A stretch of DNA of 64,000 bases from Psychroserpens sp. NJDZ02. GTDB lineage: Bacteria; Bacteroidota; Bacteroidia; Flavobacteriales; Flavobacteriaceae. The first letter of the stretch is position 1; the number at the start of each line of letters is the position of its first letter. The position numbers and the translations under genes are program-made. The notes under the pieces were generated by a model. It was not told the DNA's origin. It made no database searches and worked only from the letters and a program-made list of their open reading frames with translations. Shown one piece after another: positions 1-64,000 of this stretch. The DNA lies in assembly GCF_004843725.1 (NCBI RefSeq), contig NZ_CP039451.1, forward strand, positions 1,920,501 to 1,984,500, given 5' to 3'.

Positions 1-927
1 AAGAAGCTGGATGAAAGTGATAAAGAACTTTTAGAATTGGCTATTATTGAAATAAGAGCACGTTTTAACTCTAACTCTAAAGAAATATACGTACCTTTTT
101 CTGTGAATATTGGTGAGGAACTTAAGGTTACCGTTCCGCAATTAGGAGATAAAAAGCATATTTTAGATTTGTCTATTAGAAATGCTAAGTATTATAGGAT
201 GGAGCGTTTCAAACAAGTTAAAATAACAGATCCAGACCGTCATGCTAATCGTATTATGGTGCAAATGAAACAGGATTTGCGTTTAGGGGAAGAGCCACGA
301 CATATCGAGTGTTTTGATAACTCAAACATACAAGGGACTAATCCCGTAGCAGCTTGTGTTGTGTTTAAAAACGGTAAACCAAGTAAAAAGGATTATCGCC
401 ATTTTAACATAAAAACGGTTGAAGGTCCAGATGATTTTGCATCTATGGAAGAGGTTGTGTTTAGACGGTATAAACGCTTACTTGAGGAGGAACAACCTTT
501 GCCACAATTAATAATTATTGATGGAGGAAAAGGGCAATTATCTTCAGCATTAAAAAGTTTAGATCTTTTAGGATTAAGAGGTAGAATCGCTATAATAGGG
601 ATTGCAAAACGTTTAGAAGAATTGTTTTATCCAGACGATCCAATTCCATTATATTTAGATAAAAAATCAGAAACATTAAAAATAATTCAACAGTTGCGTA
701 ATGAGGCGCACCGTTTTGGAATAGAGCATCATCGAAATAAAAGAAGTAAGCAGGCGTTAAATACCGAAATGGAAACTATTCCTGGGATAGGAGAAAAAAC
801 GATAGTAGAATTATTGAAGAAATTTAAATCTGCAAAACGAATTTCAAACGCTAAATTAGACGAGTTGGAAGAGGTTGTAGGAGTTTCTAGAGCAGCAAAA
901 ATATATAATTATTACCATAAAGAATGA
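1..927 (+). CDS. uvrC: UvrABC system protein C, C-terminal part (5' end outside window)
   Basis: UvrC is the dual-incision nuclease subunit of nucleotide excision repair, acting with UvrA and UvrB on damaged DNA. The reading frame is open from base 1, so the gene is cut by the window edge and only about the last 308 residues are present. Visible are the RNase H-like endonuclease region (HIECFDNSNIQG, then IIIDGGKGQLSSAL with its DGGKGQ signature) and the C-terminal tandem helix-hairpin-helix (IPGIGEKTIVELL, then VVGVSRAAKIYNYY). The GIY-YIG and UvrB-binding domains must lie upstream. The stop overlaps the next start (ATGA), so it is probably co-transcribed with the patatin gene. Identification is firm. 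Confidence 0.95.
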   Translation, partial: KKLDESDKELLELAIIEIRARFNSNSKEIYVPFSVNIGEELKVTVPQLGDKKHILDLSIRNAKYYRMERFKQVKITDPDRHANRIMVQMKQDLRLGEEPRHIECFDNSNIQGTNPVAACVVFKNGKPSKKDYRHFNIKTVEGPDDFASMEEVVFRRYKRLLEEEQPLPQLIIIDGGKGQLSSALKSLDLLGLRGRIAIIGIAKRLEELFYPDDPIPLYLDKKSETLKIIQQLRNEAHRFGIEHHRNKRSKQALNTEMETIPGIGEKTIVELLKKFKSAKRISNAKLDELEEVVGVSRAAKIYNYYHKE

Positions 928-3164
928 AGCAAATTAGCATCGCTATACTATTAATATTGACTTTTTGTAGTAGTCTTAACGCGCAAGAACAGGAAGTCGA
1001 ATCTAAAGAACCTAAAGTTGGTTTAGTTTTAAGTGGTGGTGGCGCAAAAGGGTTTGCGCATATTGGTGTTTTAAAAGTTATAGATAGTTTAGGTATTAGA
1101 GTGGATTATGTTGCTGGAACTAGTATGGGTGCAATTATCGGATCATTATATGCTTCTGGTTATTCAGGTAAACAATTAGATTCTATTTTTAAAGGGGTTA
1201 ATTTTGATGACCTAATAAGTGATAATATACCAAGGTCTGCAAAGTCAACGTACGAGAGAGAAATATCAGAACGTTACGCTGTAACGCTACCTTTTGATCA
1301 TTTAAAAGTAAAGTTGCCATCCGCACTATCTAGAGGTCAAAATGTGTTCAATTTATTAACCAAGCTAATGCTACATGTTAGTGATGAAGACGATTTTTCA
1401 AAATTACCCATACCATTTTTCTGTATTGGGACTGATGTAGAAACAGGACAACAAGTGGTCTTGGATAAAGGTAATTTACCACAATCTGTTAGGGCTAGTG
1501 GTGCTTTTCCATCATTGTTTCAGCCTGTGGAGATTAACGGGCAATTATTAATTGATGGCGGCGTCGTTAATAATTATCCCATCAATGAGCTTAAAGCTAA
1601 AGGGATGGATGTTATTATTGGGGTTGATGTGCAGGATGGTTTAGCAAATCGTACAGACCTATCTTCTGCGCCACAAATATTGTTTCAGATTAATAATTTC
1701 AGGACGATAACTGACATGAAAAGCAAGTCTAAAGTGACTGATATTTATATAAAGCCAGATATTACAAAGTTTAATGTGGTGTCTTTTGACGATGGAAACC
1801 AGATTATTAAAAATGGAGAGATTGCTGCTTTAGATAAACTTAAAATTTTGCAGCAGTTAAAAGAGAATCAATTAAAAAAACCAATAGTTAGGGGTGTTAT
1901 AAGATCTCCAGATAGTTTGCAGGTTAATTATATCGAAACTAACGGAATCAATAGATACACAAGGTCTTATGTTTTAGGGAAATTAAAAATGAGGCCATAT
2001 ACTATGGTTACGTATGAGGAAATGGCTGAAGGGGCTAATAATGTAGTCGCAACTAATAATTTTGATAGTTTTTTTTACGAGTTAAAAAAAGAAGATGATG
2101 ACGCGTACCGAGTAGTGACTACTGTTAATGAAACAAAAAAAACAACATTTTTGAAGCTAGGATTACATTATGACGATTTATACAAAAGTGCCATTTTAGC
2201 CAACATCACTAAAAATCAATTTTTACTAAAAAATGATGTTGCTTCTCTGGATTTAATAATTGGAGATCACGTCAGGTATAATTTTGACTATTTTATAGAT
2301 AAAGGTATTTATTGGAGTGTCGGTTTAAAATCTAGATATAACGAGTTTGAGCAAAGTGTTGTAGCTGACGCCTTTTTGTCACAATCGGAAGCGTCAGTCA
2401 TAGGTCTTAATAAAATAAATACAGAGCTGAGCGATTTTAGTAATCAGTTTTACTTGCAAACGTTATTCAGAAACGATTTAGCGTTATCCTTAGGTGTGGA
2501 ACACAAAAAACTTAAAGTAACGACAGAAACTATTTTGTCATCAGACAATCCAAACGAAACGGTTTTTGAAAACAGTAATTATGTTAGTCTTTTCGGGAAA
2601 CTACAATTTGATACTTATGATAGTAAATATTACCCGACAGAGGGGGTTTCTTTTTTAGGAGAAGCTAATTACTATGTATACTCGTCAGATTATTCAGCTG
2701 AGTTCTCTCCGTTTTCAATATTTAAGGCAGAGTTAGGTTATGCTTTTAAAGCGACCGATAAACTTTCTTTTAATTTAGTTACAGATGCAGGTTTTAAAAT
2801 AAATCCAAAAGCGAATCAGTTTTTAGATTTTGTTTTAGGGGGTTATGGTAATAACTTTATAAATAATTTTAAACCGTTTTATGGATACGATTTTTTAACA
2901 ATAGCAGCAGATTCTTATATCAAAGGAAGTATAAATTTGGACTATCAATTCTTACCTAAAAACCATATAATGGCTACTGCAAACTATGCAAATGTAGCAG
3001 ATAGATTGTTTGATGGTACAGAGTGGTTGTCTTTACCAGAATATTCGGGTTATGCTTTAGGCTATTCTTTTGAGTCTTTTTTAGGGCCAATAGAGGCTAA
3101 GTATAGTTACTCTCCAGAAACAAAAGATAGTTACTGGTTTTTTAATTTAGGGTATTGGTTTTAA
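924..3164 (+). CDS. Patatin-like phospholipase fused to an Omp85-type outer-membrane domain
   Basis: This predicted outer-membrane serine lipase has 746 residues. An N-terminal signal peptide ends near residue 20. The patatin domain follows: oxyanion loop SGGGAKGFAHIGVL at 37-50, nucleophile motif GTSMG with Ser67, and the second catalytic residue Asp211 in LLIDGGVVNN. A POTRA-like stretch at about 325-400 (YIETNGINRYTRSYVLGKL) leads into a C-terminal beta-barrel region rich in alternating aromatic residues that ends in Trp-Phe, as outer-membrane proteins do. This architecture is known from the PlpD/RssA-related families. The start overlaps the uvrC stop by four bases. Lipid substrate and the side on which the lipase domain sits are unknown. 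Confidence 0.9.
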   Translation: MKQISIAILLILTFCSSLNAQEQEVESKEPKVGLVLSGGGAKGFAHIGVLKVIDSLGIRVDYVAGTSMGAIIGSLYASGYSGKQLDSIFKGVNFDDLISDNIPRSAKSTYEREISERYAVTLPFDHLKVKLPSALSRGQNVFNLLTKLMLHVSDEDDFSKLPIPFFCIGTDVETGQQVVLDKGNLPQSVRASGAFPSLFQPVEINGQLLIDGGVVNNYPINELKAKGMDVIIGVDVQDGLANRTDLSSAPQILFQINNFRTITDMKSKSKVTDIYIKPDITKFNVVSFDDGNQIIKNGEIAALDKLKILQQLKENQLKKPIVRGVIRSPDSLQVNYIETNGINRYTRSYVLGKLKMRPYTMVTYEEMAEGANNVVATNNFDSFFYELKKEDDDAYRVVTTVNETKKTTFLKLGLHYDDLYKSAILANITKNQFLLKNDVASLDLIIGDHVRYNFDYFIDKGIYWSVGLKSRYNEFEQSVVADAFLSQSEASVIGLNKINTELSDFSNQFYLQTLFRNDLALSLGVEHKKLKVTTETILSSDNPNETVFENSNYVSLFGKLQFDTYDSKYYPTEGVSFLGEANYYVYSSDYSAEFSPFSIFKAELGYAFKATDKLSFNLVTDAGFKINPKANQFLDFVLGGYGNNFINNFKPFYGYDFLTIAADSYIKGSINLDYQFLPKNHIMATANYANVADRLFDGTEWLSLPEYSGYALGYSFESFLGPIEAKYSYSPETKDSYWFFNLGYWF

Positions 3165-3503
3165 TAGGGCGTTTTGTATTTAATCCTTTAAGGGCTTAAA
3201 TACAATCAGGTCATCCATTATATCTTTTTTTTGCCATAGGTGGCAGCAAAAAAAAGGATGCCATTACTACCCTTAACGCAAAGCACAGTGGTTTTGTTTG
3301 TTTTCAATATAAAAACACTTTCTAAACCCATAATTATTTACGATATTTGTTACATTATGACGACAATTTGGGGCGGTTTATTATCACATTTAAAATTCTT
3401 GATTAAACGTAATCCAGAGTAGTCTTCCTTCCTTGTTAAGCATTTAGTAGGGCGTCACATATTTCTTAGACGTTATTTTTTTTTCAATTTAAAAACTAAA
3501 AAA
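3165..3503. other. Intergenic region without a supported gene
   Basis: This 339-base gap holds repeat copy 1 in its first third, then AT-rich sequence leading to the homogentisate dioxygenase start. A 60-codon open frame at 3240-3422 begins inside the repeat, has no recognisable domain and no clear ribosome site, and is not called as a gene. Confidence 0.6.
3167..3281 (+). repeat. Dispersed palindromic intergenic repeat, copy 1
   Basis: The copy starts GGGCGTT and ends CCTTAACGCA, so its ends are complementary. It holds an inner variable hairpin (TTGTATTTAA ... TTAAATACAA at about 3173-3201), the conserved block CAGGTCA...CC(A/G)TTATATCTTTTTT, and a second hairpin joining that T-run to GCAAAAAAAAGGATGCCATT. 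Copy 3 at 52233-52355 has the same order of blocks. It fills the space just after the patatin gene. Confidence 0.75.
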
Positions 3504-4664
3504 ATGCCATTTTATCATAAACTAGGAAAAATACCACCAAAAAGACATACCCAGTTCAGAAAAGCAGACGGTAGCTTGTATGCAGAACAGTTATTTGGTA
3601 CCATAGGTTTTGACGGTATGTCAACAAATTCCTATCACGAGCATAGACCAACACAAGTAAAGGAAATTAGAAAACAATACAGTGTTGCTCCTAAAATCGC
3701 TAAAAAAAACCACATACAATCTTACCGTTTAAGAGGGTTTCAGGTTAAGCCAGAAAACGATTATTTAGAGTCTCGTAAAACAGTACTTATAAATAGTGAT
3801 TGTAGTATTATTTTGGCAGCGCCAAAACATTCAACAACTGACTATTTTTATAAAAACACAGACGCGGATGAGCTTATCTTTATCCATAAAGGAACCGGAA
3901 AGCTGCGCACACACTTAGGTAACCTAGATTTTAAGTATGGTGACTATTTATTAGTGCCAAGAGGTGTGATTTATAAAATGGATTTTGATACAGAAGACAA
4001 TCGTTTATTTATTGTCGAGTCTAAAAGACCAATTTATACACCTAAACGTTACCGTAATTATTTTGGACAATTATTAGAGCATTCTCCTTTTTGTGAGCGT
4101 GATTTAAGACAACCACAAGAGTTAGAAACACATAACGAGAAAGGGGACTTTTTAATGAAAGTTAAAAAGCAAGACGATATTTTCGAAATGGTTTATGCAA
4201 CACATCCTTTTGATGTTGTAGGTTATGATGGTTACAATTATCCATATGCCTTCTCAATTCATGATTTTGAACCGATAACAGGACGCATTCATCAACCGCC
4301 ACCAGTACATCAAACTTTTGAAACAGACGCATTTGTAGTTTGTAGTTTTGTGCCAAGACTGTATGATTATCATCCAGATAGTATTCCAGCACCTTACAAT
4401 CATAGTAATATTGATAGTGATGAGGTATTGTATTACGTGGATGGCGATTTTATGTCTAGAAACGATATAGATGCTGGTCACATATCCTTGCATCCCGCAG
4501 GAATACCACATGGTCCGCACCCAGGAGCAACAGAGCGTAGCATCGGGAAAGTAAAAACAGATGAGCTAGCAGTAATGGTAGATACGTTTAAGCCGTTAAT
4601 GGTGACTGAGGAAGCGCTTAAAATAGCAGACGAAGACTACTATAAATCGTGGCTAGAACATTAG
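3504..4664 (+). CDS. hmgA: Homogentisate 1,2-dioxygenase
   Basis: This cytosolic non-haem Fe(II) enzyme opens the ring of homogentisate to maleylacetoacetate, the central step of tyrosine and phenylalanine breakdown. The protein has 386 residues, somewhat shorter than the roughly 440-residue animal and proteobacterial enzymes. The cupin-type fold and the metal-site region are visible: His300 in PAPYNHSNIDSDEV, acidic residues at 306-307, and His336 in GIPHGPHPG. The ATG follows an A-rich leader (ctaaaaaaATG). The next gene on the same strand, 138 bases on, makes its substrate, so the two form a catabolic pair. Assignment is firm from the motif block and the neighbour. Confidence 0.93.
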   Translation: MPFYHKLGKIPPKRHTQFRKADGSLYAEQLFGTIGFDGMSTNSYHEHRPTQVKEIRKQYSVAPKIAKKNHIQSYRLRGFQVKPENDYLESRKTVLINSDCSIILAAPKHSTTDYFYKNTDADELIFIHKGTGKLRTHLGNLDFKYGDYLLVPRGVIYKMDFDTEDNRLFIVESKRPIYTPKRYRNYFGQLLEHSPFCERDLRQPQELETHNEKGDFLMKVKKQDDIFEMVYATHPFDVVGYDGYNYPYAFSIHDFEPITGRIHQPPPVHQTFETDAFVVCSFVPRLYDYHPDSIPAPYNHSNIDSDEVLYYVDGDFMSRNDIDAGHISLHPAGIPHGPHPGATERSIGKVKTDELAVMVDTFKPLMVTEEALKIADEDYYKSWLEH

Positions 4665-4802
4665 TGTTAAATAGATTTAAAAACAATAATTAATTAAGAT
4701 TGAAATAGAAATTCAAGAATTTTAAAAATTGATTTGGAGTTATTTATTAAGCTCTAAAGTCTTTGTTCTTGTTACTTTATTCTTTCTTCTATATACAGTA
4801 TT

Positions 4803-5966
4803 ATGAGTAAAAAAGAAGTAAAATCAGTAGACTACGGTTTAGAAAAAATATTTGAAGGTGCGCAAGATTTCTTGCCACTTTTAGGAACAGATTATGTGGA
4901 GTTTTATGTGGGTAATGCAAAACAAGCAGCTCATTTTTATAAAACAGCATTCGGATTTCAATCTCATGCTTACAAAGGATTAGAAACAGGATCAAAAGAC
5001 TCTGTTAGTTATGTGTTAAAGCAAGACAAAATCCGTTTAGTATTAACAACACCTTTAAACAGTAAGTCGCCAATTAACGATCATATAGTAAAACATGGTG
5101 ACGGAGTTAAAATTGTGGCGTTATGGGTGGAAGATGCTAAAAAAGCTTATGAAGAGACTACAAAGCGTGGTGCTAAGTCATACATGGAGCCAGTCGTAGA
5201 AAAAGACGAATTTGGTGAAGTAGTAAGAGCTGGGATTTATACTTACGGAGAAACAGTACACATGTTTGTCGAGCGTAAAAATTACAACGGACAATTTTTG
5301 CCAGGATTTGTAGAGTGGAAAAGCGACTATAATCCAGAGCCAGTAGGATTAAAATATATTGACCACATGGTTGGTAATGTAGGTTGGGGAGAAATGAATA
5401 CTTGGGTAAAATGGTATGAAGATGTTATGGGATTTGTTAATTTCTTGTCTTTTGACGACAAGCAAATCCATACAGAATACTCGGCTTTAATGTCTAAAGT
5501 AATGAGTAATGGTAATGGACGTATTAAATTCCCGATTAATGAGCCTGCAAAAGCAGCTAAAAGATCTCAAATTGAAGAGTATTTAGATTTTTATGAAGGT
5601 TCAGGTGTGCAGCATATTGCAGTAGCAACAGATGATATTATTAAAACGGTGTCTCAGCTTAAAGCTAGAGGTATCGAATTTTTACCACCACCACCGCAAG
5701 CGTATTATGATGATATTCCAAACCGTTTAGGTGTGCACATGGAAATGATGAAGGAGGATATTAACGAGCTTCAAAAGTTATCAATTATGATTGATGCTGA
5801 TGAAGAAGGCTATTTGCTTCAAATTTTTACAAAACCAGTAGAAGATAGACCAACCTTGTTTTTTGAAATCATACAACGTATGGGAGCGCAAGGTTTTGGA
5901 GCAGGTAACTTTAAAGCATTGTTTGAATCTATCGAAAGAGAACAAGCAAAAAGAGGAACGCTTTAA
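4803..5966 (+). CDS. hppD: 4-hydroxyphenylpyruvate dioxygenase
   Basis: This Fe(II)-dependent enzyme converts 4-hydroxyphenylpyruvate to homogentisate, the substrate of the gene just upstream. The protein has 387 residues, usual for the family, with two vicinal-oxygen-chelate domains. The three iron ligands sit in the expected motifs: His in KYIDHMVGNV, His in GVQHIAVATDDI, and Glu near the C-terminus after DEEGYLLQIFTKP (FFEIIQRMGAQGFG). A strong hairpin terminator follows at 5991-6026, closing the hmgA-hppD transcription unit. The family and the gene pairing agree, so confidence is high. Confidence 0.95.
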   Translation: MSKKEVKSVDYGLEKIFEGAQDFLPLLGTDYVEFYVGNAKQAAHFYKTAFGFQSHAYKGLETGSKDSVSYVLKQDKIRLVLTTPLNSKSPINDHIVKHGDGVKIVALWVEDAKKAYEETTKRGAKSYMEPVVEKDEFGEVVRAGIYTYGETVHMFVERKNYNGQFLPGFVEWKSDYNPEPVGLKYIDHMVGNVGWGEMNTWVKWYEDVMGFVNFLSFDDKQIHTEYSALMSKVMSNGNGRIKFPINEPAKAAKRSQIEEYLDFYEGSGVQHIAVATDDIIKTVSQLKARGIEFLPPPPQAYYDDIPNRLGVHMEMMKEDINELQKLSIMIDADEEGYLLQIFTKPVEDRPTLFFEIIQRMGAQGFGAGNFKALFESIEREQAKRGTL

Positions 5967-5990
5967 TTCAGCTTTATAATTTAATAACAA

Positions 5991-6026
5991 AAAAATGCCA
6001 TCAAAAATACTGATGGCATTTTTTTG
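5991..6026 (+). terminator. Rho-independent terminator after hppD
   Basis: Inverted repeat AAATGCCATCA / TGATGGCATTT with a seven-base loop, followed by a T-run. A-run and T-run on opposite sides mean it could work on both strands, but both flanking genes read rightward. Confidence 0.85.
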
Positions 6027-6110
6027 TTTTATACTTTTGGAATAGTAATTGTATTCTAAGTTATAAATAACCTATAGCTTAATCAATTAAGCCCTATAAT
6101 CACTTTAATT

Positions 6111-6893
6111 ATGAAAAAACAAATTCTTATAATCTTAGCAATATTTACTGCTAGTTTTTCTTTCGCATTAGACCAAGACCCTGCATTTAAAGGAGGCGAA
6201 TGGTTTAAATTTAAAATGAGCTATAGTGGTTGGATGAAAGCAGGTAACGCAACACTTCAAGTCAAGGAGACAACTTTAAACGGTAAGCCTGTGTTTCACG
6301 TGGTTGGAAAAGGTTGGACAACAGGTATGATCAAATGGTTTTTTAAAGTAGAAGATCGTTACGAGAGTTATTTTGACAAAAATACCATTTTACCATATAA
6401 ATTTATTAGAAAAATAGATGAAGGTGGTCATAAAAAAAATATTGAAATAGAGTTTGATCAAGCTAAAAGGAAAGCGCTGATATATAACAAAAAGCATGAC
6501 ACAAAAAAAACATTGGATACCAAGCCTAATGTTCAAGATATGGTGTCTACTTTTTATTATTTGAGGAACAAGTTAGATACCAAAACACTTAAAGAAGGAG
6601 ATGAAGTTAAGCTAGACATGTTTTTTGACGAAGAAAGTTATGGTTTTAAGTTAAAATATTTAGGAAAAGAAAATTTGGATACTGATTTTGGAACGGTTGA
6701 AACTTTAATGTTTAGACCGTATGTAATGGCGGGACGTGTTTTTAAAGAAGAAGAAAGCTTGACGCTTTGGGTGTCTAACGATAAAAATAAAATACCTTTA
6801 CGTGTCAAGGCTGATTTAGCAGTAGGATCTTTAAGAGCAGATTTAGTTGCTTATGCAGGATTAAAACATAGTTTTAAAATTATAGTAGACTAA
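6111..6893 (+). CDS. DUF3108 domain-containing exported protein
   Basis: The 260-residue protein has a clear signal peptide (MKKQILIILAIFTASFSFA) and then matches the pattern of DUF3108 proteins: an N-terminal GGEWFKFKMSYSGWMKAGNA block, a central VQDMVSTFYYLRNKLD block, and beta-rich sequence to the end. It is expected in the periplasm or on the outer membrane. DUF3108 has no settled biochemical role. The gene ends six bases before the tryptophan dioxygenase start, so the two are probably co-transcribed, but no functional link can be read from the sequence. Confidence 0.8.
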   Translation: MKKQILIILAIFTASFSFALDQDPAFKGGEWFKFKMSYSGWMKAGNATLQVKETTLNGKPVFHVVGKGWTTGMIKWFFKVEDRYESYFDKNTILPYKFIRKIDEGGHKKNIEIEFDQAKRKALIYNKKHDTKKTLDTKPNVQDMVSTFYYLRNKLDTKTLKEGDEVKLDMFFDEESYGFKLKYLGKENLDTDFGTVETLMFRPYVMAGRVFKEEESLTLWVSNDKNKIPLRVKADLAVGSLRADLVAYAGLKHSFKIIVD

Positions 6894-6898
6894 ATATA

Positions 6899-7822
6899 AT
6901 GAGTGTAGATCAAAAATTAATCAAGCAGTTAGAAGAAAAATATAACGCATTAGACCAGAATGTTAATACGCATTTAGAAGGTTTATTGCATAGTAAGCCT
7001 ATTGATTATTGGGACTATATTCAGACTGATGCGCTTTTAAACCTGCAAGTGCAACGTACAACGTTACCTGACGAAATGGTCTTTTTAATGTATCATCAAG
7101 TTAACGAACTGCTGTTTAAAATGATTTTATGGGAAATAGAGCAGGTCGCAAAACAAGATAAAATAACAGCTTCTTTTTTTGAAACTAAGATCATGCGGAT
7201 TAGCCGTTATTTTGATGTGTTAACGTCTTCTTTTACTGTAATGAAAGATGGTATGGATGTCCAGCAGTATAATGAATTTAGAAATACACTAACACCTGCA
7301 AGTGGGTTTCAATCGGCGCAATACCGTAAAATCGAATTTGCATCTACCGAGTTGATTAATCTTATCGATAACCGATTTAGAGAAACCATAGATCGCAACA
7401 CATCTTTGGAGCACGCTTTTGAACATTTATACTGGCAAGCGGCAGGAAAGGACTACAAAACAGGTAAAAAAAGCTATACATTAACAGTTTTTGAAGCTAA
7501 ATACAAAGACGAATTTATTAGATTTGTAGAATTCTATAACACACATAATTTGTGGACTATCTTTAAAAGTTTGCCACAAGAGGTTAGAGAAGACAAAGAT
7601 TTAATCAAAGCAATGCGTCATTACGATTACACAGTAAATATTACTTGGGTAATGGCACATTATAACACAGCGAATCACTATTTAAATATTGGTGGTAAAA
7701 CAGCTGAAGCAACAGGAGGAAGTGAATGGGTAAAATACATGCATCCAAAGTATCAAAGACGAATATTTTTTCCAGACCTATGGAGCAAGCAAGAATTGCA
7801 AGATTGGGGAAAAGATGTCTAA
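6899..7822 (+). CDS. kynA: Tryptophan 2,3-dioxygenase
   Basis: This haem-dependent cytosolic dioxygenase turns L-tryptophan into N-formylkynurenine, the first step of the kynurenine pathway. The 307-residue, nearly all-helical sequence carries the family signatures QTDALLNLQ, FLMYHQVNELLFKMILWEIE (substrate and haem pocket), FRNTLTPASGFQSAQYRKIE and MAHYNTANHYLNIGGKTAEATGGSEW. Together with hmgA and hppD this makes an aromatic amino-acid catabolic cluster, although no kynureninase or formamidase gene is in the window. The 3' end overlaps the following lipoprotein gene by 43 bases in another frame, which suggests translational coupling. Confidence 0.92.
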   Translation: MSVDQKLIKQLEEKYNALDQNVNTHLEGLLHSKPIDYWDYIQTDALLNLQVQRTTLPDEMVFLMYHQVNELLFKMILWEIEQVAKQDKITASFFETKIMRISRYFDVLTSSFTVMKDGMDVQQYNEFRNTLTPASGFQSAQYRKIEFASTELINLIDNRFRETIDRNTSLEHAFEHLYWQAAGKDYKTGKKSYTLTVFEAKYKDEFIRFVEFYNTHNLWTIFKSLPQEVREDKDLIKAMRHYDYTVNITWVMAHYNTANHYLNIGGKTAEATGGSEWVKYMHPKYQRRIFFPDLWSKQELQDWGKDV

Positions 7823-9099
7823 TAGTACTAGTTTCAACATTAACGATTGTTAGTTGTAAAGAGGAAAAAAAAGAACCATTAGAAATCGTTTCGGTAATAG
7901 AGCCTGTGGAGCTTTATGAATTTGGTTTTAAGTTGGACGATTATGTTGTAAAACGGGATACTATCAGAAAAGGAGATAGTTTTGGAGAGATTTTGCAACG
8001 CAATCAAATAGATTATTCTAAAATATATCAAATAGCAGAACAAACTAAAGATAGTTTTGATATTAGGCGTTTACAAGTAGGTAAACCTTATACGTTGTTG
8101 TGTTCTAATGATTCTCTGCAACAGCCAAAATGTTTTATATATCAACCGTCTAAAACAGACTACGTTGTTATAAATTTTCAAGATTCTATTCATGCTTATT
8201 CTGATTCAAAACCAATAAAGTTTGTAGAAAAAGAAGTGTCTGGTGTTATCGAGTCTAATATATCAGAAGCATTTGCAAAACAAGGTAAAAGTGTATTGTT
8301 AGCTTATAAAATGTCAGATATTTACGCTTGGACTATAGATTTTTCTCGACTTCAAAAAAAGGATAACTTTAAGGTGGTTTACACCGAAAAATATATTGAT
8401 GATAGTATCTATGCGGGGATTGATAATATAAAAGCAGCCTATTTTCAGCATAGTGGAGAAGATTTTTATGCTTTCGAATTTGAGACAGATACTGTAAATG
8501 GGTTAAAAGATTATTTTACGGAAGATGCCAAAAATCTGCGTCGTGCCTTTTTAAAAGCGCCAGTAGAATATAAACGTATTTCATCTAGATATAATTTAAA
8601 TCGTCGGATTGCTTTATATGGTAATCGTGTGCGTCCTCACAAAGGGACGGATTTTGCAGCCGGTATAGGAACACCAATTAGAGCCACTGCAAACGGAACA
8701 GTTATTCAGTCTCGTTACAGTAAGTCTGCGGGTAATTTTGTAGCGGTAAAGCATAACAGTATTTACACTACTAAATATTTTCATATGCAAAAAAGAAACG
8801 CCAAAGTTGGAGACTTTGTAAGACAAGGCGATATAATTGGTTATGTGGGGATGACAGGTAATACTTCTGGTCCTCATGTGTGTTATCGTTTTTGGAAAAA
8901 TGGAAAAGAAGTGGATCCTTTTAAGCAAAAATTGCCAGAAGCAGAGCCTATTTCTGATAGTTTAAAAACAAAGTATTTGGAGTTTATAAAACCGTTGAAA
9001 ACACAATTAGACGCTATTGATTTTATATTACCGATAGAAGAGGAGCAGATTTTAGATGTTCAAACCATCACAGAAAACTCAATTACATATACTAAATAA
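7780..9099 (+). CDS. M23-family metallopeptidase lipoprotein
   Basis: This is a predicted membrane-anchored peptidoglycan hydrolase or its regulator. I chose the ATG at 7780 over an upstream one at 7726 because it places a short lipoprotein signal peptide at the N-terminus ([15 protein letters not shown], lipobox Cys26). The protein is then 439 residues. A LysM/OapA-like region ([15 protein letters not shown]) precedes the C-terminal M23 domain. There the first zinc motif HKGTD is intact (His287, Asp291), but the usual H-x-H motif reads His366-Val-Cys368. The gene overlaps kynA by 43 bases and its TAA shares one base with the pgi ATG, so the three are likely one operon. Enzymatic activity is uncertain because of the Cys. 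Confidence 0.85.
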
Positions 9100-10742
9100 T
9101 GGCATTACCATCAATCAACCCAACAAGTACAAAAGCTTGGAAAAAATTAGAAGCACATTTTGAAATTGCAAAAGGTTTAAAAATGAAAGATTTATTTGCT
9201 CAGAATACTGAAAGAGCAAATCAAATGACTATTAAGTGGGAAGATTTTTATGTTGATTATTCAAAAAACAGAATAACCTCAGAAACTATTACATTGCTTT
9301 TAGAGTTAGCAGAAGAGACTAAGTTGAAAGAAGCTATTCAGGCACAATTTTCTGGACAAGTTATCAATAAAACAGAAGGTAGAGAGGTGTTACATACGGC
9401 TTTACGTGCTAAAGCAACAGATGTTATTGTAGTAGATGGAAAAAATGTAATGCCTGAGATTTTTGAGGTGAAACAAAAAATTGAAGATTTTTCTAACCAA
9501 GTCATTTCAGGACATTTAAAAGGATATACAAATAAAGTCTTTACTGATGTTGTAAATATAGGTATTGGAGGTAGTGATTTAGGACCAGCGATGGTAGTGG
9601 AGTCGCTTCAGTTTTATAAAAATCACCTAACAACTCATTTTGTAAGTAATATTGATGGGGATCATGTTAACGAGGTTTTAAAAAAACTAAATCCTGAAAC
9701 AACGTTGTTTGTGATCGTTTCAAAAACATTTACAACACAAGAGACATTATCTAATGCTAATACTATTAGAACCTGGTTTTTAAAGCATGCTAATCAGGAA
9801 GATGTGGCAAAGCATTTTGTCGCTGTATCTACTAATGAAGAAAAAGTAAAGGACTTTGGAATAAATGAAAATAACATCTTTCCGATGTGGAATTGGGTTG
9901 GTGGCCGTTTTTCACTTTGGAGTGCTGTAGGATTGACTATTAGTTTATCTGTAGGTTACGAAAATTTCGATTCGCTTTTAGAAGGGGCCAATAAAATGGA
10001 TACCCATTTTAAAACAGCAGATTTTGATCAAAATATTCCAGTTGTTTTGGCATTATTAAGTGTTTGGTATAATAATTTTTTCAAGGCAGAAAGTGAGGCA
10101 GTAATACCTTATACCCAATATTTAACGCAGTTTGCAACATATTTGCAACAAGGGATAATGGAGAGTAATGGTAAAAGTGTGGATCGTAATGGAGTGCCCG
10201 TAAATTATCAGACAGGAACATTAATCTGGGGAGAGCCAGGTTCAAATTCGCAACATGCTTTTTTTCAGTTAATACATCAAGGAACTAAGTTGATTCCTGC
10301 AGATTTTATAGGTTTCGCACAATCATTGTATGGTGATCATGATCACCAAGATAAATTGATGTCCAATTATTTTGCCCAGACGGAAGCTTTGTTAAACGGA
10401 AAAACAAAAGAAGAGGTTGAGGCAGAATTTCGTGGTCAAAAGGTTTCAGAAGAAAAAATAAAAGATCTAACACCGTTTAAGGTTTTTGAAGGTAATAAAC
10501 CGACAAATACAATCTTCATAAAAAAACTAACTCCAGAAAGTTTAGGAAAATTAATAGCCATGTACGAACATAAAATATTTGTACAAGGTGTTATTTGGAA
10601 TATCTACAGTTATGATCAATTTGGAGTCGAATTGGGTAAGCAATTAGCCAATAAAATCTTAAAAGAATTTGATGCGCCCGACTTTACTAATCATGATGCT
10701 TCCACTTTAAATTTGTTAGAATTATATAAAAAATTAAGGTAA
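9099..10742 (+). CDS. pgi: Glucose-6-phosphate isomerase
   Basis: This enzyme interconverts glucose-6-phosphate and fructose-6-phosphate in glycolysis and gluconeogenesis. The 547-residue length is that of the large eukaryote/gamma-proteobacterial type. Signature blocks are [34 protein letters not shown] (phosphate binding), [18 protein letters not shown], and the C-terminal catalytic block [20 protein letters not shown]. Its ATG overlaps the stop of the M23 gene (TAATG), which indicates coupled translation. No terminator is obvious in the short space before the next gene's promoter. Assignment is secure. Confidence 0.96.
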
Positions 10743-10830
10743 CTTATGCTAATTCTGCATAATATTTTTATTTTTAGTATATTATTGTAATTTTATATTT
10801 ATTTTTTTTACTTTCGTTTTTGTGCATATG

Positions 10831-10874
10831 TTAACATTAAGTTAATATTACATCTGTATTTAGTCGTATTTTTG
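10831..10874 (+). promoter_or_regulatory. Promoter and TTAAC-box operator of TonB receptor A
   Basis: A Bacteroidetes-type -7 element TATTTTTG lies at 10867-10874. The region where a -33 box would sit holds TTAACATTAAGTTAATATT from 10831. This reads either as a direct repeat with an 11-base period (TTAAC, TTAAT) or as a palindrome TTAAC-N5-GTTAA. Receptor B has the same element at the same spacing (15776-15819), which argues for one shared activator. An OmpR/PhoB-type regulator would fit the 11-base period, but that is inference. Confidence 0.65.
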
Positions 10875-10910
10875 CACAAATTTGAAACTAACTAATCTTA
10901 ATTATTTACA

Positions 10911-13445
10911 ATGAAAAACACAATTAAAGTTATGTTTTTTGCAGTGACATTAATGTTTTCTGCATTTACAATGGCTCAAAGTACTATTACTGGAACAGTG
11001 GTGGACTCTGACACAAAAATGCCTTTATTAGGAGTTAACATTATTGAATCAGGGACTTCTAATGGAACATCTTCCGATTTTGACGGACAGTTTTCGCTAA
11101 CAACTAAGTCAAGTACAACTACAGTTGTTTTGTCTTATGTTGGTTTCATAGACCAAACGGTGGAAATAAGTGGAAATAAAGATTTAGGAGAGGTCGTATT
11201 ACTGTCTAACCAAGTTGGTTTAGATGAAATAATGATTATTGCTTCTGTCGCTGTTGATAGAAAGACACCAGTTGCGGTCTCTACAATTAGAGCAAAGGAT
11301 ATTGAATTAAAATTAGGGACTCAAGAATTTCCGGAAATTTTAAAATCTACTCCAGGTGTCTACGTAACAAAACAAGGTGGGGGTTACGGTGATAGTAGAA
11401 TAAACCTTAGAGGGTTTAATTCTGAAAATGTTGCCGTAATGATTAATGGTGTTCCCGTGAACGATATGGAAAACGGAGCTGTTTATTGGAGTAACTGGGC
11501 TGGTTTAGGTGATGTAACGTCTAGCATGCAGGTTCAAAGAGGTCTAGGGGCTTCAAAAGTAGCAGTAGCTTCAGTAGGAGGAACAATAAATATTTTAACC
11601 AAAACAACAGATGCAGAAGAAGGAGGTAGCTTTGGAGCTAGTATTGCTAATGATGGTTATTTTAAATATGGGATGACATATTCTACTGGGTTAAACGATA
11701 AAGGTTTTGCCGCAACAGTAAGTGCTTCAAAAATTACAGGAGATGGTTATGTAGACGGGACAGAATTTTCAGGATACAATTATTTTCTTAATTTATCACA
11801 ACAATTAAATGACGCACATAGATTATCATTTACAGCCTTTGGTTCTCAACAAGAACATGGTCAAAGATATAACCGTTCTACTATTGGTGAGCTTCAAGAT
11901 ACAGATTCAGGACCTCAAAAGGCGAATAGAGATTGGGGTTATAAAAATGGTGAAGTGTACCACCAATCTTATAACTTTTATCATAAGCCACAAATGTCTA
12001 TTAATCATTTATGGACTATAGATGATGATTCTGCATTATCAACAGCAGTTTACGCTTCTTTCGGTTCTGGAGGAGGACGAAGAGATGAAGGTTCTAAGAT
12101 AGGGTCTGACGATTACAGAATTGGAAGTGCAGGTTTACAACCTATAGATTTTGATAAAGTAGTTGCGGAGAATCAGTCAACTGGAGCTTATGGTTCTACT
12201 GATATTATTTCATCGTCTAGAAACTCGCATGAATGGTATGGTTTATTATCAACTTACAAGAAGGTAATTAATGATGAACTTACAATTTCTGGTGGTTTAG
12301 ATGCGCGTTCTTATGTTGGGTCACATTGGTATCAAGTAGATGACTTATTAGGAGGTCAATTTTTCTTAGATAATGAAACGGATACTTTTGCTTATGGACA
12401 AGCTTTAAAAGTTGGAGATAGGTACAATAAAGACTATGATGGTCTTGTTCAGAGATACGGATTATTTGCACAAGCTGAATACCAAGTTACTGAAAAATTA
12501 AACTTATTTATTGCTACAGATGTTTCTAATAGTAATTATAAGAAAAGAGAATACATGAATAATACCATAATTGGAAGCAGAGAATCTGAATCTGTTAACT
12601 TTATTGGTTATGGAACTAAAGGTGGTGGTAACTATAATTTAGATTCAAATAACAATGTGTTTGTTAACGTAGGGTATTTTTCAAAAGCACCATTTTTAAC
12701 TAATGTGTTTTTAGATGAAGACACACTTGCAGCTAATGAGGATGCAGTAAACGAAAAAGTATTTAGTGCAGAATTAGGATATGGTTTCCGTGGAGAAAAA
12801 TTTAGCGCTAACATAAATGTTTATTATACACAATGGCTAGATAAATCAACTAGTGGACAAGTAGGAAATAATGATGATCCATTATTTTATAACTTACAAG
12901 GGGTAGATGCACTACATCAAGGTGTAGAACTTGACTTTAAATATAAAGCAAACGATAATATTACCTTAACAGGTATGGCTTCTTTAGGGGATTGGCAATG
13001 GAAAAGTAATGTGTCATCAATTATTAGAAATCAAGCAGGAGATGAAGTAGACGTTGTAGATGTTATTGCTGATGGCATAAAAGTAGGAGATGCGGCTCAA
13101 ACAACATTTGCTTTAGGTTTAGATTATAAGTTAGGACAAAAATCTAATATTTATTTAGATTATAATTTTGCAGGTGATAACTATGCGTCTTATGATGTAA
13201 CAAATAGATCTAGTGCTGATCTTCCTGATGTTTGGGAAGTGCCGGATTTTGGATTATTTGATGTTGGTATGAGGCATGGTTTTGCAGTGGGATCATTTGA
13301 TGCTACTTTAATAGGTAAGGTTAATAATGTTTTTAATACAGAGTATATTTCAGATGCTAATGATTTAGATGGTACTTCAACAGCAGCATTAGTTTATTAT
13401 GGTGCAGGACGAACATATAGCGTAGCATTAAAAGTTAATTTTTAA
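10911..13445 (+). CDS. TonB-dependent receptor A with carboxypeptidase-like regulatory domain
   Basis: This 844-residue outer-membrane active transporter has a signal peptide ending AQ at about 22-23, then a carboxypeptidase-like beta domain (about 24-105, TITGTVVDSDTKMPLLGVNI), a plug (about 120-230, with LRGFNSENVAVMINGVPVND and QRGLGASKVAVASVGGTINI) and a 22-strand-type barrel ending in Phe (VALKVNF). It lacks the SusC-type LKDASAAAIYG block and resembles iron/siderophore-type receptors more than SusC. The next gene, 12 bases downstream, is a lipoprotein, probably its surface partner. Receptor B at 15857 is a paralogue with an almost base-identical first 75 nucleotides. Substrate unknown; nucleic acid or phosphate-containing ligands are suggested only by the neighbours. 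Confidence 0.9.
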   Translation: MKNTIKVMFFAVTLMFSAFTMAQSTITGTVVDSDTKMPLLGVNIIESGTSNGTSSDFDGQFSLTTKSSTTTVVLSYVGFIDQTVEISGNKDLGEVVLLSNQVGLDEIMIIASVAVDRKTPVAVSTIRAKDIELKLGTQEFPEILKSTPGVYVTKQGGGYGDSRINLRGFNSENVAVMINGVPVNDMENGAVYWSNWAGLGDVTSSMQVQRGLGASKVAVASVGGTINILTKTTDAEEGGSFGASIANDGYFKYGMTYSTGLNDKGFAATVSASKITGDGYVDGTEFSGYNYFLNLSQQLNDAHRLSFTAFGSQQEHGQRYNRSTIGELQDTDSGPQKANRDWGYKNGEVYHQSYNFYHKPQMSINHLWTIDDDSALSTAVYASFGSGGGRRDEGSKIGSDDYRIGSAGLQPIDFDKVVAENQSTGAYGSTDIISSSRNSHEWYGLLSTYKKVINDELTISGGLDARSYVGSHWYQVDDLLGGQFFLDNETDTFAYGQALKVGDRYNKDYDGLVQRYGLFAQAEYQVTEKLNLFIATDVSNSNYKKREYMNNTIIGSRESESVNFIGYGTKGGGNYNLDSNNNVFVNVGYFSKAPFLTNVFLDEDTLAANEDAVNEKVFSAELGYGFRGEKFSANINVYYTQWLDKSTSGQVGNNDDPLFYNLQGVDALHQGVELDFKYKANDNITLTGMASLGDWQWKSNVSSIIRNQAGDEVDVVDVIADGIKVGDAAQTTFALGLDYKLGQKSNIYLDYNFAGDNYASYDVTNRSSADLPDVWEVPDFGLFDVGMRHGFAVGSFDATLIGKVNNVFNTEYISDANDLDGTSTAALVYYGAGRTYSVALKVNF

Positions 13446-13457
13446 AAAAATATTAAA

Positions 13458-15269
13458 ATGAAAAAAATAATTTATTGTTTAGCTGTTTTAGGGATGACCT
13501 TAGTTGGTTGTAACCCTCTTGAAGACGTTTATAACGATTTAGATGCAACAGCAGATCCTATTGTTGGTTCTGAGTCTTATATACTTACAGGTGACGATTA
13601 TGCCGAATTAGAATTAAATTTTGGTAGTTTTAGTTCTGTAGAAGATGCTCAGTCACTTATACCAGGTTTTTTATCTAATAGATACCCTTTTTGGGGGCAA
13701 GGATCATCTGTCTTAGTTGGATATGATTTATACGTGGGTAATGCTTTTGATGTTAGAGACTATAATTTTAACCAAGCTGATTATACTTTTACTGGAAGTG
13801 ATGGGTTAGGTTTTGATGCAGGAGCAACACCTGAAGATTTTTTAGCAGATATTCTTGCAGCTAATGTTACTGATCCTTCAGTAGGAGATTATCGTAGAGC
13901 AAGATATTATCAATATACTGGAGCTTTTGGTGTTGTTACACCAACAGTTTCTTTAGATGATAATTTTGATTATGGTGCTGTTTCTGGTGACTTAACAACA
14001 ACAGGTGTTGCTAATTGGGAAGCGCATTCTGGAGAAGGTTCAGGTCCAATAGGATATGATGTTTCTAGTTTGTCAATGACTGATTATCCTTCGTCTGATA
14101 TTGCAGGTTCTATGACAATTGATTCAGGAGCATCTGAAGATGTTTCAAGTTATTTTGCAGAAATAGCTACAGGAACTGTGTACGCAAGTACTTTGATAAA
14201 CTTAAGTACAGTGGGAGACGGAACTTATATGTTTCATCTTAGAGATTCTGATTTTGGTTTTGTAGCTAGAGTAGGAGCAAAGGATGACGGTGCTGGGAAT
14301 ATCTTATTTGGTGTTGGTGCTAGTTCTAGTGATTTAACTTACAGTACTACAAGTTTTGATTTAAATACAACGTATCTTCTTGTATCTTCATACAATATAA
14401 CTACAGGTGTGTCTAATTTATATGTACTATCTGCTGTCACAGCTGAAGAGCCGACGACTCCAGAAGCAACAAATACAGGAAATGCAGGTGTAGCTGTTTC
14501 TGGTATTGCAGTGCGCCAAGGGTTTGGTGGACCAACAGGGGCTTTAGATGGTATACGTGTTGCAAACACATGGTCTGCTATTATGAGTAATGATGTACTA
14601 GAAGATGAAATAGTAGGAGATAAAATAGCTTACGAAACGTATTTTGAATACACAGGTTCAGAATGGGCTCTACCTTCTGATGGTTTTTATGCGATCACTG
14701 ATGCTGATTTTGACTCTATGGGTATTGAGAGTTTTGGAAGTTCAATCTCTGCAAATGATTATTTAGTTACTTTTTTAAGTTCAAAATATCCATATGCTCA
14801 AGAGGAGGATGCTATAAATATAGCATATAATTATGAGTCAAGTTCTAGTGGCTCAGGTGCAAGAGGTAATTTATATACATTTGTAGAGGGGGCTTGGGTA
14901 GCTTATGAATCCACAATTTCTACAACACTTCAGTTTGGTTTTGATGAAGGTCTTTGGGTTCCTGATAATACAATTAGGTACACTTTAACCGCTGATGATT
15001 ACACATTAATATCTACATCTTTAGCTGGTGATTATCCAACTGCAACAAGTAGTATGATTAGTTATGGTAATATGGATAGAAGAGCTGGGAATCCTAATGA
15101 ATGGACCAACTCTATGGTGTTGGAAGCAGTAGCTGTTGTTTTAGATGTATTAGCCCCTTCTGCTGAAGAGGGTCAAAAGTATACTGTTACTATTGAGGTT
15201 TATAATGGTAGTAATACTACTGAAGATTTCTTAGTTATTAAAACTGCTGGAAATTGGGTATACCAATAG
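13458..15269 (+). CDS. Repeat-containing surface lipoprotein paired with TonB receptor A
   Basis: I do not recognise a named family. The 603-residue protein starts with a lipoprotein signal (KKIIYCLAVLGMTLVGC, Cys18) and is very acidic and Ser/Thr-rich. A module beginning (Y)xLTxDDYxxL recurs: about 40-110 (ILTGDDYAELELNFGSF), 400-480 (AITDADFDSMGIESFGSS) and 495-603 (TLTADDYTLISTSLAGDY). Between the first and second modules a beta-rich stretch (about 165-385) resembles a LamG/concanavalin-type carbohydrate or ligand-binding fold (TGVANWEAHSG ... GALDGIRVANTWSAI). It lies 12 bases after the receptor gene and before a strong terminator, so the two form an operon. It is probably a substrate-capturing partner on the cell surface. 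Receptor B has no such partner. Confidence 0.7.
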   Translation: MKKIIYCLAVLGMTLVGCNPLEDVYNDLDATADPIVGSESYILTGDDYAELELNFGSFSSVEDAQSLIPGFLSNRYPFWGQGSSVLVGYDLYVGNAFDVRDYNFNQADYTFTGSDGLGFDAGATPEDFLADILAANVTDPSVGDYRRARYYQYTGAFGVVTPTVSLDDNFDYGAVSGDLTTTGVANWEAHSGEGSGPIGYDVSSLSMTDYPSSDIAGSMTIDSGASEDVSSYFAEIATGTVYASTLINLSTVGDGTYMFHLRDSDFGFVARVGAKDDGAGNILFGVGASSSDLTYSTTSFDLNTTYLLVSSYNITTGVSNLYVLSAVTAEEPTTPEATNTGNAGVAVSGIAVRQGFGGPTGALDGIRVANTWSAIMSNDVLEDEIVGDKIAYETYFEYTGSEWALPSDGFYAITDADFDSMGIESFGSSISANDYLVTFLSSKYPYAQEEDAINIAYNYESSSSGSGARGNLYTFVEGAWVAYESTISTTLQFGFDEGLWVPDNTIRYTLTADDYTLISTSLAGDYPTATSSMISYGNMDRRAGNPNEWTNSMVLEAVAVVLDVLAPSAEEGQKYTVTIEVYNGSNTTEDFLVIKTAGNWVYQ

Positions 15270-15299
15270 TCTTATAGTTTTAAAATATTAAAGTAATTA

Positions 15300-15330
15300 A
15301 AAACCGCTTCTGTCAAGAAGCGGTTTTTTT
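15300..15330 (+). terminator. Terminator after receptor A / lipoprotein operon
   Basis: Perfect 12-base stem AAAACCGCTTCT / AGAAGCGGTTTT with a GTCA loop and a T-run. A near-identical hairpin stands after receptor B (18512-18542), and the homology continues downstream of both. Confidence 0.92.
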
Positions 15331-15380
15331 ATGCTTAATAATTACAGCGTTTTTGTCATAACTAGTTAAAAAGAAGCATT

Positions 15381-15605
15381 AAGGTGAAAATGTTGTAGGA
15401 CCTCTCTAGTGTTTTTTTCTGACGATAATTACAACTGTCAATACATTAATAAAGAGTTTTAAAAAAAAGGAGGTATTGTTTAGTAGTTTAGTCAAAATTA
15501 TCTTCGAGAGAGCTTTATTAAAGAAGTGATGAGAAATTCAGTCTCAGCTTCTAACGCAGCGGAACACCCTATTGTAATTATTTTAGTAGTCATCTTTTCA
15601 TGCTT
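15381..15605 (+). pseudogene. Decayed copy of the 141-residue membrane protein gene
   Basis: This stretch aligns base by base with the intact gene at 18592-19017. Examples are TCTAGTGTTTTTTTCTGACG against TTTAGTGTTTTTTATGATGA, GAGAGAGCTTTATTAAAGAA against GAGAGAGTTCTATAAAGGAA, and AACGCAGCGGAACACCCTAT against AATGCTGTGGAACATCCCGT. The ATG has become AAG at 15381, stop codons and frameshifts are present, and roughly 100 bases of the middle are missing. The upstream terminator and the ATGCTTAATAATTAC leader are also conserved. The gene is clearly dead. Confidence 0.88.
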
Positions 15606-15635
15606 TTACAACAAACTTGTCTTATTTTTTTTCTA

Positions 15636-15740
15636 AAGTTTATTTAGTTTCTATTTCTTTAATTAAATATATATAAGCAAGTGATCAATAAAACCTTTCT
15701 TAACCATACGACGCAATGGGTAGGCTTCAAACGATTCTTC
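15636..15740 (-). pseudogene. Remnant of the 3' end of the endonuclease/exonuclease/phosphatase gene
   Basis: It aligns with the C-terminal coding end of the intact gene at 19073-20149 (minus strand). Compare TTTCTATTTCTTTAATTAAA with TCTCGATTTCTTTGATTAAA, AAGTGATCAATAAAACC with AAGTGATCACTAAACCC, and GGTAGGCTTCAAA with GGATAGCCTTTAAA. Only about the last 35 codons are recognisable, with internal deletions. Sequence beyond it turns into the promoter of receptor B, so the old duplication junction lies near 15740-15770. Confidence 0.78.
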
Positions 15741-15775
15741 TATTATTTATTTTGTGATTTTATTTAGAACATTTC

Positions 15776-15819
15776 TTAACGTTAAGTTAATATTGGAATA
15801 ATAAATAGTCGTACTTTTG
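15776..15819 (+). promoter_or_regulatory. Promoter and TTAAC-box operator of TonB receptor B
   Basis: TTAACGTTAAGTTAATATT starts at 15776 and the -7 element TACTTTTG lies at 15812-15819. The distance from the second half-site to the -7 box is 25 bases, exactly as in receptor A. The leader from there to the ATG is also similar (TTTGCAC...TTTGAAA(C/T)TAAC). Confidence 0.65.
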
Positions 15820-15856
15820 CACGGAATTTGAAATTAACAAATCTTTATTTAAGACA

Positions 15857-18487
15857 ATGAAAAACACAATTAAAGTTATGTTTTTTGCAGTGACACTAAT
15901 GTTTTCTGCATTTACAATGGCTCAAAGTACTGTTACAGGAACAGTAATTGACGGCGAATTTAACTCAGCACTGCCAAGTGCAAGTATTGTTGAGCAAGGT
16001 ACAAGTAATGGTACAATTAGTGATTTTGATGGGACGTTTACTTTTGAAACACAGGCAAGTTCAGGTGTTCTTGTAATCTCATATGTAGGTTATGGTAAAA
16101 AAACAATCTCTTTCAGTGATAGTATTAATCTTGGTGAAGTACTTTTAACATCAGACAATTCTTTAGATGAGGTTGTTGTTGTTGGAACAGGAGTTATAGA
16201 TTTAGCAGGAGGAAGAGAAACTCCAATTGCAGTTTCTACAATTAGAGGTAAAGACATTCAGTTAAAAGCAGCAGGTAACGCTGAGTTTGGTGAAGCTTTA
16301 AAAAATACACCATCGGTTTACGTATCAAGTCAAGCCGGAGGATTTGGTGATAGTCAGATCTTTTTAAGAGGTTTTGATCAAACTAATACGGCTTACTTAT
16401 TAAATGGACAACCAATTAATGGGATGGAAGATGGGAATATGTACTGGTCAAATTGGTCTGGTATGAGTGATGTTGCTAATGCCGTACAGATTCAACGTGG
16501 ATTAGGTGCTTCAAAGTTAGCTATATCTTCAGTAGGAGGGACAGTAAACATTGTTTCTAAAACTACAGAAAATCAAGAAGGTGGTTTTGTAAGGTTTTTG
16601 GGTGGTAACGATAGCTATGCTAAAGCAACAGCGTCATACAGTTCAGGGTTAAAAGAAAGTGGATGGGCTTACACTGTATTGATAGATCATTGGCAAGCAT
16701 ACAGAAAGTACTCAGAAGGTACTGCTGGACAAGGTCAAAATTATTTATTTTCTGTTGGGTATAAGCCAAATGAGAAGCATACGCTTAACTTTTTGTTAAC
16801 AGGTGCGCCGCAATGGCACGATCAAAATTTTTCTGATGATTTAGAAAATTATGAGACATATGGTGAAAAATATAATGCAAATTCAGGATATTTAGAAGGA
16901 TCACGTTTTACAGAAAGACGTAACTATTATCACAAACCAGTAGCTAATTTAAACTGGGATTTTAATATTAAAGAAAACTTAGAATTATCAACTGTACTTT
17001 ATGCATCTTGGGGACGTGGTGGTGGAACCGGAGGTATTGGTAATGGGAGAGTACGTGATAATGCTTCAGGACTAATTGATTTTGATCAAATTGTAGAGAA
17101 TAATATTGGTTCTGCAACAGAAATAAATGGTGGGCAATATGGGACTTCTAGTGATTCTTATTTAAGAAGATCATCGGTAAATGCACATGACTGGTATGGG
17201 GTACTATCTAATTTAAGCTATGAAGCAGGTGATAACTGGTCTTTTAATGTTGGTGTTGATGGTAGAACTTATAACGGTAAACATTTTTATCAATTAGAAA
17301 ACACTTTAGGATTAGACGGGTACAATGATGCTTCTGGAACAAATAGACCGAGTGATTACTTGATTACAGAAACCTTTGAAGCAAATCCTTGGAGTGCATT
17401 ATTTGATTATGCAGATGATGACCAAAGATTTAATTACAACTATGAAGAGGTAATTAATTATGTTGGTAGTTTTGGTCAAGCCGAATATAAAAACGATAAT
17501 TTTTCTGGTTTTATTCAAGCTGCCGTTTCAACTCAATCCTATCAAAGAGAAGGATTTTTTATAGGTAATGGAAATGGTTTAGGGAAGTCCGAAAAAATAG
17601 AAAAAGGGGGTTATAATTTAAAAGGTGGTTTTGCTTATAAAATAAATGAGAACCATGCGTTTTTTGTTAATGCTGGTACCTTTTCACGTCAACCATTTTT
17701 AGACAATATTTTTTCAAATATTAGATACGAGAACACTCTAGCAGAACCTGATGTAGATAACGAAGAAATTACAAGTTTTGAAGGAGGATACAGATTTAAA
17801 GGTAAAGAATGGAGAATAAATGTAGATGTATATTCTACAGATTGGGGTAATAGATTTTTATCAACAAATGGTCCAATACAACCCGGTGCAGATGGTGTTG
17901 TAGATACTGCAGATGACGAGTTTAGTACATACAGACTTACTGATGTTACACAAAGACATAAGGGAGTAGAATTTGATTTTGAGTATAGACCAACTGCAGC
18001 TTCTTTTAGTTTTAAAGGTTACGGTTCTGTAGGAGATTGGAAGTATGATGGAGTAACACCTTATACGCTTCAAAATGATGATACTGGTGATTTTATAGTA
18101 ACTGATGGAACGGTAGATTTAACAGATGTTAAAATAGGTAATGCTCCTCAAACATCTTTTGGTGTAGGGATTAGAGTTAAGTTATTAGACGGCTTATCTG
18201 CAGATATTGATTATAACATATATGCGGATTTATACGAATTTGTTGATCCTGCAGATGTTGCTGCAACGGCTATAGCTGGTGGAACTTACCAATCTATAGG
18301 AATAGATTCATACTCATTAGCAGATGCTGGTATAACTTATAACTTCGATTTAGGATCTAATAAAATGTCTTTTAGAGGTAATATTTATAATTTGTTTAAT
18401 GAATCTTATATTAGTCAAAAAGATGCTTTTGGTTATTATTTGGGAATTGGAAGAACGTTTAACGCAAGTTTACGTTACAATTTCTAG
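15857..18487 (+). CDS. TonB-dependent receptor B with carboxypeptidase-like regulatory domain
   Basis: This 876-residue outer-membrane receptor is paralogous to receptor A. The first 24-25 residues are identical and their codons differ at about one base, while the mature parts have diverged strongly. Domains are a signal peptide (cleavage near AQ, 22-23), a carboxypeptidase-like domain (about 24-105), a plug (about 125-240, with LRGFDQTNTAYLLNGQPING and IQRGLGASKLAISSVGGTVNI) and a barrel ending in Phe (ASLRYNF). Unlike receptor A it has no lipoprotein gene behind it: a terminator follows 24 bases after the stop. It may share the receptor A lipoprotein or have lost its own. Its promoter matches that of receptor A, so co-regulation is likely. 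Substrate unknown. Confidence 0.9.
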   Translation: MKNTIKVMFFAVTLMFSAFTMAQSTVTGTVIDGEFNSALPSASIVEQGTSNGTISDFDGTFTFETQASSGVLVISYVGYGKKTISFSDSINLGEVLLTSDNSLDEVVVVGTGVIDLAGGRETPIAVSTIRGKDIQLKAAGNAEFGEALKNTPSVYVSSQAGGFGDSQIFLRGFDQTNTAYLLNGQPINGMEDGNMYWSNWSGMSDVANAVQIQRGLGASKLAISSVGGTVNIVSKTTENQEGGFVRFLGGNDSYAKATASYSSGLKESGWAYTVLIDHWQAYRKYSEGTAGQGQNYLFSVGYKPNEKHTLNFLLTGAPQWHDQNFSDDLENYETYGEKYNANSGYLEGSRFTERRNYYHKPVANLNWDFNIKENLELSTVLYASWGRGGGTGGIGNGRVRDNASGLIDFDQIVENNIGSATEINGGQYGTSSDSYLRRSSVNAHDWYGVLSNLSYEAGDNWSFNVGVDGRTYNGKHFYQLENTLGLDGYNDASGTNRPSDYLITETFEANPWSALFDYADDDQRFNYNYEEVINYVGSFGQAEYKNDNFSGFIQAAVSTQSYQREGFFIGNGNGLGKSEKIEKGGYNLKGGFAYKINENHAFFVNAGTFSRQPFLDNIFSNIRYENTLAEPDVDNEEITSFEGGYRFKGKEWRINVDVYSTDWGNRFLSTNGPIQPGADGVVDTADDEFSTYRLTDVTQRHKGVEFDFEYRPTAASFSFKGYGSVGDWKYDGVTPYTLQNDDTGDFIVTDGTVDLTDVKIGNAPQTSFGVGIRVKLLDGLSADIDYNIYADLYEFVDPADVAATAIAGGTYQSIGIDSYSLADAGITYNFDLGSNKMSFRGNIYNLFNESYISQKDAFGYYLGIGRTFNASLRYNF

Positions 18488-18511
18488 TACTATCTAACAA
18501 ATAAATTTTTT

Positions 18512-18542
18512 AAAACCGCTTCTGTAAAGAAGCGGTTTTTTT
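18512..18542 (+). terminator. Terminator after receptor B
   Basis: Stem AAAACCGCTTCT / AGAAGCGGTTTT, loop GTAA, T-run. It is the sister copy of the terminator at 15300-15330. Confidence 0.92.
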
Positions 18543-18591
18543 ATGCTTAATAATTACTACATTTGCGGTATAACTAATTAAAATAAGAATT

Positions 18592-19017
18592 ATGATAAAA
18601 ATGTTGCACTCGTATTGGGCCTATTTAGTGTTTTTTATGATGATAATTGCCACAGCAAATGCATTGATAAAGTATTTTGGTAAAAAAGAATATGAACCTT
18701 TAGATTTTCGTATTGCATTATTTACTTTAATAGTTTCTCATATTCAATTATTGTTAGGTATTGTTTTGTGGTTTTCGCAAGATTATTTTGGAGAGAGTTC
18801 TATAAAGGAAGTTATGGGGAATTCAGCATTACGTTCTAATGCTGTGGAACATCCCGTTGCAATGATTTTGGCGGTAGCTTTTATTACTATTGGTTATTCG
18901 AAACATAAAAAGAAATTAACGTCTGCAGGAAAATTGAAACCGTTGGCTATCTTTTATACTTTGGCATTTGTTCTAGTCTTAGCAAAATTACCGTGGAAGG
19001 CATGGTTTAATTTATAA
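18592..19017 (+). CDS. Four-helix membrane protein (cytochrome b-like annotation in relatives)
   Basis: The small integral membrane protein has 141 residues and four predicted helices at about 7-25, 41-63, 88-104 and 117-135. Conserved-looking polar points are LHSYWAY near the N-terminus, SHIQLLLGIVLW in helix 2 and RSNAVEHPVAMILA in helix 3. The His residues at 6, 50 and 87 could be haem ligands, and I recall homologues being labelled cytochrome B, but I cannot confirm haem binding. It is followed by a bidirectional terminator and faces the nuclease gene. A dead copy lies at 15381-15605. Confidence 0.75.
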   Translation: MIKMLHSYWAYLVFFMMIIATANALIKYFGKKEYEPLDFRIALFTLIVSHIQLLLGIVLWFSQDYFGESSIKEVMGNSALRSNAVEHPVAMILAVAFITIGYSKHKKKLTSAGKLKPLAIFYTLAFVLVLAKLPWKAWFNL

Positions 19018-19022
19018 TAAAC

Positions 19023-19050
19023 AAAAAGCGACCAATTGGTCGCTTTTTTG
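19023..19050. terminator. Bidirectional terminator between convergent genes
   Basis: AAAAAGCGACC / GGTCGCTTTTTT around an AATT centre, with A- and T-runs on both sides. It serves the membrane-protein gene (+) and the nuclease gene (-). Confidence 0.9.
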
Positions 19051-19072
19051 CGTTTTTAGAGTTTGAATTTCT

Positions 19073-20149
19073 TTATTTACTGGAAGGTTTTTTAGTCTCG
19101 ATTTCTTTGATTAAATACATATACACAGGAAAGTGATCACTAAACCCATTGGTGAAACCGCCATCTGCAAAACTGCGAAGAGGATAGCCTTTAAATCGTC
19201 CCTTTTTTGTCACTAAATAGTTTTGGTTAAAAATTCCTGCTTTGTAGTATGTCCAATTAGAATAATCTTTATTTAAAAAAGGTTGAGTCATCATAATCTG
19301 ATCAAATAAACTCCAGGCATCTCTATAAGCTGTGGTTCCTAAGCCACGTTTTTTTAACATATCTATAAATGGGTTGTAAATACCTTTAAAGTCCACTTTT
19401 TCTTTTTTTCTTTCAGCCTTTAAAACGGCTTTTACACTGGCGTTTGTTGGATTGTCATTTAAATCGCCCATAGTTATTATTTTAGCGTAAGGATTCAGGG
19501 ATTGTAAGCTATCCATTAAGTGTTTATTAAGTTTGGCGGCTGCCACACGTTTAGGTCTGCTTTTAGCCTCTCCTCCACGTCTTGACGGCCAATGGTTAAC
19601 AATAATATGTATTGTTTCTTCTTCTAGCTTTCCTGTAACTAATAATTGATCTCTAGTGTTTTGGCGCTTATGCGTGTCGCTATCATATATTTTTAGGGTA
19701 TGTGTGCTTTTGGAAATCACTTGAAATAGTGATTTTTGATACAAAAGACCTACATCTATACTTCTATTGTCTGGGCCATCAAAATGAACAATAGCATAAT
19801 CCTTGCTCAATAGTAAAGGGTCATTTACGACATCTTCTAGGACAGAAATGTTTTCAATTTCACAGACTCCTATTAATGCTGGGCTATTATTAGTAATGTC
19901 GTTTCCAATATCAGAAATTACACGTGCCATATTGTGTACTTTTTTCTTGTAGATTTTTGAACGATTAACCTTAATTTCCATCATTGGACTTGCTTCGTCA
20001 AATTTTGTAGGATCATTAATGGTGTCAAATAAATTCTCTAGATTATAGAATGCTATGGTGTGTATTCGATAATTTTTTTCTTCTTGTCCAGTAAGATTTA
20101 TATAAACTATTAATAATAGTAATGTAAGTCTATAATTTAAGTGGTTCAT
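19073..20149 (-). CDS. Exported endonuclease/exonuclease/phosphatase-family protein
   Basis: This 358-residue member of the metal-dependent DNase I-like phosphohydrolase superfamily may be a secreted nuclease or phosphodiesterase. An N-terminal hydrophobic segment (YRLTLLLLIVYINLTG) looks like a signal peptide. The catalytic signatures are all present: FYNLENLFDT, the metal-binding Glu in GVCEIENISVL, NHWPSRRGGEAKSRP, GDLNDNPTN, SLFDQIMMTQ and the catalytic SDHFPVY near the C-terminus. It is transcribed divergently from receptor C and shares a 140-base promoter region with it. With DUF5689 and TonB neighbours it could release nucleotides or phosphate from extracellular nucleic acid, but the substrate class is not fixed by the fold. 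Confidence 0.88.
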   Translation of the reverse strand: MNHLNYRLTLLLLIVYINLTGQEEKNYRIHTIAFYNLENLFDTINDPTKFDEASPMMEIKVNRSKIYKKKVHNMARVISDIGNDITNNSPALIGVCEIENISVLEDVVNDPLLLSKDYAIVHFDGPDNRSIDVGLLYQKSLFQVISKSTHTLKIYDSDTHKRQNTRDQLLVTGKLEEETIHIIVNHWPSRRGGEAKSRPKRVAAAKLNKHLMDSLQSLNPYAKIITMGDLNDNPTNASVKAVLKAERKKEKVDFKGIYNPFIDMLKKRGLGTTAYRDAWSLFDQIMMTQPFLNKDYSNWTYYKAGIFNQNYLVTKKGRFKGYPLRSFADGGFTNGFSDHFPVYMYLIKEIETKKPSSK

Positions 20150-20289
20150 TATTTAATGTGTTATGGTTTAGGTGGTTATTTGCAAATTGATTTTCAAAAG
20201 TATATATTTATTAAATATAATATAAAATACTAAGTCTTTAAAAATCAATATTTAACGTAATGGTAGGGCTTTGACACTAATCTCAGTAT
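20150..20289. promoter_or_regulatory. Divergent promoter region between nuclease gene and receptor C
   Basis: Both genes are transcribed from this 140-base AT-rich interval. On the minus strand TACTTTTG (20195-20202) fits a -7 element for the nuclease gene. On the plus strand a single TTTAACGTAATGG near 20249 recalls half of the receptor A/B operator, but the pair is not complete. Confidence 0.45.
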
Positions 20290-23181
20290 ATGACAAGAAA
20301 TTTTTTAGTATTCGTCTTCTTGATTTTTTCAAAATTCACGCTCTTCGCTCAGGATACCGTAGTAAAAGGAAGTGTTAATGATGCTGTAACTAATCGACCT
20401 ATATCAGGAGTGATTGTAACCATAGAGGATTCCGGTTTAACAACTAAAACAGATGATTTTGGTCAATTCATCTTTCGTGAAAATATTCCATTTGGAGAAC
20501 AGGTTTTAAAAATTGAGCAAGTAGATTATACTACTAAGCGTTACCCTATAATTGTAAATAGCGGAAAAACTATCGATATACAAGATATGACTTTAGCTTA
20601 CAAATTAGGTGATAGTAAGGCTATGTATATTATTTCCATTTCAGATGAGCAATTAAATAGTGAAGATGATGGATTGACTAGTAATGTTTCGGGGTTATTG
20701 CAAGCTTCTAAAGATGCTTTTTTAACTGCGGCTGCATATGATTTTAGTGCAACTTTTTTTAGGCCAAGAGGTTTGGATAATGCTAATGGTAAAGTTTTAA
20801 TTAATGGTCTTGAACTAAATAAACAAAATACAGGTCGACCACAATGGGGGAATTGGGGTGGTATTAATGATGTGCAGCGTAACCAAGATTTTTCGATGGG
20901 AATGTCTTCTAACGATTATAATTTTGGAGATCTAGCTGGAACAAATAATATTATTATGAGAGCCTCTAAATACCGTAATGGTGGACGTTTGTCTATGGCA
21001 TCAGCCAATAGAAGTTACCAAAGTCGTTTGATGCTTAGTTATAATTCTGGTTTGATGAAAAACAATTGGGCTTATAGTGTGTTAGCTTCCAGAAGGTTTG
21101 GAAATGGAGGTTATGTGGAGGGAACATTGTATGACGCTAATTCCTTTACGGCTTCAGTAGAAAAACAAATAAATGCCGAGCATAGTCTTAATTTTACAGC
21201 TATTTACGCTCAAAATAGAAGAGGTAAAGGAACCGCTTTAACGGATGAAATTTTTGATTTAAAAGGAAGTCAGTATAATCCTTTTTGGGGAATTCAAAAT
21301 GGAGAAATAAGAAACTCTAGAATACGAGAAATAGAAGAACCAATTATAATGTTAAACCACTATTGGAGTATTTCGGAAAACGCATCAATAAATACAAATA
21401 TTGGATATCAATTCGGGACCTCTGGAAATACAAGAGTAGATAATGGCGGGACGCGTTTAGTAAATTTTCAAGGACAGGATAGTTACATTGGAGGTGCACG
21501 TAATACCGATCCTACGTATTACCAAAACTTACCAAGTTATTTTTTGAATGTTGACGGAGGGCCAACAGCTTATAATTATGAACAAGCTTATATAGCACAA
21601 CAAACGTTTCAAAATGATGGTCAGTTTAATTGGAATGATCTTTATATCGCTAATACAAATGCAGCAAATCAAGGGTTTAATTCAATTTATGCTATTCAAG
21701 AAGATAGAGTAGACGATAAGCAGTTAATGGCTAATATTATTTTTGATACCCAGTTAAGTGGTAACATTCGTTTAAACGCAGCAGTAAATTATAGGGATTT
21801 AAAAAGTGAAAATTTTGCGGTAGTTTCAGATTTGTTGGGAGGAACAGGTTATTTAGATGTGGATTTTTTCTCTGATGAAACAACAGAGTCTACCGATGGA
21901 ACATTAACAACAGCTCAATCGGATGTAAGAAACCCTAATAGAATAGTTACAGAAGGAGAGCGTTATAAATACAATTATAATATTGATGCTAATGTATTTA
22001 GTGCTTTTGCGCAATCTGTATTTAATTACAGTAAAGTAGACTTTTATTTAGCAGGTAATGTTTCAATAACAAATTATCAACGGGAGGGGTTTTTTGAAAA
22101 CGGCTATTTTACCGGTCATTCTTTTGGTAAAGGAGAAAAAGTTCAATTTAAAAATTTTGGAACAAAAGCAGGCGCAACTTATAAACTGTCTGGTAGGCAT
22201 ATATTGGATTTTAATGGGGCATACTTCACCAAGGCGCCTAATATTGGAAATACGTTTGCTAATGTTAGGCAGTCCAATATGCTTATTGAAGATGTGGATA
22301 GTCAAATTATTACAAGTCTAGATGCTAGTTATGTTTTTAGATCTACAATTGTAAAAACAAGGTTGACAGGGTTTTATTCTAGTTTTAAAAATGGGACAGA
22401 AACAGGATTTTATTATAGTGAAGGTGTAGGGAATAATCTAGTCCAAGAAGCGGTTACAGGGATAGAAACACAACGTATTGGAGCTGAGTTTGGTATTGAG
22501 GCGCAAGTGACACCTACGATAAAGCTAAAAGGCGCTGTTTCTGTTGGACAGTATACCTATAATAATAACCCTAATTTAACTTTTTATAGCCAAGAATTTG
22601 GCGTGGGACGTGCAGTCTTTGGTCACGGAACAACTAATCTTAAGGATTTACATATTTCTGGAGGACCAGAACAGGCAGTACAATTAGGTTTTGAGTATCG
22701 TGATCCAGGATACTGGAATGTTGGAGTTACTGCTAATCACTTCTCTAATGCGTATGTAGATGCAAGTGCAATAAAAAGAAGTGCGGCTTTTGTAACAGAT
22801 CCAGAATTATATTCCGAAACCCAGTTTCAGGAAGGTACTGCGGATGGAGCTGTTTATGTTTTAACTGGTGGTGAGATTAATAACATAGATCCAGATATTG
22901 CTAAACAATTATTACAGCAAGAAAAGTTTGATTCTTATATGTTAGTCAATATAATTGGAGGTAAATCGTGGAGAGTAGGCGATTATTTTTTAGGTTTTTT
23001 TGCTACTATAAATAACGTGCTTAATCAAGAGTATAAAACGGGTGGTTTTGAACAATCTAGGCGTGTCGATTATAGAAGTCAATTAGCGGAACAAACCAAT
23101 GCTAACGGACCTGTGTTTGGTAACCGTTATTTTTTTGGAAATGGAACCACTTATTATTTAAATGTTTATGTAAGATTTTAA
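20290..23181 (+). CDS. TonB-dependent receptor C with carboxypeptidase-like regulatory domain
   Basis: This 963-residue outer-membrane receptor has a signal peptide (LVFVFLIFSKFTLFAQ), a carboxypeptidase-like domain (about 22-100, VVKGSVNDAVTNRPISGVIV), a plug (about 110-240, with FFRPRGLDNANGKVLINGLE and MGMSSNDYNFGDLAGTNNII) and a long barrel ending YLNVYVRF. It is distinct in sequence from receptors A and B. It is followed by the DUF5689 lipoprotein gene with a 32-base gap and is divergent from the nuclease gene. That gene set suggests one uptake unit: the nuclease cleaves, the lipoprotein binds, the receptor imports. This is inferred from arrangement only. Confidence 0.9.
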   Translation: MTRNFLVFVFLIFSKFTLFAQDTVVKGSVNDAVTNRPISGVIVTIEDSGLTTKTDDFGQFIFRENIPFGEQVLKIEQVDYTTKRYPIIVNSGKTIDIQDMTLAYKLGDSKAMYIISISDEQLNSEDDGLTSNVSGLLQASKDAFLTAAAYDFSATFFRPRGLDNANGKVLINGLELNKQNTGRPQWGNWGGINDVQRNQDFSMGMSSNDYNFGDLAGTNNIIMRASKYRNGGRLSMASANRSYQSRLMLSYNSGLMKNNWAYSVLASRRFGNGGYVEGTLYDANSFTASVEKQINAEHSLNFTAIYAQNRRGKGTALTDEIFDLKGSQYNPFWGIQNGEIRNSRIREIEEPIIMLNHYWSISENASINTNIGYQFGTSGNTRVDNGGTRLVNFQGQDSYIGGARNTDPTYYQNLPSYFLNVDGGPTAYNYEQAYIAQQTFQNDGQFNWNDLYIANTNAANQGFNSIYAIQEDRVDDKQLMANIIFDTQLSGNIRLNAAVNYRDLKSENFAVVSDLLGGTGYLDVDFFSDETTESTDGTLTTAQSDVRNPNRIVTEGERYKYNYNIDANVFSAFAQSVFNYSKVDFYLAGNVSITNYQREGFFENGYFTGHSFGKGEKVQFKNFGTKAGATYKLSGRHILDFNGAYFTKAPNIGNTFANVRQSNMLIEDVDSQIITSLDASYVFRSTIVKTRLTGFYSSFKNGTETGFYYSEGVGNNLVQEAVTGIETQRIGAEFGIEAQVTPTIKLKGAVSVGQYTYNNNPNLTFYSQEFGVGRAVFGHGTTNLKDLHISGGPEQAVQLGFEYRDPGYWNVGVTANHFSNAYVDASAIKRSAAFVTDPELYSETQFQEGTADGAVYVLTGGEINNIDPDIAKQLLQQEKFDSYMLVNIIGGKSWRVGDYFLGFFATINNVLNQEYKTGGFEQSRRVDYRSQLAEQTNANGPVFGNRYFFGNGTTYYLNVYVRF

Positions 23182-23213
23182 TTATGTTTAGAAATAAAAG
23201 AAATTTAAGAACA

Positions 23214-24584
23214 ATGAAAACATACCAAATAGCATTATTGATAACTAGCCTGTTTATGGGTTTTAGTTGTGTGCAAGATGATGATTTTGATATACCTACT
23301 AGTCTTGCGGGAATTACAACGTATCCAAATGAAGACGCTCAATTTAATTCAATTAGCGCCATTTTAGGAAATTTTGGGACAGGTAATGGAGATCCCGTAA
23401 TCTATGAAGAGGTAACAGAAGGGGTTTCTGAAAAATATACAGAAGGCTATGTGGTCTCGAGTGATGAGGGTGGTAACTTTTATAAGCAGCTAGTGATACA
23501 GGATGCTCGGGAAAATCCGACAGCAGCCATTATAATTCAAGTGGATAAAAACCCTATGTTCACACAGTACGAATTTGGACGTAAAGTGTATGTTAGACTA
23601 AACGGGTTAGCCGTAGGGGAAAGTAATGGAGTGATCCAGCTAGGTCGATTGGAAGGTGATCAGTTAGAGCGTATTTCAAGTACACAAGTAACCGAATATA
23701 TTAAAAGGACTGATGTGGTTGCTACTATTGTGCCAAAAAACGTTTCTATTGTGGATTTTTCTGACGGATTAGAAAGTCAATACATTAGACTAAATAATAT
23801 GAGATTTGATGATAATCTCGTGGGGCAGACTTTTGCTTCAGAAATTAATGATAGTTTTAATGGAGAGCGTTTAATGTTTAATTGTTTAGGGAATAGTTTT
23901 GTTTTAAGTACAAGTACCTTTTCAGATTTTAAAAGTGTGACCTTACCCGAAGGAAGAGGATATCTTGATGGGGTTTTGACTAGAGACTTCTATGACGACT
24001 TTTATACAATCTATGTAAACACACCAGAAACTGTACAATTTAATGATCAGGATCCTTGTCCTGAGCCTTTGTTAACCGCTTATTTTACAGCAGCGTCAGA
24101 TAATACTAATTTTAATTTTGAAGGATGGTTAAATAGTACTCAGGAAGGCAGCGAATCATGGACAGAACAAGTCTACCAAGGGAATGGATTCGCTGAATTT
24201 TCGGCATTATCTTCAGGGGATGCAAGTAATATAGGGTGGCTTATTTCTCCAATGCTAGATTTAGATCAAGGGGATGGTGAAATGTTAACTTTTCAAACAG
24301 AACATGCGTATCCAGATGCCGGACATGACGCAATAAAAGTTTATATTTCCACAAATTTTGATGGGACACAAGCAGGTATTTTAAATGCGACTTGGGAAGC
24401 GTTAGATTTTACGTCAAGTTTAGAGGCTAATTTTGATAACTGGTTTACTTGGACAAGTTCTGGAGATATAGACTTATCAGCTTATTCTGGAGCGGGTTAC
24501 ATTGCTTTTGTTTACACAGGAAGTGATACTAATAATTTAAACTCAACGGTACATTTGGATAACGTATTTGTAACAGCGCAATAA
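23214..24584 (+). CDS. DUF5689-type surface lipoprotein
   Basis: The lipoprotein is probably surface-exposed and the partner of receptor C. I prefer the ATG at 23214 over 23184 because it gives a compact lipoprotein signal (ALLITSLFMGFSC, Cys19); the protein is then 456 residues. About 30-240 matches the DUF5689 pattern (YTEGYVVSSDEGGNFYKQLV, IQDARENPTAAIIIQ, GRKVYVRLNGLAVGESNGVI), a region with an OB-fold-like look. About 290-455 resembles a choice-of-anchor/jelly-roll domain (GWLISPMLDLDQGDGEMLTF ... STVHLDNVFVTAQ). OB-like folds often bind nucleic acids, which fits the nearby nuclease, but binding is not shown by the sequence. Confidence 0.78.
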   Translation: MKTYQIALLITSLFMGFSCVQDDDFDIPTSLAGITTYPNEDAQFNSISAILGNFGTGNGDPVIYEEVTEGVSEKYTEGYVVSSDEGGNFYKQLVIQDARENPTAAIIIQVDKNPMFTQYEFGRKVYVRLNGLAVGESNGVIQLGRLEGDQLERISSTQVTEYIKRTDVVATIVPKNVSIVDFSDGLESQYIRLNNMRFDDNLVGQTFASEINDSFNGERLMFNCLGNSFVLSTSTFSDFKSVTLPEGRGYLDGVLTRDFYDDFYTIYVNTPETVQFNDQDPCPEPLLTAYFTAASDNTNFNFEGWLNSTQEGSESWTEQVYQGNGFAEFSALSSGDASNIGWLISPMLDLDQGDGEMLTFQTEHAYPDAGHDAIKVYISTNFDGTQAGILNATWEALDFTSSLEANFDNWFTWTSSGDIDLSAYSGAGYIAFVYTGSDTNNLNSTVHLDNVFVTAQ

Positions 24585-24653
24585 AATAATTTTAATTTTT
24601 AATCTAAAAAGTAAGTCACTCGGTTGGACGTAGGTGACTCATTCTAATAATTT

Positions 24654-25040
24654 ATGAATAATAATAATACATTTGATCAGTTTTTCTTTACTGTATTTAC
24701 AGCTTTTAAAACAAAGTTTAAACAAAAAGCTAATACAATAGCTTTAGTTTATATTTCTATATTACAAATAGCCTTGTGCTTTTTGTTGGGAGTGTTTATT
24801 GCTACTTTTTTAACAAAAATGAATGCGTCTACAATCTCAAGTGAAAAAGCTTGGACATTATTTGTGCTTTCTGCTATGGCTATTCATTTTAAAAATTGGT
24901 TAAATTATAATGGGAAAGCTAGGAAGGTTTTAAATGCTAAGTTTAATAAAAGTAAAACAAAGAAACATAGCCTAATAATGTTGTTTAGTTTACCATTTGT
25001 ATGTTTAATACTTGGGTTGATTCTACTTCAAAGTTTATAG
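24654..25040 (+). CDS. Small hypothetical membrane protein
   Basis: The 128-residue protein has three predicted helices (about 28-50, 60-78, 104-126). The soluble loop contains AIHFKNWLNYNGKARKVLNA, a pattern I associate with uncharacterised flavobacterial membrane proteins. No function can be proposed. It lies 69 bases after the DUF5689 gene, separated by a weak inverted repeat (AGTCAC / GTGACT). Part of its last codons and its downstream terminator appear to have been duplicated near 28190-28268. Confidence 0.6.
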   Translation: MNNNNTFDQFFFTVFTAFKTKFKQKANTIALVYISILQIALCFLLGVFIATFLTKMNASTISSEKAWTLFVLSAMAIHFKNWLNYNGKARKVLNAKFNKSKTKKHSLIMLFSLPFVCLILGLILLQSL

Positions 25041-25068
25041 TTTTAAATTTTCACTACAATAACAAAGC

Positions 25069-25095
25069 CTGCTAATTATAGTGGGTTTTCTTATA
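25069..25095 (+). terminator. Imperfect terminator after the 128-residue membrane protein
   Basis: AAGCCTGCT AATTAT AGTGGGTTTT forms an imperfect hairpin followed by a T-rich run. It is homologous to the better-formed hairpin at 28238-28268. Confidence 0.6.
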
Positions 25096-25217
25096 TAAAA
25101 TGAGGAGTCATAATTTAAAAATAGCAAATCATTCAGCGATATGTTTTTAATCCAGATTTTTATATTTAAATTTAGCGGCTATTTATCAGCATAATATAAT
25201 TTTTAAACAAATTAACT

Positions 25218-25244
25218 TATGTCATAATTAACTAATGTGACATA
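25218..25244. promoter_or_regulatory. Inverted repeat upstream of the OmpA-family gene
   Basis: TATGTCA and TGACATA form perfect seven-base arms around a 13-base AT-rich spacer, ending 18 bases before the start codon at 25263. Position and symmetry suggest a regulator site, or an mRNA leader hairpin. Confidence 0.4.
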
Positions 25245-25262
25245 GTAAAACACTGAAAACTA

Positions 25263-26954
25263 ATGAAAAATGTACTAAAATTGCTATTAATTGGATTGTT
25301 TCCATTTGTGTTTACAGCAAATGCTCAACAAGATGATTCTAATTATTTTCAATTATCACCAAGAGTAGGTTATGACTTCCCAAGTTATAACAGTAATACA
25401 CCATTTATTGATTATAAAGGAGGCTTGGATTTGGGATTGTCTTTAGATTATTATTGGAATTGGTTTGGAGTAGGGTTTGATTTTGATTACATCAAAAACA
25501 CTCCGGAAAGCACTTATCCAACGGAAGATATTTATAATACAGATCGAACACTTTTAAGTGATTTTAATCTTACCGAGAATAATATTTCTAGAGTGTTTTA
25601 TGGAATTGGACCAAATTTTCAATATAGAAGTTTTTCTAGAAAGTTTACAGCAGAATTGAATACGCGTTTTGGATTAGCGTCAATTGAAGGAGGAAGAACT
25701 TATTTAGAAAGTACATCACCTGCAATTCCTTTAAATTTTCACTCAGGATATAAGGATTCTGGGGTATTTAGCTTTAAAGGTCAATTGCGTTTTACTTATT
25801 ATCTAAATGCTAATTGGGGTATTAATACAGGTGCGTATTACATGCGTCATTTTGATACTCAAGATTTAGTTGATACGCCTTTAGCGGCTTCTTCACTTTA
25901 CCACCCGTTAGTCTCTAGTAGTTTAGATTCTGATGGTGCATTTAAAAAAGCTGAGCCATGTGATTGTGATATTTCTTCTGTTGGCGTTTTTGCAGGATTA
26001 ACTTATAAGTTTGTAAAAAGAGAAAAAACAAAAAATTATAAATGTAATATAACAGTTACAGCTAAAGATAGATTTTCGCACGAAGTTTTACCAAATACGG
26101 ATGTGGTTTTAAAAGATTTGTATGAGAAGATAGTAGAAACAGGTAAAACTAATTCTTATGGAGTTGTAGTGTTTAATAATGTGCCCCAAAACGATTATAT
26201 ATTAGCAGGAAAATTTGAGGCTATAGATCTAGAAGAAACGGCAGTGCTAAAAGACGAATTTATTGATTGTAATAAAGACGGTAGTGGTATGCAAAAAGAA
26301 ATTCTGTACAGTGATTTGAACTTTGTGCTAAGAGGAGATGTTGTAGAGTGTAATACAGCTATAGGTATTCAAGGTGTTGAAATTATTTTAAGAAATGAAA
26401 ATAGACCTGGAGAGAAAAGTGTTTTATCGGATGTTGATGGCGATTTTATGTTTTATTTAAAACAGGCTTCTGGTTTTGTTTTAAGGGGGCGAAAAGATGG
26501 TTATTTTTCAAACGAAGTCTCTATTTCTTCAAGTGATTATGATAGAAATAAATCATTATTTGTGGACTTTCATATGTGTGTAAATCCATGTGGTCAGTCA
26601 ATTAAGTTAGATAATATTATTTTTGACTTAGGGAGATGGGATATTTTAGCAGCAGCAAGTCAAGATTTAATTTACGTTGTAGAGTTAATGGAAGATAATC
26701 CATCAATTAAAGTAGAAATGTCATCGCATACAGATGCGAGAGGTCGCGATGATTTTAATCAAGTATTGTCTCAGAAACGAGCACAATCTACAGTTGATTA
26801 CTTACTAACAAAAGGAATTTCAAGAGAGCGTTTATTAGTTCGTGGAGCAGGTGAATCAGAATTGTTAAATCGATGTAAAGATGGTGTAGATTGCACAGAA
26901 GAAGAGCATACAGTTAATCGTAGAACAGAATTTAAAGTAATCTGTTCAGAATAA
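25263..26954 (+). CDS. OmpA-family outer-membrane protein with central beta-sandwich domains
   Basis: This 563-residue protein has a signal peptide (LLLIGLFPFVFTANA), an N-terminal beta-barrel-like region (about 22-250, rich in Tyr/Trp/Asn strands), two prealbumin/CNA-B-like regions (about 262-335 and 345-435, YGVVVFNNVPQNDYILAG and VLSDVDGDFMFYLK) and a C-terminal OmpA peptidoglycan-binding domain (about 450-560, IIFDLGRWDILAAA, SSHTDARGRDDFNQ, QKRAQSTVDYLL). It probably links the outer membrane to the cell wall. A decayed second copy of its 5' part lies at 28457-28748. The neighbouring lipoprotein gene follows after 45 bases, so the two may be an operon. Confidence 0.88.
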   Translation: MKNVLKLLLIGLFPFVFTANAQQDDSNYFQLSPRVGYDFPSYNSNTPFIDYKGGLDLGLSLDYYWNWFGVGFDFDYIKNTPESTYPTEDIYNTDRTLLSDFNLTENNISRVFYGIGPNFQYRSFSRKFTAELNTRFGLASIEGGRTYLESTSPAIPLNFHSGYKDSGVFSFKGQLRFTYYLNANWGINTGAYYMRHFDTQDLVDTPLAASSLYHPLVSSSLDSDGAFKKAEPCDCDISSVGVFAGLTYKFVKREKTKNYKCNITVTAKDRFSHEVLPNTDVVLKDLYEKIVETGKTNSYGVVVFNNVPQNDYILAGKFEAIDLEETAVLKDEFIDCNKDGSGMQKEILYSDLNFVLRGDVVECNTAIGIQGVEIILRNENRPGEKSVLSDVDGDFMFYLKQASGFVLRGRKDGYFSNEVSISSSDYDRNKSLFVDFHMCVNPCGQSIKLDNIIFDLGRWDILAAASQDLIYVVELMEDNPSIKVEMSSHTDARGRDDFNQVLSQKRAQSTVDYLLTKGISRERLLVRGAGESELLNRCKDGVDCTEEEHTVNRRTEFKVICSE

Positions 26955-26999
26955 ATGTATAAGTTTTACAGATAAATCTATTTTTAATAAAAAAACAAA

Positions 27000-28118
27000 A
27001 TGAATACAAAATATAAAATCAATAAAAACACTAATTTAAAACTAGAGTTTTTTAAAGTGTCAAAATTAGTAATACTAGCTGTTGTTTTTCTATTTAATAC
27101 AGCATGTAATGATGAAGAGTGTGAGTTTGATGAAAGAGAAATCGCTTTAACACCTGGTGTAATTAGTTGTGCACCAGTATCAGTCTTAAACTTATCTACA
27201 GGTGTCGATGTAGAAGGTAATGTTATAGAGGCCGCTTATGGTGCTCAAGACCCATTTTGGAGAATATTAAATAATCCACCAAATATTACTAGTGGAGTAA
27301 ATCTTCCATGTTCAGATCCTATACTTGATTCTTTTTCGGGCTTAGGCTATGTCGTTAGTCTGGATGATGGTGGTGTTGATAGTTGGGTAGATTTGGAAGG
27401 GGCATCTGCTATTGCTCCGTTCGACTTAGGTCCTGATGGGGATACTTATAATTGTGATGTGCCTTTTTCACTTCCAATTACTAATTTAATTAAGGTGCCT
27501 TATGTTTTTGAGCGTTCCTTTTGTATGTCGTCAGATGCAAGCGTCGATTTTTCTTTAACTTATACGGGGACTCAAGAAGTTAGCTTGAAATTAATAGATA
27601 ATGTTACAAATAGTGTTTTAGATACAAGTCCGGCATTTGGTTCTATGGGGGTCTTTCAAACCTGGTTAGTGAGTGGTTTGTCTTTGACTGCTGGTAGTTA
27701 TAGTGTTCGTGCAGAATTAATAAAGAATAGTAGAACTGGAAGATTAGGTTTTTCAGTATTGGGAGATATAACTATTGCTAATGGTGACTTGGCTTTAACT
27801 AATAATTTAGAAGGCTGTTGTGATAATAATGTTATTAGTGTTTTAGCGATTAGTGAAAGTGACTGTGATAGATCGTTTAATTCTAGAGAAGATACTGTAG
27901 CTAGCTGGAAAATAAACTTATTTAATAGTTTAGGTGAAGATATCAGCAGTGGAGCTACAGATATAAACGGAAATTTTTTCTTTTCTGGTTTAGCGGACGG
28001 AACTTACACCATTGAGGTTAGAGCTGGAGCTGCTTACGCCGAACCATTAATTACAGAGACGGTAACAGTTTTGAACAATGAAGTTAAAATTGTAGAATTT
28101 TATAACTGCCAACTTTAA
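27000..28118 (+). CDS. Hypothetical lipoprotein with C-terminal prealbumin/SdrD-B-like domain
   Basis: The 372-residue protein has a long N-terminal region before a hydrophobic stretch and lipobox (VILAVVFLFNTAC, Cys about 36). No earlier or later ATG gives a better signal. The middle is Cys-containing and beta-rich with no family I recognise. The last 75 residues (KINLFNSLGEDISSGATDIN, FFFSGLADGTYTIEV) look like a SpaA/SdrD-B-type sandwich, as in its upstream OmpA-family neighbour. It is probably a cell-envelope structural partner of that protein. Confidence 0.6.
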   Translation: MNTKYKINKNTNLKLEFFKVSKLVILAVVFLFNTACNDEECEFDEREIALTPGVISCAPVSVLNLSTGVDVEGNVIEAAYGAQDPFWRILNNPPNITSGVNLPCSDPILDSFSGLGYVVSLDDGGVDSWVDLEGASAIAPFDLGPDGDTYNCDVPFSLPITNLIKVPYVFERSFCMSSDASVDFSLTYTGTQEVSLKLIDNVTNSVLDTSPAFGSMGVFQTWLVSGLSLTAGSYSVRAELIKNSRTGRLGFSVLGDITIANGDLALTNNLEGCCDNNVISVLAISESDCDRSFNSREDTVASWKINLFNSLGEDISSGATDINGNFFFSGLADGTYTIEVRAGAAYAEPLITETVTVLNNEVKIVEFYNCQL

Positions 28119-28237
28119 TAGTATTAAGTTAGGATGGCTAAAGGTGGTTGCAGGAGGCTTGAGTTAGGCATCTGCAATGTCATGTTTTATACTCCGAAGT
28201 TTATAGTTTAAGATATTTTATTACGATTACAATTACA

Positions 28238-28268
28238 AAGCCTGCTATTTATAGCGGGCTTTTTTTTA
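28238..28268 (+). terminator. Rho-independent terminator
   Basis: AAGCCTGCT ATTTAT AGCGGGCTT followed by eight or more T. It closes the OmpA/lipoprotein unit and is homologous to the hairpin at 25069. Confidence 0.85.
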
Positions 28269-28393
28269 CTCTAATTAAATCTTGATTGGTTCTATAAAAA
28301 CTAGTAGTTATGTATTGCTGTAGTAAATGATTTGTTATATACATCTTTGGTTATGTATTAATAAATCTCTAATTACTTATAAGTTTTTTAGTG

Positions 28394-28422
28394 AAAAAGG
28401 TTAGCAAAGTAACCCCTTTTTT
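28394..28422. other. Hairpin in the duplication relic
   Basis: AAAAAGGTTA GCAAAG TAACCCCTTTTTT folds into a terminator-like stem with a T-run. No intact gene ends just before it, so it may be a leftover of the decayed segment. Confidence 0.4.
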
Positions 28423-28456
28423 ATACATGTATAATTAAAAAATAAGACTGTTAATT

Positions 28457-28748
28457 ATGAGAAATTATTCCTGTTTTGTGTTTGCTTCGGTATTTGTTAT
28501 AATTGTAAGTCAAAGTGATACAATGACTTTTTAGTTATAATAACAACATGCTTTATATAGCTTATATAGAAGGTTTAGGCTTGCGTTTATGATTAGATTG
28601 GAATTGGTTTTGGTGTTAATTCTGTAAAAATTCAATTACAAAGACAATATCCAATAGGTGATTTTTACGAGACATCAGGAGTGGTAGTTACTGATTTTAA
28701 TTTAGTAGATAATAATATAGCTAGACTATTTTTTTTGTGTTTGGTTAA
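28457..28748 (+). pseudogene. Decayed 5' copy of the OmpA-family gene
   Basis: It aligns with the first ~330 bases of the gene at 25263. The ATG and a signal-peptide-like start survive (28457), followed by a stop after about 25 codons. Clear matching stretches are TTAGTTATAATAACAACATG against AAGTTATAACAGTAATACAC, TTAGATTGGAATTGGTTTTG against TTATTGGAATTGGTTTGGAG, and ACTGATTTTAATTTAGTAGA against AGTGATTTTAATCTTACCGA. Frame is broken several times and nothing beyond the N-terminal barrel region remains. Confidence 0.82.
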
Positions 28749-28809
28749 ATTTTTAATTTAATAGTTTGTTTATCTAGTCATTGCAATTGTGGTTTTTTTG
28801 AAAACGCAT

Positions 28810-28845
28810 AAATTCCTGTCTGGCGTAATCGCAGACAGGAATTTT
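28810..28845. terminator. Bidirectional terminator
   Basis: Stem AAATTCCTGTCTG / CAGACAGGAATTT with a nine-base loop and a T-run on the plus strand. It most likely ends the leftward operon whose last gene is at 28870. Confidence 0.85.
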
Positions 28846-28869
28846 TAGATCAACTTAAAATTTGATGTT

Positions 28870-29259
28870 TTACTGTACAGTTAATGTGTACTGTGGTGTT
28901 TTGTTTAATGGGCAAAAATAGGTATACTCTCCTTTTGCTAATGTTGTAGCGCTAGATGTTTGTGTTTCTCCATCCTTAACAACACTAGTTACATAAGCTG
29001 TTTTAATGTGATTTTCTGGATTAGAAGCATCAGCACCTTTTTTGATTAGTACAAAGCCAACATCTGTTCCAACAGCGTTATTTGCTATTTCAAAAATATA
29101 AGTACCTTCACTTATCGTTACTCCTTTTTGAGTAAACTCACCTGTAGTTTGCTCTAATGCTACTGTTTTTACAGCATCATGTTTCATCATTTTGTCTTGT
29201 GCATTAACAGATACTAAAAGTGTTAATGTCAATACTAAAGTTGCGATTAATTTTTTCAT
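28870..29259 (-). CDS. Exported cupredoxin-like small protein
   Basis: The 129-residue protein has a signal peptide (LIATLVLTLTLLVSVNA) and a single beta-rich domain that looks like a cupredoxin fold (ISEGTYIFEIANNAVG near the start, GEYTYFCPLNKTPQYTLTV at the end). The Cys of the usual C-x-x-x-x-H-x-x-x-M copper loop is there, but the His and Met are not, so it probably does not form a type 1 copper site. It is the last gene of a leftward operon with the AhpD-like protein (28-base gap). Role unknown; a periplasmic or surface binding function is possible. Confidence 0.65.
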   Translation of the reverse strand: MKKLIATLVLTLTLLVSVNAQDKMMKHDAVKTVALEQTTGEFTQKGVTISEGTYIFEIANNAVGTDVGFVLIKKGADASNPENHIKTAYVTSVVKDGETQTSSATTLAKGEYTYFCPLNKTPQYTLTVQ

Positions 29260-29287
29260 TGTTATTTGTTTTTAAGGTTATAATTAA

Positions 29288-29836
29288 TTAAGATATTACT
29301 GTTTCTAATGGTTGTGCTACTGGAAAATCTACAGGGACTTGTGTTGTATTATGGATGTAGTTAGAGATTGTTTTGTCACCAACTAAAGCAATAACATCAA
29401 TTAAATTTCCGTGGTTATAACCAGCGTCTAAAAAGTTGTTTAAGATAGTTGCATCTGTTTTTCCTCTAGTTTCTGTAATGTTTTTAGCTAAAGCAGCTAA
29501 CGCATTAAATTTAGTGTCAAAAGAGGCTTTTCCTGCTCTTAATTCTAAAATTTGGTCGTCTGTAAAGCCATTCATCTTACCAATGGCCGTGTGTGCAGAT
29601 AAACAGTAAATACAGCTGTTTACTTCGCTTACAGCAAGATTTACTACTTCTTTTTCTTTTGCTTTTAAAGATGTTTTTGCATTTGCAAAATTTAAGTAAT
29701 TCTCTAAAGCTGTTTCGCTATTTGCATAGGTTGCGTATAAATTTGGTACAAATCCAACTGCTTTTTCTAATTGGTCAAAAATAGCTTGATTAGTTGCGTT
29801 TACTTCGTCTCTTTTAAGTGCTTTAATAGGTGTCAT
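29288..29836 (-). CDS. Carboxymuconolactone decarboxylase/AhpD-family protein
   Basis: This 182-residue all-helical protein has the redox motif Cys75-Ile-Tyr-Cys78-Leu-Ser-Ala-His82, the hallmark of the AhpD peroxidase-related branch. Family members act as alkylhydroperoxidases or related thiol-dependent enzymes in the cytosol. The N-terminal PIKALKRDEVNATNQAIFDQ and GFVPNLYATYANS blocks are typical of the uncharacterised peroxidase-related group. It follows the 55-residue gene (29863-30030) and precedes the cupredoxin-like gene. The AraC regulator gene lies just upstream, so redox- or toxicant-responsive control is plausible. Confidence 0.85.
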   Translation of the reverse strand: MTPIKALKRDEVNATNQAIFDQLEKAVGFVPNLYATYANSETALENYLNFANAKTSLKAKEKEVVNLAVSEVNSCIYCLSAHTAIGKMNGFTDDQILELRAGKASFDTKFNALAALAKNITETRGKTDATILNNFLDAGYNHGNLIDVIALVGDKTISNYIHNTTQVPVDFPVAQPLETVIS

Positions 29837-29862
29837 AATTTTATGTTTTTAATGTTGTGTTT

Positions 29863-30030
29863 TTATATAATTGAATTGTCAATAATTCCTTTGTCGATTT
29901 CTGCGTCACAATAGTAATCGTGTAATTGTTTATGCTCACAATGTTCTTGTGGGTTGATGGATTTGGTTAGCTTTCTTTTTGCTTTTGTAAAGATTTCAAT
30001 TAAATTGAATATAGATATGGTCGTTTTCAT
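29863..30030 (-). CDS. Small uncharacterised 55-residue protein
   Basis: This short frame starts with ATG (MKTTISIFNLIEIFTKAKRK) and ends HDYYCDAEIDKGIIDNSII. It has two Cys residues and one CEHKQLHDYYC segment whose Cys/His spacing could bind a metal. It stands 26 bases upstream of the AhpD-like gene on the same strand and downstream of a CATCTTTG promoter-like element, which supports real expression. I do not recognise a family; it is called on position, composition and start context. Confidence 0.5.
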   Translation of the reverse strand: MKTTISIFNLIEIFTKAKRKLTKSINPQEHCEHKQLHDYYCDAEIDKGIIDNSII

Positions 30031-30056
30031 AATGCTGTTGTTTTTATATTACAGTG

Positions 30057-30064
30057 CAAAGATG
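30057..30064 (-). promoter_or_regulatory. Putative -7 element for the AhpD operon
   Basis: On the minus strand CATCTTTGCAC differs from TAnnTTTG by one base and lies 27 bases before the ATG at 30030. No convincing -33 box is seen. The AraC gene is directly upstream on the same strand, so the regulator may act here. Confidence 0.4.
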
Positions 30065-30163
30065 CGACGCGAAAGCGGGTTTTAAAACGACGATATTACC
30101 TTAGTAGTTGTCGATTTTTCCCAAATTGTATTTTTATGAAGACATTGTGCCTTTAAATAGAGC

Positions 30164-30991
30164 TTATAAACCCTTTTTAAAATCAGAAAGGGTAATGCTA
30201 GTTTGTTTTTTAAATAATCTGCTTAAGTGTGAAGCATCCTCAAAACCAATATCGTAAGCAATTTGCTTAGCAGTTTTATCAGTATACATTAATTGGCGTT
30301 TGGTTTCTAATACCAAACGTTCATGAATAATTTTTAAAGGGCTTTGTCCTGATTTAGCAAAGCTATTAGATAGTGTTTTTGGAGACTTAAATAATTTTTC
30401 TGCGTAAAAACTAACTTGATGGGCTTCTTTAAAATGGGTTTCTACTAATAAGTTATACTGTCTTAATGTTTCGTCTGTAGCTTTGGTAAGTATTGAAGTA
30501 GGTGTTTCGTTTTTTAGTAAACGTGTCGTTTTAATTATAAAGCGTGCTAATAACATTCTAAGCATTTCGGCCTGAATAGTATCTTCTGTTTCGATTTCAT
30601 CTAAAAACATATCATGAAGTACATTAAATTTATGCTGTTCATTTTCATTTAAAGAAATCACGGGAATAGTATCATTTCCAAAAAATAAAACACCAGCACA
30701 ACCCACCTCTTTGTCGTGGTCTTTTATGCAATAAAATTCTTGATTGAATTGATAGATTACGCTATCATCCCCATCGATAAATTTAAAATTCTGTATAGGG
30801 GTTAAGGATAAAATTTGATGCGGTTTTAAAACCAGGGGGACACCATCTACTTCTGCAGTAATGGTATTACTACCAGTAAGAATAAAGGTGTAAAGTCCAA
30901 TTTGTTTTGAGGTTGTAAACTGTTTTAAAAGACTTTGGTCAGAAATTTTTAATGTTCCATTGGTAGAAAACTCTGTAAATGTTTTTAGCAT
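30164..30991 (-). CDS. AraC-family transcriptional regulator
   Basis: This 275-residue DNA-binding protein has an N-terminal cupin-like sensing half (LYTFILTGSNTITAEVDGVP) and a C-terminal double helix-turn-helix of the AraC/XylS type: YAEKLFKSPKTLSNSFAKSG as the first and AKQIAYDIGFEDASHLSRLF as the second, ending KKQTSITLSDFKKGL. It is encoded directly upstream of, and on the same strand as, the small protein/AhpD/cupredoxin-like operon, which is its most likely target. The ligand cannot be told from the sequence. Confidence 0.9.
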   Translation of the reverse strand: MLKTFTEFSTNGTLKISDQSLLKQFTTSKQIGLYTFILTGSNTITAEVDGVPLVLKPHQILSLTPIQNFKFIDGDDSVIYQFNQEFYCIKDHDKEVGCAGVLFFGNDTIPVISLNENEQHKFNVLHDMFLDEIETEDTIQAEMLRMLLARFIIKTTRLLKNETPTSILTKATDETLRQYNLLVETHFKEAHQVSFYAEKLFKSPKTLSNSFAKSGQSPLKIIHERLVLETKRQLMYTDKTAKQIAYDIGFEDASHLSRLFKKQTSITLSDFKKGL

Positions 30992-31026
30992 AAGTATATA
31001 GTCTGATAAACGGGGGTTACATTACA

Positions 31027-31932
31027 TTAAAAATAAATTTCTTGCGCCAATCTAAACGTATTGGCATGCGCTTCTACAATGGTTTTAATGTCTGGACTGT
31101 AACCGCCACCCATACTACACATAACTGGTATGTTGTTAGATTTACAAGTTTCTAAAACAAATTGATCGCGTGCTTGGCAGCCTGTAACCGTGAGTCCTAA
31201 TTTGCCTAATTTATCTGAAGCAATCACGTCTACACCACATAAATAATAGATAAAGTCGGGTTGGAAGTTTGTAATAAGTTTGGGTAATGTGTCATGCAAA
31301 ATAGAAAGGTATTCCGTGTCTCCAACATTGTTTTCTAAAGGAATATCCAAATCGCTTTGTTCTTTTTTAAACGGATAATTATGTTTGCCATGCATAGAAA
31401 ACGTGAACACAGTTGGGGCATTTTTAAAAATTTCGGCAGTCCCGTTACCTTGATGTACGTCTAAATCTATTATTAAAATACGTTTTGCTAATCCTTTTTT
31501 TTGAAGAAATCGCGCCCCAATTGCTTGGTCATTTAACATGCAAAAGGCTTCGCCACGATTAGTATACGCATGATGTGTTCCGCCAGCAATATTCATTGCG
31601 ATACCATGTTTTAGGGCAAATTCACTTGCTTTTATGGTGCCATCTGCAATAATAATTTCACGTTCAATTAAAACTTCACTTAACGGAAAGCCTATTTTAC
31701 GTGCAGCACGCGTATCCAATGTAATATTAAGTAAGTCGTAAAAATACTCAGGATCGTGTACTGCTAATATTGGCGCTTCGTTTAGCATTCTATTAGGTTC
31801 AAAAAAATTAGCCTCAGTACAAGTGCCTTCATGGATTAATTGAGCAGGAAGTAATTCGTATTTTAACATCGGAAAACGATGTCCTTCAGGTAATGGATGG
31901 CAGTAAATAGGGTGATAAGCTATTTTAAGCAT
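31027..31932 (-). CDS. Histone deacetylase-superfamily amidohydrolase
   Basis: This zinc-dependent deacetylase-fold enzyme has 301 residues. The class signatures are intact: His-His pair in AGGTHHAYTNRGEAFC (His120-His121), zinc ligands in IIDLDVHQGNGTAEIF (Asp158, His160), FSMHGKHNYPF, and the third ligand Asp in CGVDVIASDKLG, followed by GGGYSPD. Bacterial relatives include acetoin-utilisation protein AcuC and acetylpolyamine amidohydrolases; which substrate this one takes is unknown. It lies just upstream of the AraC gene on the same strand, 35 bases apart, so the two could be co-transcribed. Confidence 0.9.
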   Translation of the reverse strand: MLKIAYHPIYCHPLPEGHRFPMLKYELLPAQLIHEGTCTEANFFEPNRMLNEAPILAVHDPEYFYDLLNITLDTRAARKIGFPLSEVLIEREIIIADGTIKASEFALKHGIAMNIAGGTHHAYTNRGEAFCMLNDQAIGARFLQKKGLAKRILIIDLDVHQGNGTAEIFKNAPTVFTFSMHGKHNYPFKKEQSDLDIPLENNVGDTEYLSILHDTLPKLITNFQPDFIYYLCGVDVIASDKLGKLGLTVTGCQARDQFVLETCKSNNIPVMCSMGGGYSPDIKTIVEAHANTFRLAQEIYF

Positions 31933-32033
31933 AGGTGAATTGACAGTTTAATTCTTAAATTTAAGGTTTAGTAAGGTCAAAAAAAAATTAAGCGCGTTTT
32001 TAAAATTTAGTATCTTCTTAACAATTTATCATA

Positions 32034-32041
32034 TACCTTTG
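32034..32041 (+). promoter_or_regulatory. Putative -7 element TACCTTTG
   Basis: A perfect TAnnTTTG match lies 21 bases upstream of the ATG at 32063. The -33 region is AT-rich without a clear TTG at proper spacing. Confidence 0.5.
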
Positions 32042-32062
32042 TACTTTAAATTAAAGTATAAC

Positions 32063-32407
32063 ATGGCAAGACTTAACTTTTTAGTTATTTCTCTTTTAAT
32101 AGGGTTGTCTACCTGCTTCACTTCTGAAGTTGAGGTCGCTTCAGTCGTGCAAAATGCTTTTCCGCAACATTCAGTACAAGCTAGTGCAGCCTTACATTCT
32201 CAAGGTATAATTGTAAATTCTCAAATTGATCTTACAGTTAACGTACAGCCAGAAGGCAGTATTACTTTTTTTAAGCAATTCGCTTTTGTAAATGCAGTTA
32301 GTAAAGAGCAACAAGAAAATTTCTTGGTGTATCAAAAAACTAATACGTCTATAGATGTTGGATTGTCTAAAACACAGATTATTTACCCTTTTCATTGGTT
32401 TACATAA
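32063..32407 (+). CDS. Small hypothetical exported protein
   Basis: The ATG at 32063 gives 115 codons and a signal peptide-like start (RLNFLVISLLIGLSTCFT); the longer upstream frame would begin with a non-ATG codon inside the promoter. The mature part has no domain I recognise; it contains SQGIIVNSQIDLTVNVQPEG and ends in a Trp-Phe-Thr. Possibly periplasmic. The gene stands alone between the HDAC-like gene and the next small protein. Confidence 0.55.
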   Translation: MARLNFLVISLLIGLSTCFTSEVEVASVVQNAFPQHSVQASAALHSQGIIVNSQIDLTVNVQPEGSITFFKQFAFVNAVSKEQQENFLVYQKTNTSIDVGLSKTQIIYPFHWFT

Positions 32408-32500
32408 GCGCAATACGTTTTTATTAACTATTGCAATACATGTCTTTTCCGTAAAGATAATGTGTTGATTTCTTATACATTAAATCAAAATATTAAAACA

Positions 32501-33001
32501 ATGAAAATTTCATTCACACTACTAGCTATACTAGTAACATTAAGCGTATTCGTCCCTTTTTTTATATTCATCTTTAAAGGTTTAAATAACACTACAAAAA
32601 TAAAGCATAAAGCCGAAAGCTTATTAAAGCCTAATGGGTTTAAGTACAATCTAAAAGAGGTTTGGAACAATAAATTTATCGGTTTAACCGAAGATAAAAA
32701 AGTACTATCCTATATTGCTTTTAAGGAAGAAGAAAACCAAGTGTTTAATTTAGAACTGTCTGAAATCAAGTCATGCGAAGTCATTTCTGACTATAAAAAA
32801 GACATAGATAAAGTGACTAGATTAAAACATTTGGATTTAAAAATCTCTTTTCATACCTCAAATAAAGAGGCGGTGGTTATCAGTTTTTTTGATACAGATG
32901 AAGCCTTTACAGAAGATTATGAAACACGAAGAATAGAAAATTGGAAAGACATTATTGATAATAACTTAAATGTTACAATCAAGGCTAAAATGGCATCATA
33001 A
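32501..33001 (+). CDS. Hypothetical protein with one N-terminal membrane helix
   Basis: I chose ATG 32501 over the GTG at 32462, as it gives a clean membrane anchor (SFTLLAILVTLSVFVPFFIF) at the N-terminus and a 166-residue protein. The remainder is a charged alpha/beta domain (KVLSYIAFKEEENQVFNLEL) without a named family that I can recognise. A single anchor with a cytosolic or periplasmic domain is likely. It is followed by a strong bidirectional terminator. Confidence 0.6.
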   Translation: MKISFTLLAILVTLSVFVPFFIFIFKGLNNTTKIKHKAESLLKPNGFKYNLKEVWNNKFIGLTEDKKVLSYIAFKEEENQVFNLELSEIKSCEVISDYKKDIDKVTRLKHLDLKISFHTSNKEAVVISFFDTDEAFTEDYETRRIENWKDIIDNNLNVTIKAKMAS

Positions 33002-33018
33002 TCTTATAAAATTAACAG

Positions 33019-33062
33019 TAAAAAAAGCATCAACCTATTATTTAGATTGATGCTTTTTTTTA
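33019..33062. terminator. Bidirectional terminator
   Basis: AAAAAAGCATCAA / TTGATGCTTTTTTTT hairpin between the convergent small gene (+) and tex (-). Confidence 0.88.
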
Positions 33063-35177
33063 TTTGTTTAGTTTTAATTGGATACGCTTTCGCGGAACAT
33101 CAACTTCTAAAACCTTAACAATAACCTGTTGGTGTAAATGCACATGTTCGTTAACATCTTTTACAAAACTATCGGATAAGTTAGAGACGTGTATTAAGCC
33201 ACTTTCTTTAATTCCGACGTCCACAAAACATCCAAAATTAGTAATGTTATTGACTATACCGGGTAATAATTGCCCCGCAACCAAGTCGTTTATTGTTTTA
33301 ATATTTTGATTAAAAGTAAAGACTTTAGCTTCTTCTCTAATATCTAAGCCTGGCTTTTCAAGTTCTTTAATAATATCTTCTAAGGTTAGTAAACCAACAG
33401 TATCCGTACAGTATTTTTTTAAATCTATTTTTTTAAGCAACTCTTGATTACCAATCAAATCATTTAAAGTGACGTTTAAATCTTTAGCCATTTTCTCGAC
33501 TATATTATAACTTTCAGGATGTACTGCCGAGTCGTCTAACGGGTTTTTAGCCTCTCTAATTCTTAAAAATGCAGCGCCTTGTTCAAAAGCTTTTCCGCCT
33601 AAACGGGGTACTTTTTTTATCGCATTTCTACTAGTGAAAACACCGTTTTCGTTTCTGTAATTAAAAATGTTTTCGGCTAATTTTGGACCTATTCCAGAGA
33701 CATAGCTTAATAACGATGTACTTGCTGTATTAATATTGACACCAACACTATTTACACAATTTTCAACTACGACATCTAGTTCTTTCTGTAGTTTGGCTTG
33801 GTCCACATCATGTTGGTATTGTCCAACACCGATGGATTTAGCGTCAATCTTTACTAGTTCGGCTAAAGGATCTTGTAGACGTCGTCCAATAGAAACACTT
33901 CCTCTAACGGTGACATCGTAATTAGGAAATTCGTCTCTCGCAATTTTTGAAGCCGAGTAAATACTTGCTCCAGCCTCGCTAACCACAAAGACTTGTATGT
34001 CATTTTTAAATTTAATTTTTTTAACCAACGCTTCCGTTTCTCTGGATGCTGTCCCGTTTCCTATGGCGATAGCTTCAATATTGTAGGTTTCCGTTAAAGT
34101 CGATAGTTTGTTCATAGCACCAATACTATCACTTTTTGGAGGATGCGGATAGATATTTTCGTTATGCAGTAAAACCCCTTGCGCATCTAAGCAAACCACT
34201 TTACAACCTGATCTAAAACCAGGATCAATTGCAAGTACTCGTTTTTCGCCTAAAGGCGAACCTAATAATAGTTGTTTTAAGTTTTTTGCAAATACAGAAA
34301 TAGCAGATGTATCAGCCTTCTCTTTCGCTTTTTGTAACGCTTCATTGCTTAAAGACGGGAATAATAGTCGTTTGTACGCGTCGCTAATGCCTAACTCAAT
34401 CTGATCTGCGCAGGCGTTTTCGCTTTTAATAATACGTCTATCAATGTTTTCTAACGCCTTTATTTTATCTATTTCAATTTTAACACGAATAAAACCTTCT
34501 TTTTCAGCTCTTAAAATGGCTAATAATCTATGAGATGGAATGCGACTTAACGCTTCTTCCCATTCAAAATAATCTCTGAATTTTTGAGCATTTTCATCCT
34601 CTTTTTTTGTTTTTACCACTTTCGTGGAAATCATAGCATGACGCTCCAGTTGATTACGTAAATTATTCCGTATATCTGTGCGCTCGTTGATCCATTCTGC
34701 AATAATATGTCTAGCACCTTCTAAAGCATCATCAACAGTTTTAATGTCGTTTTTGACGTATTTAAATGCGATAGATTCGACATCATTTGCATTTTGAGAC
34801 ATGATGATTTTTGCTAAAGGTTCTAATCCATTTTTACGAGCCGTTTCCGCTTTAGTTTTTCTGCTTTTCTTAAATGGTAAATATAAATCTTCAAGCGTCG
34901 TTAAATCTTTACATGCATTAACCTTTGTTTTTAAATCTACGGTTAAAACATCTTGCTCTTCAAGAGCTTTTAATATTGCTTTTTTTCGTTTTTCTAACGC
35001 TTCAAATTCGTCTTTATATTTTACAATGTCTCCAATTTGAACTTCATCTAAGTTGCCAGTTGCCTCTTTTCTATATCTTGAAATAAACGGAATAGTCGCA
35101 TCTTGATTTAGTAAATCAATGGTGTTTTTTACTGATTTTTCGGGTAGATTGGTTTTGGAAATTATGTATTTTAACAT
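33060..35177 (-). CDS. tex: Tex-family RNA-binding transcription accessory protein
   Basis: Tex is a nucleic-acid-binding protein linked to transcription, and it is conserved in most bacteria. The 705-residue protein has the standard order: helical N-terminal Tex domain (IPFISRYRKEATGNLDEVQI), a YqgF/RNase H-like domain (VLAIDPGFRSGCKVVCLDAQ), helix-hairpin-helix motifs (SLLSYVSGIGPKLAENIFNY, RLGGKAFEQGAAFLRI) and a C-terminal S1 RNA-binding domain (GIVNNITNFGCFVDVGIKES). The length matches the family. It is preceded on the same strand by the OmpA lipoprotein gene but separated from it by a terminator, so it has its own transcript. Confidence 0.95.
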   Translation of the reverse strand: MLKYIISKTNLPEKSVKNTIDLLNQDATIPFISRYRKEATGNLDEVQIGDIVKYKDEFEALEKRKKAILKALEEQDVLTVDLKTKVNACKDLTTLEDLYLPFKKSRKTKAETARKNGLEPLAKIIMSQNANDVESIAFKYVKNDIKTVDDALEGARHIIAEWINERTDIRNNLRNQLERHAMISTKVVKTKKEDENAQKFRDYFEWEEALSRIPSHRLLAILRAEKEGFIRVKIEIDKIKALENIDRRIIKSENACADQIELGISDAYKRLLFPSLSNEALQKAKEKADTSAISVFAKNLKQLLLGSPLGEKRVLAIDPGFRSGCKVVCLDAQGVLLHNENIYPHPPKSDSIGAMNKLSTLTETYNIEAIAIGNGTASRETEALVKKIKFKNDIQVFVVSEAGASIYSASKIARDEFPNYDVTVRGSVSIGRRLQDPLAELVKIDAKSIGVGQYQHDVDQAKLQKELDVVVENCVNSVGVNINTASTSLLSYVSGIGPKLAENIFNYRNENGVFTSRNAIKKVPRLGGKAFEQGAAFLRIREAKNPLDDSAVHPESYNIVEKMAKDLNVTLNDLIGNQELLKKIDLKKYCTDTVGLLTLEDIIKELEKPGLDIREEAKVFTFNQNIKTINDLVAGQLLPGIVNNITNFGCFVDVGIKESGLIHVSNLSDSFVKDVNEHVHLHQQVIVKVLEVDVPRKRIQLKLNK

Positions 35178-35225
35178 GTTTTGACAGTGTCTTTAATTGG
35201 TGATAAGAATGCTATAGTTATAAGC

Positions 35226-35261
35226 ATAAAAAAGACCTTATTAAGTATTTTAATAAGGTCT
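35226..35261 (-). terminator. Terminator after the OmpA lipoprotein gene
   Basis: On the minus strand AGACCTTATTAA / TTAATAAGGTCT form a hairpin followed by a T-run. Confidence 0.85.
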
Positions 35262-35311
35262 CGTAATATATTTAACTCTGCGTAATTTTCCGAATAAATT
35301 TGAAATTAAAT

Positions 35312-36019
35312 CTAGTTTTCTCCAGATTGTGCTTTAGCATCGTTAATCATTTTCTCATTTGGTAAAATAGCCACATTTACACGTCTGTTTTTTGCTCTGC
35401 CTTCAGCTGTTGTGTTATCGTACATTGGTTGTGTTTCTCCAAACCAGTTGGTTGTAAAACGACTACTACTCAGTCCTTGATTGGTCAAGTAATTAGTAAC
35501 CGCATTGGCTCTGTTTTTAGATAATACCAGGTTGTTTTCTTCACTACCAACACTGTCTGTATGACCAACAACTAATATGTTAGTATCTGGGTATTCTTTG
35601 AAAACACCAACAAGTTTATTTAATGATTCTTGTGACTTTGCATTGACACCATATTTTGCAGTATCAAAATAAACACCACTATTTTCGTCAAAAGTAATTA
35701 CAATACCTTCGTCAACACGCTCTACAACCGCTCCAGGTATTTCTTCCTCAATTTGTTGTGCTTGCTTGTCCATTTTGTTTCCAATTAAGACTCCGGCACC
35801 TCCACCAACAACACCTCCAATGACAGCTCCAAGTTCTCCGTTACCACCTTTTCCAATGTTGTTACCAATTATAGCACCTAGAAGAGCGCCTCCTGTAGCG
35901 CCGATAACACCACCTTTTTGTTTGTTATTGGCATTTTTTACACTGCTACAACTTGTAAAACTTATAGTTATTATTAGTGTTAATGCTGTGATTGATATTT
36001 TATTAAATATAGTTTTCAT
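35312..36019 (-). CDS. OmpA-family lipoprotein with glycine-zipper region
   Basis: The 235-residue lipoprotein has a signal peptide with lipobox (ITISFTSC, Cys24), then a Gly-rich zipper segment (about 38-82, GATGGALLGAIIGNNIGKGG) and a C-terminal OmpA domain (about 105-220) with the peptidoglycan-binding motif NILVVGHTDSVGSEENN and KNRANAVTNYL. It resembles YiaD/Pal-type proteins that tie the outer membrane to peptidoglycan. It lies five bases downstream of the lipocalin-like gene and is co-transcribed with it. Confidence 0.9.
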   Translation of the reverse strand: MKTIFNKISITALTLIITISFTSCSSVKNANNKQKGGVIGATGGALLGAIIGNNIGKGGNGELGAVIGGVVGGGAGVLIGNKMDKQAQQIEEEIPGAVVERVDEGIVITFDENSGVYFDTAKYGVNAKSQESLNKLVGVFKEYPDTNILVVGHTDSVGSEENNLVLSKNRANAVTNYLTNQGLSSSRFTTNWFGETQPMYDNTTAEGRAKNRRVNVAILPNEKMINDAKAQSGEN

Positions 36020-36024
36020 AGTTT

Positions 36025-36495
36025 TTATAATTTTATAAAGTTCATGTTAATTGTAAAAGGTTTTTCATCCACGGTTAGTGTTTGTTCCCATTTCATGTTA
36101 GTTTCAGAAAGTTGAGCTAATGTTAGTCTAAAACCTTGATTTGTTTCGCTGTTACCTTTGGCGTCTGTTGGTTTTAAAAGGAAATTATATAATCCTGTAT
36201 TAGGGTCTATTTCCTGAATGGTGAAATTAAAGTTTCTTTCCCCTGTATTGCAATTGGAATCATTAATGGTGTATACACCAGAATTATTATTTGGAATAAA
36301 TTTCCAAGTACTTTGCTCAAAGCAGGTTTTTGAGACATCATTAAAAAGGGATACTTTATAAGTTCCAGCTTCGCTATAACTTATTGAGTTTATCACCCAT
36401 TCTCCTTTAATTGTTTTCTTAGATTGTTTTACTGTCTTTGAAGTACCACAACTGAATAGTAGACTTAAAAATAAAACGGTTATGACTTGTTTCAT
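36025..36495 (-). CDS. Lipocalin-like lipoprotein
   Basis: The 156-residue lipoprotein (signal ITVLFLSLLFSC, Cys16) has one beta-barrel domain with the lipocalin-like start KGEWVINSISYSEAG, the central CFEQSTWKFIPNNNSGVYTI block and a C-terminal MKWEQTLTVDEKPFTINMNF. This matches the small bacteroidetal lipocalin-like family often encoded beside OmpA genes. Ligand unknown. The five-base gap to the OmpA gene indicates an operon. Confidence 0.8.
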   Translation of the reverse strand: MKQVITVLFLSLLFSCGTSKTVKQSKKTIKGEWVINSISYSEAGTYKVSLFNDVSKTCFEQSTWKFIPNNNSGVYTINDSNCNTGERNFNFTIQEIDPNTGLYNFLLKPTDAKGNSETNQGFRLTLAQLSETNMKWEQTLTVDEKPFTINMNFIKL

Positions 36496-37202
36496 ATGTA
36501 TTAAATTTTGAATTTATTTTACAAAGGTGCGATAATAATTCAATCAATTATTATACTTTTATAAATATCAGTTATATAATTACCACTTGTGATAAAATGA
36601 GGGTAACCGTCATGTTAAAACGTTTTAGTTTTATTTATTGATATTACCTTAAGTAGGTTTTTATGTTTCTTGCTGTCTTTTAGAATAACTGATATGATTT
36701 TCTGTATTATAGTTATTTCAGGGGTATAGAGTTTGTTTTATTGATACATCGATTTTAATTCTTATTAGAATGGCTTAGCGAGCTTTGGTAGCATTTGTAG
36801 TTTAAAGATTTGTATAAAATACAGCTTTTTATTATTGATTTGGTTGGCGTATAATTATAAAACCTATTTGTTGAAAAGTCAAAAGTAGTACCTCGAGCTA
36901 ATCCAAAATTAATTACAGTAAAATTATTGTATATACTTACTCTTAATGTAGTTGTTAAAACAAATCGAGACACGAATTTTGTACGATGTACTCTGCTAAA
37001 AATTAACTGCAAATTTTAGATTCAGTGCATTTTTGGATCTTGTATATATTGTTGCAGTGTTTTGTGTTTAGTGTATTGTTTTCTGTGGAAAGAGTACTAA
37101 AAACAAAAACCTATCGATATTGAGTCTGATATGAGGCTCTAGTCAATAGGTTTTGTTGTCCTTATTAAAACTTTAAGTTGTAAAAAATGATTTTATAAAG
37201 TG
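36496..37202. other. Gene-free region of about 700 bases
   Basis: Strongly AT-rich. The only frame of note (36755-37012, minus, 85 codons) lacks a signal peptide, family match and clear ribosome site. Toward its right end is the metG terminator. I see no RNA gene or repeat here. It might contain further decayed sequence, but I could not match it to anything in the window. Confidence 0.6.
37104..37155 (-). terminator. Terminator after metG
   Basis: CAAAAACCTAT and ATAGGTTTTG form the outer stem around a 29-base interior with a weaker inner pairing. It sits about 50 bases after the metG stop. Confidence 0.6.
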
Positions 37203-39251
37203 TTAACTAATATGCAGTCCATTACCTACCGTAGCATCATCGGGATTTACAAATACTAATTTTCCGTCAGCATTCTCAGTCATTAAGATCATACCTTGAC
37301 TTTCAACTCCACGTAGTGCTCTTGGTGCTAAATTAACCAAAACGGTTACTTTTTTACCTATCACTTCTTCAGCTGTAAAGTGTTCTGCAATACCAGACAC
37401 GATAGTTCTTACATCAATACCTGTGTCAACTTTTAATACCAAAAGCTTTTTAGCTTTCGGCATTTTTTCTGCTTCTAAAATAGTTCCAACGCGAAGGTCT
37501 AATTTAGTAAAGTCATCAAAATTAATTTCTTCCTTTTGTGGCTCGACGACTTTATTAGCAGCTTCATTTGCTTTTTTGCTAGCTTCTAATTTGTCAAGTT
37601 GAATTTGTATTTGCTCGTCTTCTATTTTGCTAAATAATAACTCGCCTTTACCAATCGTGTGTCCTTCAGGAAGTAATACATCTTTAGAAGAGATGTCACT
37701 CCAAGAGTTTTCGGTGGTGTTAAGTATTGTTTTTAATTTAGTCGAAGTAAACGGTAAAAACGGTTCTGATAATGTTGCTAAAGCGCTTGCTATTTGAAGG
37801 GCAACATACATGATGGTTTGTGTACGTACTTCGTCGGTTTTTATTAGTTTCCAAGGTTCTTCATCTGCTAAATACTTGTTTCCAAGTCTGGCTAAATTCA
37901 TTAATTCTTGACCTGCTTCCCTAAAACGGTAACGTTCTAAAGAGCTTTCTATAACTGATGGGTAAGCTTTAATTGTTGCTAAAGTGTCTTCGTCTATTTT
38001 AGAAAATTCAGAAGCTGCTGGTACAACACCGTCATAATATTTATTAGTTAAAACCACCACGCGATTGATAAAGTTTCCGAAGATAGCTACCAATTCATTA
38101 TTATTTCTTGCTTGAAAATCTTTCCAAGTAAAATCGTTGTCTTTAGATTCTGGAGCATTTGCAGTTAAAGCATAACGTAATACATCTTGCTGATTTGGAA
38201 AATCTATTAAATACTCAGGTAGCCAAACCGCCCAGTTTTTTGACGTCGATAACTTGTTACCTTCTAAGTTTAAAAACTCGTTAGCAGGGACATTATCCGG
38301 TAGGATATAACTTCCTTCTGCTTTTAGCATTGCAGGGAAAATTATACAATGAAAAACGATGTTATCCTTACCAATAAAGTGTACTAATTTAGTGTCTTTA
38401 TCTTTCCAGTATGGCTCCCAATCTTTTCCTTCTCTAGCCGCCCATTCTTTGGTAGATGAGATATAACCAATAGGAGCATCAAACCAAACATAAAGTACTT
38501 TTCCTTCGCCTCCAGGTGCCGGAACTGGGATTCCCCAATCTAAATCTCTGGTTACTGCTCTTGGTCTTAAACCGTCGTCTAGCCAAGATTTACATTGTCC
38601 GTATACATTAGGTTTCCAGTCTTTTTTATGGTCTTCTAATATCCACTCTCTTAAAAACGCTTCATGTTTATCTAAAGGTAAAAACCAGTGTTTTGTCTCT
38701 TTTAAACTCGGTACATTTCCTGTGATAGCAGATTTTGGATTAATTAAGTCTGTTGCGTTATGGGACGTTCCACACTTTTCACATTGATCACCATAACTTT
38801 CTTCATTACCACATTTGGGACAAGTTCCAATAATAAAACGGTCTGCTAGAAATTGATTAGCTTCCGCGTCGTATAGTTGTTCTGAGACTTCTTCTATAAA
38901 TTCATTTTTATCATTCAATGTTGTAAAAAACTCAGAAGCGGTATCGTGATGTATTTTGGCAGAAGTACGAGAATAATTGTCAAAAGTAATTCCGAATTCC
39001 TCAAAAGAATCTTTGATGATTTTATGATATCTATCCACAATTTGCTGCGGAGTGACACCTTCTTTTTTTGCTTTGATAGTAATGGGCACACCATGCTCAT
39101 CACTTCCGCAAATAAAAGCAACATCATTACCTGTTAAGCGTTTATATCTTGCGTAAATATCTGCAGGAACATATACGCCAGCTAAATGACCAATGTGTAT
39201 TGGTCCATTAGTGTAGGGTAGTGCTGCAGTAATTGTATATCTTTTTGACAT
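37203..39251 (-). CDS. metG: Methionyl-tRNA synthetase
   Basis: This enzyme charges tRNA-Met with methionine in the cytosol. The 682-residue protein has a Rossmann catalytic core with the HIGH motif [14 protein letters not shown] (His19), the zinc-binding [20 protein letters not shown] knuckle, the KMSKS-type loop [13 protein letters not shown], an anticodon-binding helical domain, and a C-terminal tRNA-binding OB-fold ([20 protein letters not shown]). Length and domain order are those of the long, dimeric type. It is transcribed away from the LD-carboxypeptidase gene, with 72 bases between. Confidence 0.97.
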
Positions 39252-39323
39252 CTTTATTTTCTTTTGAAGACGTAAAAATACGCTTTTTGATAGGGATTGA
39301 GAAAAAAAATGTAATTTTACGGT

Positions 39324-40331
39324 ATGTCAAAAAAGAGAATATTACTGATGCTGTGTTGCACTATTTTTTTCTTCGGAAATAATACGGTGTTTGCACAGGA
39401 TAAAACCGAAACTAAATTGATACAACCAGCCTATTTAAAAGCAGGAGATACTGTTGCTATTGTAGCGCCTTCTGGTGTTTTGCGACACAGATCAGAAGAA
39501 GTAAATCGAGCTAAAAAATTATTAGAAAGTTGGAAGCTTCATGTTGTTATTGGTAAAAACGTGTACAGTCAAGCCGATCATTTTGCAGGAACAGATCAAG
39601 AACGTTGCGAAGATTTTCAGATAGCATTAGATGATCCTAAGATAAAAGCCATTTGGTCTGCACGTGGAGGTTATGGGACGGTTAGGATTTTGGATAAATT
39701 AGATTATACCAAATTTTTAGAACATCCTAAGTGGGTTATTGGTTATAGTGATATTACAGCATTACACAATCAAATACATAATCTAGGTGTGCAAACGTTA
39801 CATGCTATAATGGGCGTGAGTTTACCTGAAAATTTATCAGATATTGAGGCCAGTATTACAACTTTTAAAAATACACTTTTTGGTAAACCTTTAAGTTATA
39901 CCTTAAAAGGATCTCCTTTTAATAGAGAAGGAGCGGTTAAAGGTCCGTTGGTTGGAGGTAATCTAACCTTATTACATACTATGTTAGGCTCAAAGGAAAG
40001 TTTAGATACGTCAGGAAAAATTCTGTTTATTGAAGAGATAGGCGAATATAAATACCATATAGACCGTATGCTACAAAGTTTGAAACGCGCAGGCTATTTT
40101 GATAACTGCAAAGGAGTTGTTGTGGGAGGTATGAGTAGGATGCGTAAAAACACCACGCTTTGGGGGACTTCGGTAGAGCAGCTAATTTTAGATGCCTTAT
40201 CAGAATATGATTTTCCGATAGCCTTTAATATGCCAGCAGGTCATGAAAAAGACAACCGCGCATTAATTTTAGGACGTGAGATGTCATTAAAAGTAGAAAA
40301 GTCAAAATCAACTTTAGTCTTTGACGAATAA
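39324..40331 (+). CDS. LD-carboxypeptidase (peptidase S66 family)
   Basis: This serine peptidase cleaves the bond between meso-diaminopimelate (or Lys) and D-Ala in tetrapeptides during murein recycling; relatives include LdcA and MccF. The 335-residue protein has an N-terminal signal sequence ([20 protein letters not shown]), which puts this copy outside the cytosol. Motifs are [11 protein letters not shown], the nucleophile Ser142 in [31 protein letters not shown] and the catalytic His in [12 protein letters not shown]. The yraN ATG lies right behind its stop, so the two are coupled. Confidence 0.92.
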
Positions 40332-40691
40332 ATGGCGAGTCATAACGAACTTGGTGAAAAAGGAGAACAACTAGCGGTCGATTTTTTAGTTGAAAACAAT
40401 TACGACATTATAGAGCGTAACTACCGTTTTGATAAAGCCGAAGTTGATATTATCGCACAAAAAGAAGATGTTTTGGCAATAATTGAAGTTAAAACAAGAT
40501 CCACAACGGGTTTTGGTAATCCTCAAGATTTTGTAAAACCAAAACAAATCCAACGTTTAGTAAAAGCTGTAGATAAGTATGTGACTTCAAACGAATTAGA
40601 GGTCGAGGTGCGTTTTGACATTATTGCGATTGTAAAACAAAACAACCAATTTAAAATCGAACATTTAGAAAACGCCTTCTATCATTTTTAG
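40332..40691 (+). CDS. yraN: YraN-family predicted endonuclease-fold protein
   Basis: The 119-residue protein belongs to UPF0102/YraN. The restriction-endonuclease-like core is visible: GEKGEQLAVDFLVENNYDII, then AEVDIIAQKEDVLAIIEVKT, giving the D-(x)n-E-V-K catalytic triad typical of PD-(D/E)xK nucleases. The physiological substrate is not established. It starts directly after the LD-carboxypeptidase stop codon with no gap. Confidence 0.92.
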   Translation: MASHNELGEKGEQLAVDFLVENNYDIIERNYRFDKAEVDIIAQKEDVLAIIEVKTRSTTGFGNPQDFVKPKQIQRLVKAVDKYVTSNELEVEVRFDIIAIVKQNNQFKIEHLENAFYHF

Positions 40692-40707
40692 TTGTAATCT
40701 GACAATT

Positions 40708-40737
40708 TTGCTTGCCATTATATTGGCTTACTTTTTG
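40708..40737 (+). promoter_or_regulatory. Putative promoter of the zinc metallopeptidase gene
   Basis: TTG at 40708-40710 and TACTTTTTG at 40729-40737 resemble -33 and -7 elements, the latter with one extra T. They lie about 40 bases before the ATG at 40774. Confidence 0.45.
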
Positions 40738-40773
40738 CTATATTTATGATATCAACTTTAAAATTTAAAAAAT

Positions 40774-41484
40774 ATGTTTTCAGGACAAATAGGATATTTT
40801 ATATTAATCGGAGCGATAGGCTTAATAAGTTCTTTGGTAGCTGGGAAGCTAAAAAGTAAGTTTGCATTCTACTCTAAAGTACATTTACGTAACGGAATGA
40901 CGGGAGCAGAAATTGCAAGAAAAATGCTAGCAGATAATGGGATTAGAGATGTGGAAGTTATTTCTGTAAAGGGACAATTAACAGATCACTACAATCCGAC
41001 CAATAAAACCGTTAATTTAAGCGAGGTCGTTTATGGTCATGCCAATGCAGCTGCCGCAGCAGTAGCAGCTCACGAGGTTGGTCATGCGGTACAACATGCC
41101 ACAGCGTATAGTTATTTAACCATGCGTTCTAAATTAGTGCCAATAGTACAAGTCACTTCAAAAATGTCCCAATGGGTTATTATGGGAGGATTGGTGTTAA
41201 TGGCAAGTCAAGCTATGGGCGCAGCAGGACAATATGTAGCCATAGCTGGTTTAGTAATGATGGGTTTTGCAACCCTATTTAGTTTTGTAACACTGCCGGT
41301 AGAGTATGATGCTAGTAACCGTGCATTAGCCTGGTTAAAAGCTAAAAATATGGTAACACCAGAAGAGTATAAAGGGGCTGAAGATGCGCTTAAATGGGCA
41401 GCTAGAACGTATTTAGTGGCAGCTATTGGTGCATTAGCATCGTTATTATACTGGGCCATGCAAATTTTAGGAAGACGAGATTAA
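40774..41484 (+). CDS. Membrane zinc metallopeptidase (YugP-like)
   Basis: This 236-residue integral membrane protein has the HEXXH zinc motif at His100-Glu101-Val-Gly-His104 (AAHEVGHAVQHA) and a downstream conserved PVEYDASNRALAWL block whose Glu/Asp is likely the third ligand. Membrane helices are predicted at about 4-24, 130-150, 155-178 and 215-232. It matches the family called zinc metallopeptidase or YugP. Substrates are unknown. A BI-1-like gene follows after 80 bases with its own promoter-like element. Confidence 0.92.
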   Translation: MFSGQIGYFILIGAIGLISSLVAGKLKSKFAFYSKVHLRNGMTGAEIARKMLADNGIRDVEVISVKGQLTDHYNPTNKTVNLSEVVYGHANAAAAAVAAHEVGHAVQHATAYSYLTMRSKLVPIVQVTSKMSQWVIMGGLVLMASQAMGAAGQYVAIAGLVMMGFATLFSFVTLPVEYDASNRALAWLKAKNMVTPEEYKGAEDALKWAARTYLVAAIGALASLLYWAMQILGRRD

Positions 41485-41528
41485 CAGATAATTAGGCGTC
41501 AACATAATTAAAGTTCGGTTTCTTTTTT

Positions 41529-41536
41529 TACATTTG
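41529..41536 (+). promoter_or_regulatory. -7 element TACATTTG of the BI-1 gene
   Basis: A perfect TAnnTTTG match lies 28 bases before the ATG at 41565. No clear -33 TTG is seen. Confidence 0.5.
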
Positions 41537-41564
41537 AATAACTAAAATTAACAATCAATATTTT

Positions 41565-42281
41565 ATGGAAAATAATCATGACAACTATCAAGGGGCAAGC
41601 ACACATTTAAGTCTTGTTTCTGATGCAGACAGAACTGCATTTTACAAAAAAACGTATGGCCATGTGGCTGGAGGGGTTTTAGCATTTGTTTTATTTGAAT
41701 ATTTACTATTACAAAGTGATGCACTTGTACAGTTTATGTTGTCTATGACACAAGGTTACAAGTGGTTATTATTGTTAGGTGGTTTTATGTTAGTAACAAC
41801 GTACGCCGAAAGTACAGCAATGAAAACTGCAGATAAAAACAAGCAATATTTAGCTTATGGTATTTACATTTTGGCGCAAGCCGTAATTTTTATCCCTATG
41901 ATTTATATGGCTGCTTATTATATGGAATCTGGAGGAGAGATACTGCAACAAGCAGGATTAGTAACGCTTGCTTTATTTACAGGCTTAACGGCAGTAGTAA
42001 TGCTAACAAATAAAGATTTTTCGTTCCTAAAAGCGGGATTAACTATTGGGTTTTTTATAGCCTTAGGGTTGATTATTGCAGGAACAATCTTTGGTTTTGA
42101 TTTAGGTTTATGGTTTTCTGGAGCCATGTGTTTATTAGCAGCGGGATCAATATTGTATCAAACGTCACAAATAAAAGACAAGTATACAACGGAAGATTAC
42201 ATTCCGGCAGCATTAGGTTTGTTTGCTTCGTTAATGTTATTATTCTGGTATGTACTTAGAATATTTATGTCAAGAGACTAA
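41565..42281 (+). CDS. Bax inhibitor-1/YccA-family membrane protein
   Basis: The 238-residue protein has seven predicted membrane helices and a charged C-terminus (RIFMSRD). Family traits are the TYGHVAGGVLAFVLFEYLLL start, a central AESTAMKTADKNKQYLAYGI loop and IPAALGLFASLMLLFWYVLR near the end. Members are pH-sensitive calcium-leak channels or regulators of membrane proteases. What it does here is not known. The gene ends about 10 bases before palindromic repeat copy 2. Confidence 0.93.
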   Translation: MENNHDNYQGASTHLSLVSDADRTAFYKKTYGHVAGGVLAFVLFEYLLLQSDALVQFMLSMTQGYKWLLLLGGFMLVTTYAESTAMKTADKNKQYLAYGIYILAQAVIFIPMIYMAAYYMESGGEILQQAGLVTLALFTGLTAVVMLTNKDFSFLKAGLTIGFFIALGLIIAGTIFGFDLGLWFSGAMCLLAAGSILYQTSQIKDKYTTEDYIPAALGLFASLMLLFWYVLRIFMSRD

Positions 42282-42290
42282 ACACTATTT

Positions 42291-42390
42291 GGGCGTTACC
42301 TATTTTAGCTTTTGATAGATAAAACAGGTCAGGCTTTCACTACTCGCTCTCTGCGAGGAGCTCAGACAGACCGTTCAATCCTTAACGCAA
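42291..42390 (+). repeat. Dispersed palindromic intergenic repeat, copy 2
   Basis: It begins GGGCGTTACC, shares the CAGGTCAGGCTTTC core and ends CAATCCTTAACGCA like the other copies. The internal arm differs: instead of the poly-T/poly-A hairpin it carries CTCTCTGCGAGGAGCTCAGACAG. A terminator is fused directly to its right end. Confidence 0.72.
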
Positions 42391-42424
42391 AACACCTCAA
42401 CATTTATTTATGTTGAGGTGTTTT
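42389..42424 (+). terminator. Terminator after the BI-1 gene
   Basis: AAAACACCTCAACAT / ATGTTGAGGTGTTTT, a long perfect stem followed by T. Part of its right arm (GTTGAGGTGTTTTA) recurs once at about 42441. Confidence 0.88.
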
Positions 42425-42537
42425 ACGTTAGTTTGAGATTTGTTGAGGTGTTTTAATCTAACCTATGGGTTAGAAAAAATGAAGAATTAAGAAAGTGGTG
42501 CAGCATCCTAAGCAGCTTTTTTAATGGATTCTTCTTT

Positions 42538-43221
42538 TTAATTAAAAGTATCCTTGTCTAAGGATACTAGTTTGTTTTTTAAAGCATAAATAACTAGGCC
42601 AGCAACGTTTTTGGATTCTGTTTTAAGTAATAGATTATTACGGTGTCCTTCAACAGTTCTAGGACTTATAAATAAGTTCTCGGCAATATCACAAGTAGTT
42701 TGTTGTTGACAAATAAGCTCTAAGACTTCTATTTCACGTTTAGTAAAATAATTAGTATCAAAACTAGACTTTACTTTTTTGTCTGCTGGATTTACAATGC
42801 TTTCATGAATGTATTGCATGACTTGTATGTCATAATGAAAGCCTTTAGCTGCCACTTCTTCTATGGTTTTAATCATCAGCGCTGGTGTACTGTTTTTTGC
42901 TAAATAGGCAACTGCGCCTATAGAAATCATATTTAAAATAAAAGGTTTACTAAAATAGCTAGTCAATGCAATAACTTTAATATCCGGAAACTCTTTTTTA
43001 ATAAGCTTAGTGACTTCAACGCCATTAAGTTCTGGCATTTTAAGGTCGGTCACTACTATTTCGGGTAAGGTTTTAGCAGTTCTTAATTCTTGTATTAAAT
43101 ACTCTCCGTTTTCAACGTCAAAAAGGACATCTATAGCTTCATTAGTTTCTAAAATAGCCTTTAGACCTTGTCTAAATAAAAGTTCGTCATCTGCTAATGC
43201 AATTTTTATTTTATCTTTCAT
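42538..43221 (-). CDS. NarL/LuxR-family response regulator
   Basis: This 227-residue cytosolic response regulator has an acidic pair Asp11-Asp12, phospho-acceptor Asp59 in VVTDLKMPELNG, and Thr/Lys switch residues in VIALTSYFSKPF. The C-terminal LuxR-type HTH is TKREIEVLELICQQQTTCDI ... SPRTVEGHRNNLLLKT. It overlaps the histidine kinase gene by 11 bases, so the pair is translated together. The targets are not apparent. Confidence 0.94.
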   Translation of the reverse strand: MKDKIKIALADDELLFRQGLKAILETNEAIDVLFDVENGEYLIQELRTAKTLPEIVVTDLKMPELNGVEVTKLIKKEFPDIKVIALTSYFSKPFILNMISIGAVAYLAKNSTPALMIKTIEEVAAKGFHYDIQVMQYIHESIVNPADKKVKSSFDTNYFTKREIEVLELICQQQTTCDIAENLFISPRTVEGHRNNLLLKTESKNVAGLVIYALKNKLVSLDKDTFN

Positions 43222-44014
43222 AACTACAACGTATTATAAATTGACTTCCGTTATTGGGTGTGCTTTCTATTTTTAGTGTTCCTTTTAAAATCTTAACTCT
43301 ACTTTTTATGTTTTGAAGGCCTATTCCTGATTTCTCGTGTATTTTTTTAACATCAAACCCTTGTCCATTGTCTTGATAGCGTATTACAAAATCGGTCTTA
43401 TTTTGTTCCATGTAAACGACTAACTCGTTAGCTTTACCATGTCTAATCGAGTTGTTAATTAATTCTTGAACGATTCTAAAGACATGTAGTTGGTCGTTTT
43501 TTGATAGTCTAGTTAATGCTTCAACGTTATCTTCAATCTCTATTTTAGTGTGTTTAGAAAAGTCTTCAAATAACTCTTGCAAGGCGGCTTTAAGACCAAA
43601 TTCATTTAAAATAGGAGGTAATAAGTCGTGTGCAATTTTACGTGCGCTTTCTAAAGTTCCCGTAGTAATATTTAATATTTGCTCTAAAGCAGTTTTCTGT
43701 TTCTCGCTAATGGTTTGATCTATCAGTAAAACATTAGTGGTTAGACTTACAATGTTTAACTTAGAGCTGATAGCATCGTGTAAATCTTGAGCAATACGTT
43801 TGCGTTCTCTCTCTTGTATAGCAATAGAGGTTTGCAATATTTTTTGCTGATTTTCAAGTTTTAAAGCCGCTTTTTCAAGCTCTTTTTGAATAATTTTTCG
43901 TCTTGAATAATGAAAAAATAAAATCAGTCCAATGGTAAGTAACACTAAAAAAATAAGGCCATAGACTAAGGCTACTATTACTTGTTCTTGTCCATCGATA
44001 ATGTTTTCGTCCAT
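43211..44014 (-). CDS. Sensor histidine kinase (HisKA_3 / NarX-like)
   Basis: The 267-residue protein has one N-terminal membrane helix (about 11-34) and a short cytoplasmic linker, then the dimerisation and phosphotransfer block with His79 (RERKRIAQDLHDAISSKLN) and an HATPase domain (ELINNSIRHGKANELVVYM; YQDNGQGFDV; GIGLQNIKSRVKILKGTLKI). It has no periplasmic sensor domain, so sensing may depend on a partner. The gene upstream (43978-44616), which overlaps it by 37 bases, encodes a multi-helix membrane protein and is a candidate partner. The overlap with the response regulator marks an operon. Confidence 0.93.
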   Translation of the reverse strand: MDENIIDGQEQVIVALVYGLIFLVLLTIGLILFFHYSRRKIIQKELEKAALKLENQQKILQTSIAIQERERKRIAQDLHDAISSKLNIVSLTTNVLLIDQTISEKQKTALEQILNITTGTLESARKIAHDLLPPILNEFGLKAALQELFEDFSKHTKIEIEDNVEALTRLSKNDQLHVFRIVQELINNSIRHGKANELVVYMEQNKTDFVIRYQDNGQGFDVKKIHEKSGIGLQNIKSRVKILKGTLKIESTPNNGSQFIIRCSYER

Positions 44015-44616
44015 TCTATAAAAATTAATATTAAATATATTAGATATAATATCTTATTGACTAACCAAATCTTCTTAATCGTAGTGTTATTATATTCAGA
44101 TAGATAATCTCCTAGAATAAATATTAAAGTGCTAGTTGTTAGATAAATTAGGATACCCGCATTTATATAAATATACGCTCCTTTTTTACTTATCGAATTA
44201 TAGAGGTGAATTATAGAATATATGACAATAGGAAAAGAGGTTATAAAAATTTCAAAAACAAAAAATTTAAAGAAAAGATTAGGGTTATTAGCATAGTGTA
44301 ATGATAAAATAAATAAAACAAGGATTAAAACAGTATTGACTATTTTTTTTTGAGACGGATTTAATAATTCTCTATAAAATAAAGATAATAGGATAAATTG
44401 TCCAATAAAATAAAAGTGTGAAAAGTAAAGATTGTCCTCTGCAAAATACGATAGTGTAGATGTTATGACTACAATAATTAAAGAAGTTGCTAGATAAAAA
44501 GTAAAATATTTAAAAGCCATACTTTTTTTAGAAGTATAGCTTTTAAAAAACAACAAAGCATTAATAAAAAGTATAACTATTCCTAAGTATTCAAAAAGGG
44601 AACTAATTAATTTCAT
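43978..44616 (-). CDS. Seven-helix membrane protein next to a histidine kinase
   Basis: The 212-residue hydrophobic protein has about seven predicted helices with short loops and a charged tail (KTLSMDKNK). I see no characterised family. Seven helices, coding overlap with a sensor kinase that lacks its own sensor domain, and a shared operon suggest a membrane sensor that feeds signal into that kinase. This is inference from arrangement. Codon use is AT-rich like its neighbours. Confidence 0.7.
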   Translation of the reverse strand: MKLISSLFEYLGIVILFINALLFFKSYTSKKSMAFKYFTFYLATSLIIVVITSTLSYFAEDNLYFSHFYFIGQFILLSLFYRELLNPSQKKIVNTVLILVLFILSLHYANNPNLFFKFFVFEIFITSFPIVIYSIIHLYNSISKKGAYIYINAGILIYLTTSTLIFILGDYLSEYNNTTIKKIWLVNKILYLIYLILIFIEWTKTLSMDKNK

Positions 44617-44622
44617 TAAGTT

Positions 44623-45093
44623 TTATGGATTGAATAAAGGACTATTTATATCGCAATCACTTGGACAAGGCGAAGTAAAATCAAAAACACCACTTCCAAT
44701 TAATTTATTTACAGCCAGATCTACATCAGAGTCGTCGCAACCAGAATGTTTTTCGTCTTCTATAATATCCCGATGGATACCTTTACAGTCTACTTTAGTT
44801 CCTACAATTAACAACTTTTCTCCGCCACCATCTTTAATCTCTTCATCTATTGCCATATAGGCACGAACACCACTTGATTCAATATTTTTAAGACTATAGT
44901 TACCATCTTCTTGCGGTACCAGAACGTCCATCTCTTTAAGGGCTTGTATTAAATCTATAGCAGGAATTAAAAAAGCTTTAGAATGATTTGGAAAGTCTGT
45001 TTGCCATTTTTTTGCCCAAGTTTTTGCACAAGCTAATTTTACTTCATTTTCACTTTCACCTTCGCATTTTGATTTTTCTCTAGTTTGACTCAT
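44623..45093 (-). CDS. Hypothetical Cys-rich protein at the head of the sensor operon
   Basis: The 156-residue, acidic protein has no signal peptide and no family I can recognise. It has seven Cys residues, several in the C-terminal half (GIHRDIIEDEKHSGCDDSDV; SPCPSDCDINSP). It reads ahead of the seven-helix gene on the same strand with a six-base gap, so it belongs to the two-component operon. It could be an effector or an input protein; nothing decides that. Confidence 0.6.
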   Translation of the reverse strand: MSQTREKSKCEGESENEVKLACAKTWAKKWQTDFPNHSKAFLIPAIDLIQALKEMDVLVPQEDGNYSLKNIESSGVRAYMAIDEEIKDGGGEKLLIVGTKVDCKGIHRDIIEDEKHSGCDDSDVDLAVNKLIGSGVFDFTSPCPSDCDINSPLFNP

Positions 45094-45310
45094 AAGTTTT
45101 TGGTTTTTTGGTTTGAATTAATATATAAATCTAGTCATACTAATTCACATAAAAAACAGTATTGCAAAAAACGGGTGTTTTTACGTGGTTTTAATACTCC
45201 GTGATTATACGCTTACTAAAAATGGTTGTTAGGTATAGCTTTGGAATTGTTATTATACATATTTCTTACATCTAGAACTTATTTTAAACTAATTTTTAAA
45301 TTTTATTATT

Positions 45311-45904
45311 ATGGCATCAGCAGACCCATTATTAGGATCGATCAGTATGTTCGCAGGAAATTTTGCTCCAAGAGGATGGGCGTTTTGCAACGGACAATTA
45401 TTATCAATTTCACAAAACACAGCATTATTTTCTCTTATAGGAACCATTTACGGTGGTGATGGAGTCACTTCTTTTGCAGTACCAGATTTAAGAGGTAGGG
45501 CTCCAATTCACTCTGGGGGCGGTTCTGGAGGTAGTACAGGTCCTGGACTTAGTCCTAGACCTTTGGGCCAAAGACAAGGGGAGGAATATCATCCTTTAAG
45601 TATCGTTGAATTGCCTACGCACAGTCATCCTGCTCAGGGAGAAATAAAGGTCAGCTCTGGCGAAGCTACTTTAGGACAGGCCACGAGTAACTCCTCAATT
45701 GCAACTCCAGGGAAAAATGTAGGTAGAAATTTTGAGGCATATTTAGGGTTTAATGAAGCGACACCTGACGTTGTTTTAAACGCTAATTCAAATTCTGTAC
45801 ATGTACAAAATAGTGGAGGAAATCAACCTCACAACAACATGCAACCCTACTTAGCTATTAATTTTGTTATTGCTTTAGTAGGCGTTTTTCCTTCAAGAAG
45901 TTAA
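45311..45904 (+). CDS. Phage tail collar domain protein (microcystin-dependent type)
   Basis: The 197-residue protein has the tail-collar domain at the N-terminus: SISMFAGNFAPRGWAFCNGQ, LLSISQNTALFSLIGTIYGG, FAVPDLRGRAPIHSGGG. The C-terminus holds HNNMQPYLAINFVIALVGVF, typical of the MdpB group. These proteins are trimeric fibre tips in phages but also occur alone in bacterial genomes. No other phage gene is nearby. The start has an AT-rich leader and the gene ends in a bidirectional terminator. Confidence 0.85.
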   Translation: MASADPLLGSISMFAGNFAPRGWAFCNGQLLSISQNTALFSLIGTIYGGDGVTSFAVPDLRGRAPIHSGGGSGGSTGPGLSPRPLGQRQGEEYHPLSIVELPTHSHPAQGEIKVSSGEATLGQATSNSSIATPGKNVGRNFEAYLGFNEATPDVVLNANSNSVHVQNSGGNQPHNNMQPYLAINFVIALVGVFPSRS

Positions 45905-45909
45905 TATTG

Positions 45910-45950
45910 CAAACAATGCTCTATAAGTATTCCTATATAGAGCATTGTTT
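45910..45950. terminator. Bidirectional terminator
   Basis: CAAACAATGCTCTATA / TATAGAGCATTGTTT between the convergent tail-collar and methyltransferase-like genes. Confidence 0.88.
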
Positions 45951-46935
45951 AATTTATAGACCAATGAGGTGTATTTATTGTTGTGTATTGTAACTTGTAT
46001 GTGTTCTTTTTTAAAGCATATAGTGACTTAACACAATAAGGATTGGTTATTAAAGCTTCTCCGTCATTTATAAAAATATCATCAAACACTTTTATTTTTG
46101 TGTAAATACATATATCAGGAGTGTCTTCAAAATCTTGATTAAAAAATTTCCTATCAGATTCAAAACTAAATTTAGTTTCTAAAGACTTCATGTTTTTATT
46201 GATTGAAAATAAAACGTCTTTTTGTTCTGGGTTGATATAGTCTATATAATTTGTGTTTGACTTAAATGCTTTTTCTTTAGCATGAAATGATTTTCTAGAA
46301 CTTATTTCTATGTCTTCTGGAACTAAAATTCCTTTGTCAGAAAGTTGGGATACCAAGTTTTGAGTTATTGAAACTTGTGGTTCTTTTGTAAGTCCTTTAT
46401 CCATTGTTTCTGTAATAGCCACATGTAAATGCGCTCGTTCCTTAAATTTGAAGATGGTTGCATCTTCCACTAAGTATTGTTTGATATACGCTTTATATCC
46501 CAAGTGATTAATTATTTGTTTTAAACTTAAAATAGAACTTTCATGAATATCTATAAATGTAATGGTGATATCATCACTACTAAATAAAGGTAGTAATGGG
46601 ACTAGTAATGTTCCTAATGGTCCCGTTCCTGCATAAACAATTTCAATTTTTTTATTTTTGAAAATTTGTATTGCCTTTTGTATTGCTTTGTATGATCCTT
46701 TAATAAAACGAGCGGTTCTTACATAATCTTCCAAACAGTCTTTAGCATGTTTTGGAGATAGCGCTAGCCCACCGTTAACTTCTGTGCCAGTTGCATTAAA
46801 ATCCTTAAATAAAATGACTTCTAAAATTTTTGCGTAAAAATTTGATAATAAATTAACAGCCTTAATTTCTTCTTGCTCTGTTTTTGAATCAATTAATAGT
46901 TTCGTTATATCTTTTAAATGCAATTCAGAGGACAT
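45949..46935 (-). CDS. Class I SAM-dependent methyltransferase-like protein
   Basis: The 328-residue protein has a central Rossmann-type region with SAM-binding motif I IEIVYAGTGPLGTLLVPLLP, motif II-like ITITFIDIHESSILSLKQII, and ITETMDKGLTKEPQVSITQN, a block that recalls the double-E loop of protein arginine methyltransferases. The substrate is unknown. It faces the tail-collar gene across a terminator, and is divergent from the giant T9SS surface protein, so it may be controlled with the latter. Methyltransferase function is a fair but not certain reading. Confidence 0.65.
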   Translation of the reverse strand: MSSELHLKDITKLLIDSKTEQEEIKAVNLLSNFYAKILEVILFKDFNATGTEVNGGLALSPKHAKDCLEDYVRTARFIKGSYKAIQKAIQIFKNKKIEIVYAGTGPLGTLLVPLLPLFSSDDITITFIDIHESSILSLKQIINHLGYKAYIKQYLVEDATIFKFKERAHLHVAITETMDKGLTKEPQVSITQNLVSQLSDKGILVPEDIEISSRKSFHAKEKAFKSNTNYIDYINPEQKDVLFSINKNMKSLETKFSFESDRKFFNQDFEDTPDICIYTKIKVFDDIFINDGEALITNPYCVKSLYALKKNTYKLQYTTINTPHWSIN

Positions 46936-47056
46936 ATCGTTTTTTATGATGTTTAAGATGTAATTTAATTAAAATTAAATAAATTTTTTAGAAAAATACG
47001 TCTTAATAATTAGTGTTGCTTAAATATCATCACGGGTATGGTTATTTGTTAATTGA

Positions 47057-47130
47057 CTACGTATAAATATTGGTTTATCCTATACGTATAAACACCTGTT
47101 TTTGGAACGTGTATAAGTACCTGTTTTTCA
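47057..47130. repeat. Three short direct repeats upstream of the giant surface protein
   Basis: Similar units start TACGTATAAA (about 47058), TACGTATAAACACCTGTTTTT (about 47083, slightly longer; key part TACGTATAAACACCTG) and ACGTGTATAAGTACCTG (about 47107), at steps of 25 and 23 bases. Located between a divergent gene pair, they could bind a regulator. Confidence 0.45.
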
Positions 47131-47153
47131 AAAGATTACATCTGTATTTGATG

Positions 47154-47181
47154 TTGAATTGTAAATAAAAATATATATTTG
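47154..47181 (+). promoter_or_regulatory. Promoter of the giant T9SS surface protein
   Basis: TTG at 47154-47156 and TATATTTG at 47174-47181 match the Bacteroidetes -33 and -7 elements with a 17-base spacer, 26 bases before the ATG. Confidence 0.65.
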
Positions 47182-47207
47182 TTAGTGAACCTTAAATCTA
47201 AAAAAAA

Positions 47208-50200
47208 ATGAAACAAAAAACTACTCAATCTTTACCTCTTAAATCTTTACAATTTTTTGTAGTATTTCTTTTTTTAAGCTGTATTAGCTTAAAAGCTTCG
47301 GCCCAAACTACAGAGGCATTCGAAGATGAAACCGGTGGTTCTGCGTCCTTTACTGATAATGGACAAGTTTTTACCATAACAACTAATGAAGCCGGACCTG
47401 CTATTTTTAATATAGAAAATAATTATCCAGGAGCAGGTTGGAACGGAACAGCACCCGACAATGTTTTTATTGATAATTCTGGTGGAACCGTAGTGGAAAA
47501 TGATGGTACGTCATTTACTATTACAACTACAAACGGAGCAGATATTACTATTAAAAGTCTTTATTTATTTGTTTCCAACAGAAGTATATCTGGTCCTGCG
47601 AGTGCAACAACATTAACATTTACCGGAAAGGTAGACGGTGCAACAGTATATACTATTGTAAAAAATTCAGGTATTGTTGATGGTTCGTCTTTTGCTCCTA
47701 ACAATGGCTTTACGTTAATTGACTTTGCAACTGAAGGGGGGGGAGATAATTCAAACATTGCTGTTGATGAAATAGTAGTAGCTTCAACAAGTAATGCAGA
47801 TTACTTAGCTTTGGATGCTTTTACTTGGGATCTGGCTCCAGTATGTACAGCGCCAGATATACCAACAGCGACATCGGCACCTGCAATAATATGTGATGGA
47901 GATGCTGCTACTATTTCGATTAGCGGAAATAAAAATGATGCAACGCAATGGTCTGTTTATACAGGCTCATGTGGAGGGACTTTAGTGGCGACAACAACTG
48001 GGTCATCCGTTAGTGTAACCCCTATGCCACTAAGTACAACCTATTATATTCGAGGTGAGGGTGGTTGTGTTACACCTGGGGTCTGCGGAACCGTTACTAT
48101 AAATACAACAGCTAGAGAAGATGCTTCTTTTAGTTATGGAGCACCGAGTTACTGTGTGGATAGTGTAGATCCAACACCTACTGTTACAGGAGTTGTAGGA
48201 GGTACTTTTTCATCTGCAGGAGGGTTGTCTATAAATGCAAATACGGGTACTATTGATGTGTCAGCTTCAATACCTAATAATTATACTGTTCAGTATAATT
48301 CGCCTGGTTTATGTGATGGTACAGAAACAGCTAATGTTACTATTAATGCTTTGGATGACTCAAGCTTTAACTACAGCGCAGCATCGTATTGTACTGATGC
48401 TAGTGATCCAACACCAAATATTACAGGTGTAACTGGTGGAACATTTAGTGCTACAACTGGTCTTAGTATAAATGCTGGTACAGGAGTAATTGATGTATCT
48501 GCTTCAACACCTAATACCTATACTGTTACGTATACAACTGCAGGAAGTTGTCCAACTAGTTCAAATGAAAGTGTAACTGTTAATGCTGTAACAGCAGTAA
48601 CCTTTACTGCACCTGCAGATTTATGTGTAGATGCTGGTGTGCAAGCTGGTTTAGGAAGTGGAACAGCTTCAGGAGGCGTGTACTCAGGATCAGGAGTTAC
48701 TGATGATGGTAACGGAACGACGTATGCTTTTGACCCAGCAGGAGCTGGTGTTGGAACACATACTATTACTTACACCTTTGCAAGTGCTAATGGTTGTACC
48801 ACTGCTGCTAGTGATGACGTAGAAGTATTCGCATTACCAACAGTAACCTTTACAGCGCCTATGGATTTATGTGTTGATGCTGGCGTACAAGCTGGTTTAG
48901 GTGGTGGAACCGCTACAGGTGGTTTGTATTCTGGAGCAGGCGTTACTGATGATGGTAACGGAACGACCTATGCTTTTGATCCAGCAGGAGCTGGTGTTGG
49001 AACACATACCATCACTTACACATTTACAAATGCTAATGGCTGTACCAATGCTGCTAGTGATGACGTAGAGGTATTCGCATTACCAACAGTAACCTTTACA
49101 GCGCCTTCAGATTTATGTGTTGATGCTGGTGTACAAGCTGGTTTAGGTGGTGGAACCGCTACAGGTGGTGTGTATTCTGGAGTAGGCGTTACCGATGATG
49201 GTAACGGAATGACGTATGCTTTTGACCCAGCAGGAGCTGGTGTTGGAACACATACTATTACTTACACCTTTGCAAATGCTAATGGTTGTACCACTGCTGC
49301 TAGTGATGACGTAGAAGTGTTCGCATTACCAACAGTAACCTTTACAGCACCTATGGATTTATGTGTAGATGAAGGAGTCCAATCCGGTTTAGGAAGTGGA
49401 ACAGCTTCAGGAGGCGTGTACTCAGGATCAGGAGTTACAGATGATAGTAACGGAATGACCTATTCATTTGATCCTTTAGTAGCAGGTGTTGGAACTCATA
49501 CAATTACTTATACAATTACTAATGCCAATGGTTGTAGCAATTTTGCTAATGATGCAGTTGAAGTGTTTCAAACACCAGTTGACCCAATAATTGATATAAT
49601 AACTGTGAAATTTCCAGTAAATCCATGTTTAAATCCTCCAGATGATGGATTCTATAATTCTACTGGAATGCTTAATGGAAAGAACAGTTATATAAATGGT
49701 TCGTTTGGTATTTCATTTGACGGTACTAAATGGGTGTTACATTTAGTTGGAGACCTTGGTAATAATGGTTTTGAAAATACAAACGTGCCAGCAGGTGTGA
49801 CGCCACCATTAAATGGATGGACCACTACAGGTTGTCTTTCTGGTGCTACTATGGAAATACAATTGGGAATTAATTTATGTGGCGACACTTCGGTTGCCGA
49901 TTTATTGTCAGATTTAACATATGTCACTCAATTAAGTGATTTACAAATGTATAGTGGTGCTGTAGGTGGAACAGCTTTAGATGGAGTGGATTTGGTTTCT
50001 AATGGCGATTATTATATCACAAGTACAACAGGATGTGGCGAAAGTAACAGAACAGTGTTTAACATTATTAGTGATACAGCAACATATACTGCACCTGCAG
50101 ATTTATGTGTAGACGCTGGTGTGCAGGCTGGTTTAGGTGGCGGAACCGCTACCGGTGGTGTGTATTCTGGAACAGGAGTTACGGATGATGGTGACGGAAT

Positions 50201-51512
50201 GACGTATGCTTTTGATCCTGCAGGAGCTGGTGTTGGAACACATACTATTACTTATACTTTTACAAATGCAAATGGCTGCACAAACTCTGCTAGTGACGAT
50301 GTAGAGGTATTCGCATTGCCAACAGTAACCTTTACAGCGCCTTCAGATTTATGTGTTGATGCTGGTGTGCAAGCTGGTTTAGGTGGAGGAACCGCTACAG
50401 GTGGTGTGTATTCTGGAGCAGGAGTTACCGATGATGGTAACGGAACGACGTATGCTTTTGACCCAGCAGGAGCTGGTGTTGGAACACATACTATTACTTA
50501 TACCTTTACAACTGCTAATGGTTGTACCAATGCTGCTAGCGATGACGTAGAAGTATTCGCATTACCAACAGTAACCTTTACGGCGCCTATGGATTTATGT
50601 GTTGATGCTGGTGTACAAGCTGGTTTAGGTGGTGGAACCGCTACAGGTGGTGTATATTCTGGAGCAGGAGTTACCGATGGTGGTAACGGAACGACGTATG
50701 CTTTTGACCCAGCAGGAGCTGGTGTTGGAACACATACTATTACTTATACCTTTGCAAATGCTAATGGTTGTACCACTGCTGCTAGTGATGACGTAGAAGT
50801 GTTCGCATTACCAACAGTAACCTTTACAGCGCCTATGGATTTATGTGTTGATGCTGGCGTGCAAGCTGGTTTAGGTGGAGGAACCGCTACAGGTGGTGTG
50901 TATTCTGGAGCAGGCGTTACCGATGATGGTAACGGAACGACGTATGCTTTTGACCCAGCAGGAGCTGGTGTTGGAACACATACTATTACTTATACTTTGA
51001 CAAATGCAAATGGCTGCACAAACTCTGCTAGTGACGATGTAGAAGTGATAAGTGTAGATGATACAATCTCTCAGGTCGGTGTTGTGTTAACAGCCAATGA
51101 AGTTGGAGCAACATATCAGTGGTATGAATGTCCAAGTACTTTATTAGCAGGAGAGACCGCGCAAGATTTTACGCCTTTAGCAAATGGTGATTATAAAGTG
51201 GTTGTAACTTCTGGAGGTTGTGTTGTGGAATCCGTTTGTGTTACAATATCTACATTAGGTGTCGATGCGTTTGAAAATGAAGTTAAGTTTTCTATGTATC
51301 CAAATCCTAGTAGCGAAAATGTGAGTATTAAGTCTGCTATTAGCGGGAACTTTGAAATTGTTAATTTATTAGGTCAGACCGTAAAAGCATTTAAAATAAA
51401 AGCTAATATAGTAACGACTTTATATGTTGGAGATTTAAGTGAAGGTATGTATCTTGTTAAAGCTACAGATCGTTCAAATATAGCTTCTAAAAAATTAATT
51501 ATAAAAAAGTAA
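47208..51512 (+). CDS. Giant repeat-containing T9SS surface protein
   Basis: This 1434-residue secreted protein carries a signal peptide ([18 protein letters not shown]). An N-terminal beta-rich domain (about 30-215) is followed by two related modules of ~79 residues (about 305-460, [38 protein letters not shown]). Eight 82-residue repeats then follow, four at about 464-791 and four at 958-1285, each starting (V/A)T(F/Y)TAP and including [13 protein letters not shown] and GTHTITYT. Two Cys per repeat (DLC and NGC) could form a disulfide. A unique insert (about 795-955) separates the two arrays. The C-terminus is a type A T9SS sorting domain ([14 protein letters not shown] ... [12 protein letters not shown] ... 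KKLIIKK). It is probably a cell-surface adhesin or structural protein. Confidence 0.9.
48597..49580 (+). repeat. First array of four 246-bp in-gene tandem repeats
   Basis: Unit boundaries at 48597, 48843, 49089 and 49335 are exactly 246 bases (82 codons) apart. Units are nearly identical at the base level over most of their length; the fourth is the most divergent at its end. Confidence 0.9.
50079..51062 (+). repeat. Second array of four 246-bp in-gene tandem repeats
   Basis: Boundaries at 50079, 50325, 50571 and 50817 keep the 246-base period. The first unit starts with a variant (ACATATACTGCACC). The arrays match each other closely across the roughly 500-base unique insert. Confidence 0.9.
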
Positions 51513-51533
51513 GTTCAAAATACTCTTTATATA

Positions 51534-51568
51534 AAAAGCGGGAATTCTGTCAAGAATTCCCGCTTTTA
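51534..51568 (+). terminator. Terminator after the giant surface protein gene
   Basis: AAAAGCGGGAATTCT / AGAATTCCCGCTTTT with loop GTCA and a short T-run. Confidence 0.88.
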
Positions 51569-51669
51569 TCGTTTTAAATATAGCCCTTTTTTATTCGGAT
51601 TGAGAGATTTTTACACAAGGGAAAACAATGATAAATTATTGTAGAATACTTATATGATAAGTGTATCTG

Positions 51670-52140
51670 CTATATTTTAATCTGACGCTCAATCTGTTGG
51701 TCCAAAGATATAAAGGTTTCTGTTCTGGAAACACCTGCTATGGATTGTATATCGTTGTTAAGTAAGTGCATTAAATGCTCGTTATCTTTACAAAGTATTT
51801 TGATTAAAATACTCCAGTTTCCTGTAGTGTAATGACATTCTAGTACTTCAGGTATTTTTTTTAAGTGTTTTACAGCTTCTGGATTACTCATGGCTTTATC
51901 TAAATAAATCCCCACAAATGCCATAGTTGTATAGCCTAATACTTTTGGGTTGATAACAAATTTAGAACCAGCAATAAGTTTTGATTTTTCTAGCTTACGT
52001 AAACGTTGGTGTATCGCAGCGCCAGAGATACCGACTTGTCGTGCAATCTCTAAAACGGGCGTACGGGCATCTTGCATTAACGCACGAAGTATTTTTTTGT
52101 CAATACCATCTATAGTAACGTTGTTGTTTGTAGTTTTCAA
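51670..52140 (-). CDS. Lrp/AsnC-family transcriptional regulator
   Basis: The 156-residue amino-acid-responsive DNA-binding protein has an N-terminal helix-turn-helix (about 10-60, DKKILRALMQDARTPVLEIA, ISGAAIHQRLRKLEKSKLIA) and a C-terminal RAM/Lrp ligand domain (about 75-150, VGIYLDKAMSNPEAVKHLKK; YTTGNWSILIKI). It lies downstream of the saccharopine dehydrogenase-family gene on the same strand, with repeat copy 3 between them. Control of that gene or of lysine-linked metabolism is plausible but not shown. Confidence 0.93.
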   Translation of the reverse strand: MKTTNNNVTIDGIDKKILRALMQDARTPVLEIARQVGISGAAIHQRLRKLEKSKLIAGSKFVINPKVLGYTTMAFVGIYLDKAMSNPEAVKHLKKIPEVLECHYTTGNWSILIKILCKDNEHLMHLLNNDIQSIAGVSRTETFISLDQQIERQIKI

Positions 52141-52232
52141 AGTTGTTCTAGTTATAGTTTAAAACATAAAAATAGGCAAACTATTTGAAATTGAAATTAA
52201 AACATTGTTTTTTACGTTGTCTTCTTCGCAGA

Positions 52233-52355
52233 TGCGTTAAGGATGGTAGTGGCATCCTTTTTTGCCATTAAAAGCAAAAAAGATATAACGGACAGCCTGA
52301 CCTAAATAAGTCTTACAAGGTTTTTGGACCTTGTAAGACTTGTGTGGTAACGCCC
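52233..52355 (-). repeat. Dispersed palindromic intergenic repeat, copy 3
   Basis: This is the best-preserved copy. Read on the minus strand it starts GGGCGTTACC, continues with a perfect variable hairpin (AAGTCTTACAAGGT / ACCTTGTAAGACTT), then AGGTCAGGCTGTCC, then a second hairpin (TATCTTTTTTGC / GCAAAAAAGGAT), and ends CCATCCTTAACGCA. The termini pair (GCGTTA / TAACGC), so the whole element can fold into a branched structure. Confidence 0.8.
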
Positions 52356-52360
52356 AAATA

Positions 52361-53725
52361 TTAAACGTTTAAAGGATTGTAGCCTAAATAAGGAACTTGG
52401 GTTTCTTTAAAGGTGATCCCGTAGTCTTCTAGTTCTTTTAATATTGGTGTGTAGACTTCTTTTGTAATTGGTATTTGTACGCCAGGCGTTTTAATTTTAC
52501 CGTTTAATATAGCCAAAGTAGCAATTGCTACAGGTAGTCCGACGGTTTTGGCCATAGCAGTATACGTTTGATCTTCTCCTAGAGTAACCATTGTGGCGTC
52601 AATTTGATGTTGTTTACCATCTAATTCGTATCCAAACTTATGGTACATTACGATCATGTCTTTGTCATTGGCGTCTAAGGTCCAACTGTCCAGTAGTATT
52701 TTTTGTAAGATTTGAGCTGGTGTTGCTTTATTAAGTTCGACCATTTTTGTTTTACTAAAAAGGTCTAGTTCTAAAAACTTGTCCCAAATAATATCATCTT
52801 GATCTATTTTTAAAGCATGTCTAAATTTAAGCTCTACAGAGTCTGTTGGACTGTATGGTAAAAAAGCATTTACAAAATCACGATAACTCATGTTTTGACT
52901 GTCATCGATTGTGTAGCTGTCATCGGTCATCCCTAAGGCTACAAAAACTTGCCACGCTCTAGAGAAACCTACACGACGTATAGTCCCTCTGTATAAGGTT
53001 TTAACATTGTTTAGGTCGTATACACTTTGGTATTTTAAAGAATCGCGATTAGCGTAGGCTTCAAAACGGCCATAATTTTCGACATCTAAAAATTCGGTAC
53101 GTCTAAATAAACGGTTGTAAGGGATGTATTTGTACGTGTTTTCTTGAAGAAATTTGGCTGCCCCACCTTGTCCTGCTAGCACTACGTTTCTTGGATTCCA
53201 AGTAAATTTGTAGTTCCATAAGTTGTTATCGCTTTCTGGAGCAACTAAACCACCTGTAAAGGATTCGAAAAGGATAATTTTCCCACCTTTATCTCGGATC
53301 CTGTCTATAACTTGCATGGCACTCATGTGGTCAATTCCTGGGTCGACACCAATCTCATTCATAAAGATTAAGCCTTTATCTTTTGCAGCTTGGTCAAGAG
53401 CTTGCATCTCGTCACTGACGTAAGACGCAGTCACCATGCTTTTTCCAAAAGTAACACAATCTTTTGCAACTTCTATGTGGAAACGTGCCGGTAACATAGA
53501 GATAACGATATCGGCGTTTTTAACTGCTGATTCTCTAGAATTGGCATCAAAAACATCTAAAGTAATTGCTGAAGCGTTGGCATGAGTACCAATCATTTTT
53601 TTAGCACTTTCTATGTTTAAATCACCAACGGTAATTTGTAAATTTTCGGTGGTTGACTTATCTAGTAAATATTTAATTAAATAAGAAGTGGATTTTCCTG
53701 AACCTATGACTAAAATCTTTCGCAT
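52361..53725 (-). CDS. Saccharopine dehydrogenase-family protein
   Basis: The 454-residue cytosolic NAD(P)-dependent dehydrogenase-fold protein has the Rossmann start KILVIGSGKSTSYLIKYLLD, the conserved VISMLPARFH and FMNEIGVDPGIDHMSAMQVI blocks, and a C-terminal saccharopine dehydrogenase domain (about 130-440). Relatives include the lysine-catabolic saccharopine dehydrogenase (Lys9/LYS1-type) and carboxynorspermidine synthase. The presence of an Lrp-type gene beside it suggests amino-acid metabolism, but I cannot choose the substrate. Confidence 0.9.
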   Translation of the reverse strand: MRKILVIGSGKSTSYLIKYLLDKSTTENLQITVGDLNIESAKKMIGTHANASAITLDVFDANSRESAVKNADIVISMLPARFHIEVAKDCVTFGKSMVTASYVSDEMQALDQAAKDKGLIFMNEIGVDPGIDHMSAMQVIDRIRDKGGKIILFESFTGGLVAPESDNNLWNYKFTWNPRNVVLAGQGGAAKFLQENTYKYIPYNRLFRRTEFLDVENYGRFEAYANRDSLKYQSVYDLNNVKTLYRGTIRRVGFSRAWQVFVALGMTDDSYTIDDSQNMSYRDFVNAFLPYSPTDSVELKFRHALKIDQDDIIWDKFLELDLFSKTKMVELNKATPAQILQKILLDSWTLDANDKDMIVMYHKFGYELDGKQHQIDATMVTLGEDQTYTAMAKTVGLPVAIATLAILNGKIKTPGVQIPITKEVYTPILKELEDYGITFKETQVPYLGYNPLNV

Positions 53726-53803
53726 AATGAGATTTGTTGAGTATTTTTGAATTACGAATGTAGAAAATTTATACGGGGTTAATTACGAATTATATAATTT
53801 ATT

Positions 53804-54196
53804 ATGAATAAGAGTTTATTAATGTTAGGAACTATCCTTGGATTGTTAAGTGTTATTTTAGGCGCGTTTGGCGCACATGGCTTGAAGGATTTGATATCGC
53901 CAGAGTCTATTATAAGTTACGAAACAGGAGTGAAATATCAAATGTATCATGCTTTTTTACTTTTGATTGTTGGAAGTCAAAACTTTGTTAGTCAGAAGGG
54001 TAAGAGGTTTATGTTTTACTTCGTATTGATAGGAATTATTCTTTTTTCTGGCTCCATTTATGGGTTAGCCACAAATGATTTGTCTGGGTTTAATTTTAAG
54101 TCTATAGCAATCGTAACACCTATTGGAGGCTTATTTTTAATAGTGTCTTGGATTGTTATGTTTACAAGTGTTTTAAAGCAAAAACATAATAATTAG
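53804..54196 (+). CDS. DUF423 small membrane protein
   Basis: The 130-residue protein has four predicted helices and the family start LGLLSVILGAFGAHGLKDLI, then TGVKYQMYHAFLLLIVG, SGSIYGLATND and IVTPIGGLFLIVSWIVMFTS. DUF423 (YgdD-like) proteins have no assigned role. It is divergent from the saccharopine dehydrogenase-family gene (78-base space). pckA follows after its own promoter. Confidence 0.9.
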   Translation: MNKSLLMLGTILGLLSVILGAFGAHGLKDLISPESIISYETGVKYQMYHAFLLLIVGSQNFVSQKGKRFMFYFVLIGIILFSGSIYGLATNDLSGFNFKSIAIVTPIGGLFLIVSWIVMFTSVLKQKHNN

Positions 54197-54203
54197 TTAT
54201 TAT

Positions 54204-54235
54204 TTGACGTTTATCTGTTATTAATTTTAACTTTG
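54204..54235 (+). promoter_or_regulatory. Promoter of pckA
   Basis: TTG at 54204-54206 and TAACTTTG at 54228-54235 are a textbook Bacteroidetes -33/-7 pair with a 21-base spacer, 36 bases before the ATG. Confidence 0.72.
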
Positions 54236-54270
54236 CATTTCAAACAACACATACACAATATATACAAATT

Positions 54271-55887
54271 ATGGTAAACCATACCCAATTTACGAAAACG
54301 ATTTCGTTGGAACAATACGGAATCAAAAATGCCCAAGTAAAATACCAATTGTCACCAGAGGAGTTGCAATCTAGTGTCTTAGAAAAAGGACAAGGTAAAG
54401 TAGCATCTTCAGGAGCTATTGCGGTAAATACTGGCGAGTTTACAGGACGTTCTCCAAAGGATCGTTTTATTGTAAAAGATAGTGTTACTGAGGATAAAGT
54501 TTGGTGGGGAGATATTAATATCCCTTTTGATTCTGATAAGTTTCAAAAACTTTACGATAAAGTAACAGACTACTTATCTAATAAAGAAGTTTTTGTTAGA
54601 GACAGTTATGCTTGTGCAGATGAAGATTATAAATTAAACATTCGTGTTATTAATGAGTATCCATGGAGTAATATGTTTGCTTATAACATGTTTTTAAGGC
54701 CAACGGAAGAAGAATTAAAAGACTTTGCTCCAGAATGGACTATTGTTAATGCCCCAGGATTTATGGCAGATCCTGCAGTTGATGGAACACGTCAACATAA
54801 TTTTGCAATTCTAGATTTTACTAGAAAAATTGCTTTAATTGGTGGAACTGGTTATACTGGTGAAATTAAAAAAGGAATCTTTTCTGCGCTTAACTTTATC
54901 TTACCTGTATATAAAAACACATTGCCAATGCATTGTAGTGCCAATGTAGGTAAGGATGGGGATACAGCTATTTTCTTTGGATTATCAGGAACAGGAAAAA
55001 CAACATTATCTACAGATCCTGACAGAAGTTTAATTGGAGATGATGAGCATGGTTGGACTGCAGATAATACTGTTTTTAATTTTGAAGGTGGATGTTACGC
55101 AAAAGTAATTAACTTATCAGGAGAGCAAGAGCCAGAGATTTTTGGAGCAATCAGGAAAGGGGCTATCCTAGAAAATGTTATCATGAATGATAAAGGGGAA
55201 GTCGATTTTGAAGATACGTCTATTACACAAAATACACGTGTAAGTTATCCAATTAACCATATTGAAAATATTAGAGTACCATCTACAGGAGAAAATCCTA
55301 AAAACATTTTCTTTTTAACTGCTGATGCTTTTGGAGTATTGCCTCCAATCTCTAAATTAACACCGGCACAAGCAGCATTTCATTTTATATCTGGTTACAC
55401 TGCAAAGGTCGCTGGTACGGAAGCTGGTATTACTGAGCCTGTACCAAGTTTTTCTGCTTGTTTCGGAGCGCCTTTTATGCCTTTACATCCAACAAAATAT
55501 GCTGAGATGTTAAGCAAGAAAATGAAGGATGCTAACGTAAATGTTTGGTTGATTAATACCGGTTGGACCGGAGGATCCTACGGTGTAGGAAGCAGAATTA
55601 AATTAAAATACACTAGAGCTATGATTAGTGCAGTGCTTAATGGAGATTTAGGACTGTACAATTATAAAGATTACCATATCCACTCTGTATTTGGTGTGGC
55701 ACAACCTAGAAGTTGTCCAGGAGTACCGGATGAGGTATTAAGTCCAAGGTCAACTTGGAGTGATAGTAAAGAGTATTATAAAACAGCTTTTAAACTAGCT
55801 AATGCGTTTAGAGTAAACTTTGAACAGTTTGAATCTTATGCAAGTGAAGAAATAAGACGTGGTGGACCACAACGTTACGCTGAATAG
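54271..55887 (+). CDS. pckA: Phosphoenolpyruvate carboxykinase (ATP)
   Basis: This enzyme converts oxaloacetate and ATP to phosphoenolpyruvate, CO2 and ADP, the entry step of gluconeogenesis. The 538-residue length is right for the ATP-dependent type. Signatures are TGRSPKDRFIV, MHCSANVGKDGDTAIFFGLS leading into the P-loop GLSGTGKTTLS (237-247), the metal/ATP loop IGDDEHGW and EGGCYAKVINL, and LINTGWTGGSYGVGSRI. It has its own promoter and ends at a palindromic terminator. Assignment is certain. Confidence 0.97.
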   Translation: MVNHTQFTKTISLEQYGIKNAQVKYQLSPEELQSSVLEKGQGKVASSGAIAVNTGEFTGRSPKDRFIVKDSVTEDKVWWGDINIPFDSDKFQKLYDKVTDYLSNKEVFVRDSYACADEDYKLNIRVINEYPWSNMFAYNMFLRPTEEELKDFAPEWTIVNAPGFMADPAVDGTRQHNFAILDFTRKIALIGGTGYTGEIKKGIFSALNFILPVYKNTLPMHCSANVGKDGDTAIFFGLSGTGKTTLSTDPDRSLIGDDEHGWTADNTVFNFEGGCYAKVINLSGEQEPEIFGAIRKGAILENVIMNDKGEVDFEDTSITQNTRVSYPINHIENIRVPSTGENPKNIFFLTADAFGVLPPISKLTPAQAAFHFISGYTAKVAGTEAGITEPVPSFSACFGAPFMPLHPTKYAEMLSKKMKDANVNVWLINTGWTGGSYGVGSRIKLKYTRAMISAVLNGDLGLYNYKDYHIHSVFGVAQPRSCPGVPDEVLSPRSTWSDSKEYYKTAFKLANAFRVNFEQFESYASEEIRRGGPQRYAE

Positions 55888-55907
55888 TAATAAATAAAGT
55901 GTTAATT

Positions 55908-55945
55908 AAAAAAGCGCCAATTGAAAATTTTCAATTGGCGCTTTT
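55908..55945 (+). terminator. Terminator after pckA
   Basis: A perfect 36-base palindrome AAAAGCGCCAATTGAAAA / TTTTCAATTGGCGCTTTT. A near copy lies at 56116-56153; TTTTGATTTGTATA follows both. Confidence 0.88.
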
Positions 55946-56115
55946 GATTTGTATATCGTTTTTAATAGTGATACGCGTAAATTATGGTTTTAGTCACCAT
56001 AATAGTGGTCTAAAGGTTTTGCTATTCTTCTTGTTGGAGATGTTGAAACTGGATAGTAACTTGATTTCTAATGTTTTTTTAATTTATCTATACGCTAGAA
56101 ATTTATTAAATAAAT

Positions 56116-56153
56116 TAAAAGCGCTAATTGAAATTTTTCAATTAGCGCTTTTG
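56116..56153. terminator. Second, near-identical terminator before the hemD 3' end
   Basis: AAAAGCGCTAATTGAAA / TTTCAATTAGCGCTTTT. It differs from the first only by a compensated base pair (GCC/GGC to GCT/AGC) and one loop base. It can serve hemD on the minus strand. Confidence 0.82.
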
Positions 56154-56174
56154 ATTTGTATAAAAGGTTAAAGT

Positions 56175-56924
56175 TTATTTTCCTTTATTTGCTTTGTCAA
56201 TATATTTTTGAAGTGCCATAGTCATCGATGGTGTTTCTGGTGTTGGTGCAGAGATGTCTACACGTAACCCTTTTTCTTCTACCGCTTTTATAGTTGTGTT
56301 ACCAAATACGGCGATTTTAGTATCATTTTGTTTGAATTCTGGAAAATTATGAAATAAAGAATCAATACCACTTGGGCTAAAGAATACTAGAATATCATAA
56401 GTTACATTTTCTAAATCGGATAAGTCACTAATTACCGTTTTGTAAAACACAGCTTCTTTCCAACTGATATTTAAACCGTTTAATATTTCTGGAACTTCAG
56501 GTTTAAGCTTATCGGTGGTAGGTAGTAAAAATTTTTCGTCTTTATATTTTTTAATTAAAGGCGATAAGTCTGCAAAATTACGTTTACCAACATAAATTTT
56601 ACGTTTTCTGTAGACTACATATTTTTGTAAATAATAGGCAACTGCTTCAGACTGACAAAAATACTTCATTGAGTCTGGTACTTTAAAGCGCATTTCTTCA
56701 GCCACTCTAAAAAAGTGATCTACCGCATTTCTGCTGGTTAAAATAATAGCAGTGTAATTGTTTAAGTCTACTTTTTGTTGTCTAATGTCTTTGGATGGGA
56801 CACCTTCAACATGAATAAAAGGTCTAAAATCAATTTTAACTTTCTGCTTTTCTGAGAGGTCAAAATAAGGCGAATTTTCAATTTTAGGTTCTGGTTGTGA
56901 GACTAAAATGGTTTTCACTTTCAT
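56175..56924 (-). CDS. hemD: Uroporphyrinogen-III synthase
   Basis: This cytosolic enzyme cyclises hydroxymethylbilane to uroporphyrinogen III in haem synthesis. Sequence conservation in the family is low. The assignment rests on the 249-residue length, the two-lobe alpha/beta pattern (VKTILVSQPEPKIENSPYFD at the start, IILTSRNAVDHFF, YDILVFFSPSGIDSLFHNFP, KIAVFGNTTIKAVEEKGLRV) and the C-terminal PTPETPSMTMALQKYI. The gene follows the DUF4271 gene on the same strand with a 17-base gap, an arrangement familiar in flavobacteria. Confidence 0.88.
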   Translation of the reverse strand: MKVKTILVSQPEPKIENSPYFDLSEKQKVKIDFRPFIHVEGVPSKDIRQQKVDLNNYTAIILTSRNAVDHFFRVAEEMRFKVPDSMKYFCQSEAVAYYLQKYVVYRKRKIYVGKRNFADLSPLIKKYKDEKFLLPTTDKLKPEVPEILNGLNISWKEAVFYKTVISDLSDLENVTYDILVFFSPSGIDSLFHNFPEFKQNDTKIAVFGNTTIKAVEEKGLRVDISAPTPETPSMTMALQKYIDKANKGK

Positions 56925-56941
56925 ACGTTGTATAATTTAAT

Positions 56942-57592
56942 TTAGACCTGTTTTGTTGTGATAATTTTATATAAAACAACGTAAGGTGCAATTTCAAGAG
57001 TGCAAAGATACAAAATAAAATAAAACAAGCTCTTTCTAAAGGTATTAAGATTGCTTTTTAGGAATAAAAAGACACTATAAATGCTAATTAAAATAAATAA
57101 GACAGCTACTGCTAACAGAAGGGCTTGGTTGGGTTTTATAGTGTAAATCAAAAAGGTATTTATGGGTAATAATAATAAACCTATAAAATTTCTAATACTT
57201 ATCTTTTGAAATAGGTAGCGGTCTATTAATGGTTCTATATCTAAAAGACTAGATAACAAACGCTCTAATAAAACTTTTAAGATAATAAATATGCCAATTA
57301 AAAAAGCATATATAAATAGGTCTAGTTGTGTGATTTCTTGTAAACTATTGTTACTTAAAAAGAGATAAAGTATGATCCCTAGGTTTAAACTGAAATTTAT
57401 AAAAAGAAGACCTTCAAAAATATCAAAAAAACGTTGTTCTTTAATATAGTAGTTAGAATATCTAGAATTAAAAAGTAAAGAGGCAAATTCGTTAAAACGT
57501 TTGGGGAACAATAATTTAGATAGGGCTACTAAAAACAAGCACCCCATTATAGTTAGTGTTAAAATATCTAGATTATTAATATCTCTAAGCAT
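56942..57592 (-). CDS. DUF4271 membrane protein
   Basis: The 216-residue protein has about six predicted helices. Its features are the N-terminal DILTLTIMGCLFLVALSKLL and FNEFASLLFNSRYSNYYIKE blocks and LYLCTLEIAPYVVLYKIIT at the end, which I associate with DUF4271, a family found in Bacteroidetes. It is upstream of hemD and in the same operon. Function unknown; a role linked to haem or tetrapyrroles is only suggested by position. Confidence 0.82.
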   Translation of the reverse strand: MLRDINNLDILTLTIMGCLFLVALSKLLFPKRFNEFASLLFNSRYSNYYIKEQRFFDIFEGLLFINFSLNLGIILYLFLSNNSLQEITQLDLFIYAFLIGIFIILKVLLERLLSSLLDIEPLIDRYLFQKISIRNFIGLLLLPINTFLIYTIKPNQALLLAVAVLFILISIYSVFLFLKSNLNTFRKSLFYFILYLCTLEIAPYVVLYKIITTKQV

Positions 57593-57671
57593 GGCTCAAA
57601 ATTATTATTTTTAAACAGGAAAACGATTAATAATTAAGTAATTTTTATAATTAAGTAATTTTATAAAAATG

Positions 57672-57679
57672 TACATTTG
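57672..57679 (+). promoter_or_regulatory. -7 element TACATTTG of the glycosyltransferase operon
   Basis: A perfect TAnnTTTG match lies 21 bases before the ATG at 57701. The upstream region is a run of AATTAAGTAATTTTTATAAT-like repeats without a clear TTG. Confidence 0.5.
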
Positions 57680-57700
57680 CCTAAATTTTAAAAAGTATTG

Positions 57701-58426
57701 ATGCAGGACGCTGTTGTTATTATACCAACATACAACGAAATTGAAAATATAGAAGCTATTGTAAGAGCCGTTTTTGCGCTCCCAAAGGCATTTGATGTTT
57801 TAGTGGTAGACGATAATTCTCCAGACCTAACCGCTAAAAAAGTGGAAGCGTTGCAAAAAGAATTTCCTAACCGTTTGTTTTTAGAGGTAAGAAAAGAGAA
57901 AGCTGGTCTTGGTACGGCTTACATCCATGGGTTTAAATGGTGTTTGCAAAAAACGTATCAATATGTTTTTGAAATGGATGCCGATTTTTCCCATAACCCA
58001 CAGGATTTGATGCGTTTATATGAGGCTTGTCATACAGATAATGCAGATATATCTATTGGGTCACGCTATGTAAAAGGCGTAAATGTCGTAAATTGGCCAA
58101 TAGGTCGTGTTATTTTGTCTTATGGTGCGTCTATGTATGTTAGAGTCATAACAGGTATGCGGGTTAAGGACGCTACAGCTGGTTTTATATGTTATAAAAG
58201 GCAGGTGTTAGAACAGCTTAATCTAGATAAAATAAAATTTGTGGGGTATGCATTTCAAATCGAAATGAAATTTAACGCCCACCTTAAAAAATTTAAAATA
58301 GTGGAAGTACCAGTTGTTTTTACCGACAGAACAAAAGGGGAGTCCAAATTAAGTTCTAGTATAATATCCGAAGCTATTTTTGGAGTTATTAGTATGAAGT
58401 TTAAAAGTTTATTCAAATCCAAGTAG
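57701..58426 (+). CDS. Polyprenol monophosphomannose synthase-like glycosyltransferase (GT2)
   Basis: This family-2 glycosyltransferase has 241 residues. I use the ATG at 57701; the TTG just before it is unlikely. Motifs are the nucleotide-binding VIIPTYNEIENIEAIV and VVDDNSPD, the metal-binding DAD in EMDADFSHNPQDL, ISIGSRYVKGVNVVNWPIGR and FVGYAFQIEMKFNAHL. It most resembles DPM1/Ppm1 enzymes that load mannose onto a polyprenyl phosphate at the cytoplasmic face of the membrane. There is no C-terminal membrane domain. It is the first gene of an operon with the dihydroorotase-like and DUF4296 genes. Confidence 0.9.
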   Translation: MQDAVVIIPTYNEIENIEAIVRAVFALPKAFDVLVVDDNSPDLTAKKVEALQKEFPNRLFLEVRKEKAGLGTAYIHGFKWCLQKTYQYVFEMDADFSHNPQDLMRLYEACHTDNADISIGSRYVKGVNVVNWPIGRVILSYGASMYVRVITGMRVKDATAGFICYKRQVLEQLNLDKIKFVGYAFQIEMKFNAHLKKFKIVEVPVVFTDRTKGESKLSSSIISEAIFGVISMKFKSLFKSK

Positions 58427-58429
58427 AAG

Positions 58430-59776
58430 ATGCATAACAAGAAAACACTTATTAAAAATGCTAAAATTGTTAATGAAGGCACCGTTTTTAATGGGGACAT
58501 TTTAATTGAAGGCGAGTTTATTACTAAAATAGGTCCTTCTATAAGCGCAAAATCTGCGGATGTAAATGTCTTTGATGCCGAGGGAAAATATGTTATTCCT
58601 GGTGCTATTGATGATCAAGTGCATTTTAGAGAGCCTGGATTAACACATAAAGCTAATATTGAAACCGAATCTAGAGCTGCTATTGCAGGAGGCATTACTT
58701 CTTTTATTGAGATGCCAAATACTAACCCGCAAACGACAACAATAGAGAAATTAAACGATAAATTTGAGATTGCTTCTAAAAAAGCATGGGCTAATTATTC
58801 GTTTATGTTTGGTGGTACTAACGATAATTTAGACGAAATTTTAAAAGTCGATAAAAAAGACGTTGCTGGTTTAAAACTATTTTTAGGATCCTCTACCGGT
58901 AATATGCTAGTCGATAATCCAGAGGTTTTAGAAAAGATATTTAAAAGTACAGATTTATTAATTTCGGTGCATTGTGAGGATGAAGCAACGATTAAGAAAA
59001 ATCTTGATATTTATAAAGAACGTTATGGAGATGATATTCCTATTAATTTTCACCCTATAATTAGAAGTGAAGAGGCGTGTTATATCTCATCTTCTAAAGC
59101 TATAGAACTAGCTAAGAAAACAGGGGCGCGTTTACACGTGTTTCATTTATCTACAGGTAAGGAAACCGAGTTGTTTGATAATAAAACACCTTTAAAAGAT
59201 AAAAAGATTACTGCAGAAGTTTGTGTTCATCACTTATGGTTTAGTGATAAAGACTATGACGAAAAAGGTACGCTTATTAAGTGGAACCCGGCAGTTAAAA
59301 CGGAAAAAGACAGAGCTAAATTGCTTAAAGCATTATTAGATGATAAGATAGATGTTATCGCTACAGATCATGCGCCTCATACTTTTGAAGAAAAATCAAA
59401 TGTATATACATCTGCACCTTCTGGTGGTCCTTTAGTACAGCATGCATTACCTGCTTTATTAGAAATGTATCATAATGGAGACATTTCTATAGAGAAAATA
59501 GTAGAAAAGTTTTGTCATAATCCTGCGATATTATTTGAAGTAGAAAAGCGTGGTTATATTAAGGAAGGGTATTATGCTGATTTAGTAGTTGTGGATGTAA
59601 ATAACCCATGGACGGTTAATAAAGATAATATTTTATACAAATGTGGATGGTCTCCTTTTGAAGGAACAACGTTTAAGTCCAGAATTACACACACCTTTGT
59701 AAATGGTGGTTTAGCTTATAAGAATTTTAAGTTTTATGATACTAAATACGCTAAGCGATTAACTTTTAATAGATAA
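58430..59776 (+). CDS. Dihydroorotase-type cyclic amidohydrolase
   Basis: The 448-residue protein fits dihydroorotase of the long class, which makes dihydroorotate in pyrimidine synthesis. It has the N-terminal small beta domain ([13 protein letters not shown]) and a TIM-barrel core. Metal-site residues are mostly present: His65 in [10 protein letters not shown], the carbamylated-Lys candidate in [13 protein letters not shown], His in ISVHCEDE, His in [10 protein letters not shown] and Asp/His in ATDHAPHT. The first His of the usual H-x-H motif is Gln63 instead. It starts three bases after the glycosyltransferase stop. Dihydroorotase or a related amidohydrolase; activity on dihydroorotate is not certain. 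Confidence 0.85.
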
Positions 59777-59781
59777 CTATT

Positions 59782-60204
59782 TTGAAACAGAATCCTCTTA
59801 TTTATATATTATTAGTGTTATTATTTGTGTCCTGTTATGGTGTTCAAAAGCCAGACAAGCCAGATGATTTATTAAGTGAGGATAAAATGGTTGATGTGCT
59901 AGTAGACTTAACTATTATGTCTTCAGCTAAAGGGATTAATAAAAGAGAATTGGAGAATAGAGGGATCATGCCCGATAGTTTTATTTATAATAAACACAAA
60001 ATTGATAGTGCTCAATTTGTTAGTAGTAATGACTACTATGCTTATGATATTGAAAAATATAATGAGATGTATGTTAAAGTGAAGACTAAATTAGAGGATT
60101 TGAGAGCCTTTTATAAAGCAGAGGAAGAAAAGAGCAAAGAAAAACAAAAGAAAGAAAAATTAAAACTTTCAAAAAACAAATTAAAAGGGCCTATTAAAAA
60201 ATAG
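59782..60204 (+). CDS. DUF4296 lipoprotein
   Basis: The 140-residue lipoprotein starts at TTG 59782, which puts the signal peptide and lipobox in place (YILLVLLFVSC, Cys18). The domain (about 30-105, PDDLLSEDKMVDVLVDLTIM; YNKHKIDSAQFVSSNDYYAY) matches DUF4296, a Bacteroidetes family. The end is a lysine-rich coiled tail. It follows the dihydroorotase-like gene by five bases. Function unknown. Confidence 0.82.
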   Translation: MKQNPLIYILLVLLFVSCYGVQKPDKPDDLLSEDKMVDVLVDLTIMSSAKGINKRELENRGIMPDSFIYNKHKIDSAQFVSSNDYYAYDIEKYNEMYVKVKTKLEDLRAFYKAEEEKSKEKQKKEKLKLSKNKLKGPIKK

Positions 60205-60209
60205 CGTAA

Positions 60210-61214
60210 TTATTTTTTAAAGCAGATCACAGTATCGTTTAAGCTTTTATCTATATTTTTAAAAGTATATTGTAGAGTAGTACTTATTTTAGCATTACTA
60301 AATTGACTTGTCGATAATGCCGATTGTGCTGTTTGTTTAGATAATTGACGACGTTTTCCTGTTATCTTATGTTTAAGCCAATCCAAACGCCATCCAATGG
60401 CTAATATAAATTTAGAAGCTTTCTTTTTAGGCGGTGTAACGCCAAGATATTTAGCGGTTTTATCTATAAAATCTTTAAAAGTTAAGTTTTCAGAGATTAA
60501 TATATAGCGTTCGTTTTTAAGGTCGCTTTTTAGTAATTGTACCATGCAATTAACCACATCTTTTACGTCAACATATCCTGTGCTTCCTGTGGTATAAAAA
60601 GGTAAGCCTTTATTAACCATAGTAATTAATGATCCGCTACCATAATTCCAAATACCAGGACCAATAATAATACCTGGATTTACAATTACAGCATCTAGAC
60701 CTTCTTGTGTCCCGCGCCAAACTTCCAACTCAGCACCATATTTAGTAATAGCATAAACGCTATTATCAAACTCGGTATTCCATTCTGTATCTTCGGTAAT
60801 TAAGTTGGTTTTAATTGCAGGTGTGCCTAGGGCAGCTATTGAGCTTACATAGCATAGTTTTTTTACGTTTTGGGCAATACAAAAGTTTACAATGTTTGCT
60901 GTGCCTTCAATGTTTGTCTTGCGTAGTAATTCAAATTTATTGGGTTCAAAAGATACAAATGCGGCACAATGATAAACGTAGTCAATGTCAATAAAAGCTT
61001 CAGTTAATGATGGGATATCATTTAAGTCGGCAGCAACCCAGTCAATTTGATCAAATAGTTGTTGTGGAGTTTCACTATAATAACTAAAAATACGCTTAAC
61101 GGTTTCAAACTTTTTTTCAGTTCTATAAATAGCGCGCACAGATTGCTTTTCATTTAATAAATGAAATAATAAATGTGCACCAACCATACCAGTTCCTCCT
61201 GTAACTAAAATCAT
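60210..61214 (-). CDS. NAD-dependent epimerase/dehydratase family protein
   Basis: This extended short-chain dehydrogenase has 334 residues. The Rossmann nucleotide motif ILVTGGTGMVGAHLLFHLL is at the N-terminus, with a catalytic Ser/Tyr-Lys set in SSIAALG and the YAITKYGAE triad, and VNPGIIIGPGIW. It resembles the dihydroflavonol-4-reductase/3-beta-HSD-like branch. Substrate unknown. It converges with the DUF4296 gene and is divergent from tyrS. Confidence 0.9.
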   Translation of the reverse strand: MILVTGGTGMVGAHLLFHLLNEKQSVRAIYRTEKKFETVKRIFSYYSETPQQLFDQIDWVAADLNDIPSLTEAFIDIDYVYHCAAFVSFEPNKFELLRKTNIEGTANIVNFCIAQNVKKLCYVSSIAALGTPAIKTNLITEDTEWNTEFDNSVYAITKYGAELEVWRGTQEGLDAVIVNPGIIIGPGIWNYGSGSLITMVNKGLPFYTTGSTGYVDVKDVVNCMVQLLKSDLKNERYILISENLTFKDFIDKTAKYLGVTPPKKKASKFILAIGWRLDWLKHKITGKRRQLSKQTAQSALSTSQFSNAKISTTLQYTFKNIDKSLNDTVICFKK

Positions 61215-61240
61215 ATCCCGAAGGTAATAAATATTAGATA

Positions 61241-61274
61241 TTGTATGTAGTTTATAACACGATTTTTATCTTTG
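61241..61274 (+). promoter_or_regulatory. Promoter of tyrS
   Basis: TTG at 61241-61243 and TATCTTTG at 61267-61274, spacer 23 bases, 28 bases before the ATG. Confidence 0.6.
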
Positions 61275-61301
61275 CCAATTCAATAATAAAATCACACTAA
61301 A

Positions 61302-62612
61302 ATGGCTAATGCATTTGTAGAAGAATTAAGATGGAGAGGGATGGTACACGATATCATGCCCGGAACTGAAGAGCAACTTGATAAAGAGATGACTTCGGCC
61401 TATATTGGTTTTGATCCAACTTCAGACTCATTACATATTGGTAGTTTAGTGCCAATTATAATATTAGTACATTTAGAAAAAGCAGGACATAAACCAGTAG
61501 CTTTAATTGGAGGAGCGACGGGTATGATTGGTGATCCGTCAGGAAAAAGTGACGAACGTAACTTGTTAGACGAAGCAACTTTAAACCATAACGTAGCAGG
61601 AATTAAAAGTGTATTATCACGGTTTTTAGATTTTAACTCTACCGCTAAAAACGCACCAGTTTTAGTAAATAACTATGATTGGATGAAAACTTTTTCATTT
61701 ATTGACTTTGCACGTGACGTTGGTAAACGTATTACAGTAAACTATATGATGGCCAAGGATAGCGTTAAAAAACGTTTGTCTGGAGAAGAAGGTAATGTCG
61801 GAATGAGTTTTACCGAGTTTACTTACCAATTAATCCAAGGGTATGATTTTTACCATTTACACAAAACCATGAATTGCAAATTGCAATTGGGTGGAAGTGA
61901 CCAATGGGGAAACATTACGACAGGTACCGAGTTAGTAAGACGTATGAATGTAGGTGACGATAAAGCCAAGGCTTATGCTATGACTTGTCCGTTAATTACA
62001 AAAGCTGACGGTAGTAAATTTGGTAAAAGTGAAGGTGGTAATGTTTGGTTAGATATTGACAAAACTAGTGTTTATAAGTTTTACCAATTTTGGTTAAACA
62101 GTTCTGATGAAGATGCAGAAAAGTATATCAAGATCTTTACTTTTTTAGACAAAGAGACCATTGACGCTTTAGTAGCAGAGCATAAAGAAAATCCTGGGTT
62201 TAGAGCATTACAAAAAAGATTAGCAGAAGAAGTGACTACTTTTGTGCATTCTAAGGATGTATTAGATAATGCTATAAAGGCATCAGGTATACTATTTAGT
62301 AAAGATTTTAAAAATGAAATTAGAGAACTTGATGAGCGTTTATTTTTAGACGTTTTTGAAGGTGTACCGCAGGCAGAAGTGTCCATGGATAAAATTGAAG
62401 CTGGTTTAGATATGATTGCTGCATTGTCTGCCGAGACTAACTTTTTAGGAAGTAACGGAGAAGCGCGTCGTGCATTAAAAGAAAATTCAGTTTCTGTTAA
62501 TAAAGATAAAGTAACAGATGCTTATACAATAACTACCGAGGATTTAATTAATGATAGGTATATCGTTATTAATAGAGGTAAGAAAAGCACGTTTATAATT
62601 AAAGCGATTTAA
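61302..62612 (+). CDS. tyrS: Tyrosyl-tRNA synthetase
   Basis: This enzyme charges tRNA-Tyr with tyrosine. The 436-residue class I enzyme has the HIGH-type motif [15 protein letters not shown] (His45), the [17 protein letters not shown] block, [20 protein letters not shown] (tyrosine/tRNA recognition) and the KMSKS-type loop KFGKSEGG (239-246). The C-terminal S4-like RNA-binding part ([20 protein letters not shown]) is present. It has its own promoter and a strong terminator. Assignment secure. Confidence 0.97.
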
Positions 62613-62626
62613 TTATAATCTTAAAC

Positions 62627-62664
62627 AAAAAAAGCCTGCTTAAATTTAAGCAGGCTTTTTTTTT
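62627..62664. terminator. Bidirectional terminator after tyrS
   Basis: AAAAAAAGCCTGCTTA / TAAGCAGGCTTTTTTTTT, loop AATT, with T-runs on both sides. Confidence 0.9.
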
Positions 62665-62735
62665 GAAATTAGTTAACCAACTAAAACCTAATTCCTCTTT
62701 TTCATAGTTAGTTGGTCGTGTCTTTTTCGCAAAAC

Positions 62736-63716
62736 TTACAAGACCATTAAATTACAACCTCTAATGTCGCTATTGTCAAAGCGACCAATAATTTCGAAGT
62801 CTGCATTGGTGTAAGTTTTTCCTAAATCTTGAGTGGCAATAAAACTACAAGAATTAATGTTTGCTAAATCAATAACATTAATACCACCTGTTTTTGGAGT
62901 GTCAAAAACGGTTAAGGCATCTTCTGTGTCTCTAGTTAGTAGTTTCATCCAAGGCGGACAGTTAAAAACGCCGTGTCCTTTAGAGTAAGCTTGACTTAGT
63001 AACTCGGTCATACCATATTCGCTATGGATTGTATTGACACCAAAACCTTGTTTTAAAAGCGTATGTAATTCTTGTCGTATTAATTCTTTGCGTCGCCCTT
63101 TCATCCCGCCAGTTTCCATTATAATGGTATTGTTAAGGTTAAATGTATGAGCTTCAATTAAATCTAAAAGCGCAAACGAAACGCCTATCATTAAGACTTT
63201 TTCTCCAGAACTGTCTAGTTGAATAAGAGTGTCTTTTAATTCATCTAAATTATTTAAATAAAACCCGCTTTTAGGTTTGTTAGAATCTTTAATTAACTGA
63301 TCAACCATATATACTAAAGAGGAGCCTTCTCGTTCTAGGTAATTAGGCAATAGTGCTAAAACGGTGTAATCTTCTATGTTGCCATAAAAATGATTAAAAC
63401 CTTTTTTAAAACTAGTCTCATAAATACTTAAGTCGGTGACATGATGTTTACTCGTAATCTGTCCTGTTGTGCCACTGCTACTAAAGGTTGTTTTGATAGA
63501 GTCTTTAGAACTTAAAACGGCATGCGATTTAAAAAACTGAATCGGTAAATAAGGAATCTGATGTAATTCTGAAACATCACTTGGGTTTACATACAGTAAA
63601 TCGCAAAATGAGCGATAAATACTATTGTTCTCAAACTGAAAGCGGAACACCTCTAAAGCTACAGCTTTAAATTGGGTGTCTGAAGTGATGTTAAATATGT
63701 CGTTTGTTAGGGTCAT
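62736..63716 (-). CDS. LuxE-type acyl-protein synthetase-like protein
   Basis: The 326-residue protein matches the acyl-protein synthetase LuxE domain: YLPIQFFKSHAVLSSKD near the N-terminus, the ATP-loop FSSSGTTGQITSKHH, LALLPNYLEREGSSLVYMVD and SEYGMTELLSQAYSKG. LuxE activates fatty acids as acyl-AMP in luminous bacteria, but Bacteroidetes relatives are found outside any lux cluster and none is here. I use the inner ATG (63716), because the longer frame begins inside a terminator hairpin. Role and acceptor unknown; fatty acyl activation is likely. Confidence 0.88.
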   Translation of the reverse strand: MTLTNDIFNITSDTQFKAVALEVFRFQFENNSIYRSFCDLLYVNPSDVSELHQIPYLPIQFFKSHAVLSSKDSIKTTFSSSGTTGQITSKHHVTDLSIYETSFKKGFNHFYGNIEDYTVLALLPNYLEREGSSLVYMVDQLIKDSNKPKSGFYLNNLDELKDTLIQLDSSGEKVLMIGVSFALLDLIEAHTFNLNNTIIMETGGMKGRRKELIRQELHTLLKQGFGVNTIHSEYGMTELLSQAYSKGHGVFNCPPWMKLLTRDTEDALTVFDTPKTGGINVIDLANINSCSFIATQDLGKTYTNADFEIIGRFDNSDIRGCNLMVL

Positions 63717-63743
63717 GCTATTGTAAAACACAAAAGTATCGAA

Positions 63744-63777
63744 AATAAAAAAAAGCGTTGCTATTAGCAACGCTTTA
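63744..63777 (-). terminator. Terminator after the T9SS cargo gene
   Basis: AAAGCGTTGCT / AGCAACGCTTT with loop ATT, and a T-run on the minus strand. It separates the T9SS cargo gene from the LuxE-type gene. Confidence 0.8.
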
Positions 63778-63796
63778 AAATGTTAAGGTTTAGTAA

Positions 63797-64000
63797 TTAT
63801 TGAACCACTAATTTTTTAGTTGTTGTAGTTTCGTTTTGTGTTAATTGTAAAATATAGACTCCTGCGTTTAATTCAGATACATCTAGTCTGTTAGTTTTTA
63901 AAACCGTTTTTAAGACTTGCTTACCTAAAATGTCAAAAGCAATAACAGTTGTAGGTTGTTTTGTTGTGGTTTTAATAGTTACAAAATCTTGAGTTGTTGG
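63797..64000 (-). CDS. T9SS type A C-terminal sorting domain, 3' end of a gene cut by the window edge
   Basis: The minus strand is open from the window edge to a stop at 63797-63799, giving the last 67 residues. They have the pattern of type IX secretion sorting domains: FDILGKQVLKTVLKTNRLDV, then LNAGVYILQLTQNE and TTTTKKLVVQ at the end. The cargo domain is outside the window. A terminator lies 20 bases past its stop codon. It is a second T9SS substrate in this segment besides the giant repeat protein. Confidence 0.85.
   Translation of the reverse strand, partial: PTTQDFVTIKTTTKQPTTVIAFDILGKQVLKTVLKTNRLDVSELNAGVYILQLTQNETTTTKKLVVQ

What the first reader, a model, noticed from the sequence alone, without database searches (positions are those of the whole stretch)
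15300..15770. Ruined tandem copy of the terminator, membrane-protein gene and nuclease 3' end
From the terminator onward, 15300-15740 aligns in order with 18512-19200. It holds a dead copy of the 141-residue gene (ATG to AAG, deletion of about 100 bases, frameshifts), then a dead 3' end of the nuclease gene on the other strand. The junction then runs into the receptor B promoter. So the locus grew by a tandem duplication whose repeat unit ended inside the nuclease gene. Receptor B is probably the duplicated receptor, and the lipoprotein was kept only with receptor A.
Basis: seen in the sequence. Interest (0 to 1): 0.75.

Follow-up and report, generated by a model that had tools for sequence, protein, structure and literature searches.

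The report
Duplication scar in a receptor-swapping locus
A broken leftover copy of two neighbouring genes marks the spot where a marine bacterium came to carry two different outer-membrane uptake receptors side by side, at a chromosome position where its relatives usually carry just one of several interchangeable receptors, or none.

Summary
15303-15744 is a decayed copy of terminator, m141 and nuclease 3' end (18515-19205; BLASTN 76/75/76%, E 2e-33, 2e-19, 3e-11; 0 of 500 shuffles reach the score of any of four blocks), joined at ~15745 to a promoter like receptor A's. A sister species (L085) has the same junction and an undeleted but also frameshifted copy. Both relics group with their own right-hand copies. 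So the flank duplication is real and older than that split.

That receptor B is A's duplicate fails. A (with lipoprotein) and B are two old clades (37 and 42 proteins) alternating at one slot between PGI and m141. Of 87 genomes surveyed, 34 carry B, 30 A+lipoprotein, 13 a third receptor type, 6 nothing, 3 two receptors, 1 other. Flanking genes track PGI (Spearman 0.69-0.82), slot receptors hardly (0.21). Promoter+RecB+terminator is younger between the sisters (dS 0.14) than PGI, RecA and m141 (0.50-0.64), its left edge lying near the junction. Best reading: an illegitimate flank duplication made the slot double, and recombination loaded the second place with B.

The parts
9099..10742 (+). glucose-6-phosphate isomerase (PGI): fixed left flank of the receptor slot
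   Evidence: Pfam PF00342 E 3e-216
10796..10910 (+). receptor A promoter region; TANNTTTG-type element at 10867-10874
   Evidence: 74% identical to 15744-15860; element position; the motif as the Bacteroidetes -7 element is recalled
10911..13445 (+). receptor A, SusC-like TonB-dependent receptor (844 aa); mosaic, breakpoint near nt 285-295
13458..15269 (+). lipoprotein that accompanies A-type receptors (603 aa), no Pfam or NCBIfam match
15303..15330 (+). terminator hairpin of the A unit, left copy
   Evidence: 27 of 28 bases identical to 18515-18542
15381..15600 (+). relic of the 141-aa membrane-protein gene: start codon AAG, 67-base deletion, frameshifts, 3' part lost in a second large deletion (3' limit approximate)
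15622..15744 (-). relic of the nuclease 3' end
   Evidence: 62/82 identities, E 3e-11; 45 codons in sister L085
15745..15856 (+). receptor B promoter region, starts at the duplication junction; TANNTTTG-type element at 15812-15819; left part of the young tract shared with L085
   Evidence: 103/107 identical to L085 against 326/426 in the adjoining relic
15857..18487 (+). receptor B, SusC-like TonB-dependent receptor (876 aa); first 75 nt 74/75 identical to receptor A
18515..18542 (+). terminator hairpin, right copy
18592..19017 (+). intact 141-aa membrane-protein gene (m141): fixed right flank of the slot
   Evidence: found downstream of PGI in 68 of 87 surveyed loci
19073..20149 (-). intact endonuclease/exonuclease/phosphatase-family gene
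   Evidence: PF19580 E 1.5e-107

Best explanation
15303-15744 is the scar of an old flank duplication that gave a normally single receptor slot a second place. Shown: the PGI-to-m141 slot holds different receptors in different species (A+lipoprotein, B, a third receptor type, or none), and slot receptors hardly follow the phylogeny that the flanks follow. Shown: in the ancestor of this genome and its sister, the right flank (terminator, m141, nuclease 3' end) became duplicated with a junction between the nuclease gene and a receptor promoter, and the left flank copy decayed. Inferred: the joint was illegitimate, at a short T-rich shared word (TTTTTGT in L085, TTTTGT in the window). It arose either by unequal exchange of sister chromosomes followed by overwriting of the second receptor, or in one step when a DNA piece from a B-carrying cell recombined homologously on its right and illegitimately on its left. 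Strongly suggested: promoter-RecB-terminator moved again as a cassette between the two species or from a common donor after they split. Inferred: signal-peptide end and terminator/m141 act as homology arms, and the cell now makes two receptors of different specificity from separately terminated units.
For: Relic significance. Same junction in L085. Relics with own right-hand copies, UFBoot 100 against L088. Genus of 10: 4 A only, 4 B only, 2 both. Receptor tree: A and B one clade each, SH-aLRT 100. PGI tree: at least 18 A/B changes over 71 rows; starred branches force at least 10 changes for A and 10 for B, each against all other labels. Control: PGI distances correlate with m141 0.82, Nuc 0.69, RecC 0.74, slot 0.21, in 41 genomes. 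Young tract: promoter 103/107, RecB-m141 spacer 100/104, RecB third positions 790/877, against relic 326/426, PGI-RecA spacer 127/164, PGI third positions 406/548, RecA 639/845, m141 107/142; dS RecB 0.14, PGI 0.60, RecA 0.50, m141 0.64. Mosaics at best split, 0 of 200 permutations as strong: RecA near nt 295 (80/89 left, 129/689 right match L088), RecB near nt 93 (12/14 left, 179/961 right match own RecA). Parallel: Winogradskyella L008 and L018 carry a PGI 3' fragment between two receptors.
Against: Order of events is not proven: one-step and two-step versions predict the same map. The relics are placed with L085's right copy rather than the window's (97 in one tree, 98 in the other) and the window relic's branch is about three times L085's, which a simple history does not predict; gene conversion in L085 would explain it but was not tested. 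The T-rich microhomology is weak in an AT-rich genome. The RecB signal-peptide match rests on few sites (12/14). Four of eight double-receptor loci show no detectable flank relic. Slot content is not random on the PGI tree: all six labels together need 39 changes against 46.7 shuffled (0 of 200 as low), and A alone 21 against 28.0 (1 of 500); B, the third type and empty slots are close to shuffled. The slot-PGI correlation is low but not nil (0.21, 2 of 500 permutations as high; within B alone 0.45). The PGI tree is a quick one-gene tree with 33 of 92 inner branches open.
Confidence: 0.78

Rival explanations
1. One reading: a tandem duplication of receptor A + lipoprotein + m141 + nuclease end made receptor B, which then lost its lipoprotein and diverged.
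For: Flank copy and junction are real; the A and B 5' ends share 74/75 nt (75/75 in L085).
Against: Receptors are far more diverged (55% DNA, dN 0.60) than the unconstrained relic (about 70-76%); A and B are separate family-wide clades; B alone and A+lipoprotein alone occupy the same slot in other genomes.
Confidence: 0.06
2. One-step addition: DNA from a B-carrying cell entered an A-carrying cell and integrated with homologous exchange on the right (m141/nuclease/RecC) and an illegitimate joint on the left (homology-facilitated illegitimate recombination), adding B and duplicating the flank at once.
For: Gives the observed map with no deletion; both m141 copies are of the same lineage; B cells exist in the same genus; transformation-made merodiploids are experimentally known in pneumococcus (PMC3784515, passages).
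Against: The promoter-RecB-terminator tract is younger than the relic between the sisters, so B was at least re-exchanged after the scar formed; no competence data for this organism here.
Confidence: 0.35
3. RecB, its promoter and terminator are under unusually strong constraint, so the low dS reflects slow evolution, not exchange; B has been beside A since the duplication.
For: Promoter and terminator are functional elements; no donor was identified.
Against: RecA, the same kind of gene in the same locus, has dS 0.50, and its promoter-containing spacer is 127/164 identical against 103/107; W_B against the one other B receptor tested has an ordinary dS (1.14 to L094).
Confidence: 0.1
4. The similarity is chance or low-complexity AT-rich alignment.
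For: AT-rich region with gapped alignment.
Against: 0 of 500 shuffles for each of four blocks; L085 has the same copy nearly full length.
Confidence: 0.01

Closest known systems
rag locus (RagA/RagB) of Porphyromonas gingivalis
   Same: TonB-linked SusC-type receptor with a lipoprotein; several diverged variants whose distribution does not follow the SNP phylogeny (PMC5266723, passages); conserved RagA N-terminal part with signal peptide and CarbopepD_reg_2, and proposed transfer between species (PMC11817032, passages).
   Different: Here the variation is across genera at one slot, includes receptors without the lipoprotein, a third receptor type and empty slots, and two variants side by side with a flank relic.
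Transformation-made tandem duplications (merodiploids) in Streptococcus pneumoniae
   Same: Two copies of a region side by side after recombination with incoming DNA by unequal crossing over (PMC3784515, passages).
   Different: Those span about 100-900 kb and form between incomplete IS861 copies and other repeats; here the unit is a few kb and the joint looks illegitimate. No experiment here.
FpvA pyoverdine receptor types of Pseudomonas
   Same: Diverged alternative TonB-dependent receptors at one locus (recalled; only a search listing was seen).
   Different: Tied to siderophore biosynthesis (recalled); the genes annotated around this slot are of other kinds.
SusC/SusD pairs
   Same: Receptor A is followed directly by a lipoprotein gene; receptor N-termini match TIGR04056 weakly (91-93 bits, cut-off 368).
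   Different: The lipoprotein matched no Pfam or NCBIfam family and no PDB sequence; its model is partly poor and gave no fold match at E <= 0.001.

Membership tests
Tandem-duplication scar | collinear second copy of the flank, more than chance | tested here: met
Tandem-duplication scar | novel junction joining the repeat unit's right end to its left end | tested here: met
   nuclease interior joined to receptor-promoter sequence, same in L085 apart from an 11-base length difference
Tandem-duplication scar | the copy comes from the same lineage | tested here: met
   UFBoot 100 against L088 in two trees; exact placement with L085's right copy (97 and 98) left unexplained
Receptor B as in-place duplicate of receptor A | A and B are each other's nearest relatives | tested here: not met
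rag-like receptor locus with exchanged alleles | diverged alternatives at one conserved position | tested here: met
rag-like receptor locus with exchanged alleles | alleles do not follow the phylogeny that flanking genes follow | tested here: met
   a weak phylogenetic signal remains (slot-PGI 0.21; labels 39 changes against 46.7 shuffled)
rag-like receptor locus with exchanged alleles | variation among strains of one species | not tested
   species representatives only were used
SusCD pair (receptor A + lipoprotein) | lipoprotein has a SusD fold | tested here: inconclusive
   no family match; mean pLDDT 57.6 and no Foldseek match at E <= 0.001
SusC/RagA family (TIGR04056) | score above the curated cut-off | tested here: not met
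   91-93 bits against 368 for A and B; called SusC-like only

The most novel reading that the evidence does not exclude
The position behind PGI in Flavobacteriaceae is a dedicated receptor-switching slot. Whole outer-membrane uptake units of at least three designs (A+lipoprotein, B, an OMP_b-brl_4-type barrel) or none are exchanged between species through shared ends, and double occupancy with a decaying flank copy, made from either side (m141/nuclease here, PGI in Winogradskyella), is the recurrent intermediate by which a lineage changes or widens its receptor.
Probability: 0.4. Interest if true: 0.72.

Novelty: new variant of a known kind. Interest (0 to 1): 0.56.

Why it matters
It gives a fixed, easily found chromosomal address at which uptake receptors, which are often also phage entry points (recalled), can be compared across a whole bacterial family, with largely vertically inherited genes on both sides as built-in controls. 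The scar and the young tract beside it order two events in one case and show how a cell can come to hold two alternative receptors at once.

Tried and rejected
Rejected: chance similarity; B as duplicate of A; distant-donor origin of the relic flank; another copy of A or B elsewhere in the genome as donor (with A as query and all 47 candidates scored, only A and B match at E <= 1e-50, with B as query, only 2 of 44 candidates were scored, so that call says nothing more).

Led nowhere: structure of the lipoprotein (mean pLDDT 32.2 from one sequence, 57.6 from six), its fold search (116 matches at E <= 10, 0 at E <= 0.001) and PDB sequence search (0 hits). Receptor B gave only 4 partial PDB matches. 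dS for the nuclease could not be computed. Paper searches; no listed title or abstract start named this PGI slot, but some listings were capped and the library lacks most subscription journals. Passages only were seen of PMC5266723, PMC11817032 and PMC3784515; all other papers were seen as listings.

Selections: of 148 genomes with PGI I used the 87 best-scoring (80 fetched, six, and the window), so more distant genera are missing. The 79 loci are biased to B because B was the query. The 138 PGI loci contain some genomes twice, from two collections, and where no m141 was found only 9 kb after PGI was examined. One search used the 41 surveyed A or B genomes that had all five genes. Receptor labels were set by presence of the lipoprotein; the A+B doubles (window, L085, L183) were split by hand.

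Full report
OBSERVATION. 15270-15860 was compared with 18488-19250. Three collinear BLASTN matches cover terminator plus m141 5' end (139/183), m141 middle (86/114) and nuclease 3' end (62/82). Dinucleotide shuffles never reached the observed score for the whole or for three parts (0 of 500 each). A search of the own genome found, besides the query itself, only these right-hand copies, the region before receptor A (10796-10914, matching 15744-15860) and one weak terminator-like hit. So the left part of the stretch comes from the slot's right flank and the right part resembles a receptor promoter: a duplication junction at about 15745. The start codon is AAG at 15381 and the terminator hairpins at 15303-15330 and 18515-18542 differ at one base of 28. 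Two large deletions are present, 67 bases and about 165 bases (against the sister relic).

SISTER SPECIES. G006 (L085) has receptor A 92% and receptor B 93% identical to the window's, with an m141 copy of full length and 45 codons of the nuclease 3' end between them. That copy is frameshifted too, and the junction is the same apart from an 11-base length difference just left of it. In two trees of the region both relics group with the right-hand copies of these two genomes, apart from the next relative L088 (UFBoot 100 in both). Not explained: the relics are placed with L085's right copy rather than the window's (97 in one tree, 98 in the other), and the window relic has the longer branch (0.43 against 0.14 in the first tree).

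THE SLOT. Mapping the window's proteins on relatives shows a recurring order PGI - slot - m141 - nuclease - RecC - DUF5689 protein; m141 was found downstream in 68 of 87 surveyed loci. In the genus 4 of 10 have A+lipoprotein, 4 of 10 have B, 2 of 10 both. In a PGI-anchored family survey, 148 of 149 genomes had PGI; for the 87 best-scoring the slot holds B in 34, A+lipoprotein in 30, a third receptor type of 1048-1105 aa in 13 (one blastp cluster; one tested: PF25183 OMP_b-brl_4), nothing in 6 (77-165 bases between PGI and m141), two receptors in 3, other in 1.

A AND B ARE OLD ALTERNATIVES. Receptors of the 79-member A/B cluster were labelled by whether the slot holds the lipoprotein, the three A+B doubles being split by hand. 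On their tree the 37 A and the 42 B rows are each one clade with SH-aLRT 100, so receptor type and lipoprotein go together. On a PGI tree of 95 rows the A/B labels (71 rows) need at least 18 changes; strongly supported branches alone force at least 10 for A and 10 for B, each against all other labels. B is no more clustered than shuffled labels (28 changes, shuffled mean 29.6, 157 of 500 as low), nor is the third type (12 against 12.5, 217 of 500); A is clustered (21 against 28.0, 1 of 500), and so are all six labels together (39 against 46.7, 0 of 200). Control: in 41 genomes with all five genes (21 A, 20 B), protein distances correlate with PGI at 0.82 (m141), 0.69 (nuclease) and 0.74 (RecC), but 0.21 for the slot receptor (2 of 500 permutations as high); within A it is -0.02, within B 0.45. 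So slot content keeps a weak phylogenetic signal but changes far more often than its neighbours.

MOSAICS AND THE YOUNG TRACT. The first 75 coding bases of A and B are 74/75 identical in the window and 75/75 in L085, while of the next 225 bases 124 and 121 match. Receptor A matches the sister-group genome L088 left of nt 295 (80 of 89 informative sites) and L086 to its right (L088 only 129 of 689; p 4e-41 at the best split). Receptor B matches own A left of nt 93 (12 of 14) but not right of it (179 of 961; p 1.5e-7 at the best split); 0 of 200 permutations were as strong in either. Between the window and L085, dS is 0.60 for PGI, 0.50 for RecA and 0.64 for m141, but 0.14 for RecB. Unconstrained or spacer DNA gives the same picture: relic 326/426, PGI-RecA spacer 127/164, Nuc-RecC spacer 103/140, m141-Nuc spacer 40/50, against RecB promoter 103/107 and RecB-m141 spacer 100/104; promoter against relic p 4e-7. 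Third codon positions: RecB 790/877, PGI 406/548, RecA 639/845, m141 107/142, nuclease 238/359, RecC 700/964. Identity steps up near the junction. The tract promoter-RecB-terminator is therefore younger than the scar beside it.

PARALLELS. Of 138 PGI loci examined (some genomes twice), 8 hold two receptors: the window, L085, L008, L018, L009, L076, L113, L183. Flank fragments were found in 4: m141 (and the nuclease end) in the window and L085, the PGI 3' end in Winogradskyella L008 and L018; none in the other 4. In L008 the repeat is 87.6% identical over 3432 columns. L008 and L018 may be one event.

MECHANISM. Shown: flank copy, shared junction, old A/B split, discordant slot content, young B tract. 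Inferred: an illegitimate joint at a T-rich word shared by nuclease and PGI-receptor spacer (TTTTTGT in L085, TTTTGT at the window's junction), either by unequal exchange followed by overwriting, or by one-step addition from a B-carrying cell. Merodiploids made by transformation are known experimentally (PMC3784515, passages). Homology-facilitated illegitimate recombination is recalled; one search counted the stem of that term twice in that paper, but I read no passage defining it. Function of the receptors is inferred from family only.

KNOWN SYSTEMS. The rag locus of P. gingivalis is nearest: diverged RagAB variants that do not follow the SNP phylogeny (PMC5266723, passages) and a conserved RagA N-terminus with CarbopepD_reg_2 (PMC11817032, passages). 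The slot here differs in crossing genera, in holding different kinds of receptor or none, and in the scar.

Noticed in passing
window 13699-14898: The middle of the lipoprotein gene is only 52-66% identical to L085, while its start is 87% and its end 77-84%: the middle looks swapped on its own.
   Followed up: no
window 20299-20698: The first 400 bases of RecC are 71-75% identical to L085, the rest 83-97%: a possible further mosaic end.
   Followed up: no
L086 and L087, receptor A first 315 nt: The N-terminal part of these A receptors matches the window's B rather than its A (A matched at only 28 of 93 and 28 of 92 informative sites), so the N-terminal domain seems to be exchanged across types.
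   Followed up: partly
L130, L133, L136, L152, L164, L181: Empty slots: PGI is followed by m141 after 77-165 bases.
   Followed up: partly
L008 9290-9824; L018 12773-13225: 3' ends of PGI between two receptors in Winogradskyella, the mirror image of the window's scar.
   Followed up: partly
L095, L097, L107, L108, L110 and others: A second nuclease-like gene (35-41% identical) lies further downstream, beyond the DUF5689 gene, in many genera.
   Followed up: no
L104, L107, L110, L128, L131, L138, L140, L147, L177: A-type slots with an extra ORF of 449-544 aa; in L115, L121, L126, L137, L170 one of 241-267 aa.
   Followed up: no
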